DNA of 64,000 nt from an uncultured Lachnospiraceae bacterium (GTDB lineage Bacteria > Bacillota > Clostridia > Lachnospirales > Lachnospiraceae). The position numbers and the translations under genes were made by a program. Below, one piece after another: positions 1 to 64,000 of this stretch. The stretch covers positions 1 to 64,000 of the forward strand of contig CACXMK010000031.1 in NCBI GenBank assembly GCA_902768735.1, read 5' to 3'. Every line of letters starts with the position of its first letter. The first letter of the stretch is position 1. Below the pieces are notes generated by a model. It had not been told where the DNA came from and made no database searches. It worked only from the letters and a program-made list of their open reading frames with translations.

Positions 1-67
1 ATTTCTTTTAAGTTGTCATATATGTGATTGTAATGGTCTTTCGGACGCCTGGCTGGCAGGTCATCCG

Positions 68-89
68 TGCGGCTGTCTTAAGAGCCGCA
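68..89 (-). promoter_or_regulatory. 5' leader hairpin of a gene beyond the left edge
   Basis: A perfect 7-bp stem (TGCGGCT / AGCCGCA) with an 8-nt loop lies just downstream of the start expected from the leftward promoter at 98-126. No U-run follows, so a terminator is unlikely. It may stabilise or regulate the leader of an off-window minus-strand gene. No gene is visible in 1-278; this stretch holds only this hairpin and two leftward promoters. Confidence 0.35.
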
Positions 90-97
90 ACTCTGAT

Positions 98-126
98 ATA
101 ATATATCAGGCCGTTTTAATTGTCAA
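98..126 (-). promoter_or_regulatory. Sigma-A type promoter reading leftward off the window
   Basis: On the minus strand a consensus -35 TTGACA (121-126) is followed after 17 nt by a -10 TATTAT (98-103). No coding start follows before base 1, so the driven gene lies outside the window. Confidence 0.55.
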
Positions 127-202
127 GCACTAATTTGATTTTTTTCGCTGCCCTGCAGCCTGTGTAATCATTTCATGTTTTCCTTTTCACGCGGCAAGTG
201 CT

Positions 203-231
203 ATACTAACACTCCTCAAATCCCTTTGCAA
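203..231 (-). promoter_or_regulatory. Second candidate leftward promoter
   Basis: On the minus strand TTGCAA (226-231), a 17-nt spacer and TAGTAT (203-208). It lies about 100 bp upstream of the promoter at 98-126, which suggests tandem promoters for the off-window gene. It begins about 50 bp after the aminotransferase stop codon. Confidence 0.4.
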
Positions 232-278
232 GCCCTTTTTTGACAAAAAAATGTACTTGAATCGATACATTTCCACGT

Positions 279-1487
279 TCAGACAAAGACATACAGGCGG
301 AGTCTTTCAAACGCCTCTCTCACTCTTGAAAGCGGCAGCGCGAGGTTCATGCGTATATGCGTTTCCCCGTGGAACGGTCTTCCGTCCTGCACGGCCACTC
401 CGACTTTCCAGCATGCATTCAGGATCTCGTCCATTGTCTTTCCGCTCGTTTGGCAGTATCCCGCACAATCGATAAACAGCATATAAGTGCCTTCCGGTCT
501 GCTGACATCAACACCGGGAAAATGCTCCTGTATGTACAAACAGGCATAGTCGATGTTTTGGCCCAATACCTCGCGCAGTTCTAAGAGCCATTCCTCTCCT
601 TCCGGTGTATATGCGCCAAGAAGCGCGTACATGGAGAGCAGGTTTACATTATTGTAATGGGAAAGCGAACTCTCTTTGCGTACTCTCTGCCTGATATACG
701 GGTCATAGATGATATGATAAGACCCCGGCAGTCCCGCCAGATTAAAGGTCTTTGACGGCGCGTAGAGCGCAACAGTCCTGTTCCCGGCATCCTCTGATAC
801 AGATTGCGTCGGGATATGGCAATGGTCACCGAGAATGATATCTGACCAGATCTCATCGGAAATAATATGGACATCATACTTTCGGCAAAGCTCTGTAAAG
901 CCAAGTATCTCTTCCTTCGTCCAGACTCTCCCGCAGGGATTGTGCGGCGAACAAAAGATCGCCGCATGGATGCGGTTCGTCCTGATCTTTTCCTCCATAT
1001 CCGCCAGGTCCATCCTCCAAACGCCATCTTCTTTATAGAGAGGAGAATGAACGATCCGGTAGCCGCAGTTTGTAAGACTACCGGTGAATCCGATATATGT
1101 CGGCGAGTGAAGGAGCACACTGTCTCCTCTGGAACAGAAAACGCCCAACGCGGACAGAACACCGCCAAGGACGCCGTTCTCATAGCCGATCATTTCCGTG
1201 GACAGATCAGTCACTCCGTTTCTTCTTGCCTGCCACCACCTGATCTTCTCAAAATATTCCTCTCTGAGTTCAAAATAGCCATAGGCCGTGTGCTGTACTC
1301 TCTCTGTGATCGCTTTAGGAATCGTGGGGCACGCGGGGAAATTCATATCCGCTACCCACATAGGAATACAGTCAAATCCCTCACCCGGACCGCGCGGTGT
1401 AAAAGAAGGATTCCCTTTTCCAAGGGAATCCACAGCGATCGCGTCCATTCCGCGCCTGTCCATGATCGTCTCAAAGTCGTATTTCAT
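279..1487 (-). CDS. PLP-dependent aminotransferase, MalY/PatB C-S lyase family
   Basis: Fold-type I PLP enzyme of about 402 residues. The family member PatB/MalY cleaves cystathionine and related C-S bonds, giving homocysteine or thiols, ammonia and pyruvate; some members act as plain aminotransferases. The signature SKTFNLAGL with the Schiff-base lysine at about 246 is present, as are the early WVADMNF motif and the SPHNPCGRVW segment. The open frame runs upstream to 1613, but that would overlap dtd. The ATG at 1487 has an AGAGAGG ribosome site and starts the family-typical sequence MKYDFETIMDRRG. Cytoplasmic. The exact substrate cannot be read from sequence. Confidence 0.9.
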   Translation of the reverse strand: MKYDFETIMDRRGMDAIAVDSLGKGNPSFTPRGPGEGFDCIPMWVADMNFPACPTIPKAITERVQHTAYGYFELREEYFEKIRWWQARRNGVTDLSTEMIGYENGVLGGVLSALGVFCSRGDSVLLHSPTYIGFTGSLTNCGYRIVHSPLYKEDGVWRMDLADMEEKIRTNRIHAAIFCSPHNPCGRVWTKEEILGFTELCRKYDVHIISDEIWSDIILGDHCHIPTQSVSEDAGNRTVALYAPSKTFNLAGLPGSYHIIYDPYIRQRVRKESSLSHYNNVNLLSMYALLGAYTPEGEEWLLELREVLGQNIDYACLYIQEHFPGVDVSRPEGTYMLFIDCAGYCQTSGKTMDEILNACWKVGVAVQDGRPFHGETHIRMNLALPLSRVREAFERLRLYVFV

Positions 1488-1566
1488 GTAGTATGCCTCT
1501 CTTGTTTTTCTGTTTTTTTGAATGACCGGTACAGTCAGTGCCAATTTTCTCTCATAAACCTGTGGC

Positions 1567-2022
1567 TTAATACCCCAGCTCCTCTGAATCCATCCACATG
1601 GTGAAAGGGCCATAGTTTGTCAGGTGCACCTTCATCAACGCGCCGAAACTGCCGGTCTGCGGGCGCTTTCCGGTCAGTTCTTCACACTTGTCGATGATGT
1701 GTTCGTAGATCTCTTCCGCGTGCTGCGGAGAGCCCGCTTTCACAAAGGACGGTCTGTTCCCCTTGCGGCAGTCCGCATACAAGGTGAACTGCGACACGAG
1801 CAGTATCTCGCCATTCACAGACGCCAGGTTCAGGTTAGTCTTTCCGTTCTCGTCCTCGAAAATGCGAAGTTTCAGCATTTTCTCGATCATTCGGTCCGCT
1901 GTCTCTTTCGTATCTTTTTCGCAGATACCGGCAAAGACCAGATATCCTTTACCGATCCTGCCGACGATCTGATTTTCTATCTCAACTTCCGCGTGTTCCA
2001 CGCACTGGATCACCAATCGCAT
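1567..2022 (-). CDS. dtd: D-aminoacyl-tRNA deacylase
   Basis: Removes D-amino acids (and glycine from tRNA-Ala) from mischarged tRNAs, a translation proofreading enzyme that acts as a dimer. The SQFTLYA motif is at about 77-83, and the cross-subunit Gly-Pro motif appears as NYGPFT at about 136-141. Length is 151 residues, normal for the family. Of two in-frame ATGs, the one at 2031 directly abuts GGAGGA, whereas the one at 2022 lies 9 nt after it and begins the typical MRLVIQ, so 2022 is preferred. It stands 79 bp upstream of the aminotransferase gene, same strand. Confidence 0.95.
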   Translation of the reverse strand: MRLVIQCVEHAEVEIENQIVGRIGKGYLVFAGICEKDTKETADRMIEKMLKLRIFEDENGKTNLNLASVNGEILLVSQFTLYADCRKGNRPSFVKAGSPQHAEEIYEHIIDKCEELTGKRPQTGSFGALMKVHLTNYGPFTMWMDSEELGY

Positions 2023-2143
2023 ACTTGTCATTCCTCCGTTAGCATGTTCCTGATCAAAGCCTGCTTTTTACAGTATAACACTATGGTTCGAATCAATAAA
2101 ACGATTAATTTTTTCTACCGGATTATTGTAAATCATTGCAACG

Positions 2144-2170
2144 AAAAAGACTCCGGCCGTCGCCGAAGCC
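2144..2170 (-). terminator. Intrinsic terminator after the L,D-transpeptidase gene
   Basis: Reading leftward, a 9-bp stem (2149-2170, two G-U pairs, GACG loop) is followed by five U. It lies 28 bp past the stop of the L,D-transpeptidase gene. Confidence 0.7.
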
Positions 2171-2197
2171 TTTTTCCGCCTTCAACTTTGTGATTTC

Positions 2198-3403
2198 TCA
2201 CTCTATAACAACCAACCGTGTGCCGGTAGGAATGTTAGTGTAGATCCAGCGTGCGTGGTCCAGGGGAAGCCTGATACAACCCTGTGAAATGTTCATTCCA
2301 AGTCTGTCATCTATCACTTCCGCGTATTCGGGGTTATCTGAGCCCCACTTTTCATAAAGAATCGTATGGAGCATAAATCCCGCTGTAGTCCAGTAAACAT
2401 AAGCGCATCTGCATTTCGTAAAGTCTTTCCAGCCATAGTTCGTGGCTTCTTTGTAGCAGAGTTTGAACTGTCCGGTAGGTGTTCTGTGCCCCGGCGCTCC
2501 ACAGGCGAGCTCCCAGTCGCCCTTGATCCTCTTCCATTCGCCCTTGCATCCCTTATAGATATAAAGGCTGTAGGTGTCAAGATTTGCAAGCACAAGGTAC
2601 TTCGTATCGCTTCCGTATCCCTGCACGAGTCTGTCCATCTCATTGTTGGTCTTGATCACGCCTACACCTTCAGAGGATATGATCTTGCCATCGATCTCGG
2701 TGTTGACTGCGACGGTGCCGTTCTTATAAGTATAGAAATGATTTCCCAGGTCCGAGACCTTCCAGCCTTCAGTGTTTGCAAGCGAGCCGTCTTTTTCGAA
2801 GAAGAAATATCTATTACCGATCTTATAGCAATGAGGGCCGCTGAACATCACGCCGTCCTTGCGGAAGTAATACTTCTTGTCTTTGATCTTTCTCCAGCCT
2901 GTAACCATCTCTCCGGTTTCCTCATCGAGGAAGAACCATCTTGTTCCAAGACGCTTCCAGCCGGTCTTCATGTATCCTTCTTTTTCATCAAAGTAATACC
3001 ACTTCTTGCTGATATGCTTCCATCCGGTTTTCATCTCACCGGAAGCGACAAAAAAGTATTTCTTTCCTTTGATCGTGACTACGCCGGTCTGCATCACTCC
3101 CTTGCTGTTGAAGTAATACTTCTTGCCGTCGATCTTGGCCCAGCCGGTCTTATTTCCTTTTTTGGTCACGTAGTACCATTTTTTGTTCTTTTTGACCCAT
3201 CCGAGCTTGACTGCTTTTTTTGTCGAAGCAGCTTTTTTGGTGGTCGTAGAGCTGCTGACAGTGATATGATCCCCTTCACGGACCTGCTGCGAAGCAAAGC
3301 CATAAGATGTTGCCGTCTGAGCAGCATTGACATTTACCGCAGACAAAGAAGACACACTAAGTGTTGCCGCGAGTAACATTGCAAAAACACGTACGCGTTT
3401 CAT
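2198..3403 (-). CDS. Secreted L,D-transpeptidase with cell-wall-binding repeats
   Basis: Predicted exported peptidoglycan cross-linking enzyme of 401 residues. Residues 1-27 form a signal peptide ending near VNA. Residues 68-235 hold about eight aromatic/glycine repeats of the GW..I..KWYYF type (choline-binding/glucan-binding repeat superfamily). The YkuD catalytic domain spans about 266-401, with His346 (HTI) and the nucleophile Cys376 in SQGCIRLP. The family consensus is S-H-G-C; Gln replaces His here. The start has an AAGGAGAG ribosome site. It is a single gene with its own terminator. YkuD domains make 3-3 cross-links or attach proteins to peptidoglycan; which applies here is not shown. 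Confidence 0.92.
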   Translation of the reverse strand: MKRVRVFAMLLAATLSVSSLSAVNVNAAQTATSYGFASQQVREGDHITVSSSTTTKKAASTKKAVKLGWVKKNKKWYYVTKKGNKTGWAKIDGKKYYFNSKGVMQTGVVTIKGKKYFFVASGEMKTGWKHISKKWYYFDEKEGYMKTGWKRLGTRWFFLDEETGEMVTGWRKIKDKKYYFRKDGVMFSGPHCYKIGNRYFFFEKDGSLANTEGWKVSDLGNHFYTYKNGTVAVNTEIDGKIISSEGVGVIKTNNEMDRLVQGYGSDTKYLVLANLDTYSLYIYKGCKGEWKRIKGDWELACGAPGHRTPTGQFKLCYKEATNYGWKDFTKCRCAYVYWTTAGFMLHTILYEKWGSDNPEYAEVIDDRLGMNISQGCIRLPLDHARWIYTNIPTGTRLVVIE

Positions 3404-3521
3404 AAAATACTCTCCTTATAAAATTGGTGCTTGGGTTGACGCTGCACGCGATAATATAAGGAGTGAATGAAAACTTACGCATTGCTCGCAAATATTATCA
3501 CAAAGTTGTTTGGCAAATCTT

Positions 3522-3550
3522 ATGTTACAACAACTCGTTAATATTTGCAA
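3522..3550 (-). promoter_or_regulatory. Candidate promoter for the L,D-transpeptidase gene
   Basis: On the minus strand TTGCAA (3545-3550), 17 nt, TAACAT (3522-3527). The surrounding 3404-3718 spacer is very AT-rich and contains no convincing gene, only this promoter candidate and the terminator near 3640. The match is moderate and AT-richness raises the false-positive risk. Confidence 0.35.
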
Positions 3551-3618
3551 GTATAAATTTAATATTTGTGTAATATTTAATAAATTATATTTAATTTTTT
3601 GTTTTATATCGTTATTAT

Positions 3619-3659
3619 TTAGAAACAAAAGAGCCATTCCCCTCCCGGTTCATGGCTCT
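3619..3659 (-). terminator. Intrinsic terminator after the YneA-like gene
   Basis: Reading leftward, AGAGCCAT (3652-3659) pairs with ATGGCTCT (3630-3637) over a 14-nt loop and is followed by TTTTGTTT. It sits 60 bp downstream of the stop codon at 3719. Confidence 0.75.
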
Positions 3660-3718
3660 CATAATCATTTCTGTCTTTAAAGCTTCCTATTCCTGCTCCG
3701 CAATACTCTGTTTGCTTT

Positions 3719-4318
3719 TTACTTTAGCTCCGCAGAAAAATACGGAACTACAAGATGCGTACCGGGAGCCACCTCCGGATAGGAACTGCCGTCAAATTCG
3801 AGATTATTGATCCTGCAAAGTTCCTCTACATAATCAAATTGTGTCTTATAGTGATCCCTGTCATCATATCTGAGTACAATATCCAAAAGGTTTTCCTGAT
3901 AGGCGACCGTGATCGTATCGTAGTACTTATAAGCTTCCGGAACCTTTCTGCTCTGCGCCTTGGAGGCGATCCCGCCGATTCCAAGCACCAGGACCATTAC
4001 TGCCGCCAGGATTACTGCCTGAAAAGCTTTTCTCCTTAATTCCGCAGCCCTTGCCGCTTTTCTTCTTTTCTGCTGCATTCTGCGGTTTCTGTTTGCAGAA
4101 GCATTGGCCTGTACCTTTCTGTTATCTTTCCTGTCTGAAAGCTTATGTACCGGAGTTGTTCTGCTCGAAACGGCGCCTGAAGCAGCCCTTCTGTTAAAAT
4201 CATAGACGACGCAGCCCGAAGAACGGTCAGGTGTGTATTCTTCTGCCGCATATCTTACTCTCACTGTATTTCCCTGCACACAAGTCAGTACGTCGATCCC
4301 TTCATATACTCTGTTCAT
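3719..4318 (-). CDS. YneA-like SOS cell-division suppressor (membrane LysM protein)
   Basis: Protein of 199 residues: a basic cytoplasmic N-terminal part (about 1-97, many Arg/Lys at 77-97), one membrane helix (about 99-118), and an extracellular LysM-like domain (about 131-193; ILLDIVLRY-type start and PGTHLVVPY end). This matches Bacillus YneA, a LysM membrane protein divergent from lexA that halts septation during SOS, except that the N-terminal cytoplasmic part is much longer. The promoter at 4367-4395 carries a LexA-box candidate in its spacer, supporting DNA-damage control. The start has a GGAGGG ribosome site. Function is inferred from architecture and position, not from strong sequence identity. 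Confidence 0.75.
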   Translation of the reverse strand: MNRVYEGIDVLTCVQGNTVRVRYAAEEYTPDRSSGCVVYDFNRRAASGAVSSRTTPVHKLSDRKDNRKVQANASANRNRRMQQKRRKAARAAELRRKAFQAVILAAVMVLVLGIGGIASKAQSRKVPEAYKYYDTITVAYQENLLDIVLRYDDRDHYKTQFDYVEELCRINNLEFDGSSYPEVAPGTHLVVPYFSAELK

Positions 4319-4344
4319 TGTGATCCCTCCGTCCTTTGCTATTG

Positions 4345-4416
4345 CGAACTTATGTTTGCAGTTCTTATTCTATCGAACATTCATTCGTTTGTCAACAAAA
4401 ATCGAACATTTATTCT
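4345..4416. promoter_or_regulatory. Triple LexA (SOS) operator between yneA-like gene and lexA
   Basis: Three near-matches to the Gram-positive SOS box (GAAC-N4-GTTC): CGAACTTATGTTTG at 4345-4358, CGAACATTCATTCG at 4374-4387 and CGAACATTTATTCT at 4403-4416. Each differs from the core at one base. The boxes start exactly 29 bp apart. The middle box lies between the -35 and -10 of the leftward promoter, the left box near its start site, and the right box just upstream of the lexA -35. A fourth weaker match overlaps the lexA -35 (4417-4428). Confidence 0.75.
4367..4395 (-). promoter_or_regulatory. Promoter of the YneA-like gene
   Basis: On the minus strand, consensus TTGACA (4390-4395), 17-nt spacer, TAGAAT (4367-4372). 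The spacer contains the LexA box 4374-4387, so LexA binding would block RNA polymerase directly. Confidence 0.75.
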
Positions 4417-4426
4417 GAATATACGT

Positions 4427-4455
4427 TTGCTTTTTGTAAGAACAGAGGATATAAT
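4427..4455 (+). promoter_or_regulatory. lexA promoter
   Basis: TTGCTT (4427-4432), 17-nt spacer, perfect TATAAT (4450-4455). It lies 62 bp before the lexA start and directly downstream of the third LexA box, consistent with autoregulation. Confidence 0.7.
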
Positions 4456-4517
4456 AAAAACAGAAAGATCCGGATGATCAAACAATTAATTACATCATAT
4501 ACAGGAGGTCATATCTT

Positions 4518-5132
4518 ATGTCTGCTAAAGTATCCAAAAAGCAGCAGGAAATACTCGATTACCTCAAGGACGAGATCCTCACGAGAGGATATCCTCCGAC
4601 AGTCCGTGAGATCTGCGAGAAGGTCGGACTCAGGTCTACCTCTTCCGTACACTCCCATCTGTCAACACTTGAGCGCAACGGCTATATCAGGAGGGATCCC
4701 ACCAAGCCCAGGGCGATTGAGATCTGTGATGACAGTTTCCAGATGGTCCGAACAGAAATGTCCTCTCTCCCCGTTGTCGGTAATGTTGCTGCCGGTCAGC
4801 CTATCCTGGCGCAGGAGAACATCGAGAGCTATTTCCCGGTTCCTGCGGAGATCGTTCCTTCCGGCGATTCTTTCGCTCTGAGAATCCGTGGCGAGTCCAT
4901 GATCAACGCAGGCATTTTTGACGGAGACCTGATCTTTGTCAACTCCTGCCAGACAGCAAGGAACGGTGAGATCGTTGTTGCTTTAGTGGAAGACAGTGCT
5001 ACTGTCAAGACTTTCTATAAAGAAGACGGTCACATACGGCTGCAGCCTGAGAACGACACGATGGATCCGATCATTGTCGACAACTGTGTTATCCTCGGAA
5101 AGGTATTCGGCGTCTTCAGGCTGATGCATTAA
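4518..5132 (+). CDS. lexA: LexA SOS repressor
   Basis: Represses SOS genes and self-cleaves when stimulated by RecA filaments. An N-terminal winged helix-turn-helix (about 1-65, with the TSSVHSHL recognition segment) is followed by an S24-type autopeptidase domain. The cleavage bond is Ala92-Gly93, the nucleophile Ser127 lies in RGESM, and the general base is Lys164. Length 204 residues is normal. The ribosome site is AGGAGG. It is the only long plus-strand protein gene in the first 29 kb. The upstream region carries three SOS-box candidates shared with a divergent YneA-like gene. Confidence 0.97.
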   Translation: MSAKVSKKQQEILDYLKDEILTRGYPPTVREICEKVGLRSTSSVHSHLSTLERNGYIRRDPTKPRAIEICDDSFQMVRTEMSSLPVVGNVAAGQPILAQENIESYFPVPAEIVPSGDSFALRIRGESMINAGIFDGDLIFVNSCQTARNGEIVVALVEDSATVKTFYKEDGHIRLQPENDTMDPIIVDNCVILGKVFGVFRLMH

Positions 5133-5199
5133 TGAGAACAGCATGATAAATACTGATTTAAAAAAGATATGAAAACGACACAAAAAGGACATAGAAAAA

Positions 5200-5224
5200 G
5201 CCGGCTTTAAAGCCGGCCTTTTTT
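5200..5224. terminator. Bidirectional terminator between lexA and rsfS
   Basis: A perfect 18-bp palindrome (5200-5217, GCCGGC ends around TTTAAA) is flanked by U-runs on both strands. It serves the convergent lexA (+) and rsfS (-) genes. Confidence 0.85.
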
Positions 5225-5242
5225 ATGTCTTATTTATAGTTT

Positions 5243-5644
5243 TTACAGCTGGTCAGGATCCACCTGTTTGCCGTCTCTCCAGATCCTCTCCAGATCGTAA
5301 AGAAGGCGGTCTTCCTGTCCGAAAATATGGACGATCACATCACCGAAATCAAGAAGGATCCAGCTCGCGTTGTCGTATCCTTCGACCTGTTTGAGTACAG
5401 CGCCGGCTTTTTCCATCTTCTCGCTGACTTCATCCGACAGGGCCTGGATCTGGGGACGGTTCGTTCCGTTCGCGATGATAAAGTAATCGGCAAGAACGGA
5501 TACATCGCTGATGTCGATCACACGGATATCCTTAGCTTTCTTCTCTTCAAGCGCTGCGATCGCAATACGCGCAAATTCTCCGGATCTCTCTTTTCCGGAT
5601 GCTGCATTTTCCGAACTCTCATTGGTACCAGGCATCTTATTCAT
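5243..5644 (-). CDS. rsfS: Ribosomal silencing factor RsfS
   Basis: Binds ribosomal protein L14 and blocks 30S-50S joining, lowering translation under poor nutrition. The family core is present: KAKDIRVIDIS, then LADYFIIANG, then the C-terminal DVIVHIF and RLLYDLERIW stretch. The ATG at 5644 follows an AGAGAGG ribosome site; the frame's upstream TTG at 5662 would include that site and is rejected, giving 133 residues. The first bases overlap the end of yqeK by 8 nt, so translation is probably coupled. It is the last gene of the rplU-to-rsfS block, closed by the terminator shared with lexA. Confidence 0.95.
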   Translation of the reverse strand: MNKMPGTNESSENAASGKERSGEFARIAIAALEEKKAKDIRVIDISDVSVLADYFIIANGTNRPQIQALSDEVSEKMEKAGAVLKQVEGYDNASWILLDFGDVIVHIFGQEDRLLYDLERIWRDGKQVDPDQL

Positions 5645-6233
5645 AGGATTTCCTCTCTTCAACGTGTTTTTTGTAATACTCGTAGGTTTTCTGTGTCATG
5701 GGATCCACCTCAGAACGAGTTGTTCCGAGGTAGCTGAGCGTGTCTTTCAGGATCTGAAGGACGCAGTCATCAATATTCTCATAGGCGAGCTTTCTGACAA
5801 GCGGCAGATTCGGCGCCGCATCCCTGCACGGTTCGATATAGTCCGACACGAATATGATCTTTTCAAGAAGGCTCATTCCGGGTCTTCCTGTCGTGTGATA
5901 CCGGATCGCATTCAGGATGTCCTTATCTGTGACGGCAAACTTCTCAGTCGCCAGAACAGCACCCGCTTTAGAATGGAGAAGCGCAGTGCTCTGTTTTTCC
6001 ATATCAGAGATCGGCACTTCTGATTTCATACATACCTTGAGCATCTTGCTCAGGTTCATGCATTTGGCGCAGTCGTGAAGAAGTCCCGCTGTCTCCGCCT
6101 GATTGAGATCAACCCCGTACCGCATCGCAAGATTCGTAGCTGTACAGGCGACATTCAGCGTATGGACGAACCTGCCGTACGCAAGGTCCGCTTCCAGTTC
6201 CCTTATAAGGTTGATGCGATCCTTTTTGTTCAA
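5637..6233 (-). CDS. yqeK: HD-domain hydrolase YqeK (symmetrical Ap4A hydrolase)
   Basis: HD-superfamily phosphohydrolase of 198 residues. Characterised YqeK enzymes split diadenosine tetraphosphate into two ADP. Metal-ligand motifs are His24, the LLHDCAK pair (His53-Asp54), HSKAG, YHTTG and SDYIEP. The start is TTG at 6233, preceded by AAAGGAG. It overlaps the nadD stop by 4 nt (TTGA), indicating translational coupling. The nadD-yqeK-rsfS order is standard in Firmicutes. Confidence 0.95.
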   Translation of the reverse strand: MNKKDRINLIRELEADLAYGRFVHTLNVACTATNLAMRYGVDLNQAETAGLLHDCAKCMNLSKMLKVCMKSEVPISDMEKQSTALLHSKAGAVLATEKFAVTDKDILNAIRYHTTGRPGMSLLEKIIFVSDYIEPCRDAAPNLPLVRKLAYENIDDCVLQILKDTLSYLGTTRSEVDPMTQKTYEYYKKHVEERKSYE

Positions 6234-6871
6234 GTGTCCGCTCCTTTACTACTGTAGATCCCGTTATCTATTATATAACTTTCCAGAGGATCCGGCACCA
6301 GGTAATGGATCGATTTTCCTTCTCCTACTCTCCTGCGGATGTCCGTCGATGAGATCCCGATATTCGGGATGTTCACGGGAAGGATCTTCGCCCCGAAAGT
6401 CCTCTCCAACGAAGCCGTTTCCTGTGCCAGCTTTTCAGGATCGATCTGGTCCTCACGCACGGCTGCAAGGATTGTACAGGCGCGGAAGATCCTCGCCGGT
6501 TCTCTCCAGGTGCTCATTGAGCACACGGTATCCGCTCCAACAATAAAGAAAAGATCCGCATCAGGGTGATCCCGTCCGATCTCTTCAAGGGTCTCATATG
6601 TATAAGTATTCCCCGGTCTGTTCACTTCAATGTCGGAGACAGAAAAAGGAGCGTAACCTGCCGCCGCGATCCTTGTCATTTCCAGTCTCTCCTTTGCCGA
6701 GAGCACCTTCTGTTTGCGGTGGTCTTTGAAATAGGAATGGCCGGATGGTATCAGCAGAACTCTGTCAAGGCTGTACTGGTCCCTTGCCTGCTCCGCGATG
6801 ATCAGATGTCCCATGTGGATAGGATCAAAGGTCCCGCCGAGGATCCCGATCCTTTCTTTAGAGCTTTTCAT
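6230..6871 (-). CDS. nadD: Nicotinate-nucleotide adenylyltransferase
   Basis: Converts nicotinate mononucleotide and ATP into deamido-NAD in NAD biosynthesis. The nucleotidyltransferase motif GGTFDPIHMGH is at 12-22, and ISSTDIR is near 173-179. The size of 213 residues is typical. It sits between yhbY and yqeK in a conserved arrangement, 66 bp after yhbY. Confidence 0.97.
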   Translation of the reverse strand: MKSSKERIGILGGTFDPIHMGHLIIAEQARDQYSLDRVLLIPSGHSYFKDHRKQKVLSAKERLEMTRIAAAGYAPFSVSDIEVNRPGNTYTYETLEEIGRDHPDADLFFIVGADTVCSMSTWREPARIFRACTILAAVREDQIDPEKLAQETASLERTFGAKILPVNIPNIGISSTDIRRRVGEGKSIHYLVPDPLESYIIDNGIYSSKGADT

Positions 6872-6937
6872 ACTGAACCTGCTTTCTCCCTGTGTAAGTT
6901 GTCTTTTCCGAGCTCAGGATTCCGACAGTCCCGGTCA

Positions 6938-7231
6938 TCATTCGGGAAGAATGATCTTACGATTCTCCTTAAACGGCTTGTAAAGCACGAATTTTCTGCC
7001 GATCACCAGAACGACCTGGGAACGTGTCCTTCCCGCAAGCGTTTCCGCCGCCTCACGGGGAGTTACCGGCGCCATCTTCATCACGGCGCCTTTCAGAAGC
7101 TCTCTTGTATTAAAAGCTTCTTCCGTGGAGACCACCGTTTCCGGGGTCACTCCGTTCTTACCGACCGAAACCACGGGATCGAGCGTGTTGGAAAGCCCGA
7201 TCAGATAAGATCTCTGTTTACTGGTCAACAT
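6938..7231 (-). CDS. yhbY: YhbY-type RNA-binding protein (CRM domain)
   Basis: Small (97 residues) single CRM-domain protein associated with pre-50S ribosomes in bacteria. Visible motifs are LTSKQRSYLIGL at the start and VSVGKNGVT, then the GRTRSQVVLVIGR strand near the end. The ribosome site is AAGGAG, 8 nt before the ATG. It lies between obg and nadD, fitting a ribosome-assembly operon. Confidence 0.93.
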   Translation of the reverse strand: MLTSKQRSYLIGLSNTLDPVVSVGKNGVTPETVVSTEEAFNTRELLKGAVMKMAPVTPREAAETLAGRTRSQVVLVIGRKFVLYKPFKENRKIILPE

Positions 7232-7247
7232 AGTGTCTCCTTAATCT

Positions 7248-7283
7248 ATATCACGAATTCATATCACGAATCCATATCACGAT
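7248..7283. repeat. 13-bp tandem repeat directly after the obg stop codon
   Basis: Three copies of ATATCACGAATYC (7248-7260, 7261-7273, 7274-7283 partial). The last copy runs up to the obg stop codon at 7284-7286. The array fills most of the obg-yhbY spacer. Confidence 0.8.
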
Positions 7284-8606
<1,323 letters not shown>

Positions 8607-8619
8607 TTATTAGCGCAAA

Positions 8620-8656
8620 GGACTTCAGACAGTGCCAAAGCGCCTGCCTGAAGTCC
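8620..8656 (-). terminator. Hairpin between rpmA and obg (weak terminator or attenuator)
   Basis: A 9-bp stem (8620-8628 with 8648-8656) that extends with a few further pairs and is followed leftward by TTTGCGC, a poor U-run. It probably lowers rather than stops transcription into obg. Confidence 0.5.
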
Positions 8657-8684
8657 TCACATTACACGGTATTTCCTGCAGTGA

Positions 8685-8975
8685 TCACTGCTCTGCCGCT
8701 ACGGGATGAACAGAAGCTCTCTTCTTGTCCTTACCTACGCGCTCATAGCGAAGGATCCCGTCTGTCAGCGCGTAAAGAGTGTCATCTCCGCCGATGCCAA
8801 CGTTAAGGCCGGGGTGGATGCTGGTGCCGCGCTGTCTGTAAAGGATGTTGCCGGCTTTGACAAACTGTCCGTCGGCTTTCTTGGCGCCAAGTCTCTTGGC
8901 GTTGGAATCACGGCCGTTCTTGGTGGATCCCATTCCCTTTTTATGGGCAAAGAACTGAAGGTTCAAATTCAACAT
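8685..8975 (-). CDS. rpmA: 50S ribosomal protein L27 (precursor with cleavable N-terminus)
   Basis: L27 lies at the peptidyl-transferase centre of the ribosome. In Firmicutes it is made with an N-terminal extension; here the first residues [10 protein letters not shown] precede HKKGMGS, matching the Prp cleavage site after FFA. The total length is 96 residues. The GGAGG ribosome site overlaps the end of prp, whose stop codon lies 2 bp upstream of the ATG, so the two are likely coupled. Confidence 0.98.
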
Positions 8976-8977
8976 GA

Positions 8978-9349
8978 CTATACCTCCTCGATTTCGAATT
9001 TCAAATATCTCTCACCGTATTCCCCACGGATCCATGTAAGACCGTGTATCATGGAATCAATGAGAAGTGACGCTTCATGGGTCGGAATACTGCGGAAGAC
9101 GCATGTGATCAAGCCGCCTTCCTCTCTGTCATAATCACAACCTATATCTTCGTGAAGAAGATCCTGCAGACAACCAACGGTGTTGATGACAATTGCGGAA
9201 ACTCCGGCACAGACTACATCTCCCTGAGGTCTCAAAAACCTTCTGATCCCGAGTTTTAAGGATTTACTGTCCGGTGAATACTCCGCGTGTCCGCTGCAGA
9301 TAAAAGACTTATACGCCCCGTTCTGCTTTGTGATTATAACGCTGATCAT
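8978..9349 (-). CDS. prp: Ribosomal-processing cysteine protease Prp
   Basis: Cleaves the N-terminal extension of L27, needed for ribosome function in Firmicutes. Catalytic His21 (in GHA) and Cys47 (in [10 protein letters not shown]) are present. The protein is longer than usual at 123 residues: 22 residues separate GHA from VVC, where Bacillus YsxB-like proteins have about 8. Gene position between rplU and rpmA is standard. The ribosome site is weak (CGGGA). The inserted loop is discussed as a finding. Confidence 0.95.
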
Positions 9350-9374
9350 TGGTATCTTTGCTGATCCCGAAATA

Positions 9375-9680
9375 TCAGCCGTTGATCTTGTCGATCTTTA
9401 CGCGGGTATAGAGCTGTCTGTGACCGTTCTTCTTGTGATAGCCGGTCTTTCTCTTGTAGTGATATACTACGACCTTCTTGCCCTTGCCCTGATCCATGAC
9501 AGTGCCCGTGACAGTTGCGTCCGCCACATCTGCGCCGACCTTCATGGTCTCGCCGCCGATGCAGATCACCTTGTCAAAAGTGACTTCCGTTCCGCTCTCG
9601 CCTTCGATCTTTTCGATATCGATGATATCTCCCTCGGAAACTTTGTACTGCTTGCCACCTGTTGCGATAATTGCGTACAT
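9375..9680 (-). CDS. rplU: 50S ribosomal protein L21
   Basis: L21 (101 residues) binds 23S rRNA. It shows the family start MYAIIATGGKQYKV and the C-terminal KRKTGYHKKNGHRQ motif. A strong AAGGAGG ribosome site precedes the ATG. A promoter (9745-9773) gives a leader of about 58 nt with a small GC stem; L21 leaders can be autoregulatory but no clear structure is identified here. It is the first gene of the ribosome/Obg operon. Confidence 0.98.
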   Translation of the reverse strand: MYAIIATGGKQYKVSEGDIIDIEKIEGESGTEVTFDKVICIGGETMKVGADVADATVTGTVMDQGKGKKVVVYHYKRKTGYHKKNGHRQLYTRVKIDKING

Positions 9681-9744
9681 TCTGGTACCTCCTTCTTAAA
9701 AAAACTCGCTGCATAAAAAGCCTCATCATGCGGCATACTCAATA

Positions 9745-9773
9745 AAAATAGCAGAAAGGAGAACCTCTGTCAA
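9745..9773 (-). promoter_or_regulatory. Promoter of the rplU-prp-rpmA operon
   Basis: On the minus strand TTGACA (9768-9773), 17 nt, TATTTT (9745-9750). The -35 box lies inside the hairpin 9757-9785 that probably ends the his operon. Confidence 0.65.
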
Positions 9774-9785
9774 GAAGTTTCTCCT
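9757..9785 (-). terminator. Weak terminator after the his operon
   Basis: A stem of 7 bp or more (AGGAGAA / TTCTCCT) followed leftward by a pyrimidine-rich stretch ending in TATTTTT. It overlaps the rplU promoter, so passing his transcription could interfere with it. Confidence 0.4.
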
Positions 9786-9798
9786 CTCTGTATCATTC

Positions 9799-9849
9799 TT
9801 TTTATGTGTTTCTTTTTGTGTGTTTCTTTTTGTGATTCTTTTAAGACTC
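9799..9849. repeat. 11-14 bp tandem repeat spanning the hisIE stop codon
   Basis: Units TTTTTATGTGTTTC (9799-9812), TTTTTGTGTGTTTC (9813-9826), TTTTTGTGATTC (9827-9838) and TTTTAAGACTC (9839-9849). The last degenerate unit contains the hisIE stop codon at 9841-9843. Confidence 0.7.
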
Positions 9850-11145
9850 TTTTTTTTGTCTCCGCGCGAGTTCTTCCGTCACATCTTCCCAAGTGATCCC
9901 CTTCTGCGCCATAACGACCATCAGGTGATACAGGTAATCCGAGATCTCGTAGACGATCTCATTGGGGTTGGGATTCTTCGCTGCAATGATGATCTCCGTT
10001 CCCTCTTCCCCGAGCTTCTTGAGCATCTTGTCGATCCCTTTGTCAAAGAGATAATTGGTGTAAGATCCCTTTTTCGGATGCTCCCTGCGGTCAATGATCG
10101 TCTGATAATCCTTGAGGAGTACTTTCTGGGGATTGAAAGACTCCTTGCCCTCTTCTTTAAGGACTTCGTTAAAGAAGCAGGAATGACTCCCCGTATGGCA
10201 GGCCGCCCCGATCTGCTCCACCCTGGCAAGAAGCGTATCCATATCGCAATCCGCCGTCAGCGAATGCACGTACTGGAAGTGGCCGCTGGTCAGTCCTTTG
10301 ACCCAGATCTCGCTGCGGCTCCTTGACCAGTATGTCATCCTTCCTGTAGCAACTGTCATGTTGTATGCTTCTTCGTTCATATAAGCGACCATAAGGACCT
10401 GATCCGTGGCTTCTTCCTGTACTACGACAGGAAGAAGCCCGTCAGGGCCAAGCTTAAACTCCTCCCAGCGATAGGATGCGGTGCGGGTCTTCACATTGAT
10501 GCCCGAAGCCACAAGCTTCTCCCTGACATGACCGAGTTTTCCGATCCTGCGATTTACGCCGTTTCCGGTGACACCATGGATCCACTCCTTTGCGAGGTGT
10601 TCTTTTACGCAGCTCTTTTCGCTGATCTCAAAGATCACCGGAAGATCCGTGCGAATCCGGGCGAACTCCCCGAACCGCTCGCCGCCGACATAGATCAGAC
10701 ACGAAATATTCCCGGCGAGGACCTGCTCATTTTCTTCGATCTGGCTCTCGGAGGAAAAGCAGGCTGCTATTTTGTCAGCGCCGAATTTATCCGCAACTTC
10801 CGCGGCGATCCTTACGTTCCCTTCTTTGGAGAGATTCAGGCACGCCATGGCGCAGCCGGCGTAAAGGTATTTCTTTACGTCTTCCATTCTCTTTATATGT
10901 CCTGCCGCCAGCACAGGGATACGGACCTTTCCGCAGATCTCTCTAATGAGATCGTTGTGGGCTTCCTGTTCGCTGTCCGTGTCAGCCAGGTCAAAGATCA
11001 AAAGCGCGTCCGTAAATCCATTGTCATACTCTGCCGCCAGCGCGACGGGATCTCCGCTTACTGTCTCAAGATCCTTAAGGCTCTTTACGGCAGTGCACTC
11101 ATATAAATATATGCTGGGAACCAGCTTTTTGAACTGTGTATCCAT
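9841..11145 (-). CDS. hisIE: HisIE with an N-terminal degenerate HisF/HisA-like domain
   Basis: Second and third steps of histidine synthesis: phosphoribosyl-ATP pyrophosphohydrolase (HisE, about 345-432) and phosphoribosyl-AMP cyclohydrolase (HisI, about 228-330; TADCDMDTLL and HTGSHSCFF hold the metal ligands). Ordinary HisIE is about 200-230 residues; this one has 434. The first 205 residues resemble a HisF/HisA barrel (GDPVALAAEYDNGFTDALL, IPVLAAGHI, VRIAAEVADKFGADKI). The HisF catalytic Asp of the CLDV motif is Tyr13 (PSIYLY), and the second Asp is missing (IAACF), so that half is probably structural or regulatory. The start has a GAGG ribosome site. Confidence 0.93.
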   Translation of the reverse strand: MDTQFKKLVPSIYLYECTAVKSLKDLETVSGDPVALAAEYDNGFTDALLIFDLADTDSEQEAHNDLIREICGKVRIPVLAAGHIKRMEDVKKYLYAGCAMACLNLSKEGNVRIAAEVADKFGADKIAACFSSESQIEENEQVLAGNISCLIYVGGERFGEFARIRTDLPVIFEISEKSCVKEHLAKEWIHGVTGNGVNRRIGKLGHVREKLVASGINVKTRTASYRWEEFKLGPDGLLPVVVQEEATDQVLMVAYMNEEAYNMTVATGRMTYWSRSRSEIWVKGLTSGHFQYVHSLTADCDMDTLLARVEQIGAACHTGSHSCFFNEVLKEEGKESFNPQKVLLKDYQTIIDRREHPKKGSYTNYLFDKGIDKMLKKLGEEGTEIIIAAKNPNPNEIVYEISDYLYHLMVVMAQKGITWEDVTEELARRQKKES

Positions 11146-11169
11146 TCCGTTCCTCGATTATTTGTCACA

Positions 11170-11193
11170 TGATCAAAGTGTTGATCAAAGTGT
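11170..11193. repeat. 12-bp tandem duplication including the hisB stop codon
   Basis: Two perfect copies of TGATCAAAGTGT (11170-11181, 11182-11193). The second contains the reverse of the hisB stop TGA (11185-11187) and last codons; the first is its copy in the spacer. Confidence 0.85.
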
Positions 11194-11799
11194 TCCTTTG
11201 GTGCTAAGCACATCCGTGATCCGTTCTTCTTTCTGCGTCGCCATATCCAGTGCCTTGGAAAAGCATTTGAACATTCCCTCAATAATGTGGTGCGCGTTCG
11301 TCCCGGAGAGGATCTTAAAATGCAGGTTCATCGCAGCGCTGTAGGATACGGCGTAGAAAAACTCTCTGACAAGCTCTGTGTCGAAGTCTCCGACTCTCGG
11401 CGTGCCAAACGGCTCTCCTTCCATGACAAAATAGGGCCTGCCGCCGAGATCTACAGCGCACAGGATCAGCGCTTCATCCATCGGGAGAATAAAGAACCCA
11501 TATCTTTTGATCCCCTTCTTGTCGCCTACAGCTTCCTTGATCGCCTGTCCGAGGACAATGCCGGTATCTTCCACCGTGTGATGTCCGTCTACGTAAAGAT
11601 CGCCATTTGCCATAAGCTCCATATCAAAGAGACCATGCCTCGTAAAGGCGTCCATCATATGGTCAAAGAAGCCGATCCCTGTGTGGATCATCGCTTTTCC
11701 GCTTCCGTCAAGGCATAACCCCAGACTTATGTCTGTCTCGCCGGTCTTCCTGTCAACTTGAGCGGTCCTTTTCGAGGTGTTTTCTTTTGCATTTTTCAT
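11185..11799 (-). CDS. hisB: Imidazoleglycerol-phosphate dehydratase
   Basis: Dehydrates imidazole glycerol phosphate to imidazole acetol phosphate, sixth step of histidine synthesis. Manganese-binding motifs are visible: GFFDHMMD and HHTVEDTGI in the first repeat, and NAHHIIEGMFK in the second. The start at 11799 follows GGAGGG by 9 nt; the longer frame from a TTG at 11832 would run into hisD. Length 204 residues. It lies 4 bp after hisD and 39 bp before hisIE. This is the monofunctional form, with no phosphatase domain. Confidence 0.97.
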   Translation of the reverse strand: MKNAKENTSKRTAQVDRKTGETDISLGLCLDGSGKAMIHTGIGFFDHMMDAFTRHGLFDMELMANGDLYVDGHHTVEDTGIVLGQAIKEAVGDKKGIKRYGFFILPMDEALILCAVDLGGRPYFVMEGEPFGTPRVGDFDTELVREFFYAVSYSAAMNLHFKILSGTNAHHIIEGMFKCFSKALDMATQKEERITDVLSTKGTL

Positions 11800-11803
11800 T
11801 ATA

Positions 11804-13102
11804 TTAACCCTCCGTTTCAAAACGCACAGCAATGGAGTTGGCGTGCGCTGTCAGTCCCTCGCTCTTTGCAAATAGCTCGATATCTTCATGGACAGCCCGG
11901 AGCGCCTCTTTGGAATAAGAGATAATGCTGCTTTTCTTTACAAAGTCATCTACGCCGAGAGGCGAGAAAAACCTTGCCGTTCCATTGGTCGGAAGAATGT
12001 GGTTGGGCCCTGCAAAATAATCGCCCAGCGGCTCTGAGGAATAGCTTCCAAGAAAGATCGCGCCGGCGTTTTTGATCCTCGTCATGACAGAAAACGGATC
12101 GGCCGTAATGATCTCGAGATGTTCGGAAGCGATCGTATTGGCCGCGTCGACCAGATCATCCATCGTCTCTCCCACGAAAATGTAGCCGTAATCCTCCAGC
12201 GACTTAGAGATGATCTCGCGTCTTGAAAGTGTCTTTAAAAATCCGTTGACTTCCGCTGAGACCGCTTCTGCCAGGTTCCTGTCCGTTGTCAGAAGGATCG
12301 CGCTGGCCATGGGGTCATGCTCCGCCTGAGAGAGAAGATCCGCTGCGACAAAACGGGGATTCGCCGTTTCGTCCGCGATCACAAGGATCTCGCTCGGTCC
12401 TGCCACGGAATCGATCCCTGTTACGCCGAAGCATGCCTTTTTGGCGAGCGCCACGAAAATGTTCCCGGGTCCGGTGATCTTATCCACTTTCGGCACTGTT
12501 TCGGTTCCGTAAGCCATCGCCGCGATCGCCTGTGCACCGCCCGCCTTATAGATCTCATCAGCACCGGCAAGATCCGCCGCCACAATTGTCCCCGCTGCCG
12601 CCTTACCATCGGGACCGGGCGGTGTACACATAACGATCTTTTCGACACCCGCCACCTTCGCGGGAACAATATTCATAAGGACACTGGAGGGATAGACAGC
12701 GCGGCCGCCCGGAACATAGCAGCCTGAGACTGCGATAGGCGTAATCTTCTGTCCAAGGATCACTCCGTCGTCCCTTGTTGTGATCCAGCTGTTTTTCTTC
12801 TGCTTCTCATGGTAAACGCGAATGTTTTCCGCTGCTTTTTTCATTACTTCGACAAGGGCCGGATCGAGTGCCGCATAAGCCTCCCGGATCTCTTCACCGG
12901 AAACGCGCAGTGTTTTGGACGTCAGGTCGCAGCGGTCAAATTTCTTTTCGTACGCGATCAGCGCCGCATCGCCATTTTCCCTGACGTCAGCGATGATCTC
13001 CTGTACTGTCTTTTCATATTCCCCGTACCCGGAGGCGCCTCTTCCGATCAGTTTCTCCAGCGCCTGTGCTTTTGCCGATTCCTCTAAGTTCACTATTCTC
13101 AT
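11804..13102 (-). CDS. hisD: Histidinol dehydrogenase
   Basis: Last two oxidations of histidine synthesis, histidinol to histidine with 2 NAD, zinc dependent. Length 432 residues. Signature stretches include VPGGRAVYPSSVLMN, DSVAGPSEILVIAD, LSQAEHDPMA and GPNHILPT near the C-terminus. The start follows GGAG by 7 nt. It sits between hisG and hisB in the operon. Confidence 0.98.
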   Translation of the reverse strand: MRIVNLEESAKAQALEKLIGRGASGYGEYEKTVQEIIADVRENGDAALIAYEKKFDRCDLTSKTLRVSGEEIREAYAALDPALVEVMKKAAENIRVYHEKQKKNSWITTRDDGVILGQKITPIAVSGCYVPGGRAVYPSSVLMNIVPAKVAGVEKIVMCTPPGPDGKAAAGTIVAADLAGADEIYKAGGAQAIAAMAYGTETVPKVDKITGPGNIFVALAKKACFGVTGIDSVAGPSEILVIADETANPRFVAADLLSQAEHDPMASAILLTTDRNLAEAVSAEVNGFLKTLSRREIISKSLEDYGYIFVGETMDDLVDAANTIASEHLEIITADPFSVMTRIKNAGAIFLGSYSSEPLGDYFAGPNHILPTNGTARFFSPLGVDDFVKKSSIISYSKEALRAVHEDIELFAKSEGLTAHANSIAVRFETEG

Positions 13103-13162
13103 CTGTCTGCTCCAATGCCTTTATAAGTCCAAATCTTAACAGAAGCGATCGTTTTTTCCGTG

Positions 13163-13804
13163 TCACTCCAGGCAGTCCCTGACATTCCTTATGATCTCGC
13201 GCACCCTCCGTGTCTTCATCTGCATCGACACCTGATTGACGATCATTCTGGCGGAAATGCCGCATACTTCTTCGAGAACCATCAACCCGTTTTCCTTTAG
13301 TGTGGAACCTGTCTCCACGATATCCACGATCACGTCGCCGAGATCAACGATCGGCCCCAGTTCCACGGATCCGTTAAGCTTGATGATATCCACTGTCTGG
13401 TGTTTTCTGTTAAAGAAGTACTCTCTGGCAATATTGGGATATTTCGTGGTCACACGGATCATTTCGTGGTGCTGCAAAAGCTCCCTTGCTTTTTCCGGTC
13501 CGCATACGCACATCCTGCATTTGCCGAATCCAAGATCGAGGACTTCATAGACCCTTCGGTTCTCTTCCAGGATGATGTCGGAGCCGACAACGCCGATATC
13601 CGCCGCGCCGTATTCCACATAGGTAGGAACGTCCGGACCCTTTGCCAGGAAAAATCTGAGTTTCTGCTCTTCATTCGTAAAGATCAGCTTTCGTGAGCCC
13701 TTTTCATTCATTTCCTCGCAGTAGTATCCCGCTTTCCCGAGAAGCTCCATTGTCCTGTTTGCAAGGCGTCCTTTTGTCAGGGCGATCGTAATATAATCGT
13801 TCAC
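13163..13804 (-). CDS. hisG: ATP phosphoribosyltransferase, short catalytic subunit
   Basis: First and committed step of histidine synthesis (PRPP + ATP to phosphoribosyl-ATP). At 213 residues it is the short form, which lacks the regulatory ACT-like domain and needs HisZ; hisZ is directly upstream, 18 bp away. The signature DVIVDIVETGSTLKENGL that binds PRPP is near 150-167. The start is GTG with a strong GGAGGAC ribosome site. Feedback control by histidine would act on the HisG-HisZ hetero-octamer. Confidence 0.97.
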   Translation of the reverse strand: MNDYITIALTKGRLANRTMELLGKAGYYCEEMNEKGSRKLIFTNEEQKLRFFLAKGPDVPTYVEYGAADIGVVGSDIILEENRRVYEVLDLGFGKCRMCVCGPEKARELLQHHEMIRVTTKYPNIAREYFFNRKHQTVDIIKLNGSVELGPIVDLGDVIVDIVETGSTLKENGLMVLEEVCGISARMIVNQVSMQMKTRRVREIIRNVRDCLE

Positions 13805-13822
13805 GCTGTCCTCCGTTTCCTG

Positions 13823-14965
13823 TTAACTGCCAATGCCCGTCCCAGGCAGCAGAACCGTCCTGAAACCTGCCAGACGGCTCATACGCGCCTCTTTGAGTGC
13901 TGCGGCGTAATTTCCCTCATGATAATAAATCTTATGGATTTCGGGCTCCTGGACGTCTATAAGGTGCTGCCTTTCCATCGCTTCCATGAGCGGATCGATC
14001 GGGATCATGCACCCGATCGCCGGCGCTTTTTTGCCAAAATATCCCAGCAGCTGGTCGTACCGTCCGCCGGAAGCGATCGGCTCACCGGTGCCGTACGTAA
14101 ATCCCTTAAAGATAATGCCTGTATAATAATGGTACTTGCTAAGCAGCGAGAGATCAAAGCTTATATATTCTGAAAAGCCGTAAGCGTCAACGACGTTCCA
14201 TACGTCTATGAGCCTTTGCATCGCTTTCTTCGCGCGCTCATTCGGCGCTGTCATAAGAGCTGCTTCCAGTTCGGCGGGAGTCTCCATGAAATCCCTGATC
14301 TGAAGGAAAAGGTCTCTTTGTGAACGATCATATCCTTCGCTCTTTAAAAGATCCTCCGCAGCGAAATAGTTCTTACCCGAGATCTCATCCCGCAGCATCA
14401 TTTCTGTTTCGCCGTCCATTGAGAGATGCTCACAGAGCCCTTTAAAATATTCGACGTTTCCCACGCTGATCTGAAACTCTGATAGTCCGGCCGCAAGAAG
14501 GCACTCGATCAGCATCGAGATCATCTCCCCGTCCGCCTGCGGACCGCCGTCGTTCATCAGCTCGGCGCCCATCTGCGTTGTCTCCTTGCGTCTTCCCTGG
14601 AGATTTGTAGTGTTGCTGAAAGTGCTTCCCTGGTAGCAGAAGCGCAGGGGCTCCTTTTCTTCCATAAAGTATTTGGCGACACATCTGGCTACAGCAGGCG
14701 TGAAGTCTGGACGCAGAACGAGCGTATCTCCCTCTTTGTCAAAAAACTTAAAGAGCTCTCTTGACGGCGTTGTTCCGATCTCGTTGGAAAACACGTCAAA
14801 ATACTCAAAAGAGGGCGTCTGAAGATCTTTGTAGCCGTAGAGGCGGATCTGTTCCATGATCTTGTTGATCGTCTGCTGTTTGGCGGTATTCTCTCTTCCG
14901 TAGGAATCCCTGACGCCTTCGGGCGTGTGCAGAAGATCCTGTGCTTTTCTGTTGCTGTGATTCAT
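13823..14965 (-). CDS. hisZ: ATP phosphoribosyltransferase regulatory subunit HisZ
   Basis: HisRS-like paralogue without tRNA charging role; it activates short HisG and confers histidine feedback. Class II synthetase-like motifs remain: TPSFEYFDVF, RPDFTPAVARCVAKYF (motif 2 region), and a late ASGGRYDQLLGYFG. The 380-residue length is normal. It is the first gene of the his operon, with a GAGGGGG ribosome site and a near-consensus promoter 60-90 bp upstream. The leader is too short for a T-box. Confidence 0.95.
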   Translation of the reverse strand: MNHSNRKAQDLLHTPEGVRDSYGRENTAKQQTINKIMEQIRLYGYKDLQTPSFEYFDVFSNEIGTTPSRELFKFFDKEGDTLVLRPDFTPAVARCVAKYFMEEKEPLRFCYQGSTFSNTTNLQGRRKETTQMGAELMNDGGPQADGEMISMLIECLLAAGLSEFQISVGNVEYFKGLCEHLSMDGETEMMLRDEISGKNYFAAEDLLKSEGYDRSQRDLFLQIRDFMETPAELEAALMTAPNERAKKAMQRLIDVWNVVDAYGFSEYISFDLSLLSKYHYYTGIIFKGFTYGTGEPIASGGRYDQLLGYFGKKAPAIGCMIPIDPLMEAMERQHLIDVQEPEIHKIYYHEGNYAAALKEARMSRLAGFRTVLLPGTGIGS

Positions 14966-15025
14966 GCGTTCCCCCTCGCTTTATCGTATTACAGCGCTAA
15001 TCCGTTAGCATGTAAAATCAATGGA

Positions 15026-15054
15026 AGTATACAGTAATCCGCATCGCGTGTCAA
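15026..15054 (-). promoter_or_regulatory. Promoter of the his operon
   Basis: On the minus strand a perfect TTGACA (15049-15054), 17-nt spacer and TATACT (15026-15031). The -35 overlaps the recU stop codon. The start site would lie near 15019, leaving about 50 nt of leader. Confidence 0.8.
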
Positions 15055-15629
15055 ATCTCATCCCCGGCTTTCATGTCTCTTTTCCAGTCCGGATCACTGT
15101 CCCTTTCCGCCAGGTCTCTGTTAAGCATTTCCAGGTATGGAACGAGAATTCCGTGCTTTTGAGGAAGCACCCAGTTCATATCCAGTTCGTCCATCCTGAA
15201 ACTCTTACGTCCTCCCGCCTGCGCGCGCTCCCAGAACGGCAGGAAATGCCGGAAGGGAAGATAATAATAAAACCCTTCATCCGTGTAGCTGATGAGAAAA
15301 AAAGCAATGCCGTCCTGTTCCTCGAAAGCTCTCATGAATTCCACCTGATGCGGATGGATGTTCTGAAGCGCGAAAGTCTTCTGTCTGCATTCCTTGGCGT
15401 CAAAACAGACAGGGATCCCCTGTATCACGCCTATATAGTCAACGGTACTCTTCTGGTCAAAGTAGGCGAGCGTGATATGCCGGCTCTCGCAATCGATCTT
15501 CATAGGAGTGATCGGCGTCGGGACTTTCTGGATGAGCGCCAGCTTCTGGTCTTTGTATTTTTCATTTGTGCGGTTGATCTCATCCTCGAAGAGCGAGCCT
15601 CTCAGGCCCCGCGACTTCCATGCAGCCAT
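15051..15629 (-). CDS. recU: Holliday junction resolvase RecU
   Basis: Cuts four-way junctions in recombination and chromosome segregation in Firmicutes. The 192-residue protein has the N-terminal GSLFEDEINRTNEKY, the conserved PTPITPMK, and the nuclease core STVDYIGV (Asp64) and CFDAKE (Asp77, Lys79), then NIHPHQVEFM. A GGAG ribosome site precedes the ATG. In many Firmicutes recU adjoins a penicillin-binding protein gene; here it follows an RluA-type gene. Confidence 0.95.
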   Translation of the reverse strand: MAAWKSRGLRGSLFEDEINRTNEKYKDQKLALIQKVPTPITPMKIDCESRHITLAYFDQKSTVDYIGVIQGIPVCFDAKECRQKTFALQNIHPHQVEFMRAFEEQDGIAFFLISYTDEGFYYYLPFRHFLPFWERAQAGGRKSFRMDELDMNWVLPQKHGILVPYLEMLNRDLAERDSDPDWKRDMKAGDEI

Positions 15630-15664
15630 AATGGACTTCTCCTGTATTCGGATTACATAGCGGT

Positions 15665-16732
15665 TTATTTCTTTCCGGTGATCTCCCTGTAGAGAGCAGG
15701 GGGATCACAGACAATGACTCTATGCGAGAGGCGCTCAAAGCTGCCCGTCATTTCAGGAAACTCGATCCTGCAGCACCAAAGCATCTGACCTCGAAGCCCG
15801 TACTCTCTGCGGATCTTCTCGTTAATTGCAAGGTCTCCGTACTTCGGATCACCGAGTATCGGATGCCCGGCCGATGCCAGATGACTTCGGATCTGATGTG
15901 TTTTACCGGTGATCAGCTCAAGTTCCAGCAGGGAATACTTTTTCCCTGTGATCAGCGGTCTGTACGTCGTGCTGGTCCAGTTAGAGACGCCAGGCAGCCC
16001 GTCCGGGAGCACTCCGCCCTCATTTCCTCCTGTATCCACAGTTCTTTGGAAATTGACCAAATTGGTCACGCCGTCTTTTTGGAGATATCCCTCTATGCTT
16101 CCGCCTTCTTTGACCGTTCCCAGGACAGCAGCCTGATAGAATTTGCGGAGCGATCTGTCCCTGAGAAGCTTTCCGGTCTCTCTCGCACCTGACAGCGTCT
16201 TGGCGCAGAGCAGGATCCCTCCCGTATTTCTGTCAAGGCGGTTGCAGATCGAAGGGCGGAATTCACGGAGCTGTTCTGCGCTTATCTCTCCCTTTTCAAG
16301 CAGGTATCCCACGAACCATTCGTTCATAGACCTGTCAGTGTCGGAGGCTTTCTGGGACAAAACACCGACCGGCTTTTTGACAGCAAGCAGGTCCGCATCT
16401 TCATAGAGTATACCGTCTGAACCGACCCTGCTCCTGAACTGTCTGTAAGCCCTTTCATACTCCAGCAGGGCTTCTTTCTGCTCTTCTTTGTCCGCAATTT
16501 CTCCTGGCAAAATACCGCCGAACCCGCGGATCGTCTCGTCAGACAAAAAAAACGTCACCAGATCTCCTCCGTGAAGAAGCTCACTGCCGGACGCTTTTTT
16601 GCCATTGAGTTTGATATTCTTTTTTCTGAGCATTTTGTAAAGAAAAGAAGACGGCGCGCCGGGCAGCTTTCTCTGGAGATATCTGCTCAGGCGCTGGTCC
16701 TTTTCAGCGCTCCCAACTGTCCATTCTCTCAT
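15665..16732 (-). CDS. RluA-family 23S rRNA pseudouridine synthase
   Basis: Isomerises uridines in rRNA. An S4-like RNA-binding domain spans about 1-75 (RLSRYLQRKLPGAPSSFLYKMLRKKNIKLNG). The RluA catalytic domain follows, with the nucleophile Asp167 in NRLDRNTGG and the later GKTHQIRSHLASAGHPILGD. The 355-residue length is a little longer than RluD-type enzymes. Target uridines cannot be assigned, so no symbol is given. The ribosome site is weak (AGAGAG at distance), suggesting coupling to the upstream gene. Confidence 0.93.
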   Translation of the reverse strand: MREWTVGSAEKDQRLSRYLQRKLPGAPSSFLYKMLRKKNIKLNGKKASGSELLHGGDLVTFFLSDETIRGFGGILPGEIADKEEQKEALLEYERAYRQFRSRVGSDGILYEDADLLAVKKPVGVLSQKASDTDRSMNEWFVGYLLEKGEISAEQLREFRPSICNRLDRNTGGILLCAKTLSGARETGKLLRDRSLRKFYQAAVLGTVKEGGSIEGYLQKDGVTNLVNFQRTVDTGGNEGGVLPDGLPGVSNWTSTTYRPLITGKKYSLLELELITGKTHQIRSHLASAGHPILGDPKYGDLAINEKIRREYGLRGQMLWCCRIEFPEMTGSFERLSHRVIVCDPPALYREITGKK

Positions 16733-16754
16733 TTTCGTTTTTAAAAAATCTCTC

Positions 16755-17321
16755 TTACAGGGAAATTGACTCCAAGAGGTCCATCACACCCCTGGTGCTC
16801 TTTTTTTCTTTGCCGTCCTCGATGCGGTTGAGCTCATCGAGGCGCTCAATATATTTGTCCGGATTCCGGAAGATCTTCACCGTATAGCCCTTGAATCCGT
16901 CATTCTCCAGCATTGTGCGGATGTGCATCTCCCCCGCCTTCACGTCGCACTTAGGGTCCTCAGTTAAAGCGCAGACTGATTTGGCCGCGCATACCGCATG
17001 GCTGATCGGAAAGCTCTTGTCATAGCTTGTCATAAAGAGATCGTACGCGCCTGTCAGCTTGCCGACATGCGGATCAATGATCTCTTTAGCAGCTGCCGAG
17101 CAGCAGCCCGCCCGCAGGAACATGATCAGATCCACAGCAAATTTGCCGACGCCGATACAGGAGAGCGCCGCAAGGATCGTAAAAGCGTTCTTGTTTGTCC
17201 CGAAGTACCACCGCGCGCCGAAATAGATTATGAGCACGGCAGCCAGAAGGACTATTGTAATGACAGCGAGGATCACCCGCGCTCTTTTGATGTACCCGTA
17301 AGTTCCTTTTTTGCCAAACAT
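16755..17321 (-). CDS. Membrane protein with two predicted helices, unknown function
   Basis: Not recognised as a named family. About 188 residues: two adjacent hydrophobic helices near the N-terminus (about 17-36 and 45-68), then a soluble region with several cysteines (AGCCSAAA, AVCAAKSVCAL, PKCDV) and a basic C-terminal tail. The start at 17321 follows TTTGGGGTG. The longer frame starting at 17348 lies inside the terminator hairpin of the upstream gene and is rejected. It lies between a coiled-coil gene and the RluA-type gene. Confidence 0.7.
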   Translation of the reverse strand: MFGKKGTYGYIKRARVILAVITIVLLAAVLIIYFGARWYFGTNKNAFTILAALSCIGVGKFAVDLIMFLRAGCCSAAAKEIIDPHVGKLTGAYDLFMTSYDKSFPISHAVCAAKSVCALTEDPKCDVKAGEMHIRTMLENDGFKGYTVKIFRNPDKYIERLDELNRIEDGKEKKSTRGVMDLLESISL

Positions 17322-17342
17322 AATCACCCCAAAGATAAACAA

Positions 17343-17373
17343 GGACATCTTCCCGTCATACGAAAAGATGTCC
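17343..17373 (-). terminator. Hairpin terminator after the coiled-coil gene
   Basis: A 9-bp stem (GGACATCTT / AAGATGTCC) followed leftward by TTGTTTATCTTT. It lies 21 bp past the stop codon at 17394. Confidence 0.6.
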
Positions 17374-17393
17374 CGCCGATCACTCCTGCAGTA

Positions 17394-18032
17394 TTATTCC
17401 TGAACCATATCGGTATTAACAAACCCGGAATCGTCGCCGGATCCGTCATCCATCGGCTCCTCACCCATATCCTGCATCAGCTCAGAATCTTCATCTGCGG
17501 GAAGCAGTTCGGCGCGGTTCTGACGTACCGTGTCGATATAGTCTGACATCTCGGAATGGAAATTCGAGAAGATCGAAGTCAGGTTATTGCGAGCGCTCAC
17601 TGTATTCTGTTCAAGCTGCGCAAGCATTTCGTCCATATACTGCGCCGCAGAAGACCTATATGCGTTCGCTTCGCTGATCGCCTTGTCAAGAATATCCTGT
17701 CCCTGCTGCGTAGCAAGCCTTACGATCTCGTTGGCCTGCGCGTACGCCTGCTGCATGATCTCGTGCTCGTTGACGAGCTCGTTCGTATGGACGGTTGCCT
17801 CGTTGAGCATCTCTTCCGCTCTTCTTCTCGCATCCTCAAGGATCGCCTCCTTATTGTTGATGATGCGCTGGTAGTGCTTGATCTCTTCGGGGGTTCTCGC
17901 GCGGAGTTCCTCTAAAAGAGCGTCGAGCTCATCCTTGTCAACAATGATATTTGTTTTGGAAAAAGTCTGATATCTGCAGGAATCAATAAAATCCTCGATC
18001 TGATCGATCTGCTGTTCGATTTTGCTGCTCAT
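17394..18032 (-). CDS. DivIVA/ATPase-b-like coiled-coil protein
   Basis: Protein of 212 residues that is mostly alpha-helical. Residues about 35-165 form a long heptad-rich coiled coil with many Glu/Ala/Gln; the C-terminal 35 residues are very acidic (EDSEL, DDGSGDD). It has no membrane helix or enzymatic motif. Proteins of this type next to coaD in Clostridia are usually annotated ATPase or DivIVA-like. A role in cell-pole or division scaffolding is possible but not shown. The ribosome site is AGGAGG. Confidence 0.75.
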   Translation of the reverse strand: MSSKIEQQIDQIEDFIDSCRYQTFSKTNIIVDKDELDALLEELRARTPEEIKHYQRIINNKEAILEDARRRAEEMLNEATVHTNELVNEHEIMQQAYAQANEIVRLATQQGQDILDKAISEANAYRSSAAQYMDEMLAQLEQNTVSARNNLTSIFSNFHSEMSDYIDTVRQNRAELLPADEDSELMQDMGEEPMDDGSGDDSGFVNTDMVQE

Positions 18033-18047
18033 GAACTTAGATCCTCC

Positions 18048-18554
18048 TTACTCTTTGTAAAATTCCGGATGCCGAATCTTCATTTTCTTAATGACTTCCT
18101 CTTCGACGATCGGAGGTACGCATAGTTTTATATCGCCTCCGAAAGATGCGATCTCCTTGACGGCAGAGGAACTGAGGTATGCATACTCCATGCTGCTCGT
18201 GATGAAGATCGTATCCAGCCAGCCGCCCGAGATCGTCCGGTTAGCGTGTGCGATCTGCAACTCATATTCGAAATCCGTGACAGCACGCAATCCGCGCACT
18301 GCTATATGACAGTCGATTTTCCGTGCATAATCCATCAACAGGCCATAATAACTGTCGACTCGCACGTTTGTAATATTTTCCGACACTTTTCGTAACATTT
18401 TAACACGTTCGTCAACAGAAAACAATGGAGTTTTTGCTTTATTATCCAAAACACAGACAGTCAGGTCATCAAACATGGTTGCCGCTCTTTTGATAATGTC
18501 AATATGACCGTATGTCACCGGGTCAAAACTGCCGGGATAGATCGCATGTTTCAT
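18048..18554 (-). CDS. coaD: Phosphopantetheine adenylyltransferase
   Basis: Fourth step of coenzyme A synthesis: 4'-phosphopantetheine + ATP to dephospho-CoA. Nucleotidyltransferase signature YPGSFDPVTYGHIDII at 6-21 (His17 in TYGH), the AVRGLRAVTDFEYELQ region and SSSAVKEIASFGG near 128-140. Length 168 residues. The ribosome site is AAAGGAAAC. rsmD-coaD is a common bacterial gene pair, here with a 62-bp gap. Confidence 0.97.
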   Translation of the reverse strand: MKHAIYPGSFDPVTYGHIDIIKRAATMFDDLTVCVLDNKAKTPLFSVDERVKMLRKVSENITNVRVDSYYGLLMDYARKIDCHIAVRGLRAVTDFEYELQIAHANRTISGGWLDTIFITSSMEYAYLSSSAVKEIASFGGDIKLCVPPIVEEEVIKKMKIRHPEFYKE

Positions 18555-18616
18555 TGTGTTTCCTTTCCTGATGTATTTATAGTATCTGATGTAAGCTTTC
18601 CGTAATAACTACGGAT

Positions 18617-19189
18617 TTATTCTTCTTCCACAGTCCGCCGGATGAAAAGATGCCTGTTTGCTTTGTAGTCCTTCTCTCTTACCAGCGTGAATCCGATCTG
18701 CGGCAGATAGGAGAAATCCGTGTCCAGGGAGGATTCCACGATGATGAGCGTGTTGTTCGTAACAAATTGTTCTTTAGAGAGAGCGGCGAGGATGTCATGC
18801 ACAGTCCGTGAATCATAAGGAGGATCCACATAGATCAGGTCCGCCTCCTTTTCATGGATATGCCGGAGCGCGCTAAGAACGTCCTGCTTGAGCAGAACGG
18901 CTTCTTCTTCAAAATGAGTGGTGTGAAGGTTCTTTTGGATACACGCGCACGCTTCCCTTCCGTTCTCAACAAAATAGGCCTTTTTTGCCCCTCTGCTGAG
19001 CGCCTCGATCCCGATCGCCCCGCTTCCCGCACAGAGATCAAGAAAAACCGAGCCCGGAACTTCCGCCTGAATAATATTAAAAAGGGTCTCCTTAATGATG
19101 TCCTGTGTCGGTCTCGTGTCCATACCGTAAGGAGCAACGAGTTTTAATCTCCTTGCGCTTCCTGCTATAACTCTCATACTCTCCGCCAT
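18617..19189 (-). CDS. rsmD: 16S rRNA (guanine(966)-N2)-methyltransferase
   Basis: SAM-dependent methyltransferase for the 30S decoding region. Motif I DLCAGSGAIG at 51-60 and the catalytic DPPY at 122-125. The family usually starts MRVIAG, which would be the ATG at 19177, preceded by GCGGAGAGT at a short distance; the ATG at 19189 lacks a clear ribosome site. Both starts remain possible (190 or 186 residues). Upstream lies an array of 14-15 bp repeats instead of a normal leader. Confidence 0.94.
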   Translation of the reverse strand: MAESMRVIAGSARRLKLVAPYGMDTRPTQDIIKETLFNIIQAEVPGSVFLDLCAGSGAIGIEALSRGAKKAYFVENGREACACIQKNLHTTHFEEEAVLLKQDVLSALRHIHEKEADLIYVDPPYDSRTVHDILAALSKEQFVTNNTLIIVESSLDTDFSYLPQIGFTLVREKDYKANRHLFIRRTVEEE

Positions 19190-19195
19190 TTCTAT

Positions 19196-19277
19196 TTGAT
19201 CAGATTAGATGTGATCGGTTTTATGCGATCAGTTTTATGTGATCAGTTTTTTTGTGATCAGTTTTTTTGTGATCAGA
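19196..19277. repeat. 14-15 bp tandem repeat in the spacer upstream of rsmD
   Basis: At least four good copies of GTGATCRGTTTTWTT (19211-19224, 19225-19238, 19239-19253, 19254-19268) with partial units on both sides. Adjacent copies differ by 0-2 bases. The repeats end 8 bp before the rsmD ATG. Confidence 0.85.
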
Positions 19278-19351
19278 TACGTAAAGTTTATACAATCTTC
19301 TCTTTTTTGTCTATCCGTTAATGCTTTCCGTTATGCCCCGATCCGACAACC

Positions 19352-21652
19352 TCAAAAGCGTTTACTGCCTTTTCCTCCGCGTTTCCCTGTCCGCACATCA
19401 TTTAGGTCGATCTTCGCTTCCCTATGTTCGAGAGGCGCAGGCTCTGTTTCTTTTGCGAGTACGGCGCGTTCAATAAGGTCTTCTTTGCTGAGTTTCATTC
19501 CCAACATGCCGGCAGCCGTCTTTTTCATCTCGGTCACCTGATCAAGCGGGAACTTGAGAAGATAGCCGTTTCTCGTCATAAGAACCGCGTACTTCTGATC
19601 CGTGATGACGCCGGCAAAGACAAGGGAATCCCCGTCGCCGAGCTTTGTCGCGTTTATTGTCTTCATCCGCGTCTCGAATTCGCCGCCGCTCACGATCTTG
19701 ACCATGCCCTGCGCGGTGACGAACAAAAGCCTGTAGAGATTAAGATCTGACTGACTGCAGGCGAGCACGATCTCTTCCTTCGAGGAGTCATAATTGCCGA
19801 TATTGTCGATCGGGATCCCCTTATCCCTCAGTCTGCCCATCGGCAGATCCGATACTTTGACAGTATGAAGGACGCCGGTGTTTGTGAAGAGGCAGATCTT
19901 TCCTCCGCTCCTGCACGTGAAACAGTATTTATATCCGCTGTCGACCGCCTCCTGGTTTCTTGTATACACGGAAGGCTCCATTGTTTTGGCATAGCCGAAG
20001 CGATCCATCACAAACAGGAGCTCCCTGTCTTCCTCTTCTTCCCTGACCGTGTACGTGACGGCTTCCGCCTGGACGATCTTCGTCCTCCTGGGCCTCTCAT
20101 ATTTGTCCCGGATCGCTGTAAGATCAGCGCGGAGGACCTTCGTCATCGAGTCATGTTCCTCAAGGATGTCCTCATAGCGGTAAATATTGGACAGCGTTTC
20201 CTGATGCTCTTTGATCAGTGCTTCGATCTCGAGCCCGATCAATTTGTACAGGCGCATATCAAGGATCGCGTCCGCCTGCGCTTCCGTAAACGCGAGCTGC
20301 GTTGCCATGATCTCCGATTCTTCACTTCGGAAGCGGATTCCACCGGTCTCGCCGTTTACCAGGCAGTTCTTGACCGTCTTCCGGTCTTTAGCGCCGCGGA
20401 GGATCTCAATGATCAGGTCGATCACGTTGACGGCTTTGATGAGTCCTTCTTGGATCTCTTTCTTTTTTCTCTCTTTCTCCAGAAGGTTTTGGTATTTTCT
20501 GGTGGTCGTCTGATAGAGGAAATCCGTATTGGCTTTCAGGATCTCGCGAAGACTCAGCGTCTCGGGTCTGCCGTCACGGATCGCGAGCATATTCACGCCG
20601 AATGTGTCTTCAAGACGCGTCTTCTTGTACAGAAGCGCCTTGAAGTTTTCGATGTCTGTATCCTTTTTGAGTTCGATGACGATCCTGACGCCTTCTTTGT
20701 CCGACTGGTTCGTAATATCGATAATATCTGATGTGATCTTCTTCTCTGAGAGGGCGGCCACATCCGCAAGGAACTTTCCGATCCCGGAACCGATCATCGT
20801 ATAGGGAATCTCTGTGACAACGAGATTCACGTGTCCGGACCTGCCTTTTTCGACCTCGATCTTACCCCTGATCCGCACCCTGCCGGTTCCGGTATCATAG
20901 ATCTCAGGGAGCTCGTCCCTGTTGACCACGATCCCTCCGGTAGGGAAATCCGGTCCCTTGACATAGCGCATCAGCTCCGCGTTGGTAAGCTCAGGATTCT
21001 CCATGAGCGCGATCTGCGCGTCGATCACTTCCGCGAGGTTGTGCGGAGGAGTACTTGTCGCCATGCCGACCGCAATTCCTTCTGAACCGTTGATCAGAAA
21101 ATGAGGGATCTTGACAGGGAGTACGGACGGTTCCTTCTCGTTCTCGTCAAAATTCGGCACAAAGTCTACAACGTCCTTGTCGAGGTCTGCAAGAAAGGCT
21201 TCCTCCGTCACCTCCTGAAGCCTTGCCTCCGTGTACCGCATCGCCGCTGCGCCATCCCCTTCGATATTGCCGAAGTTTCCGTGGCCGTTGATCAGAGGGA
21301 GTCCTTTCTTGAAATCCTGCGCCATTACGACCAGGGCTTCGTAGATCGAGCTGTCGCCGTGAGGGTGGTATTTACCCATTGTGTCACCGACGATACGGGC
21401 GCTCTTTCTGAAAGGCCTGTCCGAGCGGATCCCGAGTTCGTGCATGTCGTATAGCGTTCTCCGCTGCACCGGCTTAAGTCCGTCCCTGACATCCGGGAGC
21501 GCTCTCGCGACGATGACGCTCATCGCATAGTCGATATAGGATTTCTGCATGAGCTCCGAGTATTCCGTCTTGAGGATCTGCTCCTGCGGCGTCTGCGCGA
21601 AGCTGTCTTCGCTCTGTCTGTTTCCCTTTTTACTGCGGTCGTCTTTGGCCAT
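19352..21652 (-). CDS. Type IIA DNA topoisomerase subunit A (GyrA/ParC family, probably topoisomerase IV)
   Basis: DNA-breaking subunit of gyrase or topoisomerase IV. The active-site Tyr140 is in [11 protein letters not shown]; the breakage-reunion domain is at about 35-500. The C-terminal beta-pinwheel lacks the GyrA box at its usual place (start of the C-terminal domain), which favours ParC; a GKRGGKG string occurs only at the extreme C-terminus. A reference annotation may still say DNA gyrase subunit A. The ATG at 21652 with GACGGA upstream is preferred over 21673, which directly follows a tandem repeat and has no ribosome site. Length 766 residues. It pairs with the B subunit upstream. 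Confidence 0.93.
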
Positions 21653-21676
21653 ACTGCTTTCCGTCTCTTTCATTTA

Positions 21677-21746
21677 TGTATAAAGCATTACTGTATAAAG
21701 CATTTCTGCTTAAAGCATTTCTGCTTAAAGCATTTCTGTTAAAGGT
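21677..21746. repeat. 15-bp tandem repeat upstream of the topoisomerase A gene
   Basis: Four copies of TGYWTAAAGCATTWC (21677-21691, 21692-21706, 21707-21721, 21722-21736; the last two identical), plus a partial fifth. They fill half of the spacer between the two topoisomerase genes. Confidence 0.88.
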
Positions 21747-21767
21747 GCACCTTCGCGTACCCACAGC

Positions 21768-21794
21768 GAGTCAGGGAGACAATCCCCCTGACTC
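21768..21794 (-). other. Hairpin between topoisomerase B and A genes
   Basis: A 9-bp stem GAGTCAGGG / CCCTGACTC with a 9-nt loop, 12 bp after the B-subunit stop. No U-run follows, so it is more likely an mRNA stability or processing element than a terminator. Confidence 0.4.
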
Positions 21795-21805
21795 ACCATC
21801 TGTTC

Positions 21806-23743
21806 TCAGATATCGAGTTCGGCGTCACCGGCGTGGTCATGGATAAAGCTCCTGCGCGGCGGCACTTCGCTTCCCATTAAAAGTTCCGTGATCTCTGAAG
21901 CGTTCATAGCATCCTCGATCTGCACGAGCCTGAGGTACCGGCGTTTGGGGTCCAGTGTGGTCTCCCAGAGTTGTTCGGGATCCATCTCTCCCAGCCCCTT
22001 ATATCTTTGCAGGGTGAATTCACCCTTGTGCGTCTTTCTGTATTTTGCCAGTGCAAAGTCATCGTAAAGGTAGGTCCCCTCTCCTCCGCGTTTTGGAACA
22101 ACCTTGTAAAGCGGAGGCATGGCGACATACACATGCCCCTCATAGATCAGTTCCGGCATAAAGCGGTAGAACAGGGTCAAAAGGAGCGTGGAAATGTGGG
22201 CGCCGTCGACATCGGCATCCGCCATGATGATGATCTTGTCATAGCGCAGCTTTGTGATATCAAAATCATTGCCATAGCCTTCCGAAAAGCCGCAGCCAAA
22301 CGAATTGATCATCGTCTTGATCTCCGCGTTGGCAAGAACTTTGTCGATACTGGCTTTTTCCACGTTCAGGATCTTTCCGCGGATCGGCAGGATCGCCTGG
22401 TACATACGGTCCCTTGCCATCTTGGCACTGCCGCCCGCCGAATCGCCCTCGACAATAAAGATCTCGCACTTCGATGCGTCCCTGCTCGTGCAGTTGGCGA
22501 GCTTTCCGTTGGAATCAAACGAGAATTTCTGCTTTGTGAGCATGTTCGTTCTCGCCTTTTCTTCCGTTTTTCTGATCTTTGCCGCTTTCTCCGCACAGCC
22601 GATCACAGTGCGCAGCGTCTCCAGGTTCCTGTCAAAATAGCGGACGATCTCGTCTCCTGTCACCTGGCTTACAGCTTTCGCGGCATCCTGGTTGTCAAGC
22701 TTCGTCTTAGTCTGTCCCTCGAACCTCGGATCGGGATGCTTTATGGAGATAACAGCCGTCATGCCGTTCCGGATATCCGCTCCGGTAAAGTTCGTGTCCT
22801 TCTCCTTGAGGACACCGATCTGCCGCGCGTACGTGTTGATCACCTGCGTGAAGATGGTCTTAAATCCGGTCAGGTGCGTACCGCCCTCTGCGTTATAGAT
22901 GTTGTTGCAGAATCCCAGAACATTCTCATGGAACTCATTGACGAACTGAAAAGCAGCTTCCACCGTGATCTGATCGCTCATTCCCTTGTAATAGATGATA
23001 TCGGTCACGGTCTCCTTGGATTTGTTGAGCGCTCGGATAAATCCGACGATCCCGTCAGGTTCATGAAAAGTGATCTCTTCAGCGGGGTCCTTTCGCTTAT
23101 CCGTGTAGATGATGGAGAGCTCGGGATTCAGATAAGCCGTTTCATGCATCCGGCTCTTGATATCCTCCTCGCGAAAGCGGGTCTTTTCAAAGATCTCAGG
23201 ATCGGGGAGGAAATTGATCCGCGTTCCCGTCCATCTTGTCTTTCCGACGACGGGCAGCAGGCCGTCCTGCAGTTCCGTCACAGGATTTCCGCGCTCGTAG
23301 CTGTCCTCATAAAGAAAACCGCCGCTGCCAACGCTGACGGTCATCCTTTGTGAAAGCGCATTGACCACGGACGAGCCTACGCCATGCAGTCCTCCGCTGG
23401 TCTTATATGCCGTATTATCAAATTTTCCGCCCGCATGGAGTGTCGTAAAGACAACTCTCTCGGCGCTCACTCCCTTTTCATGCATTCCGATCGGGATGCC
23501 TCTTCCGTTGTCCTCAACCGTACAGGAACCATCCTGTTCCAGCGTGACCCTGATCGTCGTGCAGTATCCCGCAAGATGTTCGTCTACCGCGTTGTCCACG
23601 ATCTCGTAGATCAGATGATTCAGACCTCTTGTGGAAACGCTTCCGATATACATCCCGGGTCTTGTGCGGACAGCTTCCAGCCCTTCCAGGACCTTAATGC
23701 TCGCCGCGTCGTAAATATTCGCGTCCTGTTTACTGATTGCCAT
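21806..23743 (-). CDS. Type IIA DNA topoisomerase subunit B (GyrB/ParE family)
   Basis: ATPase subunit of gyrase or topoisomerase IV, 645 residues. GHKL ATP-binding motifs EIVDNAVDEHLAGY, DNGRGIP and GGLHGVGSSVVNAL; TOPRIM motifs EGDSAGGSA and DADVDGAHI; C-terminal QRYKGLGEMDPEQLWETT. The start follows AAAGGAAAC. The B and A genes are adjacent and co-directional. Sequence of this subunit alone does not separate GyrB from ParE; the partner's C-terminus points to topoisomerase IV. Confidence 0.94.
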   Translation of the reverse strand: MAISKQDANIYDAASIKVLEGLEAVRTRPGMYIGSVSTRGLNHLIYEIVDNAVDEHLAGYCTTIRVTLEQDGSCTVEDNGRGIPIGMHEKGVSAERVVFTTLHAGGKFDNTAYKTSGGLHGVGSSVVNALSQRMTVSVGSGGFLYEDSYERGNPVTELQDGLLPVVGKTRWTGTRINFLPDPEIFEKTRFREEDIKSRMHETAYLNPELSIIYTDKRKDPAEEITFHEPDGIVGFIRALNKSKETVTDIIYYKGMSDQITVEAAFQFVNEFHENVLGFCNNIYNAEGGTHLTGFKTIFTQVINTYARQIGVLKEKDTNFTGADIRNGMTAVISIKHPDPRFEGQTKTKLDNQDAAKAVSQVTGDEIVRYFDRNLETLRTVIGCAEKAAKIRKTEEKARTNMLTKQKFSFDSNGKLANCTSRDASKCEIFIVEGDSAGGSAKMARDRMYQAILPIRGKILNVEKASIDKVLANAEIKTMINSFGCGFSEGYGNDFDITKLRYDKIIIMADADVDGAHISTLLLTLFYRFMPELIYEGHVYVAMPPLYKVVPKRGGEGTYLYDDFALAKYRKTHKGEFTLQRYKGLGEMDPEQLWETTLDPKRRYLRLVQIEDAMNASEITELLMGSEVPPRRSFIHDHAGDAELDI

Positions 23744-23795
23744 TCGGTTTCCTTTACGCAGTTTTTATATTGCTGATTCTTTAAAATGCAGTTTA

Positions 23796-24671
23796 TTATG
23801 CTTCTTTGTTCGGCATCTTCTTCGAGCATGCGATGGCGAGCGCTCCGGGGCCGATATGGCAGGCGATACTGAGAGAAAGAACATCCCTCTGCACCCTGAT
23901 GCCCGGAAATGCCGCCTTTACTTCCTGATAAAACTCTTCGAATTGCTCCGGTACATTTCCATGTACGGCGTACAGCCAGACATTATCCTTGTCTGAGCCT
24001 CCATAGAGCGTGTCGATATCATGCTTCATCGCATTGATCATGATATTTTTCCCCTGGGTGAGCGTGCGCGCTTTTGAAAAAGCATCCAGACGTTCCCCCT
24101 TTATCTGGAGGACCGGTTTGATCCGCAGGAGAGAGCCCACGGCAGCGGCAGCAGGCGTGATCCTGCCTCCCTTTTTCAGATATTGGAGAGTATCCAGCAT
24201 AATATAGATGCTGGATTCATATTTCACAAACTCCAGCTGCTCGCGGATCTGCGAGGCAGTCATCCCTTTTGCCGCAAGTTCGATCGCATCCAAAACGGAA
24301 CGCTTCTGTGTCACGGAGATCCTCTGATTGTTGACTACCTGCACCTTACCGTCGTAATATTCCGCCAGCATCCTGGCGCTCTGGCAGGATCCGGAAAGCC
24401 CGCTGCTCATCGGGATATATACGACTTCATCATGTGCCTCGAGCGCTTTGTCCCAGATATCCATGACATCAGAGGGGGAAGGCTGGCTCGTTATGATCGA
24501 GGCGCCTTTTTCCATTTTTGAATAAAACTCTTCTCTCGAGAGAGTGATCCCCTCGTAAAACGTATCTTCGCCAATCATAAACGGCATCGGGACAACACTG
24601 ATCCCCATCTCGCGTGCTTCCTCTGTGGTAAAGTGGGCGTTGCTGTCAGTAATAACTGCGATCTTTGACAT
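23796..24671 (-). CDS. DegV family fatty-acid-binding protein (FakB-like)
   Basis: DegV proteins bind a fatty acid and, as FakB, present it to the kinase FakA to make acyl phosphate. About 291 residues: N-terminal KIAVITDSNAHFT, then ITSQPSPSDV and YIPMSSGLSGSCQSA (ligand-binding loops), YLKKGGRI, and the C-terminal ACHIGPGALAIA. The ATG at 24671 follows GGAG by 6 nt; the ATG at 24683 has no ribosome site. The kinase partner fakA is 2.3 kb upstream beyond recG, supporting a joint role in lipid supply. Confidence 0.93.
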   Translation of the reverse strand: MSKIAVITDSNAHFTTEEAREMGISVVPMPFMIGEDTFYEGITLSREEFYSKMEKGASIITSQPSPSDVMDIWDKALEAHDEVVYIPMSSGLSGSCQSARMLAEYYDGKVQVVNNQRISVTQKRSVLDAIELAAKGMTASQIREQLEFVKYESSIYIMLDTLQYLKKGGRITPAAAAVGSLLRIKPVLQIKGERLDAFSKARTLTQGKNIMINAMKHDIDTLYGGSDKDNVWLYAVHGNVPEQFEEFYQEVKAAFPGIRVQRDVLSLSIACHIGPGALAIACSKKMPNKEA

Positions 24672-24722
24672 TTCTAACTCCATTTCTAAAAGCCACCCGC
24701 AGGCAGACTACAGTCAAACCAA

Positions 24723-24751
24723 ATCATAATAATTTGCGAACAGAAAGTCAA
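24723..24751 (-). promoter_or_regulatory. Promoter of the degV gene
   Basis: On the minus strand TTGACT (24746-24751), 17 nt, TATGAT (24723-24728), in the 162-bp spacer between recG and degV. A second, weaker TTGACA/TAAAGT pair lies just upstream. Confidence 0.6.
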
Positions 24752-24833
24752 CAATGTGAAAATCAACAACTTTATGCGGGCTATAGATTTTATGTCAAAA
24801 CAGAGTTGTCAGTCATGTGTTGTCCCTGCTGCG

Positions 24834-26876
24834 CTAGATAGACCTCAAGTCCAGAAGGCGCATCTGAGGCACTTCAAAACCTGGATCCTTTGCCAGCACT
24901 TCGTCGACATAAGATGCGGCTTTGCGCATGATCGAGGAATCCTCGTAAATGTCCGCGAGAACAAACCCGAGTGCGCCGCTCTGCCGCTCTCCGAACAGAT
25001 CTCCGGGGCCCCTGAGTTTTAGATCTTCCTCGGCGATCACAAATCCATCATTGGTGTGCTCAAGGATTTCCAGTCTCTTGGGCTTTTTGTTTGGATCATC
25101 TTCACCGGCTGCTCCCGGAGTGTACAGGAAAATGCAGTACGACTGCCATTTCCCTCTTCCCACCCTTCCCCTAAGCTGGTGGAGCTGCGACATTCCGAAG
25201 CGCTCCGCGTTCTCGATCGCGATCACGGACGCATTGGGTACGTCGATCCCGACCTCGATGACCGTTGTAGAAACAAGAATATCTGTTTTTCCTTCGCTGA
25301 AGCGGTCCATCACCTCCGCTTTTTCTTTTGGTTTCATCCGCCCGTTCAGGGAATCGATCCGGACTTCAGGCGGGAAGATCTTTCTGAGTTTTTCTGTGTA
25401 ATCCTGGACATTTTCGAGTTCGCTCATCTCTCCCTCTTCCACTTCCGGACAAATCACATAAGCCTGCCTTCCCTGACCAAGCTGCCCGTAAAGAAAGCGG
25501 TACACTCTCTTCCTCTCCAGTGAACTGATCGCAAGATTCTTGATCGGCAGCCTCCCGGAAGGCATTTCGTCCAAAACAGAAATCTGAAGATCCCCGTACA
25601 TGATGATCGCAAGGGTACGCGGAATAGGGGTCGCGCTCATGACAAGAACCGGTACCGCGTTTCCTTTTCCGGCAAGCCCCTCCCGTTGGCGCACGCCGAA
25701 TCTATGCTGTTCATCGGTAATCACAAGTCCAAGATCTTTATATTCCACTGCTTCCTGGATCAGTGCATGCGTGCCGATCACGATATCAGCTTCTCCGGAA
25801 GCGATCTTGTGGTACGCTTCTTTTCTCGCTTTTCCCTTTACGGACCCGGTAAGCAGCACAGGATCGATCTTAAGGCCGTACTCCTCCTTTAACTTTTCCA
25901 GATTTTCCATATGCTGCCGGGCAAGCACTTCTGTAGGCGCCATCAGCGCTCCCTGCCTGTGATTCGCACTGCAGAGAAGCAACGCTAAAAAAGCGAGGAT
26001 CGTTTTTCCCGAACCGACGTCCCCCTGAAGAAGGCGGCTCATGACGTATTCGCCGGTAAGATCCCTTCTGATCTCGTCCCAGGCTCTCTTCTGCGCTCCG
26101 GTAAGTGAATAAGGGAGACGCGAGATCAGTTCTTCGGGCACGGAAGAAGGAAGCATGGGGCGTTCGTTGACAAGCGCGTCGTTCTCCATTTTCCTTTTTC
26201 TGATCCCGAGGATAAACTCAAAGAACTCATCAAAGATCAGCCTGTTCCTTGCTTTTCCGAGTTCTTCCATGCTGCCCGGATGATGGATACCCCTGATCGC
26301 CTGATCCCTGTGGCAAAGACCGAGACGTTCTCTGTCACTTTCAGAAATATAGTCCTCGAAAGCGGGAAGCCCTGTAAGCGCCTGATCGATCAGAGATGCC
26401 ATCTGTTTGTTCTTCATCCCCTGAAACAGCGGATAAACCGGCTGAAGCGTTCCTTCGAGAGCATGATAGTCATCGAGAGAGAAAACTACGGGCTGTTCCA
26501 GATAGCGCACTCCCCTGGGACTGACCCTCATCGTCCCCATAAAAACACGCTGGGAGCCTGCCGGCAGGTTCTTGACCATATATGGCATGTTGAAAAAAGT
26601 GATCCTGCAGTCTCCTGTCGCGTCACCTGTCCTGAAATGGCAGATCGTTCTTCCCGCCGCGCGGATACTTGAACCTTTACCGATCACTGTCAGGAGAACA
26701 GCGCAAACCTGATCCTTCTGTGTCTGTGACACCGCTGACAAGCTGACGTACTTAACATAGCGAGAAGGATAGTAGCCGACGAGATCCGCCGCCGTACACA
26801 ATCCTTTGCCGCGAAGCAGTTCTGCCGTCTTGGGACCGACCCTCTTCAGTTCACCCACCTGTGTCTGCAAATTCAT
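24834..26876 (-). CDS. recG: ATP-dependent DNA helicase RecG
   Basis: Branch-migration helicase that rescues stalled replication forks. The N-terminal wedge/OB domain (about 1-260) carries CHFRTGDATGDCRITFFN. The superfamily 2 motor has GDVGSGKT (Walker A), DEQHRFGVRQR, SATPIPRTLA and the QLHQLRGRVGRG motif VI. Length 680 residues is complete. The ribosome site is weak (CGGG). A strong terminator separates it from fakA upstream. Confidence 0.98.
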   Translation of the reverse strand: MNLQTQVGELKRVGPKTAELLRGKGLCTAADLVGYYPSRYVKYVSLSAVSQTQKDQVCAVLLTVIGKGSSIRAAGRTICHFRTGDATGDCRITFFNMPYMVKNLPAGSQRVFMGTMRVSPRGVRYLEQPVVFSLDDYHALEGTLQPVYPLFQGMKNKQMASLIDQALTGLPAFEDYISESDRERLGLCHRDQAIRGIHHPGSMEELGKARNRLIFDEFFEFILGIRKRKMENDALVNERPMLPSSVPEELISRLPYSLTGAQKRAWDEIRRDLTGEYVMSRLLQGDVGSGKTILAFLALLLCSANHRQGALMAPTEVLARQHMENLEKLKEEYGLKIDPVLLTGSVKGKARKEAYHKIASGEADIVIGTHALIQEAVEYKDLGLVITDEQHRFGVRQREGLAGKGNAVPVLVMSATPIPRTLAIIMYGDLQISVLDEMPSGRLPIKNLAISSLERKRVYRFLYGQLGQGRQAYVICPEVEEGEMSELENVQDYTEKLRKIFPPEVRIDSLNGRMKPKEKAEVMDRFSEGKTDILVSTTVIEVGIDVPNASVIAIENAERFGMSQLHQLRGRVGRGKWQSYCIFLYTPGAAGEDDPNKKPKRLEILEHTNDGFVIAEEDLKLRGPGDLFGERQSGALGFVLADIYEDSSIMRKAASYVDEVLAKDPGFEVPQMRLLDLRSI

Positions 26877-26902
26877 TTTGATACCCGCGATTTGAAATGT
26901 GT

Positions 26903-26937
26903 TTTAAAAGAGACCGGATGCCAGACGGCATCCGGTC
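26903..26937 (-). terminator. Terminator after fakA
   Basis: A perfect 11-bp stem (GACCGGATGCC, loop GTCT) at 26912-26937, followed leftward by TCTTTT. It ends asp23-fakA transcription before recG. Confidence 0.85.
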
Positions 26938-26992
26938 TTCTCCTGTAATTATCGTTGCTGCAGCCGCATCGTCTGTTGTTCCGGGGGCTCGT

Positions 26993-28699
26993 TTATTCGG
27001 CAGACAGAATATAGTAATAGATCGGCTGTCCGCCGAACTGAAGCTCCACGTCGCAGGAAGAGAATTCTTCCGCTGCCCTTGCTCTGAGCTTTTCGGCATC
27101 TTCTTCGCTCACATCAGCGCCATAATAAATGCTGATGATCTCCGTGTCCTCTGCCACGATCTTCTTTAAAGATTCGAACGTAGTATCCTCGATCTCTTTT
27201 CCCGTAGTCAAAATGCCTTTATCGCCGATGCCCATGATGTCGCCTTCGTGGATCTCGATTCCGTCGATCTGCGTATCTCTTACCGCGTAAGTGACTTCGG
27301 CGCTGTGCACCATTCCGATCTCTTCCGTCATATTCGCCTTATTGGCTTCGGCATCGAGGTCAGGCATATAATTGATCACCGCCGTGATCCCCTGAGGCAC
27401 TGTCGTCGTGGGGACGACAACGACCTTCTTGTCTTCCGTCAGGGAAGCCGCCTGGTTTGCAGCCATAATAATATTCTTGTTGTTGGGTAGTACGAAGATC
27501 GTATCTGCGTTGACCTTCTCAATTGCCTTGAGCACATCGTCGGTGCTGGGGTTCATCGTCTGTCCGCCGCTGATCACGTAGTCCACGCCGAGTCCCGTAA
27601 AGATGTCCGCTATACCGTCACCCACGGAAACAGTGATAAAACCGACTTCCTTTCTGGGCTGCGGAGGAAGCTCCGGCTCACGGGGCTTTTCTTCCTGCAC
27701 CTTTTCAGCCTTAGGTGCGCTCTCTTTCTCCGGTTCAGCGTTCTTTGAGCTGGTTTCCGCTTCTTTGAGATTGATGAGCCTGACTTCCCCAAGTTCGCCG
27801 AACTTCTGGCTTCTCTGAATGATCAGTCCGGGATCATTGGTCTGGATCCTGACATGGAGCACCTTTTCCTCCATCGCGCATTTCACGCGGTCGCCGAGGG
27901 ACTGAAGGAATTCCATATACTCCTTCTGGTCTCTGGAAGAAGGCTTTTTGCCCATAAGGACCGTCATCTTCATCTTGTAGATAAAGCGGAGGGCTTCCTG
28001 TTCAACGGGCTCCTTCTCCTGCTCCTGATCCGCAGCCTCCTCTTCGCCCTCTGCGGGGATGCCGTAATCGATCTCCTTGCCGAGGAACTTATCAAAGGCA
28101 CCTTTCATGACCTGTACAAGGCCCTGACCGCCGGAATCGACGACGCCTGCCTGTTTGAGAACAGGAAGCATCTCAGGGGTCTCAGCCAGGACCTTCTCAG
28201 CTTCGTCAAGGACCGCCTTAAGGAACTTCTCCAGGTCTTCTTCCCCTGCGTCAGCCAACTCTCTTGACTTGAGCGCCGCGCCTTTTGCCACTGTCAGGAT
28301 CGTTCCTTCCTTAGGTTTCATGACCGCTTTATAAGCAGTCTCCACCGCCCTGTCAAAGGCATCAGCGAGAACCGGGATCGTAAGGGCCGACTCAGTTTTG
28401 GCCACCTTACCGAAACCGCGGATCAGCTGGGAGAGGATAACGCCCGAATTACCTCTTGCACCGCGCAAGGAACCGGAGGACATCGCTTTGCAGATGTCCT
28501 TCATACTGTCTGTCTCCCCGAGCGCGGAAACCTCTTTGACCGCCGACTTGATCGTCAAGGTCATGTTCGTGCCTGTATCTCCGTCCGGTACGGGAAACAC
28601 ATTCAGTTCATTGATCCACTCTTTATTTGATTCCAGATTGGCTGCACCGGCACAAAACATCCCGGCAAGCAGTTTAGCATCAATAACGCTGGTCGTCAC
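26993..28699 (-). CDS. fakA: Fatty acid kinase FakA (DhaL/DAK2-domain protein, YloV-like)
   Basis: ATP-dependent kinase that phosphorylates fatty acids bound to FakB/DegV. The N-terminal DhaL domain (about 1-200) has the ATP/Mg loop NVFPVPDGDTGTNM and LRGARGNSGVILSQ. A charged linker rich in Glu/Lys/Pro (about 325-365) precedes a C-terminal DegV-like domain (SGGQTMNPST, VVVPTTTVPQG). GTG at 28699 is chosen because AGGAGG lies 8 nt upstream; the ATG at 28717 would place that site inside the gene. Length 568 residues. It is preceded by asp23 (57 bp), the standard Firmicutes order. Confidence 0.95.
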   Translation of the reverse strand: MTTSVIDAKLLAGMFCAGAANLESNKEWINELNVFPVPDGDTGTNMTLTIKSAVKEVSALGETDSMKDICKAMSSGSLRGARGNSGVILSQLIRGFGKVAKTESALTIPVLADAFDRAVETAYKAVMKPKEGTILTVAKGAALKSRELADAGEEDLEKFLKAVLDEAEKVLAETPEMLPVLKQAGVVDSGGQGLVQVMKGAFDKFLGKEIDYGIPAEGEEEAADQEQEKEPVEQEALRFIYKMKMTVLMGKKPSSRDQKEYMEFLQSLGDRVKCAMEEKVLHVRIQTNDPGLIIQRSQKFGELGEVRLINLKEAETSSKNAEPEKESAPKAEKVQEEKPREPELPPQPRKEVGFITVSVGDGIADIFTGLGVDYVISGGQTMNPSTDDVLKAIEKVNADTIFVLPNNKNIIMAANQAASLTEDKKVVVVPTTTVPQGITAVINYMPDLDAEANKANMTEEIGMVHSAEVTYAVRDTQIDGIEIHEGDIMGIGDKGILTTGKEIEDTTFESLKKIVAEDTEIISIYYGADVSEEDAEKLRARAAEEFSSCDVELQFGGQPIYYYILSAE

Positions 28700-28756
28700 C
28701 GCATCTTCCTCCTGCATTTAAACTTAATAATTGTGAACCGAAGAGCAAGCTGCCGG

Positions 28757-29119
28757 TCAGTCAATGACACGGACGCCTTCGACGTAGACGTTGATCTTCT
28801 CGATTTCGAGACCGGTAAAATCCTCCACTCTGTAACGGACGGAGGAGATCAGATTATCGGTCACCGCCATAATATTCACTCCGTAAGATACGATGACATG
28901 AAAATCAATGACGAGTTTTCCCTTAGAATTCAGAGAAACATTGATCCCCTTTGTCATGCTCTCCCTTTTGAGGAGATTAAAAAAGCCTTCCTTACTGTTC
29001 ATAGCCGCCATACCGACAATGCCAAAACATTCATCAGCGACATTGCCCGCATACTGCGCGATCACTTCCGTGTCGACACTGATATTACCCATGTGTGTAT
29101 TTAACAAAAATGTCTTCAA
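28757..29119 (-). CDS. Asp23/Gls24 family protein (YloU-like)
   Basis: Small envelope-stress-associated protein family of unclear biochemical role, about 120 residues. Features are the early GNISVDTEVIAQYAG, then MAAMNSKEGFF, and a basic-free core VDFHVIVSYGVNIMAVTDNL. The TTG at 29119 follows AAAGGAG by 7 nt; the upstream TTG at 29137 would include the ribosome site. It sits directly before fakA, and divergent from rpmB as in Bacillus (rpmB/yloU/yloV). It probably shares a promoter region in 29120-29265 with no clear -35. Confidence 0.92.
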   Translation of the reverse strand: MKTFLLNTHMGNISVDTEVIAQYAGNVADECFGIVGMAAMNSKEGFFNLLKRESMTKGINVSLNSKGKLVIDFHVIVSYGVNIMAVTDNLISSVRYRVEDFTGLEIEKINVYVEGVRVID

Positions 29120-29265
29120 AGGCTGTTCTCCTTTCAAGCCGAATCATCGGCAGATTGATCACCTGTCTGAACTCCGGGGATTATCCCGGAACACATAACA
29201 AATCACTTTAGATTATAACCTTAAAAGCCCGAAAAGAAAAGAACGTCTATTAGTTTATTTTTTTC

Positions 29266-29294
29266 TTGCATTCACTGTACATTTCTGATAATAT
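29266..29294 (+). promoter_or_regulatory. rpmB promoter
   Basis: TTGCAT (29266-29271), 17 nt, TAATAT (29289-29294), 44 bp before the rpmB start. Confidence 0.6.
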
Positions 29295-29338
29295 ACAAAT
29301 GTTGCAGACCCGAATATGTACGTTAGGAGGTGTTTAAG

Positions 29339-29490
29339 ATGGCAAAATGTGATATCTGCGGCAAGGGCGCTCATTTTGGAAATAACGTCAGCCATTCTCA
29401 TAGATCGCTGTGAACGTTAACGGCTCGAAGAAGAGAATGCATGTATGCACCAGCTGCCTTAGGTCCGGCAAAGTCGAACGCGCAGTCTGA
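29339..29490 (+). pseudogene. rpmB: 50S ribosomal protein L28 gene with an internal out-of-frame deletion
   Basis: Begins normally after AGGAGG: MAKCDICGKGAHFGNNVSHS then HR, the zinc-binding (CxxC) type of L28. After codon 22 the frame runs into TGA (29411-29413). In another frame the missing C-terminal part continues: VNVNGSKKRMHVCTSCLRSG then KVERAV and TGA at 29488-29490. The block that should read about RSN..W.PNV is absent. The span is 152 nt, whereas an intact 62-residue gene needs 189, so about 37 nt are missing. Promoter, ribosome site and terminator are all intact. Either a real lesion (another L28 copy would then be expected) or an assembly error. Confidence 0.85.
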
Positions 29491-29515
29491 TTCTTATACC
29501 CGTTAGAGTGTATTG

Positions 29516-29541
29516 GATAAAGTATTTAGATAAAGTGTTTT
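29516..29541. repeat. 13-bp tandem duplication after rpmB
   Basis: Two copies, GATAAAGTATTTA (29516-29528) and GATAAAGTGTTTT (29529-29541), between the rpmB stop and its terminator. Confidence 0.6.
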
Positions 29542-29543
29542 GA

Positions 29544-29587
29544 CAAAAAAAGATCACCGCGGTTATCCCCGCCGGTGATCTTTCTTG
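29544..29587. terminator. Bidirectional terminator between rpmB and the SDR gene
   Basis: A long GC-rich stem (29552-29580, GATCACC...GGTGATC) with seven U on the leftward strand and a shorter U-run rightward. It serves the convergent rpmB (+) and epimerase (-) genes. Confidence 0.8.
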
Positions 29588-29660
29588 TTGTGTTCTTTTT
29601 TTCTTGTTGTGTTCTTTTTTTTCTTGTTGTGTTCTTTTTTTCTTGTTGTGTTCTTTTTTT
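29582..29660. repeat. 19-20 bp tandem repeat downstream of the SDR gene
   Basis: Four nearly perfect copies of TCTTGTTGTGTTCTTTTTTT, register starts near 29583, 29602, 29622 and 29641. Length varies only in the T-run. They lie between the terminator and the SDR stop codon at 29687; a shorter repeat (ATTGTATGTTT/ATTGTATTTTT) fills the rest. Confidence 0.92.
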
Positions 29661-29686
29661 ATTGTATGTTTACGTTTATTGTATTT

Positions 29687-30739
29687 TTACTTCGACTGAC
29701 GCATGTATTCTTCAAGTCTCTTATACATCCAGACCAGATCGTGCTCCGGTTTCCAGCCCAGTTTCTGTATTTTCGAGATGTCCATATTCAGGCAGCTGGG
29801 CGCCGGGTATTTGGAGGCATCTCCTTTTTCATCCACTCTTACACTGATCTTTCCGCCCGCGACTTCCTGCGCCACCATCTCCCCCATCTCGAAGATCGAA
29901 CAGTAGGTGGAAGGATTGGCTGCATTATAAGTCTCTCCCGGTTCTCCCGATAGAAGCACCGTAAGGATCGCTGTGACAGCCTGCGCCGTGTACAGGTAGG
30001 GATGACGGCTCGTTCCTTTCGTCGCAAGAACAATATCTTCGCCGTTTATCGCGTTTCTCGTCATCATGGCGAAGACTCTTCTGTCATTGTAATCGACGCC
30101 CGGACCGAATGTCTGTGCCAGCCGGATGCTTGCGGCGCGAACGCCGTATTCTTTCGCGTAGCTCGTACAGAGCATCTCGCACATCCGCTTGCTCTCGGGA
30201 TAACAGCTCCTCGTCCTCGAAAGGTCTATTTTCCCGAGCGTCTGTTCGTCCAGGAGCATCTCGCTGTTCACTTCCCCAAAAGCTTCCATACTGGACAAAA
30301 AGACAAATCCTTTGGTCTCACGTTCTCTGGCAGCCTCGAGAAGGTGTATCGTTCCCTCTATAGAAGTCCGGATCACTTCTACCGGATGTTCCGTCATAAA
30401 AGCGCTTGCTGTGGGACACGCGGCATGGATCCAGTAATCGATCTTCTCCGGAAGCGGGGGCAGCTCTTCCATCGTTCCTTCTAGGATCTCGAATTCAGGT
30501 GTTCCGATCTCCTCTCCGAAGATCCCGGTTGCTTTCTCGCGGTTTCTTACAAGCGCAAGGACGTGCAGATCCAAGGAGCGGGCCCTTCCTGCGCAGAGCA
30601 GCGCGTGGACCGCAGTCATTCCGATCAGCCCCGTTGCGCCTGTCACAAGTATCGAACAGCCTTGCAATTTCTCCCACGGGAGTTCCGCTTCAGCGATCCA
30701 TCTCAGGTCTTCCATAAAGATGTCTGTTTTATGCAACAT
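29687..30739 (-). CDS. NAD-dependent epimerase/dehydratase (extended SDR)
   Basis: Nucleotide-sugar-type short-chain dehydrogenase of about 350 residues. Rossmann motif GATGLIG near 34-40, LSSMEAFGE strand, catalytic YPESK and RLAQTFGPG. The ATG at 30739 follows AGGAG by 6 nt; the longer frame to 30805 would enter the upstream gene. It follows a TarI/IspD-type cytidylyltransferase gene by 31 bp, which suggests joint synthesis or modification of a CDP- or other activated sugar/polyol for surface glycans. The substrate is unknown. Confidence 0.88.
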   Translation of the reverse strand: MLHKTDIFMEDLRWIAEAELPWEKLQGCSILVTGATGLIGMTAVHALLCAGRARSLDLHVLALVRNREKATGIFGEEIGTPEFEILEGTMEELPPLPEKIDYWIHAACPTASAFMTEHPVEVIRTSIEGTIHLLEAARERETKGFVFLSSMEAFGEVNSEMLLDEQTLGKIDLSRTRSCYPESKRMCEMLCTSYAKEYGVRAASIRLAQTFGPGVDYNDRRVFAMMTRNAINGEDIVLATKGTSRHPYLYTAQAVTAILTVLLSGEPGETYNAANPSTYCSIFEMGEMVAQEVAGGKISVRVDEKGDASKYPAPSCLNMDISKIQKLGWKPEHDLVWMYKRLEEYMRQSK

Positions 30740-30770
30740 TCCGTTCTCCTGTCTGATCAGACGATCTCGC

Positions 30771-31499
30771 TCAGATCCCGAAGATCTGCGAGCTCTCCCG
30801 CGCATCGACCATAGCCCTGAAAATATAATAATCGCTGGGCGTGGTGATCTTAATATTCTCAGGCTTTCCTTCCACTGTATACAGCGTATACCCGTAATGC
30901 TTCATCATGCTGGCAGAATCTATGAACTTCAGCGGGGCGCCTTCTTCCTGCCTTGCTTTATTGTGCACGCTCAGGATCTGCCCGAGTTTGAAGCTCTGCG
31001 GAGCCCGCGCCAATTCGCACTGCGACCGGTCGATGATCCTGCCGACTGCGCCTGTCTCATCTTTCATCGTGATCGTTTCGATCGCGGCAGTGACAGTGAT
31101 CGCTGTCCCGCGCTCTTTCACGCTGCGGATATTCGCCGTGATGGTCTCTTCGTCGATGAGAGGACGCACTCCATCGTGGATCAGCACGATATCGTCCTCA
31201 CCGTACATCTCAGCCGCAGCGCAAAGGCCATTGTAAATGGATTCCTGACCGGAGTTTCCGCCAGGGACAATCTTTTTGACCTTGCTGAGGGCATACCTCC
31301 GCACAAGATCCTTCGTATACTCGATATAGCTATCCAGCATGACCACCACTATGCCATCGATCTCGCTGTGGCGTTCAAAAGCTTCGATCGTATAGACGAT
31401 GATCGGCTTCCCGTGCAGTTCAAGGAACTGTTTGGGCATGGTCCGCGTATTCATCCTCTGTCCGGTGCCGCCGGCAAATATTACTGCAACATTACTCAT
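30771..31499 (-). CDS. IspD/TarI-family cytidylyltransferase
   Basis: Transfers CMP to a polyol phosphate: methylerythritol phosphate (IspD) or ribitol phosphate (TarI). About 242 residues. N-terminal nucleotide motif FAGGTGQRM with MPKQFLELHGKPI, then GGNSGQESIYNGL, IHDGVRPLIDE and the C-terminal KITTPSDYYI. The GGTGQRM form and the neighbours (SDR, glycosyltransferase, LicD) fit TarI-like cell-surface use better than isoprenoid synthesis, but IspD cannot be excluded. The start at 31499 overlaps the gerW stop by 8 nt; ribosome site AAAGG. Confidence 0.85.
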   Translation of the reverse strand: MSNVAVIFAGGTGQRMNTRTMPKQFLELHGKPIIVYTIEAFERHSEIDGIVVVMLDSYIEYTKDLVRRYALSKVKKIVPGGNSGQESIYNGLCAAAEMYGEDDIVLIHDGVRPLIDEETITANIRSVKERGTAITVTAAIETITMKDETGAVGRIIDRSQCELARAPQSFKLGQILSVHNKARQEEGAPLKFIDSASMMKHYGYTLYTVEGKPENIKITTPSDYYIFRAMVDARESSQIFGI

Positions 31500-31929
31500 T
31501 GTCCGCGCCTTTAACTTCCACGGGTACTGTCTCGATCTCCGGCTCGGGGAATGCTGCCTTGACAGCGTCTTCATCAGAGATCATGCCGCTCTTTTTTCCT
31601 CTTACCTTATCGACAACATCAGGGATCATATCCACGAGCTTCGTGATCGCAGTCTGGTCTTTGATATTGACTACTTTGGTCTGGCCGCCTTTGATAATAA
31701 GGATTGCCGTAGGCGACATCTTCGCAGAAAAGCCTCCCATGCCTTTATCCTTGTGATCTGTGCCATTGGATCCCGCGCCACATCCGATCGAGACATCGGA
31801 GAGCGGGATGATGATCTGGTCACCGATCCTCACAGGAGCGCCTACTACCGTCTTGGAAGTGAGCACGCCTTCCGCTCCATCCATCAGCGATCTGACTACT
31901 GTTGCAATGTTATTTTTTTCTTCAGCCAT
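31492..31929 (-). CDS. gerW: GerW family sporulation protein (YtfJ)
   Basis: YtfJ/GerW is a spore protein required for L-alanine germination in Bacillus; homologues also occur in non-sporulating Clostridia. The 145-residue protein has the family core VIIPLSDVSIGCGAGS-like segment (IIPLSDVSIGCGAG), GGFSAKMSPTAILII and a C-terminal acidic tail. The ribosome site is AGAGG. It follows the DUF2953 gene by 103 bp, the same pair as ytfI-ytfJ in Bacillus, supporting the assignment. Confidence 0.93.
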   Translation of the reverse strand: MAEEKNNIATVVRSLMDGAEGVLTSKTVVGAPVRIGDQIIIPLSDVSIGCGAGSNGTDHKDKGMGGFSAKMSPTAILIIKGGQTKVVNIKDQTAITKLVDMIPDVVDKVRGKKSGMISDEDAVKAAFPEPEIETVPVEVKGADNE

Positions 31930-32032
31930 TACATTCCTCTTTCCCCCGCAGCGCGGATTGAAACCGTCTGTTGACGTTACTGTTTGTTTTATAGCTTTTA
32001 TTATTCATTACCAGCTGATCGCGTTGCCGATC

Positions 32033-32926
32033 TTATTTGCCTGGCTCTTCTCTGTTTTCCTCCGCAAGCCGTGCAGCTTTTTTCTTTTCTCTTTTGATTT
32101 TATCTTCCTCTCTCCACTGGTCCCTCTTTTTCTCGAGTTCGCCACCCGGAGGAACGAACCTTGCTTTTAGTTTTCTCAACTTTTTGAGCATCTTCAGGCA
32201 ATCCTTGTCAAAAAGCAAAGGCAGCACTTCTTTCACCGGAACGATGACTCTGAGCATCCCATCGATCTCCGCCTTGAGATCACACCGGTAATTCTCCCAT
32301 TCCGTGTCCAGCTGAAGATGTTCGTCACATATGGGCAAAAGCACGGCACAGGCCCCCGACAGTTTGCCGTTCAGGCACGGGTCAGCGAGCCCGACTGTCC
32401 CGCTCAGCACCCAGTTACGGGGCAGGACATGCTCCACTACCCTTAAGAGGTGATCACTGACTTTGGCAATAGCCCTTCTTCCGCATTTTCCCGTCAGGAT
32501 TCTCATCAAGTGATCCGCAGCGTCACAGTACCTTTCGATCTTTTCAAGAGTGAGCTTGTCCTCTTCCTTTTCCTCTTCTTCCTTTTCCTCAGGCTGTTCT
32601 TCTTTTTCTTCTTCCTTCTTCTTTCCGAACCGCTTCATGGCCCCGAGGTCTTTTCCGAAGAGTACCACTGAGATCAGGTATCCGCGCGGAAAGGCTATTA
32701 TGAGTTTCAGGATCCCTCCCAGCCATACGACCTCCGCGTTAACATCCGAACGGTTTTTGATCACACTGATTGGAAATTCCTCGTGTGTTTTGGGATCGTC
32801 CACTGTAAGTGACGCTTTGTAGTGAAAAGGCGCAAATAACAAGAGAAGAATGATCACCAGGGCGATTATAAGCACAACGAGAAGAAGGTAGCCAAGCCAT
32901 TTCAGCAAATTGAGAACTATGACCAT
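32033..32926 (-). CDS. DUF2953 membrane-anchored protein (YtfI-like)
   Basis: About 297 residues: an N-terminal membrane helix (about 8-33), a domain of unknown function, and strongly charged stretches of Glu/Lys (about 101-123 and 262-297). The central LSGTVGLADPCLNGKLSGA resembles the DUF2953 core. Its partner gerW is directly downstream. The C-terminal charged tail is unusual in length. The ribosome site is AAGGAGG. No enzymatic motif is visible. Confidence 0.85.
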   Translation of the reverse strand: MVIVLNLLKWLGYLLLVVLIIALVIILLLLFAPFHYKASLTVDDPKTHEEFPISVIKNRSDVNAEVVWLGGILKLIIAFPRGYLISVVLFGKDLGAMKRFGKKKEEEKEEQPEEKEEEEKEEDKLTLEKIERYCDAADHLMRILTGKCGRRAIAKVSDHLLRVVEHVLPRNWVLSGTVGLADPCLNGKLSGACAVLLPICDEHLQLDTEWENYRCDLKAEIDGMLRVIVPVKEVLPLLFDKDCLKMLKKLRKLKARFVPPGGELEKKRDQWREEDKIKREKKKAARLAEENREEPGK

Positions 32927-32941
32927 GTCCTCCTCCTTACT

Positions 32942-33376
32942 TTACGGTGTTCCAGATGATGTTCCTGATCCTATTACCGTAGCTGTATCAGATACCGTTT
33001 CAGCTGACGGTTCCGGAGCATTGAGAGCCGGTATCTTCTCCCTTCTTATGCGTACGCCATGCGGGAAAAGGTAAGCCCTCACATCCGCGCTCCCCGTATG
33101 CTCATAAGCCTCCTGAACAAGTTCCCTTACCATCTCGACCGCTTCTGTACTGCCGGAAGCGATCCCTATGATATAGGGCGGAAACTTTTTATAATAAGGG
33201 TTCTTGAGGTTCGCACTGTGCATGATCTCAAGCTGGTTTGCTCCGGGTCCCGGCCTAGACGGGCTAAGGGTGATCACGTAGATCGTAAACTGGCCCTCCC
33301 CGATCAGAAGCTTTCTTCTGACCTCATCGGGGTCCTTAACAGAGGGCCCTACATAGAGATTCTTGTAGAAATACAT
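32942..33376 (-). CDS. Conserved-looking hypothetical protein
   Basis: Not recognised. It has 144 residues and no signal peptide or membrane helix. The N-terminal 110 residues look globular (MYFYKNLYVGPSV, ISLSPSRPG-type loop, PPYIIGIASGSTEAVEMVRE) and the last 25 residues are low-complexity Ser/Thr/Ala. It lies 15 bp upstream of the DUF2953 gene and 6 bp after the glycosyltransferase gene, so it is part of that operon. Codon use matches its neighbours. Confidence 0.7.
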   Translation of the reverse strand: MYFYKNLYVGPSVKDPDEVRRKLLIGEGQFTIYVITLSPSRPGPGANQLEIMHSANLKNPYYKKFPPYIIGIASGSTEAVEMVRELVQEAYEHTGSADVRAYLFPHGVRIRREKIPALNAPEPSAETVSDTATVIGSGTSSGTP

Positions 33377-33382
33377 GCAGCT

Positions 33383-34456
33383 TCACCCCTCTCTTTCAAG
33401 GACCTTCTTAAGAGCCCGCTGCGTATATCTTCCATCCCGGAGCCGTTGTGAGATCTTCATTGCATTAGCAAGGATCGCGTCGTATTCCTCCTGCGTCATG
33501 TTATGAACTCTTTCAGGGATCTCCTCAATGGAGCCGACAGCAATACCGCATCCGTTTTTGATCATGTACTCAGCCAGCGCGGCTTCTTTCCATATGATCA
33601 CGGGAAGACCGGACGCCAGATACAGTGATGCCTTGTGCGGATCGTTGATCCTGAGATATTCTCCGTAAGTTCCGCTGCATGTCTTCGTTGTCTCTCCGTC
33701 CCAGACAAGTCCGAAGCTTCCTTCCATCACTTCCGGCAGCCTGTCCGGCTCGAAAGAGCCAAGATATCTGACATTGTCCTGCGGATCCGCTTCATAACCG
33801 ACGCCATACAAATTGAAGACGCTCCCGCCGGGAAGATGATAGGCGTATCCGGCTTTGTGGGGCCTTAGCGCGCCTGCGATCACGACCGGAAGTTCTTTCT
33901 GTGCTTTTGCGTATCCGGCTTCAGGGATCAGATAATCGAAGATACCAAGGATCTCCATCTTTTCCGCAGGGATCCCCATAGACGCCAGTTTCCGTTTCAT
34001 AAAACGGTTATGGACGATTATGCCGTCGCAGTTTTTAAGGAGCGACTCTTCTTCCAGGCGGAGGCGAATCCTCTCTTTACGGGAGGTGCTCCCTCTGATG
34101 GCGGCCCTCAGGATCTCCAGGTCATGGATCAAAAGAATGATCCTGGCTCCTCTTCGCCTTACTTTGGTGATGCAGCGGGCGAGGAGGACGGAGTGATTGA
34201 CAATCGGAAACTGGATCACAAGGACATCGCCGTTCCCCACGGGAGCAAGGCACTCCTCCCAGATTTTATAGAGTTTTACGTGGTATCCGGCTTTCTGAGG
34301 AATGCTCTGCTTCTCCCTGTCTTCCGCAGGCACGCAGATCTCAATCCCTTTGTATCCGTTTTGTTCCAGAATGGTATCGACATCATCTCTCGCTTTTATG
34401 CCGGCAGTCCGCTGATACCCTTCTTCGTTCCAGATTTCTTTTGTAAAGTATTTCAT
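33383..34456 (-). CDS. Glycosyltransferase (galactofuranosyltransferase-like, GT-B)
   Basis: Predicted sugar transferase of 357 residues for a surface polysaccharide. The middle part shows ARIILLIHDLEILR and CDGIIVHNRFMKRKLASMGI, then VIAGALRPHKAGY, FNLYGVGYE, GSFGLVWDGE and the sugar-nucleotide-site NDPHKASLYLASGLPVI. This arrangement is typical of WefF/GlfT-like transferases in streptococcal and clostridial polysaccharide loci. No signal peptide. The ribosome site is AGGAAT. The donor sugar is not known. Confidence 0.85.
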   Translation of the reverse strand: MKYFTKEIWNEEGYQRTAGIKARDDVDTILEQNGYKGIEICVPAEDREKQSIPQKAGYHVKLYKIWEECLAPVGNGDVLVIQFPIVNHSVLLARCITKVRRRGARIILLIHDLEILRAAIRGSTSRKERIRLRLEEESLLKNCDGIIVHNRFMKRKLASMGIPAEKMEILGIFDYLIPEAGYAKAQKELPVVIAGALRPHKAGYAYHLPGGSVFNLYGVGYEADPQDNVRYLGSFEPDRLPEVMEGSFGLVWDGETTKTCSGTYGEYLRINDPHKASLYLASGLPVIIWKEAALAEYMIKNGCGIAVGSIEEIPERVHNMTQEEYDAILANAMKISQRLRDGRYTQRALKKVLEREG

Positions 34457-34482
34457 AGATTATTCCTGATCATATTTCCGGT

Positions 34483-35337
34483 TTATTCTTCTGCATCACA
34501 TTCCGGACTGTCTTGTTCTGCCCAGACATCCATATCGTGCGTGACTCTCTTCTCTTCGGGCGGAAGTTTCATAAAGTCACCGTAAAGGGAACGCAGGTAA
34601 TACTCCCAGCATCCCGGTGCGGAGACCTGCATGCCTTCAAACGGCAGCGGGACAGATTGCAGAAAAAGCTTTCTGGGAACTCTCTCCTGTGGTCCGTAGC
34701 CGTTGGCAATACCGCCCATATAGTGGCACTCATCCACTTTATAAGTTCTACAGACGCGGTTAATGTACGCCAAAAGTTTCTCGTCACTGAGCGGTTTGCA
34801 CAGAAGCTTCACGAGCGGCTTGAAGGTCCGTCTGAATGCGGTCTTTCCCTCTCCGATCCTCGCCTGCTTCACACGAAGGATCTTTCTTGCCGTCAAAGTC
34901 TTCTGAAATATCTTTTTGACCTCTTTCTCGTCGTCCGGCAGGCCGTCCATCGGAAAAATATCGATCCAGAGGTTCTTCTCCGTCTCGTCCTCATCATAGA
35001 GCTTGCGGATGCTCGTGTGAAGGTCGTAGATCTTTGCGAACGGGTAATTCAGGTTACCAAGCTCATAAGCCGCCAGTTTATAATCGCCTGAAGCAGCGAT
35101 CTCATCGGCATGGGTCAGAAGCTTGTCATAGTCATCCCTCGGCATATTGATGTCAATATCGTCATCCCAGGGAATGAAGCCCTGATGGCGGGCAGCACCG
35201 AGAAGCGTCCCGCCTGCGAGGTAATACCGGATCCCGTATTTCTCGCAGATCTCTAAAAACGCCTTAAAGATCTCCAGTTCTCTCTTTTGGATCTCATGAA
35301 GATCAAGTTTTTTCATTTCTTTGTTTTCTGTACTCAT
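34483..35337 (-). CDS. LicD family phosphotransferase
   Basis: LicD enzymes transfer phosphocholine or another phosphate-linked group onto cell-surface glycans. The 284-residue protein has the signature LLGAARHQGFIPWDDDIDI and MPRDDYDKLL near 45-75, holding the metal-binding Asp residues. It lies just upstream of the glycosyltransferase gene, same strand, and starts after GGAG. The group transferred is unknown; the wall-binding repeats of the L,D-transpeptidase at 2.2 kb would fit a decorated wall polymer. Confidence 0.92.
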   Translation of the reverse strand: MSTENKEMKKLDLHEIQKRELEIFKAFLEICEKYGIRYYLAGGTLLGAARHQGFIPWDDDIDINMPRDDYDKLLTHADEIAASGDYKLAAYELGNLNYPFAKIYDLHTSIRKLYDEDETEKNLWIDIFPMDGLPDDEKEVKKIFQKTLTARKILRVKQARIGEGKTAFRRTFKPLVKLLCKPLSDEKLLAYINRVCRTYKVDECHYMGGIANGYGPQERVPRKLFLQSVPLPFEGMQVSAPGCWEYYLRSLYGDFMKLPPEEKRVTHDMDVWAEQDSPECDAEE

Positions 35338-35428
35338 TGATTTGTCTCCGGTTCCTTATTCCTATAAAAAAGAGTATAATCCATATCAAAATGGATGTCC
35401 ACATCTCATTATTTTCGCGATTTCGTGC

Positions 35429-35457
35429 TTGACATTCATTTTTTGTTCCTCTAAGAT
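35429..35457 (+). promoter_or_regulatory. rpsT promoter
   Basis: TTGACA (35429-35434), 17 nt, TAAGAT (35452-35457). It implies a leader of about 140 nt before the rpsT start. Confidence 0.55.
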
Positions 35458-35519
35458 AATAGAGTATGCGCGGAAAGAGTCTTCGTGTCTTCTCTTTTTG
35501 TGCGCTGATATTAAAATTA

Positions 35520-35551
35520 GAGCACTGTTTGCAAGCGGCTGCACAGAGCTC
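35520..35551 (+). promoter_or_regulatory. Hairpin in the rpsT leader, possible S20 autoregulatory site
   Basis: GAGCaCTGT pairs with ACAGaGCTC around an inner GCA/TGC pairing. It lies 50 bp before the S20 start in an unusually long leader. S20 represses its own translation in some bacteria; the role here is inference. Confidence 0.35.
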
Positions 35552-35600
35552 AGCATTTTATGTATAACATATTCTTGACTATTACATGGAGGTAGTACGA

Positions 35601-35861
35601 ATGGCAAACATTAAATCTGCCAAGAAGAGGATTCTTACAAGCGCCAAGAAGGCTGCTGCGAACAAAGCTGTTAAGTCTTCCGTGAAGACTGCGATCAAGA
35701 AGGTCAACAAGGCTGTTGAAGCCGGTGACAAAGCGGCTGCATCCGCTGCTCTTATCGCTGCAGAAGCTACGATCGACAAGGCTGCCAGCAAGGGTGTCCT
35801 TCATAAGAACAACGCTTCCCGCAAGGTTTCCCGTCTGGCCAGCAAGATCAACAATATCTGA
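35601..35861 (+). CDS. rpsT: 30S ribosomal protein S20
   Basis: S20 (86 residues) binds 16S rRNA early in 30S assembly. Lys/Ala-rich helical protein with the typical MANIKSAKKRI start and C-terminal LHKNNASRKVSRLASKIN. The ATG at 35601 follows GGAGG; the frame's upstream ATG at 35586 covers the ribosome site. It is a lone plus-strand gene with its own promoter and terminator. Confidence 0.98.
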   Translation: MANIKSAKKRILTSAKKAAANKAVKSSVKTAIKKVNKAVEAGDKAAASAALIAAEATIDKAASKGVLHKNNASRKVSRLASKINNI

Positions 35862-35891
35862 GCTGACAGAAACCATTAAGAGATATAACAG

Positions 35892-35929
35892 GCCGGTTGC
35901 CCATTGACCCCGGGCAGCCGGCTCTTTTA
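35892..35929 (+). terminator. rpsT terminator
   Basis: An 11-bp stem (GCCGGTTGCCC / GGGCAGCCGGC, 35892-35922) followed by TCTTTTATTT. Confidence 0.85.
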
Positions 35930-35954
35930 TTTGTAAACTGCTTTATAAACCAAT

Positions 35955-36025
35955 ACACAAATAGAGCCATGCGACGATCTGCCCAACTTTTTGGACAGCG
36001 TATCCGTCTGCATGGCTCTTTGTGT
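35955..36025 (-). terminator. Long hairpin after the CobW-DUF1980 gene
   Basis: Outer stem ACACAA(AT)AGAGCCATGC with GCATGGCTCTTTGTGT (16 bp and a 2-nt bulge), inner stems GACG/CGTC and CTGTCC/GGGCAG. It lies 36 bp past the stop codon at 36061. The U-tract on the leftward strand is weak, so it could also be a small RNA or a remnant of a palindromic element. Confidence 0.5.
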
Positions 36026-36060
36026 TTTAAGTTCTTTTAGATCTCTGTTCCGGGTCTTGG

Positions 36061-37005
36061 TCATCCCGCAAAATTGATCACCGGTTCCTTGGGCTGCGCT
36101 GTCTTTTCAACGCTCTGCGCGTAGAGAACGATCCCTTTTCCTTCATATTCGGAAAAATCCTCGTAGGATACTCTCGCTCTGACCCTTACCCAGGTCCTTT
36201 CAGGGAAGATCTTTTCCTGTCCTGCCCTGCAAGCATATCCCAGGAACGACATATCATTCGCGCAGCATGTCATCGCCATCCTGCCCGCCACAAAGTACCC
36301 CTTCGGGAACTGATCCGGGATCATGACCATTCCGGTGTATTCGATCTCTTTTCCGTAGTATCTGTCCGGATGTTCCATCGCATCGAGATACCAGATGCCG
36401 TAGTCCAGGTTCTCGAGGATGATTGGCTCTTTGTGGATATCGTAAGGGAGATCTTCTTCCGTTGTCATGTCGATCTCACCGCCCGCGTCCTCGAAGATGA
36501 GGTCTGCCTGCTGGTTGATCGCCTTGACGTTTCTCTTGTAGCTGATCAGAGTCTTTTCATCGATCCCGTCGCAGCGGTTGAACATGATAAGTTCCGAACC
36601 GCGGAGCTGTTCCGCGATCAGTGACCTCATGTTCGTAAAATACATGGAAAACGTGGATGCGTCAATCACGGTGATCTGCTGTTCAAGCCTCCATGCTCTG
36701 GGGAGCCTGAAGTTCTTGAAGTTCCACATGCCGTTGTATTCGATCAGGATCCTCTCAGGTCTGTGTTTTGCCTCAAGGGCCATCATCGCGGAAGGTGTCA
36801 GATCCTCCTCGTTCTCAAATACTTCCATGACCGTATTCGTCTGCCTGAGCAGACGATCCGTATACTCTTCCTCGCCTTCTTCACAGACGATCAGGAGCGT
36901 TGTTCCGGACGTCTGAAAATAGGGCTGCGCGATCGTGTAGGAGAAGAAAGAAGTCTTTCCGCTATCAAGAAATCCGTTGATCACATATACCGGTTTTTGT
37001 ACCAT
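36061..37005 (-). CDS. CobW-family GTPase fused to a DUF1980-like domain
   Basis: COG0523 metal-related GTPase of 314 residues. N-terminal G domain: Walker A GFLDSGKTS at 11-19, ILIEYNG strand, NRCD at 143-146. The usual CxCC metal motif between switch regions is missing. From about 205 on, the sequence changes to a pattern like the C-terminal domain of YcgQ/TIGR03943 proteins: YYGKEIEYTGMV, AMTCCANDMSFLGYAC (Cys247-Cys248) and WVRVRARVS. A second CobW gene lies 49 bp upstream. A role in zinc or other metal handling is inferred. Confidence 0.85.
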   Translation of the reverse strand: MVQKPVYVINGFLDSGKTSFFSYTIAQPYFQTSGTTLLIVCEEGEEEYTDRLLRQTNTVMEVFENEEDLTPSAMMALEAKHRPERILIEYNGMWNFKNFRLPRAWRLEQQITVIDASTFSMYFTNMRSLIAEQLRGSELIMFNRCDGIDEKTLISYKRNVKAINQQADLIFEDAGGEIDMTTEEDLPYDIHKEPIILENLDYGIWYLDAMEHPDRYYGKEIEYTGMVMIPDQFPKGYFVAGRMAMTCCANDMSFLGYACRAGQEKIFPERTWVRVRARVSYEDFSEYEGKGIVLYAQSVEKTAQPKEPVINFAG

Positions 37006-37054
37006 ATTTTCATTTCCTCTGTATTGTCAATTCTTCTGTCCGGGCAACGTCATT

Positions 37055-38329
37055 TTACTTGCGGAACAGGTCAGCGATCGCGTCTTCCTTCAGCTGTGCT
37101 CCGATCACGCAGATCTTTCCGGTGACGTCCGCCGCGCCAAAACGCACTTCAGTCTCTCCGGGAACGTAATCAAAGTGTATCCAACGTCCTTCCGTATCGG
37201 GGACCATTCCCTTGGAGCGGAGGATAATGCCGTAAGTCTCCTCATCCTCCAATTTACTGAGGATCTGCCGGATCTCCTCCTCAGAGTACTTCGCGGGTGT
37301 CTCCATGCCCCAGCTGACAAAGATCTCGTCCGCGTCATGGCCGCCATGATGGTGGTGGTGATGATGATGGTCATGGGACCTGTAGATCCTGTTCCCCTTC
37401 TCGTCGACGACCACTTCTGCGTGATCATGATCGTGATCATCGTCATCATGATCGTGGTGATGATGGTGGTGATGCTCGTGCTCATCCTCGTCGTCGTCAT
37501 CATGATCGTGGTGATGATGGTGATGCTCATGCTCATCCTCGTCATCATCATGGTGATGATGGTGGTGATGCTCGTGCTCATCCTCGTCGTCATCATGATC
37601 ATGGTGATGATGGTGATGCTCATGTTCATCCTCGTCGTCATGATCGTGATGATGGTGATGATGCTCATGCTCCTCTTCTTCATCATGATCATGTTCTTCC
37701 AGGAATTCCTTGAGAAGTTCTGCCTGAAGGTCCGCTCCGCCCTCGATCGCAGCGAGGATCTGTTTGCCGTCAAGCTCAGCGATCGGTGTTGTAATGATCG
37801 TCGCCTTCTTGTTATGGGCTCGAAGGATCTCCACGCATTCCGCGATCTTCGCGTCACTGGCCTTGTCTGTCCTTGTAAGGATGATCGTACCGGCGTACTC
37901 GATCTGATTGGCGAAAAACTCGCCGAAATTCTTCAGATAGAGCTTGCACTTGGAAGCATCCACTACTGCGACAGCGCTGTTCAGCTCCATGTCAGAGCCC
38001 TCCGCAGCACCCTGAACAGCCTCCATGATATCGGATAGCTTTCCGACACCTGAGGGCTCGATCAGGATCCTTTCAGGCTCGTAGGTCTTCATAACTTCTC
38101 TGAGCGCCGTTCCGAAATCACCTACAAGAGAGCAGCAGATGCATCCGGAGTTCATCTCTCGGATCTCGATCCCTGCCTCTTTTAAAAATCCACCGTCAAT
38201 GCCGATCTCGCCGAATTCATTTTCGATCAGGACCACACGCGTGCCCGCCAGCGCGTCCGCGATGAGTTTTTTGATCAGTGTAGTCTTTCCTGCGCCGAGA
38301 AATCCGGAGACAATATCGATCTTGGTCAT
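37055..38329 (-). CDS. CobW-family GTPase with a long His/Asp metal-binding region
   Basis: COG0523 metallochaperone-type GTPase of 424 residues. Walker A GFLGAGKTT at 9-17, the CICC metal motif at 63-66, and a C-terminal CobW domain (from about 335, VRFGAADVTGKICVIGAQL). Between them, residues 213-302 are five tandem units of 15-17 residues made almost only of His, Asp and Glu, plus a run of eight His near 321-328. Such regions bind zinc, nickel or cobalt. Start has GAAGGG. It forms a pair with the CobW-DUF1980 gene; zinc transfer to client enzymes is a reasonable inference. Confidence 0.93.
   Translation of the reverse strand: MTKIDIVSGFLGAGKTTLIKKLIADALAGTRVVLIENEFGEIGIDGGFLKEAGIEIREMNSGCICCSLVGDFGTALREVMKTYEPERILIEPSGVGKLSDIMEAVQGAAEGSDMELNSAVAVVDASKCKLYLKNFGEFFANQIEYAGTIILTRTDKASDAKIAECVEILRAHNKKATIITTPIAELDGKQILAAIEGGADLQAELLKEFLEEHDHDEEEEHEHHHHHHDHDDEDEHEHHHHHHDHDDDEDEHEHHHHHHHDDDEDEHEHHHHHHDHDDDDEDEHEHHHHHHHDHDDDDHDHDHAEVVVDEKGNRIYRSHDHHHHHHHHGGHDADEIFVSWGMETPAKYSEEEIRQILSKLEDEETYGIILRSKGMVPDTEGRWIHFDYVPGETEVRFGAADVTGKICVIGAQLKEDAIADLFRK
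37424..37693 (-). repeat. Coding tandem repeat for the His/Asp region
   Basis: Five units of about 45-51 nt encode HEHHHHHHDHDDEDE-like blocks. Unit lengths differ by whole codons, so copy number can vary without a frameshift. Confidence 0.9.
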
Positions 38330-38357
38330 TCTAAATCCCTTCTTTCTTAAATAAATA

Positions 38358-38398
38358 CAGCGCTCCCCGGCCAGTTTCGAACTGTTTCCGGGGCGCTG
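38358..38398 (-). terminator. Hairpin between rnpB and the His-rich CobW gene
   Basis: A strong stem (CAGCGC...GCGCTG with CCCGG/CCGGG, 38358-38398) followed leftward by TATTTATTT. It lies only 29 bp before the CobW start. It is either the rnpB terminator or an attenuator for CobW; no separate CobW promoter is seen in this gap. Confidence 0.6.
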
Positions 38399-38410
38399 AA
38401 TAGTAACAAA

Positions 38411-38654
38411 ATATGAGCAGAGCTGTAAGCCGGGTTATGTCTTGGACGATCATCTGTCTAGGACCGCCGTCGCCGACGGCCTCAAGCGACCCACCTGAGA
38501 GCTGGCCGGGCAAGCTCACTGCTCTCGTTTCGGTCTTGCTTCGGATGGGGTTTACATGGCTCTCCGTGTTACCACGAAGACGGTAGTCTCTTACACTGCC
38601 TTTCCACCCTTACGGGCAGGACCTGCAGCCGCGATCGCCCGCCCTGCTCATTTC
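38411..38654 (-). ncRNA. rnpB: RNase P RNA, internally deleted in this sequence
   Basis: Catalytic RNA for tRNA 5' maturation. Both ends are present: P1 forms between ATGAGCAG (38651-38644) and CTGCTCAT (38420-38413), and the promoter is in place. Conserved 3' parts are clear: GTAAGGGTGGAAAGG, GTAAGAGACTACCG, AAACCCCATC, GGTCGCTTGAG, AGATGATCGTCC and ACATAACCCGGCTTAC. The universally conserved GAGGAAAGTCC (5' P4 strand) and the segment after it are missing: CGATCGCGGCTGCAGG (5' P2/P3) runs directly into TCCTGCCCGTAAGGG. The RNA is about 244 nt versus roughly 350-400 usual. As written it should be inactive. Confidence 0.85.
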
Positions 38655-38660
38655 TACTGC

Positions 38661-38689
38661 ATTTTACTCGCAGGGTTGATTGTTGTCAA
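38661..38689 (-). promoter_or_regulatory. rnpB promoter
   Basis: On the minus strand TTGACA (38684-38689), 17 nt, TAAAAT (38661-38666). The predicted start at about 38654 coincides with the base of helix P1, showing that the rnpB 5' end is native. Confidence 0.75.
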
Positions 38690-38698
38690 CTTCCGCTA

Positions 38699-40360
38699 TC
38701 ACTCAGCTGTAAAACAGCTGCCGCCAACAAATTCCCTGAGAATGGAGTTTGTGGGTACCGACGCCGTATCTACGCCGACAAAATACTCCATGAATTTGAG
38801 GAGGCGCTTTGCCTCATAAAACTCCGGTTCGTTCGGTCTGATGTTAAACAGAAGCGGTTCCGCAAACTGCTTGATAACTGACAGCTCGTAGATCAGTACG
38901 GAATTGAAGACCGCGTCTGCGCCGTCCTGGAATGGGAAGATATTCTGGTCTTCTCCAGCTCTCACCTTTGGCCATACCTGGAAAGTGTGCTGTGCGGTAT
39001 TGCCTCTTGTTCTCGCGTCCCTTACCATGCGGCGCAGGAGTCTTGCATCCGTCGAAGGAATCCTGTTGTGCTCGTCAATATTCAGGCTCGTCATACAGCT
39101 GATATAGATCTTGAATTTGTTCTCTTCGGGAAGGTCTTCCGTGGCTTTGGGGTTAAGCCCGTGAATGCCTTCAATGATCAGGATATCATCCGCGTTGAGC
39201 TTAAGATACTTTCCTTTGTACACCCTTTTCCCGGCCTTGAAGTCGAACTGCGGCAGTTCGATCGTTTCCCCTTCGAGAAGGTCCAGCATATCGTCGTTGA
39301 ACAGCTCGATATCGACCGCTTCAAATACTTCGTAATTGTAATTCCCGTCGATATCGATCGGGGTCATCTCGCGGTTTACGAAATAGTTGTCCATACTGAT
39401 AATATGCGGTTTGAGGCCGAACGAACGGAGCTGTACCGCAAGCCTGTGGGCAAACGTGGTCTTACCTGATGAACTCGGTCCGGCTACAAGGACGAACTTT
39501 GTTCCCTTCCTGTCAAAAATCTGCGCGGCGATCTCCCCGATCCTGCGCTCCTGCAGCGCTTCCTGCACAAGGATCATATCGCTTATGCTTCCGCCGCAGA
39601 TAGCGTCGTTGAGATCTCCCACAGTACTTATATTGACAAGGTCTCCCCACTTCGTGGAGAGATAGAGCTGTTCGAACAGGCTCTCCTGTTCCTCGAATTC
39701 TTCGATCTCAAAAGGATTCTCCTGTCTAGGAAGGATCAGAAGCAGTCCGCCGTTGTAAGCTTTGACTTTGAAGAGATTGACGTAGCCGGGAGAAGGGAGC
39801 ATGTACCCGTAAAAATAGTCATAATATCCCTCCATATTGTAGACATTGATGGTCGAACCCCGGCGGTAATGGAACAGTCTTTCCTTGTCACGCATCCCCT
39901 GACGCTTGAAAAGCTCAACGGCATCATCGATCGGATACGTTTTCTTTGTGATCGGCAGGTTCCTGTCCCTTATGCGCCTCATTTCCTCTTCGACCATGGC
40001 GGCAAATTCGTCCGTCACTTTGATCCCGCCGCGGACAGAACAGAAAAAGGCATTTCCGAGCGTGAACTCTATTTTGACATGGACGGTGTTTCCCTGTTCC
40101 TTCATGATATCTCTGACAGCCTTAACGAGCATCATCTGCGCCGTTCTGACATAAGAGTTATGCCCGGCATTGTCGCGCGTCGTTATAAAGGAGATCACAC
40201 CATCCTTTTCTAACCGCTTGTTTAATTCCCGCATCTTGCCGTTAAAAAATACGAGCGCGATGGAGTTGTTATATTGCGGCTGGTATTTCTTCACAATACT
40301 CTCAAATGTAACTCCCTTGTCAAATTGCTGGATCGCTCCTTTGATCATTACGGTTGGCAT
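38699..40360 (-). CDS. Nucleoside (uridine-type) kinase with TGS/ThrRS-like N-terminus
   Basis: Large uridine-kinase-family protein of 553 residues common in Clostridia. The N-terminal 280 residues resemble the TGS and editing-type domains of threonyl-tRNA synthetase (FHYRRGSTINVYNM). The C-terminal kinase has the P-loop GPSSSGKTT near 300 and SMDNYFVNRE, then ILIIEGIHGLNP. The ATG at 40360 follows AAGGAGG by 5 nt; the GTG at 40366 lies inside the ribosome site. The natural substrate of this fused family is not settled. It ends 45 bp before the rnpB start. Confidence 0.9.
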   Translation of the reverse strand: MPTVMIKGAIQQFDKGVTFESIVKKYQPQYNNSIALVFFNGKMRELNKRLEKDGVISFITTRDNAGHNSYVRTAQMMLVKAVRDIMKEQGNTVHVKIEFTLGNAFFCSVRGGIKVTDEFAAMVEEEMRRIRDRNLPITKKTYPIDDAVELFKRQGMRDKERLFHYRRGSTINVYNMEGYYDYFYGYMLPSPGYVNLFKVKAYNGGLLLILPRQENPFEIEEFEEQESLFEQLYLSTKWGDLVNISTVGDLNDAICGGSISDMILVQEALQERRIGEIAAQIFDRKGTKFVLVAGPSSSGKTTFAHRLAVQLRSFGLKPHIISMDNYFVNREMTPIDIDGNYNYEVFEAVDIELFNDDMLDLLEGETIELPQFDFKAGKRVYKGKYLKLNADDILIIEGIHGLNPKATEDLPEENKFKIYISCMTSLNIDEHNRIPSTDARLLRRMVRDARTRGNTAQHTFQVWPKVRAGEDQNIFPFQDGADAVFNSVLIYELSVIKQFAEPLLFNIRPNEPEFYEAKRLLKFMEYFVGVDTASVPTNSILREFVGGSCFTAE

Positions 40361-40444
40361 AGGCACCTCCTTGTATCCTTTTGTGATCCGACACCTTCGG
40401 TATTCTGTCGTTATCCTGTATGGCTGTCTTTTCTCTGCTTTCCT

Positions 40445-41227
40445 TTATGTCTCGTGAAACGGCGCTCCCCTGTCACAGGATATGATCCTGACAGAAGGCA
40501 CTTCACGTTCAAGATATTCTTTCATGTAGGGAACGAAGATCTTCTCAATGCCGTAATGTCCTGCGTCTATCACGGCTATTCCCTTCTCAACCGCGTCAAT
40601 GCCGTCGTGATGTGTGATATCGCCTGTCACGTAGACATCTGCGCCGGCTTTCACCGCAAGATCGATCTCGCCTTTTCCCGAGCCCGGAAGGATCGCGCAA
40701 GTGACAAGCATCTGATCGGGATTCCCGTAATAGCGCACATGCCCGATCTCAAACACCTCCGCTACCTTTGATGCGAATTCCGAAAGTTTCATCGGCTCCA
40801 TAAGTGTGCCTATCCTTCCGATTCCATCAACAGAGATCTCGTCCTCATAGGTCACTTCCAGGACCTCTCTGTCTGTCAGGTTCAAAAGGTCCGCCGCCGC
40901 ATCCGCCATGCCAAGGACGTCGAAGTTCGTGTGCATCGCATAGCAGGAAATATCGTGCCGCGTCAGATCCAGGATCCTTCTTCCGACGTAGTCACCGTCA
41001 GTGATCCTTTTGATCCCCGTAAAAAGAAGCGGATGATGAGTGATGATCAGATCCGCGTTCTGCAGGATCGCCGCTTCGATCACTTCAGAAGTGGCATCCA
41101 CCGCCAGAGCGATCGTGTGCACCTCTTTGTCCGCATGCCCCACCAAAAGTCCTACATTGTCCCAGGACATCGCAAAACTCTCAGGGCACAGTTCTTCGAG
41201 CATCTGCATGATCTCTTTTACTCTCAT
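40445..41227 (-). CDS. Nif3-like dinuclear metal-centre protein
   Basis: NIF3/YqfO family of hexameric proteins with two metal ions, reported as GTP cyclohydrolase-like in some cases; function largely unknown. 260 residues: metal-ligand motifs ITHHPLLF near 59-66, MHTNFD near 97-102 and the C-terminal DAGHYGIEK. The ribosome site is AAAGGAG. It follows trmK by 12 bp; sigA-trmK-nif3 is a conserved block (sigA-yqfN-yqfO in Bacillus). Confidence 0.94.
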   Translation of the reverse strand: MRVKEIMQMLEELCPESFAMSWDNVGLLVGHADKEVHTIALAVDATSEVIEAAILQNADLIITHHPLLFTGIKRITDGDYVGRRILDLTRHDISCYAMHTNFDVLGMADAAADLLNLTDREVLEVTYEDEISVDGIGRIGTLMEPMKLSEFASKVAEVFEIGHVRYYGNPDQMLVTCAILPGSGKGEIDLAVKAGADVYVTGDITHHDGIDAVEKGIAVIDAGHYGIEKIFVPYMKEYLEREVPSVRIISCDRGAPFHET

Positions 41228-41239
41228 AGACGGCTCCTT

Positions 41240-42023
41240 TTACTCATTTGTGTCAAAATAGTCCAGCGCCGCGCGGATCAGTTCCTCTTTTCTGAGAATC
41301 TGCGCTTTTTTCTCCTGGATGGCGCTTCCGCTGTCAGCCGCCCGTCCCAGAGAATGCAGGATCCTGTCATTGACGCCTTTTTGCCAAAGCAGGTAGCTTC
41401 TTAACATCGAATCCCTCTCCCTTATGAGAACAGGCCCAAACAGGTCTTCCGCATCCCTTAGCAGAACATCTTCTGTCTTTCCCCATACCGGTCCTTTTGT
41501 GGGAGAATGCGTCACATGGATCACCGGGTAATACTTATTGTCTTCCAATACGATCTTTTCGCGGTCGATCCCAAGTCCCAGCTCCCTGAGAGCTCTTCTG
41601 ACATATTCCGGATCCGCCTGGGGCTGAAGGATGAGCTCTTCAAAATCCAATGTCTTTACCGGTTCCCTCAGAAGGATCCTGCTCATGATCCTTCCTCCCA
41701 TACCGGCGATCACGAGTCCTCTCGCTTCTCCGGGATGATATGCGTCAAGACCATCTGACAGTCTCAGCTCTATTTTGTCCGGCACGCAGTAGCGCTCGGT
41801 ATTCTCTCGCGCTTTCCCAAGAGGCCCCTCGATGACATCCATCGCGATTGCACAGTCTATGACGCCATCCATTAGAAGCCTGATCGGAATATGGGCGTGG
41901 TCCGTGCCCACATCGCACAGACAGTATTCTCCCTCAGGACGTCTCCCGTCGGGGCTGCCGACGCCGACCATACCGGCGATCGCCGTCAGCCTCTTTGATA
42001 GTTTCAGATCTTTCTCCATGGAT

Positions 42024-42031
<8 letters not shown>
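41240..42031 (-). CDS. trmK: tRNA (adenine(22)-N1)-methyltransferase
   Basis: Methylates A22 in tRNAs. 263 residues; motif [13 protein letters not shown] near 39-50, then [10 protein letters not shown] and [15 protein letters not shown]. The start is uncertain: TTG at 42031 has AAGGA at 6 nt and overlaps the sigA stop by 8 nt; the ATG at 42019 lacks a ribosome site. Position directly after sigA supports the call. The C-terminal coiled part (about 215-263) is family-typical. Confidence 0.93.
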
Positions 42032-43172
<1,141 letters not shown>

Positions 43173-43250
43173 TTTTATAGATACCTCCGTTTCCAGATAT
43201 ATAAACAGATCCTGTGGATCCTGTTTATCAAAATAGTCCGCGCTTTGCGG

Positions 43251-45089
43251 TCACTCCTCAGCCGGCGCGTCCGACAGCGTAAAGCGGATCTTTTGGAGCG
43301 CCTGCAGGTCCTTCTTTGTCTCAAGCATTTTTAAGAGCATCTCCGGAGAAGGTTCCTGTCCGCTGCTTTCGATCAGTTTCTTCTCTCTTTCCGCCGCTGA
43401 TTTTCTGATGGAGATCACGATATCCCGCAGTGCTTTTTCCTTTTCTCTCGCACCTGTCAGTCCTTTAAGTCTCTTGCTGAACAGAGATGCTGCTTCCTCC
43501 TGTTCTTCGCCGGTCTGGAACATTCCTATGACCGAAGCCGGATTTCCGCCTTCCCCCGATGAAAGGATCTTCCAGCATCCCTCAGCCGCCTGCCGGTACA
43601 GACCTTCCTGAAAGTGTTCGGGACGCAGGTAGGGAGAGATCTGGTCAAAAATCTCCGGCTCGTCAGAAAGCCAGGTAATAAGGAGCTTTTCATCTCTTTC
43701 CGCTCTCTGGTCGCGGAATGCTGCGGGCGCCGTGCTTCGTGACGGTTCCACACGGCTGCCGGTTGTTTCACCGCCGCTCTCCCATACTTTCTGCGCCGCT
43801 CCCGCTCTCCCATAGGAGGCCGTCAAGCGTCTGAGACTCCCCTCATCGACGTAGTAGCGTCTTGCCGCTTCTTTGAGGTAATTCTCTCTTTCTATCTCGT
43901 CCTCGATCCCGCATAGCTTTTCCGCGATCGCGTGATGGAATTTCGTGCGCTGCGCCGGATCGTCCATCGAGTACTCTTTTCCCATCATCCTAAGTTCAAA
44001 GAAAAAGCTGTTCTCCGCATTTTCGATCCTTGCCCTGAACGCTTCACTTCCGTTCTGCTTAATGAATTCATCGGGGTCCTTGCAAGGTGACAGATCGATC
44101 ACCCTTCCCTCGATCCCTGCCTTTTTCAGGATACCGATGCTCCGCAGCGCTGCCCTGACGCCGGCGTTATCGTTGTCATACGCGAGGAGGACCGTTTTGG
44201 AATACCTTTTGAGCAGCGCCGCCTGTCCCTCCGTAAAGGAAGTCCCAAGTGACGCGACAGCTTCATGAAACCCGGCCTGGTGCATCGAGATCACGTCCAT
44301 GTAACCCTCACAGAGGATCTTATAGGATTCCCTTGACCTCTTTGCAATGTGAAGGCCGTACAGATTTCTGCTTTTGTCAAATATCTCCGTCTCCGGCGAA
44401 TTGAGGTACTTGGGTTTTGCATCCCCCATGACCCTTCCGCCGAAACCGATCACCTGCCCGCGCACATCCATGATCGGAAACATCACGCGGTTCCAGAATT
44501 TATCGTGAAGACCTCTCTTTTCATCAAAAACAGCTACGCCGGACTCGAGGATCAGGTCGTCCGGATAGCCCAGGCTCCGCAGATGCTTCACAAGATCGCT
44601 GTCGGAGCCGTCCGCGTAACCGAGTCCGAAATCTCTCATCGTCGGCGCGTCCAGGTTTCTGTCAACGAGATAGCGCAGTCCTTTTCGTCCCTTTTGCGAC
44701 CGCAGGAGCTTGTAATAATAGACCGCGGTCTCCTTATTGACAGCCCTTAGCTTCTGGCGCTTCTCCTCCCGCCTTTTTGCCTCTTCGCTGTAATTCACCT
44801 CCGGGAGCTTGATCCCTGCGCGGTCCGCCAGCGACTGAAGCGCTTCCTGAAAACTGTAATTCTCATACTTCATCAGGAAGGTTACCGCGTTGCCGCCCGC
44901 ACCGCATCCAAAACAGTAAAAGATCTGTTTCGTTTCCGACACCGAAAAAGACGGGGTTTTCTCGTTATGGAAAGGACACAGGCCAAAATAGTTCGCGCCT
45001 TTCTTTTGCAGATGGACGTAAGATCCCACCACATCCACGATATTATTGGATCGAAGGACCTCCTCCACTTTATCATCAGGATAATACAT
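43251..45089 (-). CDS. dnaG: DNA primase DnaG
   Basis: Makes RNA primers at the replication fork. 612 residues: the zinc finger CPFHNEKTPSF with CFGCGAGG (Cys38, His41, Cys59, Cys62), the RNA polymerase core with EGYMDVISMHQAG and TOPRIM-type AYDNDNAGVRAA, and a C-terminal helicase-binding domain (from about 460). It lies between dgt and sigA. The start has only a weak GGGAAA ribosome site, suggesting coupling to dgt (15 bp upstream). Confidence 0.98.
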   Translation of the reverse strand: MYYPDDKVEEVLRSNNIVDVVGSYVHLQKKGANYFGLCPFHNEKTPSFSVSETKQIFYCFGCGAGGNAVTFLMKYENYSFQEALQSLADRAGIKLPEVNYSEEAKRREEKRQKLRAVNKETAVYYYKLLRSQKGRKGLRYLVDRNLDAPTMRDFGLGYADGSDSDLVKHLRSLGYPDDLILESGVAVFDEKRGLHDKFWNRVMFPIMDVRGQVIGFGGRVMGDAKPKYLNSPETEIFDKSRNLYGLHIAKRSRESYKILCEGYMDVISMHQAGFHEAVASLGTSFTEGQAALLKRYSKTVLLAYDNDNAGVRAALRSIGILKKAGIEGRVIDLSPCKDPDEFIKQNGSEAFRARIENAENSFFFELRMMGKEYSMDDPAQRTKFHHAIAEKLCGIEDEIERENYLKEAARRYYVDEGSLRRLTASYGRAGAAQKVWESGGETTGSRVEPSRSTAPAAFRDQRAERDEKLLITWLSDEPEIFDQISPYLRPEHFQEGLYRQAAEGCWKILSSGEGGNPASVIGMFQTGEEQEEAASLFSKRLKGLTGAREKEKALRDIVISIRKSAAEREKKLIESSGQEPSPEMLLKMLETKKDLQALQKIRFTLSDAPAEE

Positions 45090-45104
45090 CGTTAGGTTTT
45101 CCCG

Positions 45105-46112
45105 TTATAGTACTCCCCAGGTCTTAGGGATGAACAGTGATTCAAATGTCATGATAGCATATCTGTCCGTCATTGCGGAAATGTAGTCGCACACAGCCCG
45201 GCTCACTTCCGTTCCCTGACGGATCATGTTTTTTTGAAGTTCCGGCAGGTCATCCGGCCTGCGCAAAAAATACGTGTAGAGCGCTTCGACCATCTTCTCC
45301 GCCTTGGACTCTTCCGCTTTGGCGACGGGGTTCGTATAGACTCTCTCAAACATAAACGCGCGCATCCTGTGAAATGCCTGTTCCACCTCAGGAGACATTT
45401 CTATGACCGGCCTTCCCTGGCTTGTCGTAATAATATCGTGGATAAAGCGGTCAAGCCTCTGGCCGAGAGTTCTTCCGACCACGCATGCGATCTCTTCCGG
45501 TACATCATCATCCGTAAGGATCCCGCCCCTGATCGCGTCGTCCATATCATGATGGATATATGCGATCTTATCGGAGAGACGTACGATCTGTCCCTCCAAC
45601 GTAAACGGCAGGGTATTCATCTGATGGTTGAGAATGCCGTCCCTTACCTCCCGGGTCAGGTTCATCCCGACGCCGTTTTTTTCCAGGATATCCACTGTCC
45701 TGAGACTCTGCTCGTTATGTTTGAAGCCGTCAGGGGAGACTCTTTTGAGAGCACGCTCCCCGGCGTGCCCGAAAGGAGTATGCCCGAGGTCGTGACCAAG
45801 GGCGATCGCTTCCGCAAGGTCTTCGTTGAGGCGCAGAGCCTTTGCGATCGTCCTCGCGTTCTGCGAGACCTCAAGCGTATGCGTCATCCGCGTCCTGTAG
45901 TGATCTCCGTCCGGGGAAAGGAAGACCTGCGTCTTGTCCTTGAGTCTTCTGAACGACTTGCTGTGCAGGATCCTGTCTCTGTCTCTTTGAAAGACAGGGC
46001 GGATGTCGCACTGTTCCTCAGGAATTTTTCTTCCCTTTGAATCGGCCGAAAATGCGGCCCAGGGAGCCAGAATATCTTTTTCTCTTAATTCCAGTTCTTC
46101 TCTGATCGTCAA
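45105..46112 (-). CDS. dgt: Deoxyguanosinetriphosphate triphosphohydrolase-like protein
   Basis: HD-domain dNTPase that cleaves dNTPs to nucleoside and triphosphate. 335 residues from the TTG at 46112, which follows AGAGG by 7 nt and gives the family-typical start. The frame extends to 46250, but that start has a badly placed ribosome site. Signature motifs are RRLKDKTQVF, RTRMTHTLEVSQNA and ALGHDLGHTPFGHAGE. Order dgt-dnaG-sigA is common in Clostridia. Confidence 0.95.
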   Translation of the reverse strand: MTIREELELREKDILAPWAAFSADSKGRKIPEEQCDIRPVFQRDRDRILHSKSFRRLKDKTQVFLSPDGDHYRTRMTHTLEVSQNARTIAKALRLNEDLAEAIALGHDLGHTPFGHAGERALKRVSPDGFKHNEQSLRTVDILEKNGVGMNLTREVRDGILNHQMNTLPFTLEGQIVRLSDKIAYIHHDMDDAIRGGILTDDDVPEEIACVVGRTLGQRLDRFIHDIITTSQGRPVIEMSPEVEQAFHRMRAFMFERVYTNPVAKAEESKAEKMVEALYTYFLRRPDDLPELQKNMIRQGTEVSRAVCDYISAMTDRYAIMTFESLFIPKTWGVL

Positions 46113-46275
46113 TGAAAGGCCTCTTCTATCCTTGGATAATACGTGAATTTGAAATGAGATGAGAACAACGCTGCCGCAACTATCATCATGAACATGCAAA
46201 ACAGCGTCTATCTTAGTTATTCTGCGCTCCGGCCGTATTTCCTTTTTCACCTTTTTAATTTTTTTGAATTAGTGG

Positions 46276-46304
46276 TTGACATTTACTCCCATTGCGGATA
46301 GAAT
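46276..46304 (+). promoter_or_regulatory. Promoter of the tRNA-Leu pair
   Basis: TTGACA (46276-46281), 17-nt spacer, TAGAAT (46299-46304), 11 bp before the first tRNA base. Confidence 0.8.
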
Positions 46305-46315
46305 AACATTTGTTC

Positions 46316-46396
46316 GCAGGAGTGGCGGAATGGCAGACGCGCAGGCTTCAGGTGCCTGTTATGGCAACATAGTGTGGGTTCAAGTCCCATCTCCTG
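46316..46396 (+). tRNA. tRNA-Leu (CAG), 3' acceptor end altered
   Basis: Clear leucine tRNA: D arm GCG..CGC, anticodon stem CAGGC/GCCTG with loop TTCAGGT (anticodon CAG), long variable arm and T arm GGTTCAAGTCC. The 5' acceptor GCAGGAG needs CTCCTGC, but the sequence reads CTCCTG and then GAACTGGC of a second tRNA. Position 72 is therefore mismatched and no CCA or spacer follows. Confidence 0.8.
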
Positions 46397-46468
46397 GAAC
46401 TGGCAGACGAGCAAGACTAAGGATCTTGTGATGGGTACATCGTGTGGGTTCAAGTCCCATCTTCCGCA
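46397..46468 (+). pseudogene. tRNA-Leu (AAG) lacking its 5' acceptor strand
   Basis: From the D loop on (GAACTGGCAGACG) this is a leucine tRNA with anticodon stem CAAGA/TCTTG, loop CTAAGGA (anticodon AAG), variable arm and T arm, ending CTTCCGC-A. The expected 5' part (GCGGAAG plus the start of the D stem) is absent; the previous tRNA is joined directly. Not functional as written. Confidence 0.8.
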
Positions 46469-46471
46469 TTT

Positions 46472-46503
46472 AAGTCGAGAGCAGAAATGTTCTCGACTTT
46501 TTT
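46472..46503 (+). terminator. Terminator of the tRNA-Leu unit
   Basis: An 8-9 bp stem AAGTCGAGA / TTCTCGACT with a short loop, followed by six T. Confidence 0.85.
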
Positions 46504-46592
46504 GTATGTTTTTTGGTATATGTATGTTTTTCCTGTCTACAGCCGGAATTCTCATCCGTGCGTGCCTCATTTTTAATACGCATTTAATGCAC

Positions 46593-46620
46593 AAAAAAAC
46601 TGCAAGTCAGTGACTTGCAG
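46593..46620 (-). terminator. Terminator of the tRNA-Val unit
   Basis: A perfect 9-bp stem CTGCAAGTC / GACTTGCAG with a 3-nt loop, followed leftward by seven U. Confidence 0.9.
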
Positions 46621-46629
46621 CTTTTCTCG

Positions 46630-46703
46630 TGGAACCGACGGGGCTCGAACCCATGACCTCCCGCACGTCAAGCGGACGCTCATCCCAGCTGAGCTACGGT
46701 TCC
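46630..46703 (-). tRNA. tRNA-Val (GAC)
   Basis: 74 nt, acceptor GGAACCG/CGGTTCC, D arm GCTC..GAGC, anticodon loop TTGACGT (GAC), T loop TTCGAGC, discriminator A. CCA is not encoded. Confidence 0.95.
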
Positions 46704-46731
46704 ATATTCTGTTGTACTCCGAAAAGGAGAG

Positions 46732-46805
46732 TGGAACCGACGGGGCTCGAACCCGTGACCTCTCGCGTGTGAGGCGAACGCTCATCCCAGCTGAGCTACG
46801 GTTCC
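46732..46805 (-). tRNA. tRNA-Val (CAC)
   Basis: 74 nt, same acceptor and D/T arms as the neighbouring tRNA-Val; anticodon loop CTCACAC gives CAC. It is separated from the GAC gene by 28 bp and probably co-transcribed. CCA is not encoded. Confidence 0.95.
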
Positions 46806-46836
46806 ATGACCCTGTGCGATTATAGAACAGGGATTG

Positions 46837-47685
46837 TCAATCGGAATTTTCAAGTTTTTGAATCCTTCCGATCAGATCAGGGAGAGTGGATTCAAAATCC
46901 ACTCCGTACCAGGGATTGCCCGGATTTTTCATTGTTGCCCGGATCGTGTCAGCGGTGTGATCGGCAGCCATCTTCATTGCGTCGCGCACACTGAACCCTC
47001 TGATCATCGCACCGACGGCTGTGCTCGCGAACAGGTCTCCTGTCCCGTGATAAGAAACGCTTACTTTGTCGTTCTGATAAAAAAAGATCTCTCCGGTGCG
47101 GCTATCCATTCCGTAGACGCCGGTCTTTCCTTCCAAGAGCGATGCCCCTGTGAGCACTGTCATTTTCGCACCTGTTTCACACAGCCGTATGCACAGCTCC
47201 CTGAGATAGCTCTCATCGTACGTCTCTCTGTATTTTGCCCCCGTCATCAGACAGGCTTCCGTAATATTGGGCATGATAAGATCTGCCGTCCCGCAAAGTT
47301 TCCTGTTGCGCGAAGCATAATCCTCAGAAAATCCCCTGTATAACTTTCCGTTATCTCCCATCACAGGATCGATGAATACGAGCGTATTTTCATCTCTGAA
47401 CATATCTATGACGCGCGCTGTCTCGTCGATCAGCTCCGGCGTTCCGAGATAACCGGTGTAGATCGCGTCAAAGTGCACGCCGTTCCTCTTCCACATATCC
47501 GCGATCGGCAGCATCTGCCCGCTGAGATCGAGTTTCGTATACTCCGGAAACAACGTATGGTTCGACAGGAGCGCTGTCGGAAGGATCACCGTCTCAACTC
47601 CCATCGCAGAAAGGACCGGAAGCGCTATAGTGATCGAACATTTTCCTAAACACGAGATATCCTGGATCGTCAGAATTCTTTTCAT
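46837..47685 (-). CDS. Pyridoxamine/pyridoxal kinase (PdxY-like)
   Basis: Ribokinase-family kinase of 282 residues that phosphorylates pyridoxal/pyridoxamine (vitamin B6 salvage). Motifs: N-terminal IQDISCLGKCS, FIDPVMGDNGKLY, PNITEACLMTG and C-terminal YHGTGDLFASTAVGAMIRG with the catalytic Asp in GTGD. The start overlaps the apbE stop by 4 nt (ATGA). HMP-kinase activity (ThiD) is a less likely alternative. Confidence 0.9.
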   Translation of the reverse strand: MKRILTIQDISCLGKCSITIALPVLSAMGVETVILPTALLSNHTLFPEYTKLDLSGQMLPIADMWKRNGVHFDAIYTGYLGTPELIDETARVIDMFRDENTLVFIDPVMGDNGKLYRGFSEDYASRNRKLCGTADLIMPNITEACLMTGAKYRETYDESYLRELCIRLCETGAKMTVLTGASLLEGKTGVYGMDSRTGEIFFYQNDKVSVSYHGTGDLFASTAVGAMIRGFSVRDAMKMAADHTADTIRATMKNPGNPWYGVDFESTLPDLIGRIQKLENSD

Positions 47686-48713
47686 TCGAATATGACCTCC
47701 ATTCCGTCTGTACTCGCAAAGCGCCCGTCTGTCAGGATAAAAAAGGCTTCCACGCCTTCTGTCCTCTGCGCCATCTCCATAGCCTTCTCCTCCCCAAGGA
47801 TCAGGAAGATCGTCGCAAGCGCATCGCAGTCCGCTGACCTGCCTTTTCCGGCTTTGAGCGTCACGCCTACAATGTCGGACTCTGCGGGATACCCTGTTGA
47901 GGCGTTAAGAATATGATGGTACAGGATACCATCCTCTTCAAAATATCTCTGATAGACGCCGGACGTCACAACGGTCTCATCCTCCGCCGCCACGATACCT
48001 ACGATCTCTGACTGATTCGAATACGGTTTCTCGATTCCGACACGGAATGGCTTGTTCTCATTTTTACTGACATATTTGCTGCCGAGACAGACGACATTTC
48101 CTCCGAGACTGATCACGGCAGATGTAACGCCGCTCTCTTCAAGCGTTTCTCCCACGCGATCTGCTATATATCCCTTCGCGATCCCGCCCAGATCGATATG
48201 CGTTTCAGGATCGGTGAGGGCAACCGTATTCCCGTCAATGATCACTTTGTTCCAGCCCACCGTTGCGACTGCATTCCGCAATGCGTCATTATCCGGAACT
48301 ACCGGCTCCTCGGCATGAAAATCCCAAAGGTCCGTAACTTTTCCGATCGTAATATCAAATAAGCCGCCGGATAATTCGCTGTAATACAGCCCCTTGCTGA
48401 TCACATCGATCGTCTCAGGGTCGCATTCGACAGGTTCTCCTCCCGCATTATTGATCCTGTAAATATCCGTTCCTTCTTTGGTACGGCTCAGAAGGGATTC
48501 ATAATGCGCGCACAATTTGAATGCCTTGTCTATCGCTTTTGCAGCCGATTCCTCAGTCATCTTTTCCATATCATAGATCGTGATCGAGCAGATCGTGTCA
48601 AAATAGAAACTTTGCCGCGCGACAGGATCCTGCGTTGCCGCAGCGCACCCAGGCAGCGCAGTGATCATGATCACGGTCAATAATAGTAAGGCTATACGTT
48701 TTATTTTATTCAT
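47682..48713 (-). CDS. apbE: FAD:protein FMN transferase ApbE (lipoprotein)
   Basis: Covalently attaches FMN to Thr/Ser of target proteins outside the membrane. 343 residues with an N-terminal lipoprotein signal (lipobox LPGC near 25-28). Family motifs: YFDTICSITIYD, LGGIAKGYIADRV, LGGNVVCLG, HHILNASTGYPAE and DADALATIFL-type end (DCDALATIFLI). It lies 168 bp downstream of rnfB. The Rnf subunits RnfG and RnfD upstream are its known substrates, so the gene context fits maturation of the Rnf complex. Confidence 0.95.
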   Translation of the reverse strand: MNKIKRIALLLLTVIMITALPGCAAATQDPVARQSFYFDTICSITIYDMEKMTEESAAKAIDKAFKLCAHYESLLSRTKEGTDIYRINNAGGEPVECDPETIDVISKGLYYSELSGGLFDITIGKVTDLWDFHAEEPVVPDNDALRNAVATVGWNKVIIDGNTVALTDPETHIDLGGIAKGYIADRVGETLEESGVTSAVISLGGNVVCLGSKYVSKNENKPFRVGIEKPYSNQSEIVGIVAAEDETVVTSGVYQRYFEEDGILYHHILNASTGYPAESDIVGVTLKAGKGRSADCDALATIFLILGEEKAMEMAQRTEGVEAFFILTDGRFASTDGMEVIFE

Positions 48714-48814
48714 TCTACGGTTCGTCTCCCGTCTGTTTTACTTTATTGCTTCAGCGACCGAAGCGGTCCTGCAAGGAGCATTTTATCATGTTAGGTGAGA
48801 TCAGAAAAGCAGAA

Positions 48815-48851
48815 TAAAAAACTGCACCGGCCTTATCCCGGCCAGGTGCAG
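48815..48851 (-). terminator. Terminator of the rnf operon
   Basis: Stem CTGCACC...GGTGCAG with inner GGCC pairing (48822-48851), followed leftward by TTTTTTATT. It ends rnfCDGEAB before apbE. Confidence 0.88.
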
Positions 48852-48881
48852 TATCTCCTTTTATCCGTAAAGTCAAAAGCA

Positions 48882-49814
48882 TCAGGATTTGTGCGCTTCC
48901 GCCGCCTTGGCAGCCGCTTCCTTTTCAGCTTTTGCCTTCAGCGCTTCCTGTTTGCGTTTTTCAGCTTCCTTGGCTTCCTTCATCTGAAGTGCTTTCTTGA
49001 TCTTCTCTTTCTGTTCCGCTGTATGGAGCACGTCCTGGATCGCGCCGGTCGGGCACTTCGCTGCGCACATGCCGCACTTGATGCACTTGGCGGGATCAAT
49101 AGAGCTGAGGCTGTTCTCGATCGTGATCGCGTCTTTCGGACAGACTTTCGCGCACATGCCGCATCCGATGCAGGCTGTGGAACACGCCTTCCTTGCATCC
49201 GCCCCTTTTTGTTCGTTGTGGCAGCGGACCTGGACTTTTGCTGATTCAGGGATGATCCTTATAAGTTTCTGCGGGCAGGCCTTTGCGCAGGCTCCGCAGC
49301 TGACACAGTAATCGCGTCCCACAACCGCTACGCCGTCAATGATACGGATCGCATCAAACTGGCAGGCTTCAACGCAGTCGCCAAGGCCGATGCATCCATA
49401 AGGGCAAAGTTTGCTTCCGCCGAACAGCTGCTTCGCTGCTTTGCAGGAAGTCATGTCCTCATAATCATACAGCTTTGCAACGTTGTCCGTTGTGCCGTTG
49501 CACATGACAAACGCGATCTTTTTCTCAAGTTCGCCTGCGTCCTGTCCCATAAGAGAAGCCAGTTTTTTGGCAACGCCGGCACCACCGACAGAGCACTTCG
49601 TGCAGGACGTCTCGGGATCATCGACAAGCGCATGCGCGTAATCGTCACATCCGGCAAAACCGCATCCGCCGCAGTTCGCGCCGGGAAGCTCTGCACGCAG
49701 GTCAAGGAAAAGCGGATCTTCCTGTACAGCAAAGACTTTGGAAGCATAGCTGAGCATGCAGGAAGCTAAGAGACCAACGATGGCTACAAGCGCCACGGGA
49801 ATAACAATAGACAT
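48882..49814 (-). CDS. rnfB: Rnf complex subunit RnfB
   Basis: Iron-sulfur subunit of the ion-pumping ferredoxin:NAD oxidoreductase. An N-terminal membrane helix (about 4-25), the CGGCGFAGC motif near 49-57, a GCIGLGDCVEAC cluster and three ferredoxin-type motifs (CVSCGACAKACP, CIGCGMCAKVCP, CIKCGMCAAKCP). The last 40 residues are a Lys/Ala/Glu helix. 310 residues. It is the last gene of the operon, with ribosome site AAAGGAGGAGG. Confidence 0.97.
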   Translation of the reverse strand: MSIVIPVALVAIVGLLASCMLSYASKVFAVQEDPLFLDLRAELPGANCGGCGFAGCDDYAHALVDDPETSCTKCSVGGAGVAKKLASLMGQDAGELEKKIAFVMCNGTTDNVAKLYDYEDMTSCKAAKQLFGGSKLCPYGCIGLGDCVEACQFDAIRIIDGVAVVGRDYCVSCGACAKACPQKLIRIIPESAKVQVRCHNEQKGADARKACSTACIGCGMCAKVCPKDAITIENSLSSIDPAKCIKCGMCAAKCPTGAIQDVLHTAEQKEKIKKALQMKEAKEAEKRKQEALKAKAEKEAAAKAAEAHKS

Positions 49815-49829
49815 CCTCCTCCTCCTTTC

Positions 49830-50405
49830 TTATGAGAACATTCCGTTAAAGCCCATGAAGCTCAGGGAAAGGATTGCCGCCGTGATCAGGATGATCGGCA
49901 CTCCCCTGAAGGACTCCGGAATACGGCTCTGATCCGCAAGCTTGCTGCGGACACCCGCCATGATCACCATAGCGAACAGGAACCCGATACCCGCGCCCAA
50001 TGCGTCAACCAAAGATTCCGCATAAGTGTAATTGGAATCGATGTTCGTGATGCAGACACCGAGCACCGCGCAGTTCGTTGTGATCAGGGGAAGGAAGATT
50101 CCGAGTGCTTTGTACAGCGCAGGCATACTCTTCTTCATGAACATTTCGACCAGCTGGACCAGTGCGGCGATGACCAGGATGAAAACGACTGTCTGCAGAT
50201 ATCCGATCCCGAACCTGTTCAGAAGCTGCTGGATCGGCCATGTGACAGCCGTAGCGAGTACCATAACGAATGTAACCGCGATACCCATACCGACGGAGCT
50301 GTCAAGGTCCTTGGAAACTCCGAGGAAGGGGCAGATCCCCAGGAACTGAGCCAGAGGATAGTTGTTTACCAGCACCATGCTGATAATGATGATAATCATT
50401 TTCAT
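49830..50405 (-). CDS. rnfA: Rnf complex subunit RnfA
   Basis: Integral membrane subunit of 191 residues with six predicted helices. The early NNYPLAQFLGICPFLGVS and the central TTNCAVLGVCI (conserved Cys that helps hold the transmembrane iron centre) are typical of RnfA/NqrE. It lies between rnfE and rnfB with a GAGGAGG ribosome site. Confidence 0.96.
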   Translation of the reverse strand: MKMIIIIISMVLVNNYPLAQFLGICPFLGVSKDLDSSVGMGIAVTFVMVLATAVTWPIQQLLNRFGIGYLQTVVFILVIAALVQLVEMFMKKSMPALYKALGIFLPLITTNCAVLGVCITNIDSNYTYAESLVDALGAGIGFLFAMVIMAGVRSKLADQSRIPESFRGVPIILITAAILSLSFMGFNGMFS

Positions 50406-50422
50406 GAATCATTCCTCCTCTC

Positions 50423-51142
50423 TTACTGCTTCTGGGCGGCACAATCGCCATCCGTGCAGGCACCGATGTTGGCGCAGCCGTCGCAGCCGAAATCGTTGCG
50501 GATCTTGCTCTTATCCTTTGTCAGGTAGTGAACAGCAGCCATAACGATCGCATATACAAAGAATCCTCCGGGGACCATTGTCATAATGCTCATGCCGGGA
50601 ATGAATCTCGAGAAGATCGGAATTCCCTTAAAGCCCTTGGCCAGTCCGAACCAGTCGCCCGCAAGCCATACACCGTTTCCGAGCACTTCACGCAGCGTGC
50701 CCATGATGACCAGGGTCAATGTAAAGCCGATTCCCATTCCAATGCCGTCAAGCGCGGAATCGACTACGCCGTTTTTACTTGCGAACATTTCAGCACGTCC
50801 GAGAATAATACAGTTAACAACGATCAGGGGCAGATACAGTCCAAGCGCGGAATACAGCGAAGGAACGAACGCCTGCAGGAGCATCTGCACGATCGTGACA
50901 AATCCGGCGATCACGGTGATAAAGCAAGGGATTCTGACTTTATCGGGAATGATGTTGTGAAGAGCCGAAATAACGATGTTTGAGCAAATAAGAACAGCTG
51001 TCGCGGCAAGTCCCATGCCGAGGCCGGTCTCTACGGAACCGGACGTCGCCAGAGTAGGGCACGTACCGATGACCAGTACCAGAACGGGGTTCTCCTTAAT
51101 GATACCGTTTGTGAGAATACTTATTCTTTTCTTCTCTTCCAT
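50423..51142 (-). CDS. rnfE: Rnf complex subunit RnfE
   Basis: Integral membrane subunit of 239 residues, homologous to RnfA. It carries NPVLVLVIGTCPTLA near the start and VNCIILGRAEMFA (conserved Cys). An unusual Cys-rich tail closes it: FGCDGCANIGACTDGDCAAQ. The start shares one base with the rnfG stop (TAATG), indicating coupling. Confidence 0.95.
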   Translation of the reverse strand: MEEKKRISILTNGIIKENPVLVLVIGTCPTLATSGSVETGLGMGLAATAVLICSNIVISALHNIIPDKVRIPCFITVIAGFVTIVQMLLQAFVPSLYSALGLYLPLIVVNCIILGRAEMFASKNGVVDSALDGIGMGIGFTLTLVIMGTLREVLGNGVWLAGDWFGLAKGFKGIPIFSRFIPGMSIMTMVPGGFFVYAIVMAAVHYLTKDKSKIRNDFGCDGCANIGACTDGDCAAQKQ

Positions 51143-51717
51143 TATTTCGCACCTCCTATCTGAGCATACTGTGCCAGTGCGGCGTAGACGCCTTTATGAA
51201 TGGCAGTGCCGGAGACGGACGCACCGGTGATGAAGTTGAAGCCGGATTCCTTTTTGCAGTCTTCCGATGTCAGCGAGGTCTTTGAGATGTACTGCGCGAG
51301 ATATTCGGGATCCTGGTCCTTTGTACCGACGCCGGGAGTATCCTCGTGGTCTGTTACAATGACGCCGGTAATAGCGCCGTTTGCATCAAGCCCGACCATC
51401 ATGGTGAGATCTCCGCCGAACGACTTCGTCACACAGGTCATGACATAACCCACATCATTGTTGGCTTTGTAGACATCAGTCACTGCCGCTTTAGCGTCTG
51501 AGGATGTACAATACTCGATGTCCTCGATCCGGGTGAAATCATCCGCATCCGGGAGCAGCGCTATTCTGTTCACGTTCGCTGCGGCTTCCGCATTTCTGAC
51601 AATGATCGGAGCCGAGACCGCATTGGTCAATGCAAGAAGGAGCGTCGTGCAGAAGCAGATCGCCACGAGGACGACTACGGGCATGCCGTATTCCTTAAAA
51701 GTGTCACTCTTAGTCAT
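51142..51717 (-). CDS. rnfG: Rnf complex subunit RnfG (FMN-binding)
   Basis: Membrane-anchored flavoprotein of 191 residues: an N-terminal helix (about 14-33) and a periplasmic-side FMN-binding domain. The flavinylation motif appears as FITGASVSGTAI; a Ser takes the place of the usual Thr (consensus S/T-G-A-T/S). GVGTKDQDPEYLAQY is also typical. It overlaps rnfD by one base. ApbE downstream is the expected FMN transferase. Confidence 0.95.
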   Translation of the reverse strand: MTKSDTFKEYGMPVVVLVAICFCTTLLLALTNAVSAPIIVRNAEAAANVNRIALLPDADDFTRIEDIEYCTSSDAKAAVTDVYKANNDVGYVMTCVTKSFGGDLTMMVGLDANGAITGVIVTDHEDTPGVGTKDQDPEYLAQYISKTSLTSEDCKKESGFNFITGASVSGTAIHKGVYAALAQYAQIGGAK

Positions 51718-52784
51718 TACTTGCCAGCCTCCTTTCCTGCTTCCTGTGCAGCTTCTTTAGCAGCTTTCCTGGCAGCTTTTCTGGCGGCTTTTTCTTCTGC
51801 GCCAATGCCGTAGAACCGGTTCTGTGCGAGCATATCAAGGAGCGGAGCCAGAACATTCATGAACAGGATGGCGAAAGATGCTCCCTCGGGATACGAGCAG
51901 AACAGACGAATGATCATAGTGACCAGACCGCAGCCGATACCGAAAACGATCTTGGCGCTCTTCATGATCGGGCTCGTCACATAGTCCGTCGCGCAGAATG
52001 TCGCTCCGAAAACACAGCCGCCGGCCAGGACGTGGAACAGGGCCATATGAAGTGCGCTGTACTCCCCGCCCGCAACCGTATAATAGATCAGCGAGAATAC
52101 AAATACCGTGCCGATGTAGCACACAGGGATGATCGGAGAGATGATCTTCTTACAGATCAGGATCACAAGACCAATGAAAACTGCGATCGTGCAGGTTTCG
52201 CCCATGGCTCCGCCGATATTGCCGATGAACATGTTGCCAAGTGAAGGCGCTTCGGAAAGAGCGCCGTCTGCAAGAAGTCCCAGAGGTGTAGCGCCGGTCA
52301 CAGCGTCAGCTGTCTGATTCAGTCTTGTAAGCGGCCATGTGGTCATTTCCGTTGTAAATGACAGCAGCAGAACGATACGGCCAACGATCGCGGGGTTCGC
52401 GAAGTTTCGGCCAAGTCCGCCGTAGAGCTGCTTGACGATAACGATCGCTGTGAAACAGCCGATCACTGCCATCCAAACAGGAAGCTTGGAAGGAAGGTTC
52501 ATCGCAAGAATAACGCCCGTAACGCAGGCGCTGAGATCCCTGACTGTCACTTTTTTGCCCAGAAGCCTCTCATATCCCCACTCAAAGAACGCGCAGCTGG
52601 CCGCGCAGACCAAAGTGAGAATGAGAGCCGGCACGCCAAAATAGAAAACGCTCGCAATGAATGTGGGAACCAGTGCGATCAGGACCCACATCATGGTCTT
52701 CTGGGTGTCGAGAGCCGTCACCAGATGGGGGGACGACGCCACGGCGAGATTATCATAGTATTTTACATTATTTGTATCTGTCAT
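51717..52784 (-). CDS. rnfD: Rnf complex subunit RnfD
   Basis: Integral membrane flavoprotein of 355 residues with about ten helices. The covalent FMN site is DAVTGATPLGLL. The C-terminal Ala/Lys-rich tail (about 325-355) is cytoplasmic. The start overlaps the rnfC stop by 4 nt (ATGA). Confidence 0.96.
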   Translation of the reverse strand: MTDTNNVKYYDNLAVASSPHLVTALDTQKTMMWVLIALVPTFIASVFYFGVPALILTLVCAASCAFFEWGYERLLGKKVTVRDLSACVTGVILAMNLPSKLPVWMAVIGCFTAIVIVKQLYGGLGRNFANPAIVGRIVLLLSFTTEMTTWPLTRLNQTADAVTGATPLGLLADGALSEAPSLGNMFIGNIGGAMGETCTIAVFIGLVILICKKIISPIIPVCYIGTVFVFSLIYYTVAGGEYSALHMALFHVLAGGCVFGATFCATDYVTSPIMKSAKIVFGIGCGLVTMIIRLFCSYPEGASFAILFMNVLAPLLDMLAQNRFYGIGAEEKAARKAARKAAKEAAQEAGKEAGK

Positions 52785-54094
52785 TTCTGGCTCGCCTCCC
52801 TTACTAATGCTTTTCCAAGCTTATTGATAAAGGCCAACGGGCGGTGCGCAGGGCAGATATAGGAGCAGCTTCCGCATTCCATACACTGCATGATCTTCAG
52901 ATCATTGAGCCGCTTCACATCTCTTGCTTCATAAGCATCCGCAAATCCGGTAGGCAGAAGGTTGAAAGGACATGCGGAGTGACACCGGCCGCAGCAGATG
53001 CATGCGGTCTCTTCAGGGATAAACGACTGCTCTTTCGAAAAAGCAAGGATCGCGTTATTGTTCTTAACGATCGGCATCCTGTCCGAATAGATCGCGCGTC
53101 CCATCATCGGACCGCCCATGAGGATCTTCCTGGGCTCCGTCTTATATCCGCCGCAATACTCGATCACGTCATGGATCATCGTTCCGATCGGGATCAAAAC
53201 ATTGCCGGGCCTCGTGACTGCGTCTCCGTCAATCGTCACCCTCTTTGTGATGAGGGGCATACCGTCTTTGAGATACTGCCCGAGAAAAGCCACGGATGTT
53301 ACATTGGAAACGATACATCCGAGATCTGCAGGCAACACGCCTGCATTGCAGGTCTTTCCCGTCACCTCATAGATCAGCACACGCTCAGCTCCCTGGGGAT
53401 AACTCTCCTGAAGTTTGACCGTTCTCATATTCGTGATGCCCTGCTCCGCGAACATTCTATTGAATTTTTCAATCGCATCCGGTTTATTGCCTTCAATACC
53501 GATCACACATTCCGACGCCTGGATATACTTCATGATAGCCTGGGCGCCGTCGATAATGTTCTGGGTGTCTTCCAACATGACCCTGTGGTCGGAAGTGATG
53601 AAAGGCTCACACTCCGCGCCGTTCAAGATCAGGATCATGGGATCGCCCAGATTCCTCGGATTGAACTTGAGCCATGTAGGAAAACTTGCGCCCCCAAGAC
53701 CCACCAGACCACTTTCCTTAACTGCCGCAATAAAACTTGGCTGATCTGTGATTTCCGGCGGTTTGATGGAAGGATCAACTTCCTGCTTTCCGTCTGATTC
53801 GATCACGACGAGCGTCTCGTAACCGCCCATGGCATTTCTCTGCGTCTCGATTCCGCTGACAGTTCCCGATACGCTGGCATGGATCGGCACGTGAAGAAAT
53901 GCGTCTGTGTCACCAATCTTCTGTCCGACAAGGACATGATCGCCTTTTTTGACTAAAGGCTTGCACGGTGCGCCGATATTCTGCGACATCGAGATCTTAA
54001 CGACTTTCGGGACGGGCATTACCTCTGTCGCACAACCGGCCGTATTCTTGTAGTGGCCGACATGTATGCTGTTCAAATGCTTTGCACCAAACAT
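52781..54094 (-). CDS. rnfC: Rnf complex subunit RnfC
   Basis: Peripheral NADH/flavin subunit, first gene of the operon, 437 residues. Domains: a biotin-like/SLBB N-terminal part (PLVKKGDHVLVGQKIG), a central GLGGASFPTWLK (NADH/FMN site like complex I NuoF), and two ferredoxin motifs CICCGRCHSACPF and CMECGSCSYICP near the C-terminus. The ribosome site is AGGGGG. Rnf couples ferredoxin oxidation to NAD reduction and Na+ or H+ export. Confidence 0.97.
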   Translation of the reverse strand: MFGAKHLNSIHVGHYKNTAGCATEVMPVPKVVKISMSQNIGAPCKPLVKKGDHVLVGQKIGDTDAFLHVPIHASVSGTVSGIETQRNAMGGYETLVVIESDGKQEVDPSIKPPEITDQPSFIAAVKESGLVGLGGASFPTWLKFNPRNLGDPMILILNGAECEPFITSDHRVMLEDTQNIIDGAQAIMKYIQASECVIGIEGNKPDAIEKFNRMFAEQGITNMRTVKLQESYPQGAERVLIYEVTGKTCNAGVLPADLGCIVSNVTSVAFLGQYLKDGMPLITKRVTIDGDAVTRPGNVLIPIGTMIHDVIEYCGGYKTEPRKILMGGPMMGRAIYSDRMPIVKNNNAILAFSKEQSFIPEETACICCGRCHSACPFNLLPTGFADAYEARDVKRLNDLKIMQCMECGSCSYICPAHRPLAFINKLGKALVREASQK

Positions 54095-54136
54095 CGCTGT
54101 TCCCCCTTTTTGTGGTTGTTGAAATACATAAGCTAT

Positions 54137-54164
54137 ATTATAATGCCGAAACTCTTCTATTCAA
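54137..54164 (-). promoter_or_regulatory. Promoter of the rnf operon
   Basis: On the minus strand TTGAAT (54159-54164), 16 nt, perfect TATAAT (54137-54142), 43 bp before rnfC. Confidence 0.7.
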
Positions 54165-54189
54165 ATAGTTGTCAGAAAATATCGGCATT
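54142..54189. promoter_or_regulatory. Inverted repeat flanking the rnf -35 box
   Basis: AATGCCGA (54142-54149) and TCGGCATT (54182-54189), 8 bp each, 32 bp apart, one arm abutting the -10 box. It could be an operator for a dimeric or tetrameric regulator. It does not match the Rex consensus. Confidence 0.4.
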
Positions 54190-54272
54190 TAAATTGTTCC
54201 ATTTCGAGAGCAGTTTTGACAGATTCCCGATTTTTAAGGAACGTTTTTTTGCATATTCATTCCCTGATCACA

Positions 54273-55898
54273 TCAATCTGTCATACCATGAAGCTGGTCA
54301 AGAAACACAAATCTCCCCTCGATCCACTCATAAATGCTGCTGTTATCATTGAGAGTACTTCCGCTCCATTTTTCCTCATTCCTGCGCATCGCTCCGCTAT
54401 TAACAAGATATTCTTTTTGTTCCTCAAACATTCCTTCGATCAGATCGGGACCGATTCCCTCTTCTCTCCAGCTTTTCCATTTTGCATCCGCAAGACTCGC
54501 TGTATCCGCGTCAGCACGGATGAGCGCGGTATAGACATAATCCCTGTCATAGCGGAGTTTGTAGCTGTCCGTGCTGTCGGGAACAAATTTGGTGTTTCCG
54601 TTATCGGGATCCCATTTGAACGCATCTCCGAAAGTATAATTGAGGTCCCAGATCGTCTCGTTTAATGTATAGCCTCCCCTGCCGTTGCCATATGCTGCGA
54701 TATAGAGATTTTTCCATGTATTATCCGCGGCTCTCGTCATTTCGCAGAACAGTTCATGCAGCAGGAAATTCTCCATATTCAGTGAAATTCTCTGTTTTGT
54801 CAGCGTCGACAGGTCTCCTGTCTCAAAGACAAAATCCTGATATGCCTGAAGCGGCTCCCAGTTATAATAATCCTCTCCCGCTCCCGGATACTCGATCGAT
54901 GCGTATTCATATCCTTTTTGAAGCACCTCCCGATGTTCGCTGTAGTCGGTCAGTTTTCCCGGCAATTCCAATTCCTCTTTCCACTTACTGACCTTATAGA
55001 GAATATCCCCCTCGTTCATTCCCATGAGTTTTCTGTCTATGGGATACATCAGACCGTAGACGCCCATATATGCTCTGTTCATAAAAAGCTCTACGTATTC
55101 GATCAAGGGGGCTGCGACAGGATCCTTTTCCATTTGATTCAGACGTTTCCACAGATCGAAACAGACTTTTTCCCTCGAAAGGGTCTTGTCCGTGCTCAGG
55201 GAATTGAGGACCCAGTCATCGTCTTTTCTCAGTCCCAGAAAACTTACTTTTTTGTTATTTCCCCGGCTGTCATGCAGCTCGACCCGATAGCTTTTCTTAT
55301 CAAATAATACTGATGTGTTGCCGCGCACATGGAAAGTGCAGGCACATCGGTTGTATTCCTTTCTGTACGGATCCAATACCGATATCATTGCGACATGTTC
55401 TTCTTTTGCTTTGATCTCGCCATCCTCAAAAGAAATACATACCGCGGGCATTCCTGTAAACACAAGATCCCCTTCCATAAAACGATTTGAAAAGACAACC
55501 GAGATCTTATAAACAGTTCCTTCGAGAATACTGCTGCCGGCGTCCTCATTTCCATCGTGCAGGATACGGATCATTCCGGCACCGTCTGTCAAAGTAAGGT
55601 CTCCCTCCCATCCCTCTGTTTGGATAGACATTGGAAGATATACCGTATTCGTTCCGCTGTCGTATGGAACTTCGCATTTTTTACATCGCAATACGGAGGC
55701 GTCGAACGGTATCCGCTCCTTTCCGGCAATAGCTTGTTCATACTCTTTTTCGCTGACAAAATACGCCTTGACAGACCCCTCCTTATCGAAGAGATCTGTC
55801 AAGGCATTCTCAGCAGCGGTCCAAGCCGCTATGCACAATATGATCAGAACCAGCAGTAAACCATTCTTCTTCATTTTGCGATACACAAAGATTTCCAA
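54273..55898 (-). CDS. CotH-type protein kinase homologue, membrane-anchored
   Basis: CotH is an atypical protein kinase that phosphorylates spore-coat proteins. This 541-residue protein has an N-terminal hydrophobic segment (about 11-30) and the family motifs CTFHVRGNTS, KKSYRVEL, NSLSTDKTLSREKVCFDLW, FMNRAYMGVYGLM and NETIWDLNYTFGD (the catalytic Asp region). The true start may be GTG at 55886 (GGAAA 5 nt upstream) or ATG at 55874. Its neighbours are exopolysaccharide genes, so the target is probably an envelope component; this is inference. Confidence 0.85.
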   Translation of the reverse strand: MEIFVYRKMKKNGLLLVLIILCIAAWTAAENALTDLFDKEGSVKAYFVSEKEYEQAIAGKERIPFDASVLRCKKCEVPYDSGTNTVYLPMSIQTEGWEGDLTLTDGAGMIRILHDGNEDAGSSILEGTVYKISVVFSNRFMEGDLVFTGMPAVCISFEDGEIKAKEEHVAMISVLDPYRKEYNRCACTFHVRGNTSVLFDKKSYRVELHDSRGNNKKVSFLGLRKDDDWVLNSLSTDKTLSREKVCFDLWKRLNQMEKDPVAAPLIEYVELFMNRAYMGVYGLMYPIDRKLMGMNEGDILYKVSKWKEELELPGKLTDYSEHREVLQKGYEYASIEYPGAGEDYYNWEPLQAYQDFVFETGDLSTLTKQRISLNMENFLLHELFCEMTRAADNTWKNLYIAAYGNGRGGYTLNETIWDLNYTFGDAFKWDPDNGNTKFVPDSTDSYKLRYDRDYVYTALIRADADTASLADAKWKSWREEGIGPDLIEGMFEEQKEYLVNSGAMRRNEEKWSGSTLNDNSSIYEWIEGRFVFLDQLHGMTD

Positions 55899-55951
55899 AG
55901 CAGTGTCTTAAACAAAAACAAATGCGTTCCGGGAGTTGATCAGGAGTCAAT

Positions 55952-57289
55952 TTAGAAATAAACAGTACCAAGGATCTGTTTCCCGCTTTCCGCGAGTAAA
56001 GCGATCTCCCTGCGGACAGTGGAATAATCGGATTTCCCGATCTCTTCCGCAACGATCACTGCGTCTGTGCCGGCAATGCTCTTAAGTGCACCGGCATTAG
56101 TCATGATATCCGGGATCTGGACAAAGCTAAAGTCTGCTTCCTCGGCGAGCGCTTTTTCATTAAGTGTTCCGGCAAGATTCTCAATCTTCTTCGGTGATGC
56201 TGTGCCTACAACACCGATCTTGTGTCCCGAATCTTTTCCAAGGATATTGCCGAGTCTTGCAATGATGTAATCGGTCTCTCCTTCTTTTGCAGGCGCGTTC
56301 TCAGCCGAGAAATCAGCCAGTGTCTTTAAACCGTATTCGCCGTCGATCTCATCGGCTGTCAGGAGCTTTCCTTTCTGGATGATCATTGCCATAAAGAAGA
56401 TCATGGCAAGGATCATACCGCCGACCATTCCGACGATCCCCATCTTAATGCCGTTGACCAGCATATACTTTTTGGAATACTGAGGCACAGCGGGCGGTTT
56501 GACGAGGTTCGTGCTCTGGTTCTGCGCTGTATAGCAGGTAGTCTGCAGCTTGGCGAGAGCATCCTGCTGCTTCTGCTGATATGTCTGAAGCGTGGTATCC
56601 GTGATCGTCTGGGTACCCTTGTTATAAACGCTGATCGCATAATCACCCATTGCTGACGCTATGGTCTTATGCTTGGTCTCAAGAGCATTTATGATATCGT
56701 CCCTGATCTCCTCGGCAATCTCCTCCGTCTCGGAGATGACTGTAAGGCGCATCGTAGCACCCGTTGACGTCAGTTTAAACGTGACAAGTTCACGAAGATC
56801 GCTGACAGTCATATTATGCTTTGCTGCCACCTCTCCCAGAGAATTGCCGAAATAAACTTCGTTGTAAAGCGCGTTCTTGACAGCGGTGATCTCGTTTTCC
56901 GTGATCTCCCCGTCCTTGGGTGCTGTGATCTTCATATCTGCCGTAGATGTCGGACAGTGATAGGTGTCCAATTTCATCTTAGGCGAATTTTCACAGTAAT
57001 CCGACAGGTCCGCTATGCTCGCCTGGTAATCCGCGATACTCTTCTTATAGTCTTTGACGGAAGTCCTGTATGCGGTGAGTTTCGAGGTGTATGTGTCGTA
57101 GTCCTCGATCATTGCGTCTTTCTGGGAATGGATCGCATAGATCTTATAGCATCCGAAAAGGCCGCCCAGGAGAACGCCTGCGATCAGGATCAGTATCCAG
57201 TTCTTCAGCGCTCCGCGGACCAGCCTGATCAGACTGACCTGCCTTGTGTTGTTTTCTTCCCTGAAATCATAGAAATCTTTCTGTGTCAC
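55952..57289 (-). CDS. Wzz/YveK-type chain-length protein with a degenerate kinase-like C-terminus
   Basis: Polysaccharide co-polymerase of about 445 residues. Helix 1 (about 31-52) and helix 2 (about 285-308) enclose a long extracellular coiled part. After helix 2 a cytoplasmic domain resembles bacterial tyrosine kinases (KIGVVGTASPKKIENLAGTL, DAVIVAEEIGKSDYSTV, SGKQILGTVYF). The expected Walker A lysine motif (GEGKS/T) is replaced by PKKIEN, so it is likely inactive. GTG at 57289 with AGGAAAGG is the best start. Next to Wzx, Wzy and a transglutaminase gene. Confidence 0.85.
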   Translation of the reverse strand: MTQKDFYDFREENNTRQVSLIRLVRGALKNWILILIAGVLLGGLFGCYKIYAIHSQKDAMIEDYDTYTSKLTAYRTSVKDYKKSIADYQASIADLSDYCENSPKMKLDTYHCPTSTADMKITAPKDGEITENEITAVKNALYNEVYFGNSLGEVAAKHNMTVSDLRELVTFKLTSTGATMRLTVISETEEIAEEIRDDIINALETKHKTIASAMGDYAISVYNKGTQTITDTTLQTYQQKQQDALAKLQTTCYTAQNQSTNLVKPPAVPQYSKKYMLVNGIKMGIVGMVGGMILAMIFFMAMIIQKGKLLTADEIDGEYGLKTLADFSAENAPAKEGETDYIIARLGNILGKDSGHKIGVVGTASPKKIENLAGTLNEKALAEEADFSFVQIPDIMTNAGALKSIAGTDAVIVAEEIGKSDYSTVRREIALLAESGKQILGTVYF

Positions 57290-57367
57290 AATACTTTCCT
57301 TTCCTGCTTTGCGCAATTGCCTTATCTAAAACTATGCAGACAATACAAATGCCTTTCACTCAGCACT

Positions 57368-58261
57368 TTATTCAGAAACCGGTATCATAAGACCTATGCC
57401 TTTCGTCTCTCTGCGGTGATCCCCGTTCATTTCCTCTGTCGTCAGGTCAAAATACTCTCTTTCCCTGCCGGATGAAGCATCAAATGTGATATCCGTTTCA
57501 TGCCATGCGCCATCCCAGTACACCGTATTCCATACATGGGCTGCTCCTTCGCATTCGCCGGGGATCACAATACAGTCGATCCCGCACCGCCCAAGAAGAT
57601 ATTTGTATGCCAGCGCGAATCCGTCACATACGGCGCTCTTTTCAGCAATCGCCCCGTACGCCGTGTGTTCGTTCCGAAGTTCCGGATCATAAAGGGCTTC
57701 TTCTGTATAATCTGTATTTTCTATGAGAAGATCATAGAGGACCGATGGAATCTCATTTTCGCCGGTATCTTTTGAGATTTCCTGCAATAGCAAATCCGCC
57801 GCATCGAGAAACGCCTTCTCATACTCTTCCAGCTCCTCCGCGGACCTGAAAAGGGGGATCACGCCAACCGCATCGGCATACAGATCATCCCCTGATCCGC
57901 TCACCCTGAAGCGGTACGTTCTGTCAAGCCAGAACATCTCGGGGTGATCGTAAAGGAATCCCTGATAGACACTGTCAAGCTCTGAAACAGGTAGCTGTAC
58001 AGTGTTGCCCTCTTCGTCAGTAATCTCTTTCAGATCATCGCTGAACGGTTCCCCGGCCAAATCTCTGAATGCATCATAGGCGTTCCTGTGTGTCTTGTCA
58101 AACTGCTCATAAAACCATTCTGTCGCGTTTTTTTCTGCGCCGCCGGCTTTTTGTGAAAAGCTTCCGCATCCCATCAAACAGATGATCATGATCAGAAAGA
58201 GCATTATCGCGGATGCCGCCTTCATGCGGACCGCGCCCGCCCCCCTGTCTCTGCCGTTCAT
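57368..58261 (-). CDS. Lipoprotein with transglutaminase-like domain
   Basis: About 297 residues. The N-terminal lipoprotein signal ends at LMGC (about residue 31 of the ATG at 58261). The transglutaminase-like core has Cys in AVCDGFALAYKYLL, His in GAAHVWNTVYW and Asp in HETDITFD, a full triad. The start overlaps the wzx-like stop by 4 nt (ATGA) and follows AAGGAC. The longer frame to 58474 is rejected. Substrate unknown; protease or cross-linking activity outside the cell is possible. Confidence 0.88.
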   Translation of the reverse strand: MNGRDRGAGAVRMKAASAIMLFLIMIICLMGCGSFSQKAGGAEKNATEWFYEQFDKTHRNAYDAFRDLAGEPFSDDLKEITDEEGNTVQLPVSELDSVYQGFLYDHPEMFWLDRTYRFRVSGSGDDLYADAVGVIPLFRSAEELEEYEKAFLDAADLLLQEISKDTGENEIPSVLYDLLIENTDYTEEALYDPELRNEHTAYGAIAEKSAVCDGFALAYKYLLGRCGIDCIVIPGECEGAAHVWNTVYWDGAWHETDITFDASSGREREYFDLTTEEMNGDHRRETKGIGLMIPVSE

Positions 58262-59724
58262 CTGTCCTTCTTTCTTATGGGAAATCTCTTTCCGAGGATC
58301 TTTCCCACAACAATCTCCGACACAAAGGTATCTCGAAGCAGAACGATCACCGCGCAGTATACAATGAAACCAACCGCCACTTCCAAGAGCAGCGCGATCA
58401 CGTTCGAAGAAATGCCACGGTCCAGTATCTTGATGACTGTAAGCATAAGGATACCTGCCACAAGTTTCTTCCATCCCTCTCTCACAAGATCCTCACCTGT
58501 CAGATAGCCTTTACAGAACTTGAAATAAAGCACTGTGATAACGCCTTCTGCGATCAGAGAAGCAACAATAGCGCCATAACCCCAGAATCGCGGGATCAGG
58601 ATCAGGTTGAGCGTTAAGTTTACAATCGCGCCGATGATGATGAATTTTGCGCTCAGTTTCCTGTTTCCTGACGGCGTATAATACTGTGATCCAAGGCAGT
58701 TGCTGACGCCGATGATGATCACGATCGGGCTCATCAGCATGAGCATTGTGATGACCCTGTCATAGCCGGCCCCCAGAAAGATCGGAACAAACCTTCGCGC
58801 GACGCCGATCAGGCCAAAACAGATGCCAATCCCCATAAAAAGAATATAGTTAATGGAATCCCTGATCCTTCTCTTGATCTCATCATACTTCTCTTCCGCG
58901 AAGAGATATGCGATCCTCGATCCGAGAACCATGTTGAGTGACGAGAAAGTGAGCGCTTTCATCATATTGATGATCTGCATCGTATAGTGATAGCAGCCGT
59001 TTTCCGCTTTGTTCTGCGTGATCACGCCGATCAGTGTCCTGTCAAGGACCGTATAGACGCTTGTCGCTATAGATGGTACAAAATAGATCAGCGTCTCGTG
59101 AAAATGATGACGGAAATGCAGCTTTTTAAAATCAACCTTTGTGATAAAACGGGGAACATAGAGCCACATCGAAAGGTTGCCCAACATCGTCGAAGCCGTA
59201 ATGATGATGATATACAAAAGCAGATCATCCTGCTTCTTTACGAACAGAAACATCAGGGCAACGCCTATAAGTTTGCACGCCGCGTTCTTTGTGACAGTAT
59301 ACTTAAACTGCTCCATCCCGGCAAAAAACCAGGAAATGTCAAACATCGTTGAGAACAGTCCCATCGTCAGCACAAGATAGATCACCTTATACTGATTGGT
59401 CAGCGCAATAAAGACAAACCACACAGCAATACAGGCTGCAGACGTCATGACTGTCATGAGCTCGATCTCCCAAAACAGTATGCTCCTCTGCTTCTCGTCG
59501 CCGCGAACCCGTGCGATCTCCCTTGCGCCGTAAGTCGCGGTGCCCAGCGCCGCGAACATCGCGAAATACGTCTGTATGGAATTTGTATAATCGTAGATAC
59601 CGCTCTGGTCAGGCCCAAGAACTCTTGCAATATAGGGCGCCGTGATGAGCGGAAGGATGATCAGCAAAACCTGATAAAGCGTGCTGATCGCAATATTCTT
59701 TTTAAGACTCGGCTCCGTACTCAA
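58258..59724 (-). CDS. Polysaccharide flippase (Wzx/MATE-like)
   Basis: Membrane transporter of 488 residues with about 12-14 helices that moves lipid-linked repeat units across the membrane. Family features: the start NIAISTLYQVLLIILPLITAPYIARVLGP and YGAREIARVRG, with a basic C-terminal tail (FPIRKKD). The start is TTG at 59724 with GGAG, overlapping the wzy-like gene by 23 bp. Part of the surface-polysaccharide cluster. Confidence 0.92.
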   Translation of the reverse strand: MSTEPSLKKNIAISTLYQVLLIILPLITAPYIARVLGPDQSGIYDYTNSIQTYFAMFAALGTATYGAREIARVRGDEKQRSILFWEIELMTVMTSAACIAVWFVFIALTNQYKVIYLVLTMGLFSTMFDISWFFAGMEQFKYTVTKNAACKLIGVALMFLFVKKQDDLLLYIIIITASTMLGNLSMWLYVPRFITKVDFKKLHFRHHFHETLIYFVPSIATSVYTVLDRTLIGVITQNKAENGCYHYTMQIINMMKALTFSSLNMVLGSRIAYLFAEEKYDEIKRRIRDSINYILFMGIGICFGLIGVARRFVPIFLGAGYDRVITMLMLMSPIVIIIGVSNCLGSQYYTPSGNRKLSAKFIIIGAIVNLTLNLILIPRFWGYGAIVASLIAEGVITVLYFKFCKGYLTGEDLVREGWKKLVAGILMLTVIKILDRGISSNVIALLLEVAVGFIVYCAVIVLLRDTFVSEIVVGKILGKRFPIRKKDR

Positions 59725-60994
59725 TTCGTCTCCTCTTGCTCCCTATGCTGCTCCTAATTCCCGGTTTGTGCCGCTTTCGTCTGTGCCACTTTATCAGATC
59801 CAGCGCGTACCAGAACGCAAGGAAACTCCCGCTCTCCGTCGGAGATAGAAGAAGGTTATTGAACGCGGAATAGATCGCTATACAGATGAGCCAAATCGCA
59901 AGGACTTTGTCGCGCTCAATGATAGCCGCATAGAGGATGATGCTGTAATACACCAGGATGATGATCAAAACGATCAGACCGTAATTGATCAGGTTCTTCA
60001 TGTAACCGCTGTCGATGTAAAAATAATCACCCTTTGACATATCCGTGTTCTCTTTGATCTGAATCCCGAAGAGATGCACGCCGTACTTTTTCAGTCCCTG
60101 ATTGGCAAGCGCCACCCTGTTATGGGTCAGGTCGTTGAACTTTTTCAGGAGTTTATTTTTGGAAGTGTACACCAAGCAAAGCCGATACGTCGCAATTGCC
60201 ATGACCGGAAATACAACTACCGCTGCGATGCGGTTAAACGCGTTGTTATTTAACACGGGAGCCCTGAGTTTGATCACGATCACATAGAGGAACAGACACA
60301 AAAGCCCTACCGCGAAAGGCAGCGAGGTATCTGTAATAACATAGATCCAAATCTCCATTGCCGCCAGAAAGACAAGCATCAACCAAGGGACCTCTCTGCG
60401 TTTTGCATAGTTACCTCCGGTTCCTTCGCGGTCCGGATCGGTAAACGCGTACAAGCCGCAGAAAAGGATGTTATTAAAGTAGATGGCGGCGTAAGAAACA
60501 TAGTTGAAGTTCAGGTATTCTCTAACGCGCTCCCTGTAGACTTCTCTCGAAACAGAGTGAATACCGATCCTGTCAAGCAGCACAGGGGTTGTCCACAGGA
60601 CGACACAGGACCAAAAGAGCACCTTACAGATCCGCCTGAAAGAGATGTTTCTCGCCCCATAGATCAACAGCAAAGCCTGTATCAGCGGCATTCCTGTATT
60701 GATATTTCTCTGAACGACTATAAAAACCGCTGCCGCCGTCAGCACCACAGCCAATGCTTTCCTCTCGATCGTCTTTTCGGTCAGGACGATCTTGATCATA
60801 AAAATGAGCATGCAAAAATAGCGTACGGCTGTTGGAAGCTTTCCGCTATAAAAATCTGCATATATTGTCCTGCTCATATAAAACTGTGCCAGCCACAGTA
60901 CAAGCCCTGTAAAATAGAGGATCTCCTCCAGGCTTATCCTGGTCCCTCTTTCTTCGAGCCTGACCGTTGACTGGCGGTAATCGTTTATTACCAT
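59702..60994 (-). CDS. O-antigen/exopolysaccharide polymerase-like membrane protein (Wzy-like)
   Basis: Polytopic membrane protein of 430 residues with about ten helices, a long loop near the C-terminal third (KKYGVHLFGIQIKEN) and a basic end. Wzy proteins share topology rather than sequence; the position next to a Wzx-type flippase and a Wzz-type protein supports this role. The start follows AAGGA. It is separated from the DUF4422 gene by 152 bp filled with tandem repeats. Confidence 0.8.
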   Translation of the reverse strand: MVINDYRQSTVRLEERGTRISLEEILYFTGLVLWLAQFYMSRTIYADFYSGKLPTAVRYFCMLIFMIKIVLTEKTIERKALAVVLTAAAVFIVVQRNINTGMPLIQALLLIYGARNISFRRICKVLFWSCVVLWTTPVLLDRIGIHSVSREVYRERVREYLNFNYVSYAAIYFNNILFCGLYAFTDPDREGTGGNYAKRREVPWLMLVFLAAMEIWIYVITDTSLPFAVGLLCLFLYVIVIKLRAPVLNNNAFNRIAAVVVFPVMAIATYRLCLVYTSKNKLLKKFNDLTHNRVALANQGLKKYGVHLFGIQIKENTDMSKGDYFYIDSGYMKNLINYGLIVLIIILVYYSIILYAAIIERDKVLAIWLICIAIYSAFNNLLLSPTESGSFLAFWYALDLIKWHRRKRHKPGIRSSIGSKRRRIEYGAES

Positions 60995-61026
60995 GTGGAT
61001 CCGTCCTTGAATAATAAGCTTTCTGA

Positions 61027-61158
61027 TCCTAATGATCTCTTCCTAATGATCTCTTCCTAATGATCTCTTCCTAATAATCACTTCCTAATTGATCTCTGAT
61101 CTGAAAGATTGATCTCTGATCTGAAAGCCCTGGTTTAAAAGCTCTGTTAAAAGCTTTC
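61027..61158. repeat. Composite tandem repeats between the DUF4422 and Wzy-like genes
   Basis: Five units of 14 bp TCCTAATGATCTCT (61027-61040, 61041-61054, 61055-61068, degenerate 61069-61082 and 61083-61096), then two 20-bp units GATCTCTGATCTGAAAGMYY (61091-61110, 61111-61130), then TTAAAAGCT twice, once over the stop codon at 61147-61149. Confidence 0.9.
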
Positions 61159-61977
61159 GCTGTACTTCTTATGGAAGAACTTCGCCTTCAGGAAAGACAC
61201 ACCCTTCTTTGCCCAGTTGACCTTCTCAATATACACAAGCGGAAGGACCTTGATCGAAGAGGTGCTGATCGCGCCCGTATCGATCTGTCTGTCAAGCCAC
61301 ACATTGAAGATGATCTCGCTGATCCGGCCATAGAGACGGCCCTCAAACGCATCTAACAGACTGTCGTCGATCCTGGTCTCAAGTTCTTCCAGAATATCGA
61401 ACAGCCATGTGCAGTAAATATTGAAGTGCGCGCGGTCCATGATCAACATGTTGAACATATAGCCGTGCGTCTGATCCATCACTTTGTCGTAAGACTCGAG
61501 ATACTCCGGGTATCTCTCCGAAAGGATCGCCCGGGTCGCGTCCAGGTGTTCCGCATAGTGCGTGTGGGCATAGTGCGAATACAAGGTCTCGATCATGTAG
61601 CGCTGCGGTCTGGGCACAAATACTTCGTACTTGCCAAGCATCGGTTCGAGTTCCTTGCTTGTCAGGATTGAATCGAACAGATCCTTGCCCTTGTTCTTTC
61701 CGCCAAAATACCGCCTGTAATGCACCAGGCCTATGTAATCGCTGTTCAGGTTCTTCCATGCCCAGTAAATCCCGGTCAGCTCACAGTATCGAGGATTCTT
61801 GATAGAGATATTATCCCCCTCGTTGTCCTTCTGGTAGCCGAAGTCAAGAGGATTCCCCTTGGCATCCCGTTTTCCCTCTGCTCCCACGTGTACCGGCAGG
61901 TAGAGCGGGTCGCTGGGCATTCTGTACTTTTTATGCGTAGCTACGACGATCGTAGCGGTGAAAGGTTTCTCTGACAT
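61147..61977 (-). CDS. DUF4422 family glycosyltransferase
   Basis: DUF4422 proteins are GT-A-like sugar transferases in capsule and exopolysaccharide loci. About 276 residues: ATIVVATHKKYRMP at the start, NISIKNPRYCELTG, IYWAWKNLNSDYIGLVHYRRYF and EVFVPRPQRY, then YMFNMLIMDR. The ATG at 61977 follows GGAG by 6 nt. The C-terminal Lys-rich helix could bind the membrane. The sugar is unknown. Confidence 0.9.
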   Translation of the reverse strand: MSEKPFTATIVVATHKKYRMPSDPLYLPVHVGAEGKRDAKGNPLDFGYQKDNEGDNISIKNPRYCELTGIYWAWKNLNSDYIGLVHYRRYFGGKNKGKDLFDSILTSKELEPMLGKYEVFVPRPQRYMIETLYSHYAHTHYAEHLDATRAILSERYPEYLESYDKVMDQTHGYMFNMLIMDRAHFNIYCTWLFDILEELETRIDDSLLDAFEGRLYGRISEIIFNVWLDRQIDTGAISTSSIKVLPLVYIEKVNWAKKGVSFLKAKFFHKKYSESF

Positions 61978-62013
61978 TTCTGACTCCAAGACAATAGATA
62001 GTTTACCATTTCA

Positions 62014-62043
62014 ATACTATCACATCGCTGTGCTCTTTTTCAA
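62014..62043 (-). promoter_or_regulatory. Promoter of the exopolysaccharide cluster
   Basis: On the minus strand TTGAAA (62038-62043), 18 nt, TAGTAT (62014-62019), 37 bp before the DUF4422 start. Confidence 0.6.
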
Positions 62044-62077
62044 TAACAAGACTTAATAATCAGGCTGCAATAAAAGC

Positions 62078-63121
62078 TCAATAAAAAAAGCAGGCATCGC
62101 CGAAGGAAAAGAACCTATAACCGGATTCGATCGCTTTCTGATAAGCAGCCAGGACATTCTCTCTTCCCGCGAATGCAGACACCAGCATGACGAGTGTGGA
62201 TTCGGGGAGATGGAAATTCGTGATCAGCGCATCCATGACTTTGAATCTGTATCCGGGGTAAATAAAGATCGACGTATCGTCGGCTCCCGCATGAACGATC
62301 CCGTTTTCGTCCGATGCGCTCTCTACAGTCCTGCACGCGGTCGTTCCGACGCAGATCACGCGGTGTCCCTCCGCATGGGTGCGGTTAATGAGCTCTGCCG
62401 CTTCCTCCGAGACGTTGTACCACTCCGAATGCATGTGGTGGCTCGTGACATCTTCTACTTTGACGGGCCTGAACGTTCCCAGTCCGACATGCAGCGTCAC
62501 AAATACCGTCCTGACTCCCATTTCCCGGATCTGTTCAAGAAGCTCCTTCGTAAAATGAAGTCCTGCAGTAGGTGCCGCCGCGCTTCCCTCATATTTGGCG
62601 TAGACTGTCTGGTACCTGTTTCTGTCTCCCAGTTTATGCGTGATATAGGGCGGGAGCGGCATCTCTCCCAATCTGTCGAGTACTTCCTCAAAGATCCCAT
62701 CGTATTCAAATTCCACCAGCCGGTTTCCCTCGTCGAGGATATCTCTGATAACAGCTTTAAGGCTCCCATCGCCGAATACAACGCGCGCGCCGGGTCTTAG
62801 TTTTTTTCCCGGTTTCACAAGTGTCTCCCATTGCTTCTCGCCAAGGCGCTTCAGAAGAAGGACCTCAACGCTTGCTCCGGTCCCCTCTTTGGTTCCGAGC
62901 AGTCTTGCCGGGATGACCTTTGTATCATTCAATACCAGTGTATCCCCCGGCCTTAAGTACTCAGTGATCTCGCGGAAGACCCTGTGTTCAATTCCGCCAT
63001 TCTCCCTGTTCATTACAAGGAGCCGGGAAGATGCTCTGTCCGCAAGGGGATCCTGCGCGATCAGTTCCTGCGGCAGGTCAAAATAGTAATCTGATGTCTT
63101 TTGTCCGGTGATCTGTTCCAT
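62078..63121 (-). CDS. queA: S-adenosylmethionine:tRNA ribosyltransferase-isomerase QueA
   Basis: Builds epoxyqueuosine on tRNA from preQ1. 347 residues; family landmarks [26 protein letters not shown] stretch, [40 protein letters not shown] and [18 protein letters not shown]. The start has a weak GAGTGAAAG site. It follows the aminopeptidase gene by 78 bp that hold short duplications. Confidence 0.97.
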
Positions 63122-63142
63122 TCTGCTTTCACTCTTGGTTTC

Positions 63143-63200
63143 GTAATCGATATCCGTATGGATATCCGTTTTTCATGTATCCGCGCTTATCCGCGGTCTT
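63143..63200. repeat. Short duplications after the aminopeptidase stop codon
   Basis: Two copies of ATATCCGT(A/T)-type 9-12 bp units (near 63149-63170) and two of TATCCGCG (near 63178-63195), immediately before the M18 stop codon at 63200-63202. Confidence 0.6.
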
Positions 63201-64000
63201 TACAGGTTCGTCAGGAAGGCTCCCTCCAGGAACACTTTATAACCCCTGTACGCCTCGTACAAGTCCGCCTTGCTGACTGCTTCCCACGGAGCATGCATGC
63301 TCAGGACCGGAACGCCGCAGTCGATCACATTCATCCCGTACCGGGCGAGGATAAAGGCGATCGTACCGCCGCCGCCCTGATCAACCTTCCCGACCTCCGC
63401 AGTCTGTGTGCAGATCTGTTCTTTTTCAAAGAGGCCTCTTAAGTGCGCAATGTATTCCGCATTGGCATCATTGGAACGCGCCTTCCCCCTGCTGCCCGTG
63501 AACTTGTGGAATACCATTCCTTTTCCGAGATAACCGGTATTCTTCTTCTCAAATGCAGATGCAAAAGAGGGATCGAAGGCAGCTCCCACATCCGAAGATA
63601 GCATGCAGCTGTTCGCGAGCGCCCTTCGTACAGCGAGCTCACTATACTGTCCGCACAGGTTCATGATCTCCGCTACCGCATTTTCAAAGAACCGGGAGCG
63701 TATACCTGTCGCTCCGACGCTTCCGATCTCCTCTTTATCAACCAGCAGCGTGCAGCTTGTTCTCTGAAGGTCATGCATCTCCAGCTGCGCACGGAAAGAA
63801 GGATATGCGCAGACACGGTCGTCCTGCCCGTAACCGAGGATCATGCTCCTGTCGAACCCAGCGTCTCTCGGCTTTCCTGCCGGAACGATCTCAAGTTCCG
63901 CCGACTCGAAATCCTCCTCTGTGATCCCGTAATAATTCTCAAGGATATTCAAAGCGGATTTCTTGACCGCGTCCTTTTCCTTCTCCTTTTTCTCCCGGCC
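63200..64000 (-). CDS. M18 family aminopeptidase, partial (N-terminus off window)
   Basis: C-terminal part (about 266 residues) of a zinc aminopeptidase of the M18 family, which removes acidic or general N-terminal residues from peptides. Landmarks: VDKEEIGSVGATG with the catalytic/zinc acid residues, SNDANAEYIAHL, VGKVDQGGGGTIA and the late His motif SMHAPWEAVSKADLYEAY. The frame is open to base 64000, so the start and the first zinc ligands lie outside. Its stop codon sits next to short duplications. Confidence 0.93.
   Translation of the reverse strand, partial: GREKKEKEKDAVKKSALNILENYYGITEEDFESAELEIVPAGKPRDAGFDRSMILGYGQDDRVCAYPSFRAQLEMHDLQRTSCTLLVDKEEIGSVGATGIRSRFFENAVAEIMNLCGQYSELAVRRALANSCMLSSDVGAAFDPSFASAFEKKNTGYLGKGMVFHKFTGSRGKARSNDANAEYIAHLRGLFEKEQICTQTAEVGKVDQGGGGTIAFILARYGMNVIDCGVPVLSMHAPWEAVSKADLYEAYRGYKVFLEGAFLTNL

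Follow-up and report, generated by a model that had tools for sequence, protein, structure and literature searches.

The RNase P RNA gene (rnpB) of this uncultured Lachnospiraceae bacterium raises the question of whether a bacterium may live without the catalytic core of RNase P, or whether part of an ordinary gene went missing on the way from the cell to the database. In the window (the whole stretch of 64,000 nt analyzed here), the Rfam covariance model RF00010 matches the minus strand with 126.1 bits, against a curated cut-off of 100, and with 131.1 bits in another run, while intact rnpB copies in the genus score 287.7-327.6 bits. The match and the alignment with relatives delimit an RNase P RNA gene of class A at 38414..38650 (minus strand), from the 5' strand to the 3' strand of helix P1; the gene measures 237 nt vs. 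about 360 nt expected. The range originally marked for this gene, 38411-38689, takes in the promoter besides rnpB and lies on the same minus strand.

As assembled, the gene consists of two remnants on the minus strand. The 5' remnant (38619..38650, 32 nt) contains the 5' strand of P1, P2 and the first strand of P3; its positions 3-32 have the same bases as the genus members G003, G013, G067 and G069. The 3' remnant (38414..38618, 205 nt) reaches from the 3' end of P12 as far as the 3' strands of P4 (AACCCGGCTTA) and P1. Helix names (P1, P2, P3, P4, P12) follow common usage for RNase P RNAs of class A. The gene thus retains the 3' strand of P4 together with both strands of P1, TGAGCAG and CTGCTCA. 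The remnants meet at 38618..38619 (minus strand), where 38619 is the last base of CTGCAGGTCC and 38618 the first base of TGCCCGTAAGGG.

A sigma-70-type promoter, TTGACA-17-TAAAAT, can be read from the sequence at 38661..38689 on the minus strand (-35 box 38689-38684, -10 box 38666-38661), with the -10 box ending 10 nt ahead of P1, and TAAAAT likewise stands upstream of rnpB in the relatives' loci L042, L043, L044, L051 and L054. Upstream on the minus strand, an open reading frame at 38699..40366 encodes a putative uridine-kinase-like protein of 555 aa, by which the rnpB locus was located in other members of the genus. Downstream, also on the minus strand, an open reading frame at 37055..38329 encodes a 424-aa histidine-rich protein, presumably a CobW-like GTP-binding protein. 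The locus between kinase and GTP-binding protein is the same place that rnpB occupies in relatives. The first-pass annotation had described an RNase P RNA with promoter, both P1 strands and 3' conserved regions in place, and the RF00010 match and the sequence reading agree with this description.

What is missing can be measured against close relatives, seven of eight of which carry 123-126 nt extra at the junction (the pattern was unmatched in G044): 123-125 nt in G024, G003, G013, G067, G069 and G045, and 126 nt in G049. These values lie within the loss of roughly 100-150 nt that had been estimated from the window alone. The absent block comprises the 5' strand of P4 (GAGGAAAGTCC), the following helices, the ACAGA segment and the 5' strand of P12; in the usual helix naming, the absent part starts in the loop of P3, includes the 5' strand of P4 and reaches the 3' strand of P12. 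Allowing up to one mismatch, neither GAGGAAAGTCCG nor the 5' strand of P4 was found in the 64,000-nt window. With GAGGAAAGTCCG not in the window and 123-126 nt at this place in relatives, the conserved core segment is indeed missing, as the earlier reading had it. All 47 intact rnpB loci of the genus keep GAGGAAAGTCC. Judged from its sequence, rnpB as written would not form a catalytic core, since the missing 123-126 nt include the 5' strand of P4.

In its locus, promoter, P1, specificity-side helices and 3' conserved segments, the window copy resembles class A RNase P RNA (RF00010) and differs from it in the absence of the 123-126 nt that bear the 5' strand of P4. In reduced RNase P RNAs such as type T, the specificity domain has been lost and the P4 core remains. 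The window copy is likewise a shortened RNA, yet it is a core strand and not the specificity domain that is missing here.

The part of the RNA that survives looks to be under constraint. Compared with its nearest sequences, those of G003 and G013, the 3' remnant has 198 of 203 aligned bases the same (5 mismatches, 97.5% identity), while the whole 3.3-kb locus is 76-79% identical over the alignments with the three nearest relatives. Helix P1 pairs as TGAGC/GCTCA in the window vs. TAAGC/GCTTA in the nearest relatives. Since the P1 strands differ together from those of the nearest relatives, the sequences flanking the junction are mutually consistent, as would be expected for one folded RNA under selection. 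Such conservation agrees with a gene either whole in the cell or broken very recently; an old relic does not fit. We also considered a chimeric join of two species, and the P1 strands, matching across the junction and jointly different from the nearest relatives, speak against it.

A survey of the genus shows that this interruption has company. We searched 62 genomes with RF00010 and used the upstream kinase, found in 58 of the 62, as a route to the locus where the rnpB match was missing or partial. This left 57 judgeable genomes, with G063 and G064 (contig ends within the kinase) and G012, G023 and G054 (no kinase and no rnpB found) set aside. The gene is intact in 46 of the 57 (47 loci, as G069 has two) and interrupted in 11, including the present genome (G000). 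The contig ends inside rnpB in seven of these (G001, G007, G020, G022, G046, G073 and G077), and runs of N lie inside the gene in two (G011 with 113 N and G041 with 29 N), some of which may be masking by the operator rather than scaffold gaps. The remaining two, the present genome and G071, show losses free of N. All 11 interruptions start at about 32-121 on the 365-nt rnpB of G003, which served as the reference, and the far side, where the alignment gives it (G000, G011, G020, G022 and G071), falls at positions 111-189. One contig of G022 (C1) starts at TGCCCGTAAGGG, the exact base where the window sequence resumes. The interruptions sit in or beside a stretch of rnpB that is identical word for word between species.

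The neighboring genes give a measure of the background. The kinase gene, used as a control (1665 nt, 4.5 times the length of rnpB), has three contig ends (G014, G063 and G064). In G072 the kinase gene appears as two matches on one contig (L161, G072:C153; residues 2-288 and 370-552), possibly a frame break or an assembly fault. The contig of G058 ends 129 nt upstream of rnpB. Of the 62 genomes, at least 11 have a contig that ends within the histidine-rich gene downstream, which is 1275 nt long (G007, G009, G011, G013, G018, G021, G053, G055, G072, G074 and G075). The GTP-binding protein encoded at 37055-38329 has long histidine/aspartate repeats, and the breaks in its gene are possibly due to these repeats. 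Some contig ends around rnpB are therefore background, as the histidine-rich gene and G058 illustrate. Per base, rnpB is the densest in interruptions of the three genes (11 in 365), and their starts all lie in its first third.

Word sharing between species distinguishes rnpB from the kinase. At sampled starts 49-89 of the G003 rnpB, 31-base words recur in 16-27 of the other 46 loci with an intact gene; for 55-base words the figure is up to 16. In the kinase gene, 31-base words are shared by at most four of 23 others and 55-base words by at most one, while the rnpB genes of 17 of the same genomes as in the kinase comparison reach a maximum word sharing of 17. By their titles, the named relatives at this locus are mostly metagenome bins. 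Among them are a number of RUG records as well as two bins from a single run, SRR873608, so that one data set does contain several species of the genus.

We consider it very likely that about 124 nt of rnpB were lost through a local error in assembling mixed-community DNA, and that the gene in the living cell is probably ordinary and complete. The assembly graph of a community with several species of the genus, which we infer to have co-occurred in one sample, would tangle in the 5' half of rnpB, since this half is the same word for word in many of these species. The usual outcome of such a tangle would be a contig end or a run of N, as in nine of the 11 interrupted genus assemblies. In the present genome, as in G071, the assembly probably fused two contig ends directly and left out the block between them. 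This joining step without N is conjecture, as shared-word tangles normally yield contig ends or N. Because this stretch is also broken in other drafts, an ordinary artefact is probable. Of the three readings offered by the first-pass annotation, a stretch dropped by the assembly is the best supported, given that this part of rnpB is interrupted in 11 of the 57 judgeable genus genomes. The genomes compared here are other species of the genus, none of them conspecific.

A close parallel is the rnpB of RUG14676 (L045 = G071:C29, at G071:C29:32175-32478) from the same genus, which also has an internal loss without N in the same half of the gene. It differs in its breakpoints: it retains the 5' strand of P4 and has lost about 60 nt farther downstream. 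In this G071 gene CCAGGCCAGT is joined to CAGTGTAAGAG, leaving CAGTCAGTG and not one merged repeat copy. That only this one further genus genome shows a join free of N, with other breakpoints, counts against an artefact, as does the second weak spot in the histidine-rich gene downstream of rnpB. A study of metagenome-assembled genomes describes local assembly errors in them and suspects IDBA-UD in particular (PMC7111523). Its community assemblies share gaps and local errors with the case described here; the main text of that paper contains no mention of RNase P.

A sample from the wider family points in the same direction. With stricter filters than in the genus search, RF00010 matched rnpB in 386 of 397 family genomes, some of the stronger ones with two or three matches, and found no match in 11. 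Besides the present genome, 15 were picked by eye for a match that was weak or split, with a best E-value above 1e-70, and the breaks described below are those of these 15. A contig starts at model positions 44-74, within the core, in 11 of the 15 (G098, G168, G211, G244, G328, G348, G384, G408, G439, G441 and G461), and the rnpB of one more, G323, lies beside a run of N that reaches into the core. The interruption thus falls at the shared core stretch in 12 of the 15 (11 contig starts and one N run). In G439 two contigs overlap in the core block of rnpB. The other three contigs end further downstream, in G174 shortly past the core, in G190 at about model position 230 and in G447 at about 305; these three breaks outside the core block also count against the artefact. 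Among the 15 weak matches opened, we saw no internal loss of P4 free of gaps. The P12 region of rnpB appears long or unusual in G384 (L185) and G174 (L194).

Of the explanations that compete with a local assembly error, the best placed, though improbable, is a real and recent deletion that made the copy at 38414-38650 a relic, with a complete rnpB in an unassembled part of the genome. The assembly is a draft of 157 contigs and 85.54% complete, which leaves room for a hidden second copy, and one of the 62 genus genomes, G069, does have two full rnpB matches. However, the window copy occupies its conserved place between the kinase and the GTP-binding protein, keeps its promoter and shows no decay. 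The two loci of G069 (L072 = G069:C133 and L170 = G069:C96) lie on different contigs; their kinases are 86% and 74% identical to the window kinase, and their rnpBs resemble different species groups. With two rnpB loci and two kinase copies from different species groups, G069 is probably a mixed bin. The first-pass annotation had suggested that the true rnpB might be elsewhere; the RF00010 search of the 85.54%-complete assembly gave only the locus at 38414-38650 and two chance-level matches (E 5.45 and 9.27), so this suggestion found no backing. The core block did not turn up in detached form either: the 128-nt block of a relative gave best matches of 26.5 bits (E 3.68), at chance level, when compared with the assembly. 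Because the draft is 85.54% complete and in 157 contigs, absence from the assembly is not proof. As another possible trace of dropped shared sequence we looked for 16S rRNA, which had no match in the assembly, a result of little weight as the same search missed five of 14 control genomes.

Less probable still is a population in which the full gene and a short variant coexist, or a sequencing or amplification step that skipped a structured stretch, with the assembler taking the short form. The stretch lost at the junction is structured in RNase P RNA, and the junction sequence, GCAGG-T-CCTGC, is a small inverted repeat. The break in G071 lies at other positions, however, and the contig ends of other genomes spread over reference positions 38-121, which a tangle of shared words fits better than one hairpin does.

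The least credible group of explanations takes the sequence at face value: an RNase P truly without the 5' strand of P4, one that receives this strand from a separate RNA, or an enzyme that has been replaced. The junction is clean and the rest of rnpB conserved, as such readings would have it. Against them stand the failure to find the relative's block elsewhere in the assembly and the lack of any gap-free internal P4 loss among the 15 weak family matches. As candidates for a separate gene for the missing strand we looked at the two exact GAGGAAAGTCC sites in the assembly; judged by eye, both appear to be protein-coding, probably in radA and ackA. The protein subunit gene rnpA is present in the assembly with an open reading frame, and a search of the 85.5%-complete assembly for PF08745 (PIN_5) gave no matches. 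This family corresponds to HARP, the protein-only RNase P. Nothing found thus points to the very unusual RNase P that had been proposed as a third reading. Two tRNA genes lie on one strand 28 nt apart (46630-46703 and 46732-46805) and, if co-transcribed, would need processing at their 5' ends. That a promoter-bearing, well-kept rnpB without the 5' strand of P4 is complemented by a separate RNA encoded in the unassembled part is equally far-fetched.

The probable local assembly error in mixed-community DNA explains away the striking claim of a bacterium without the catalytic core of RNase P. With 11 of 57 judgeable assemblies interrupted in this genus, our results suggest that drafts assembled from communities break repeatedly in rnpB. 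RNase P RNAs that appear "missing" or "odd" in metagenome bins should therefore be checked for contig ends, runs of N and direct joins before they are given a biological reading.
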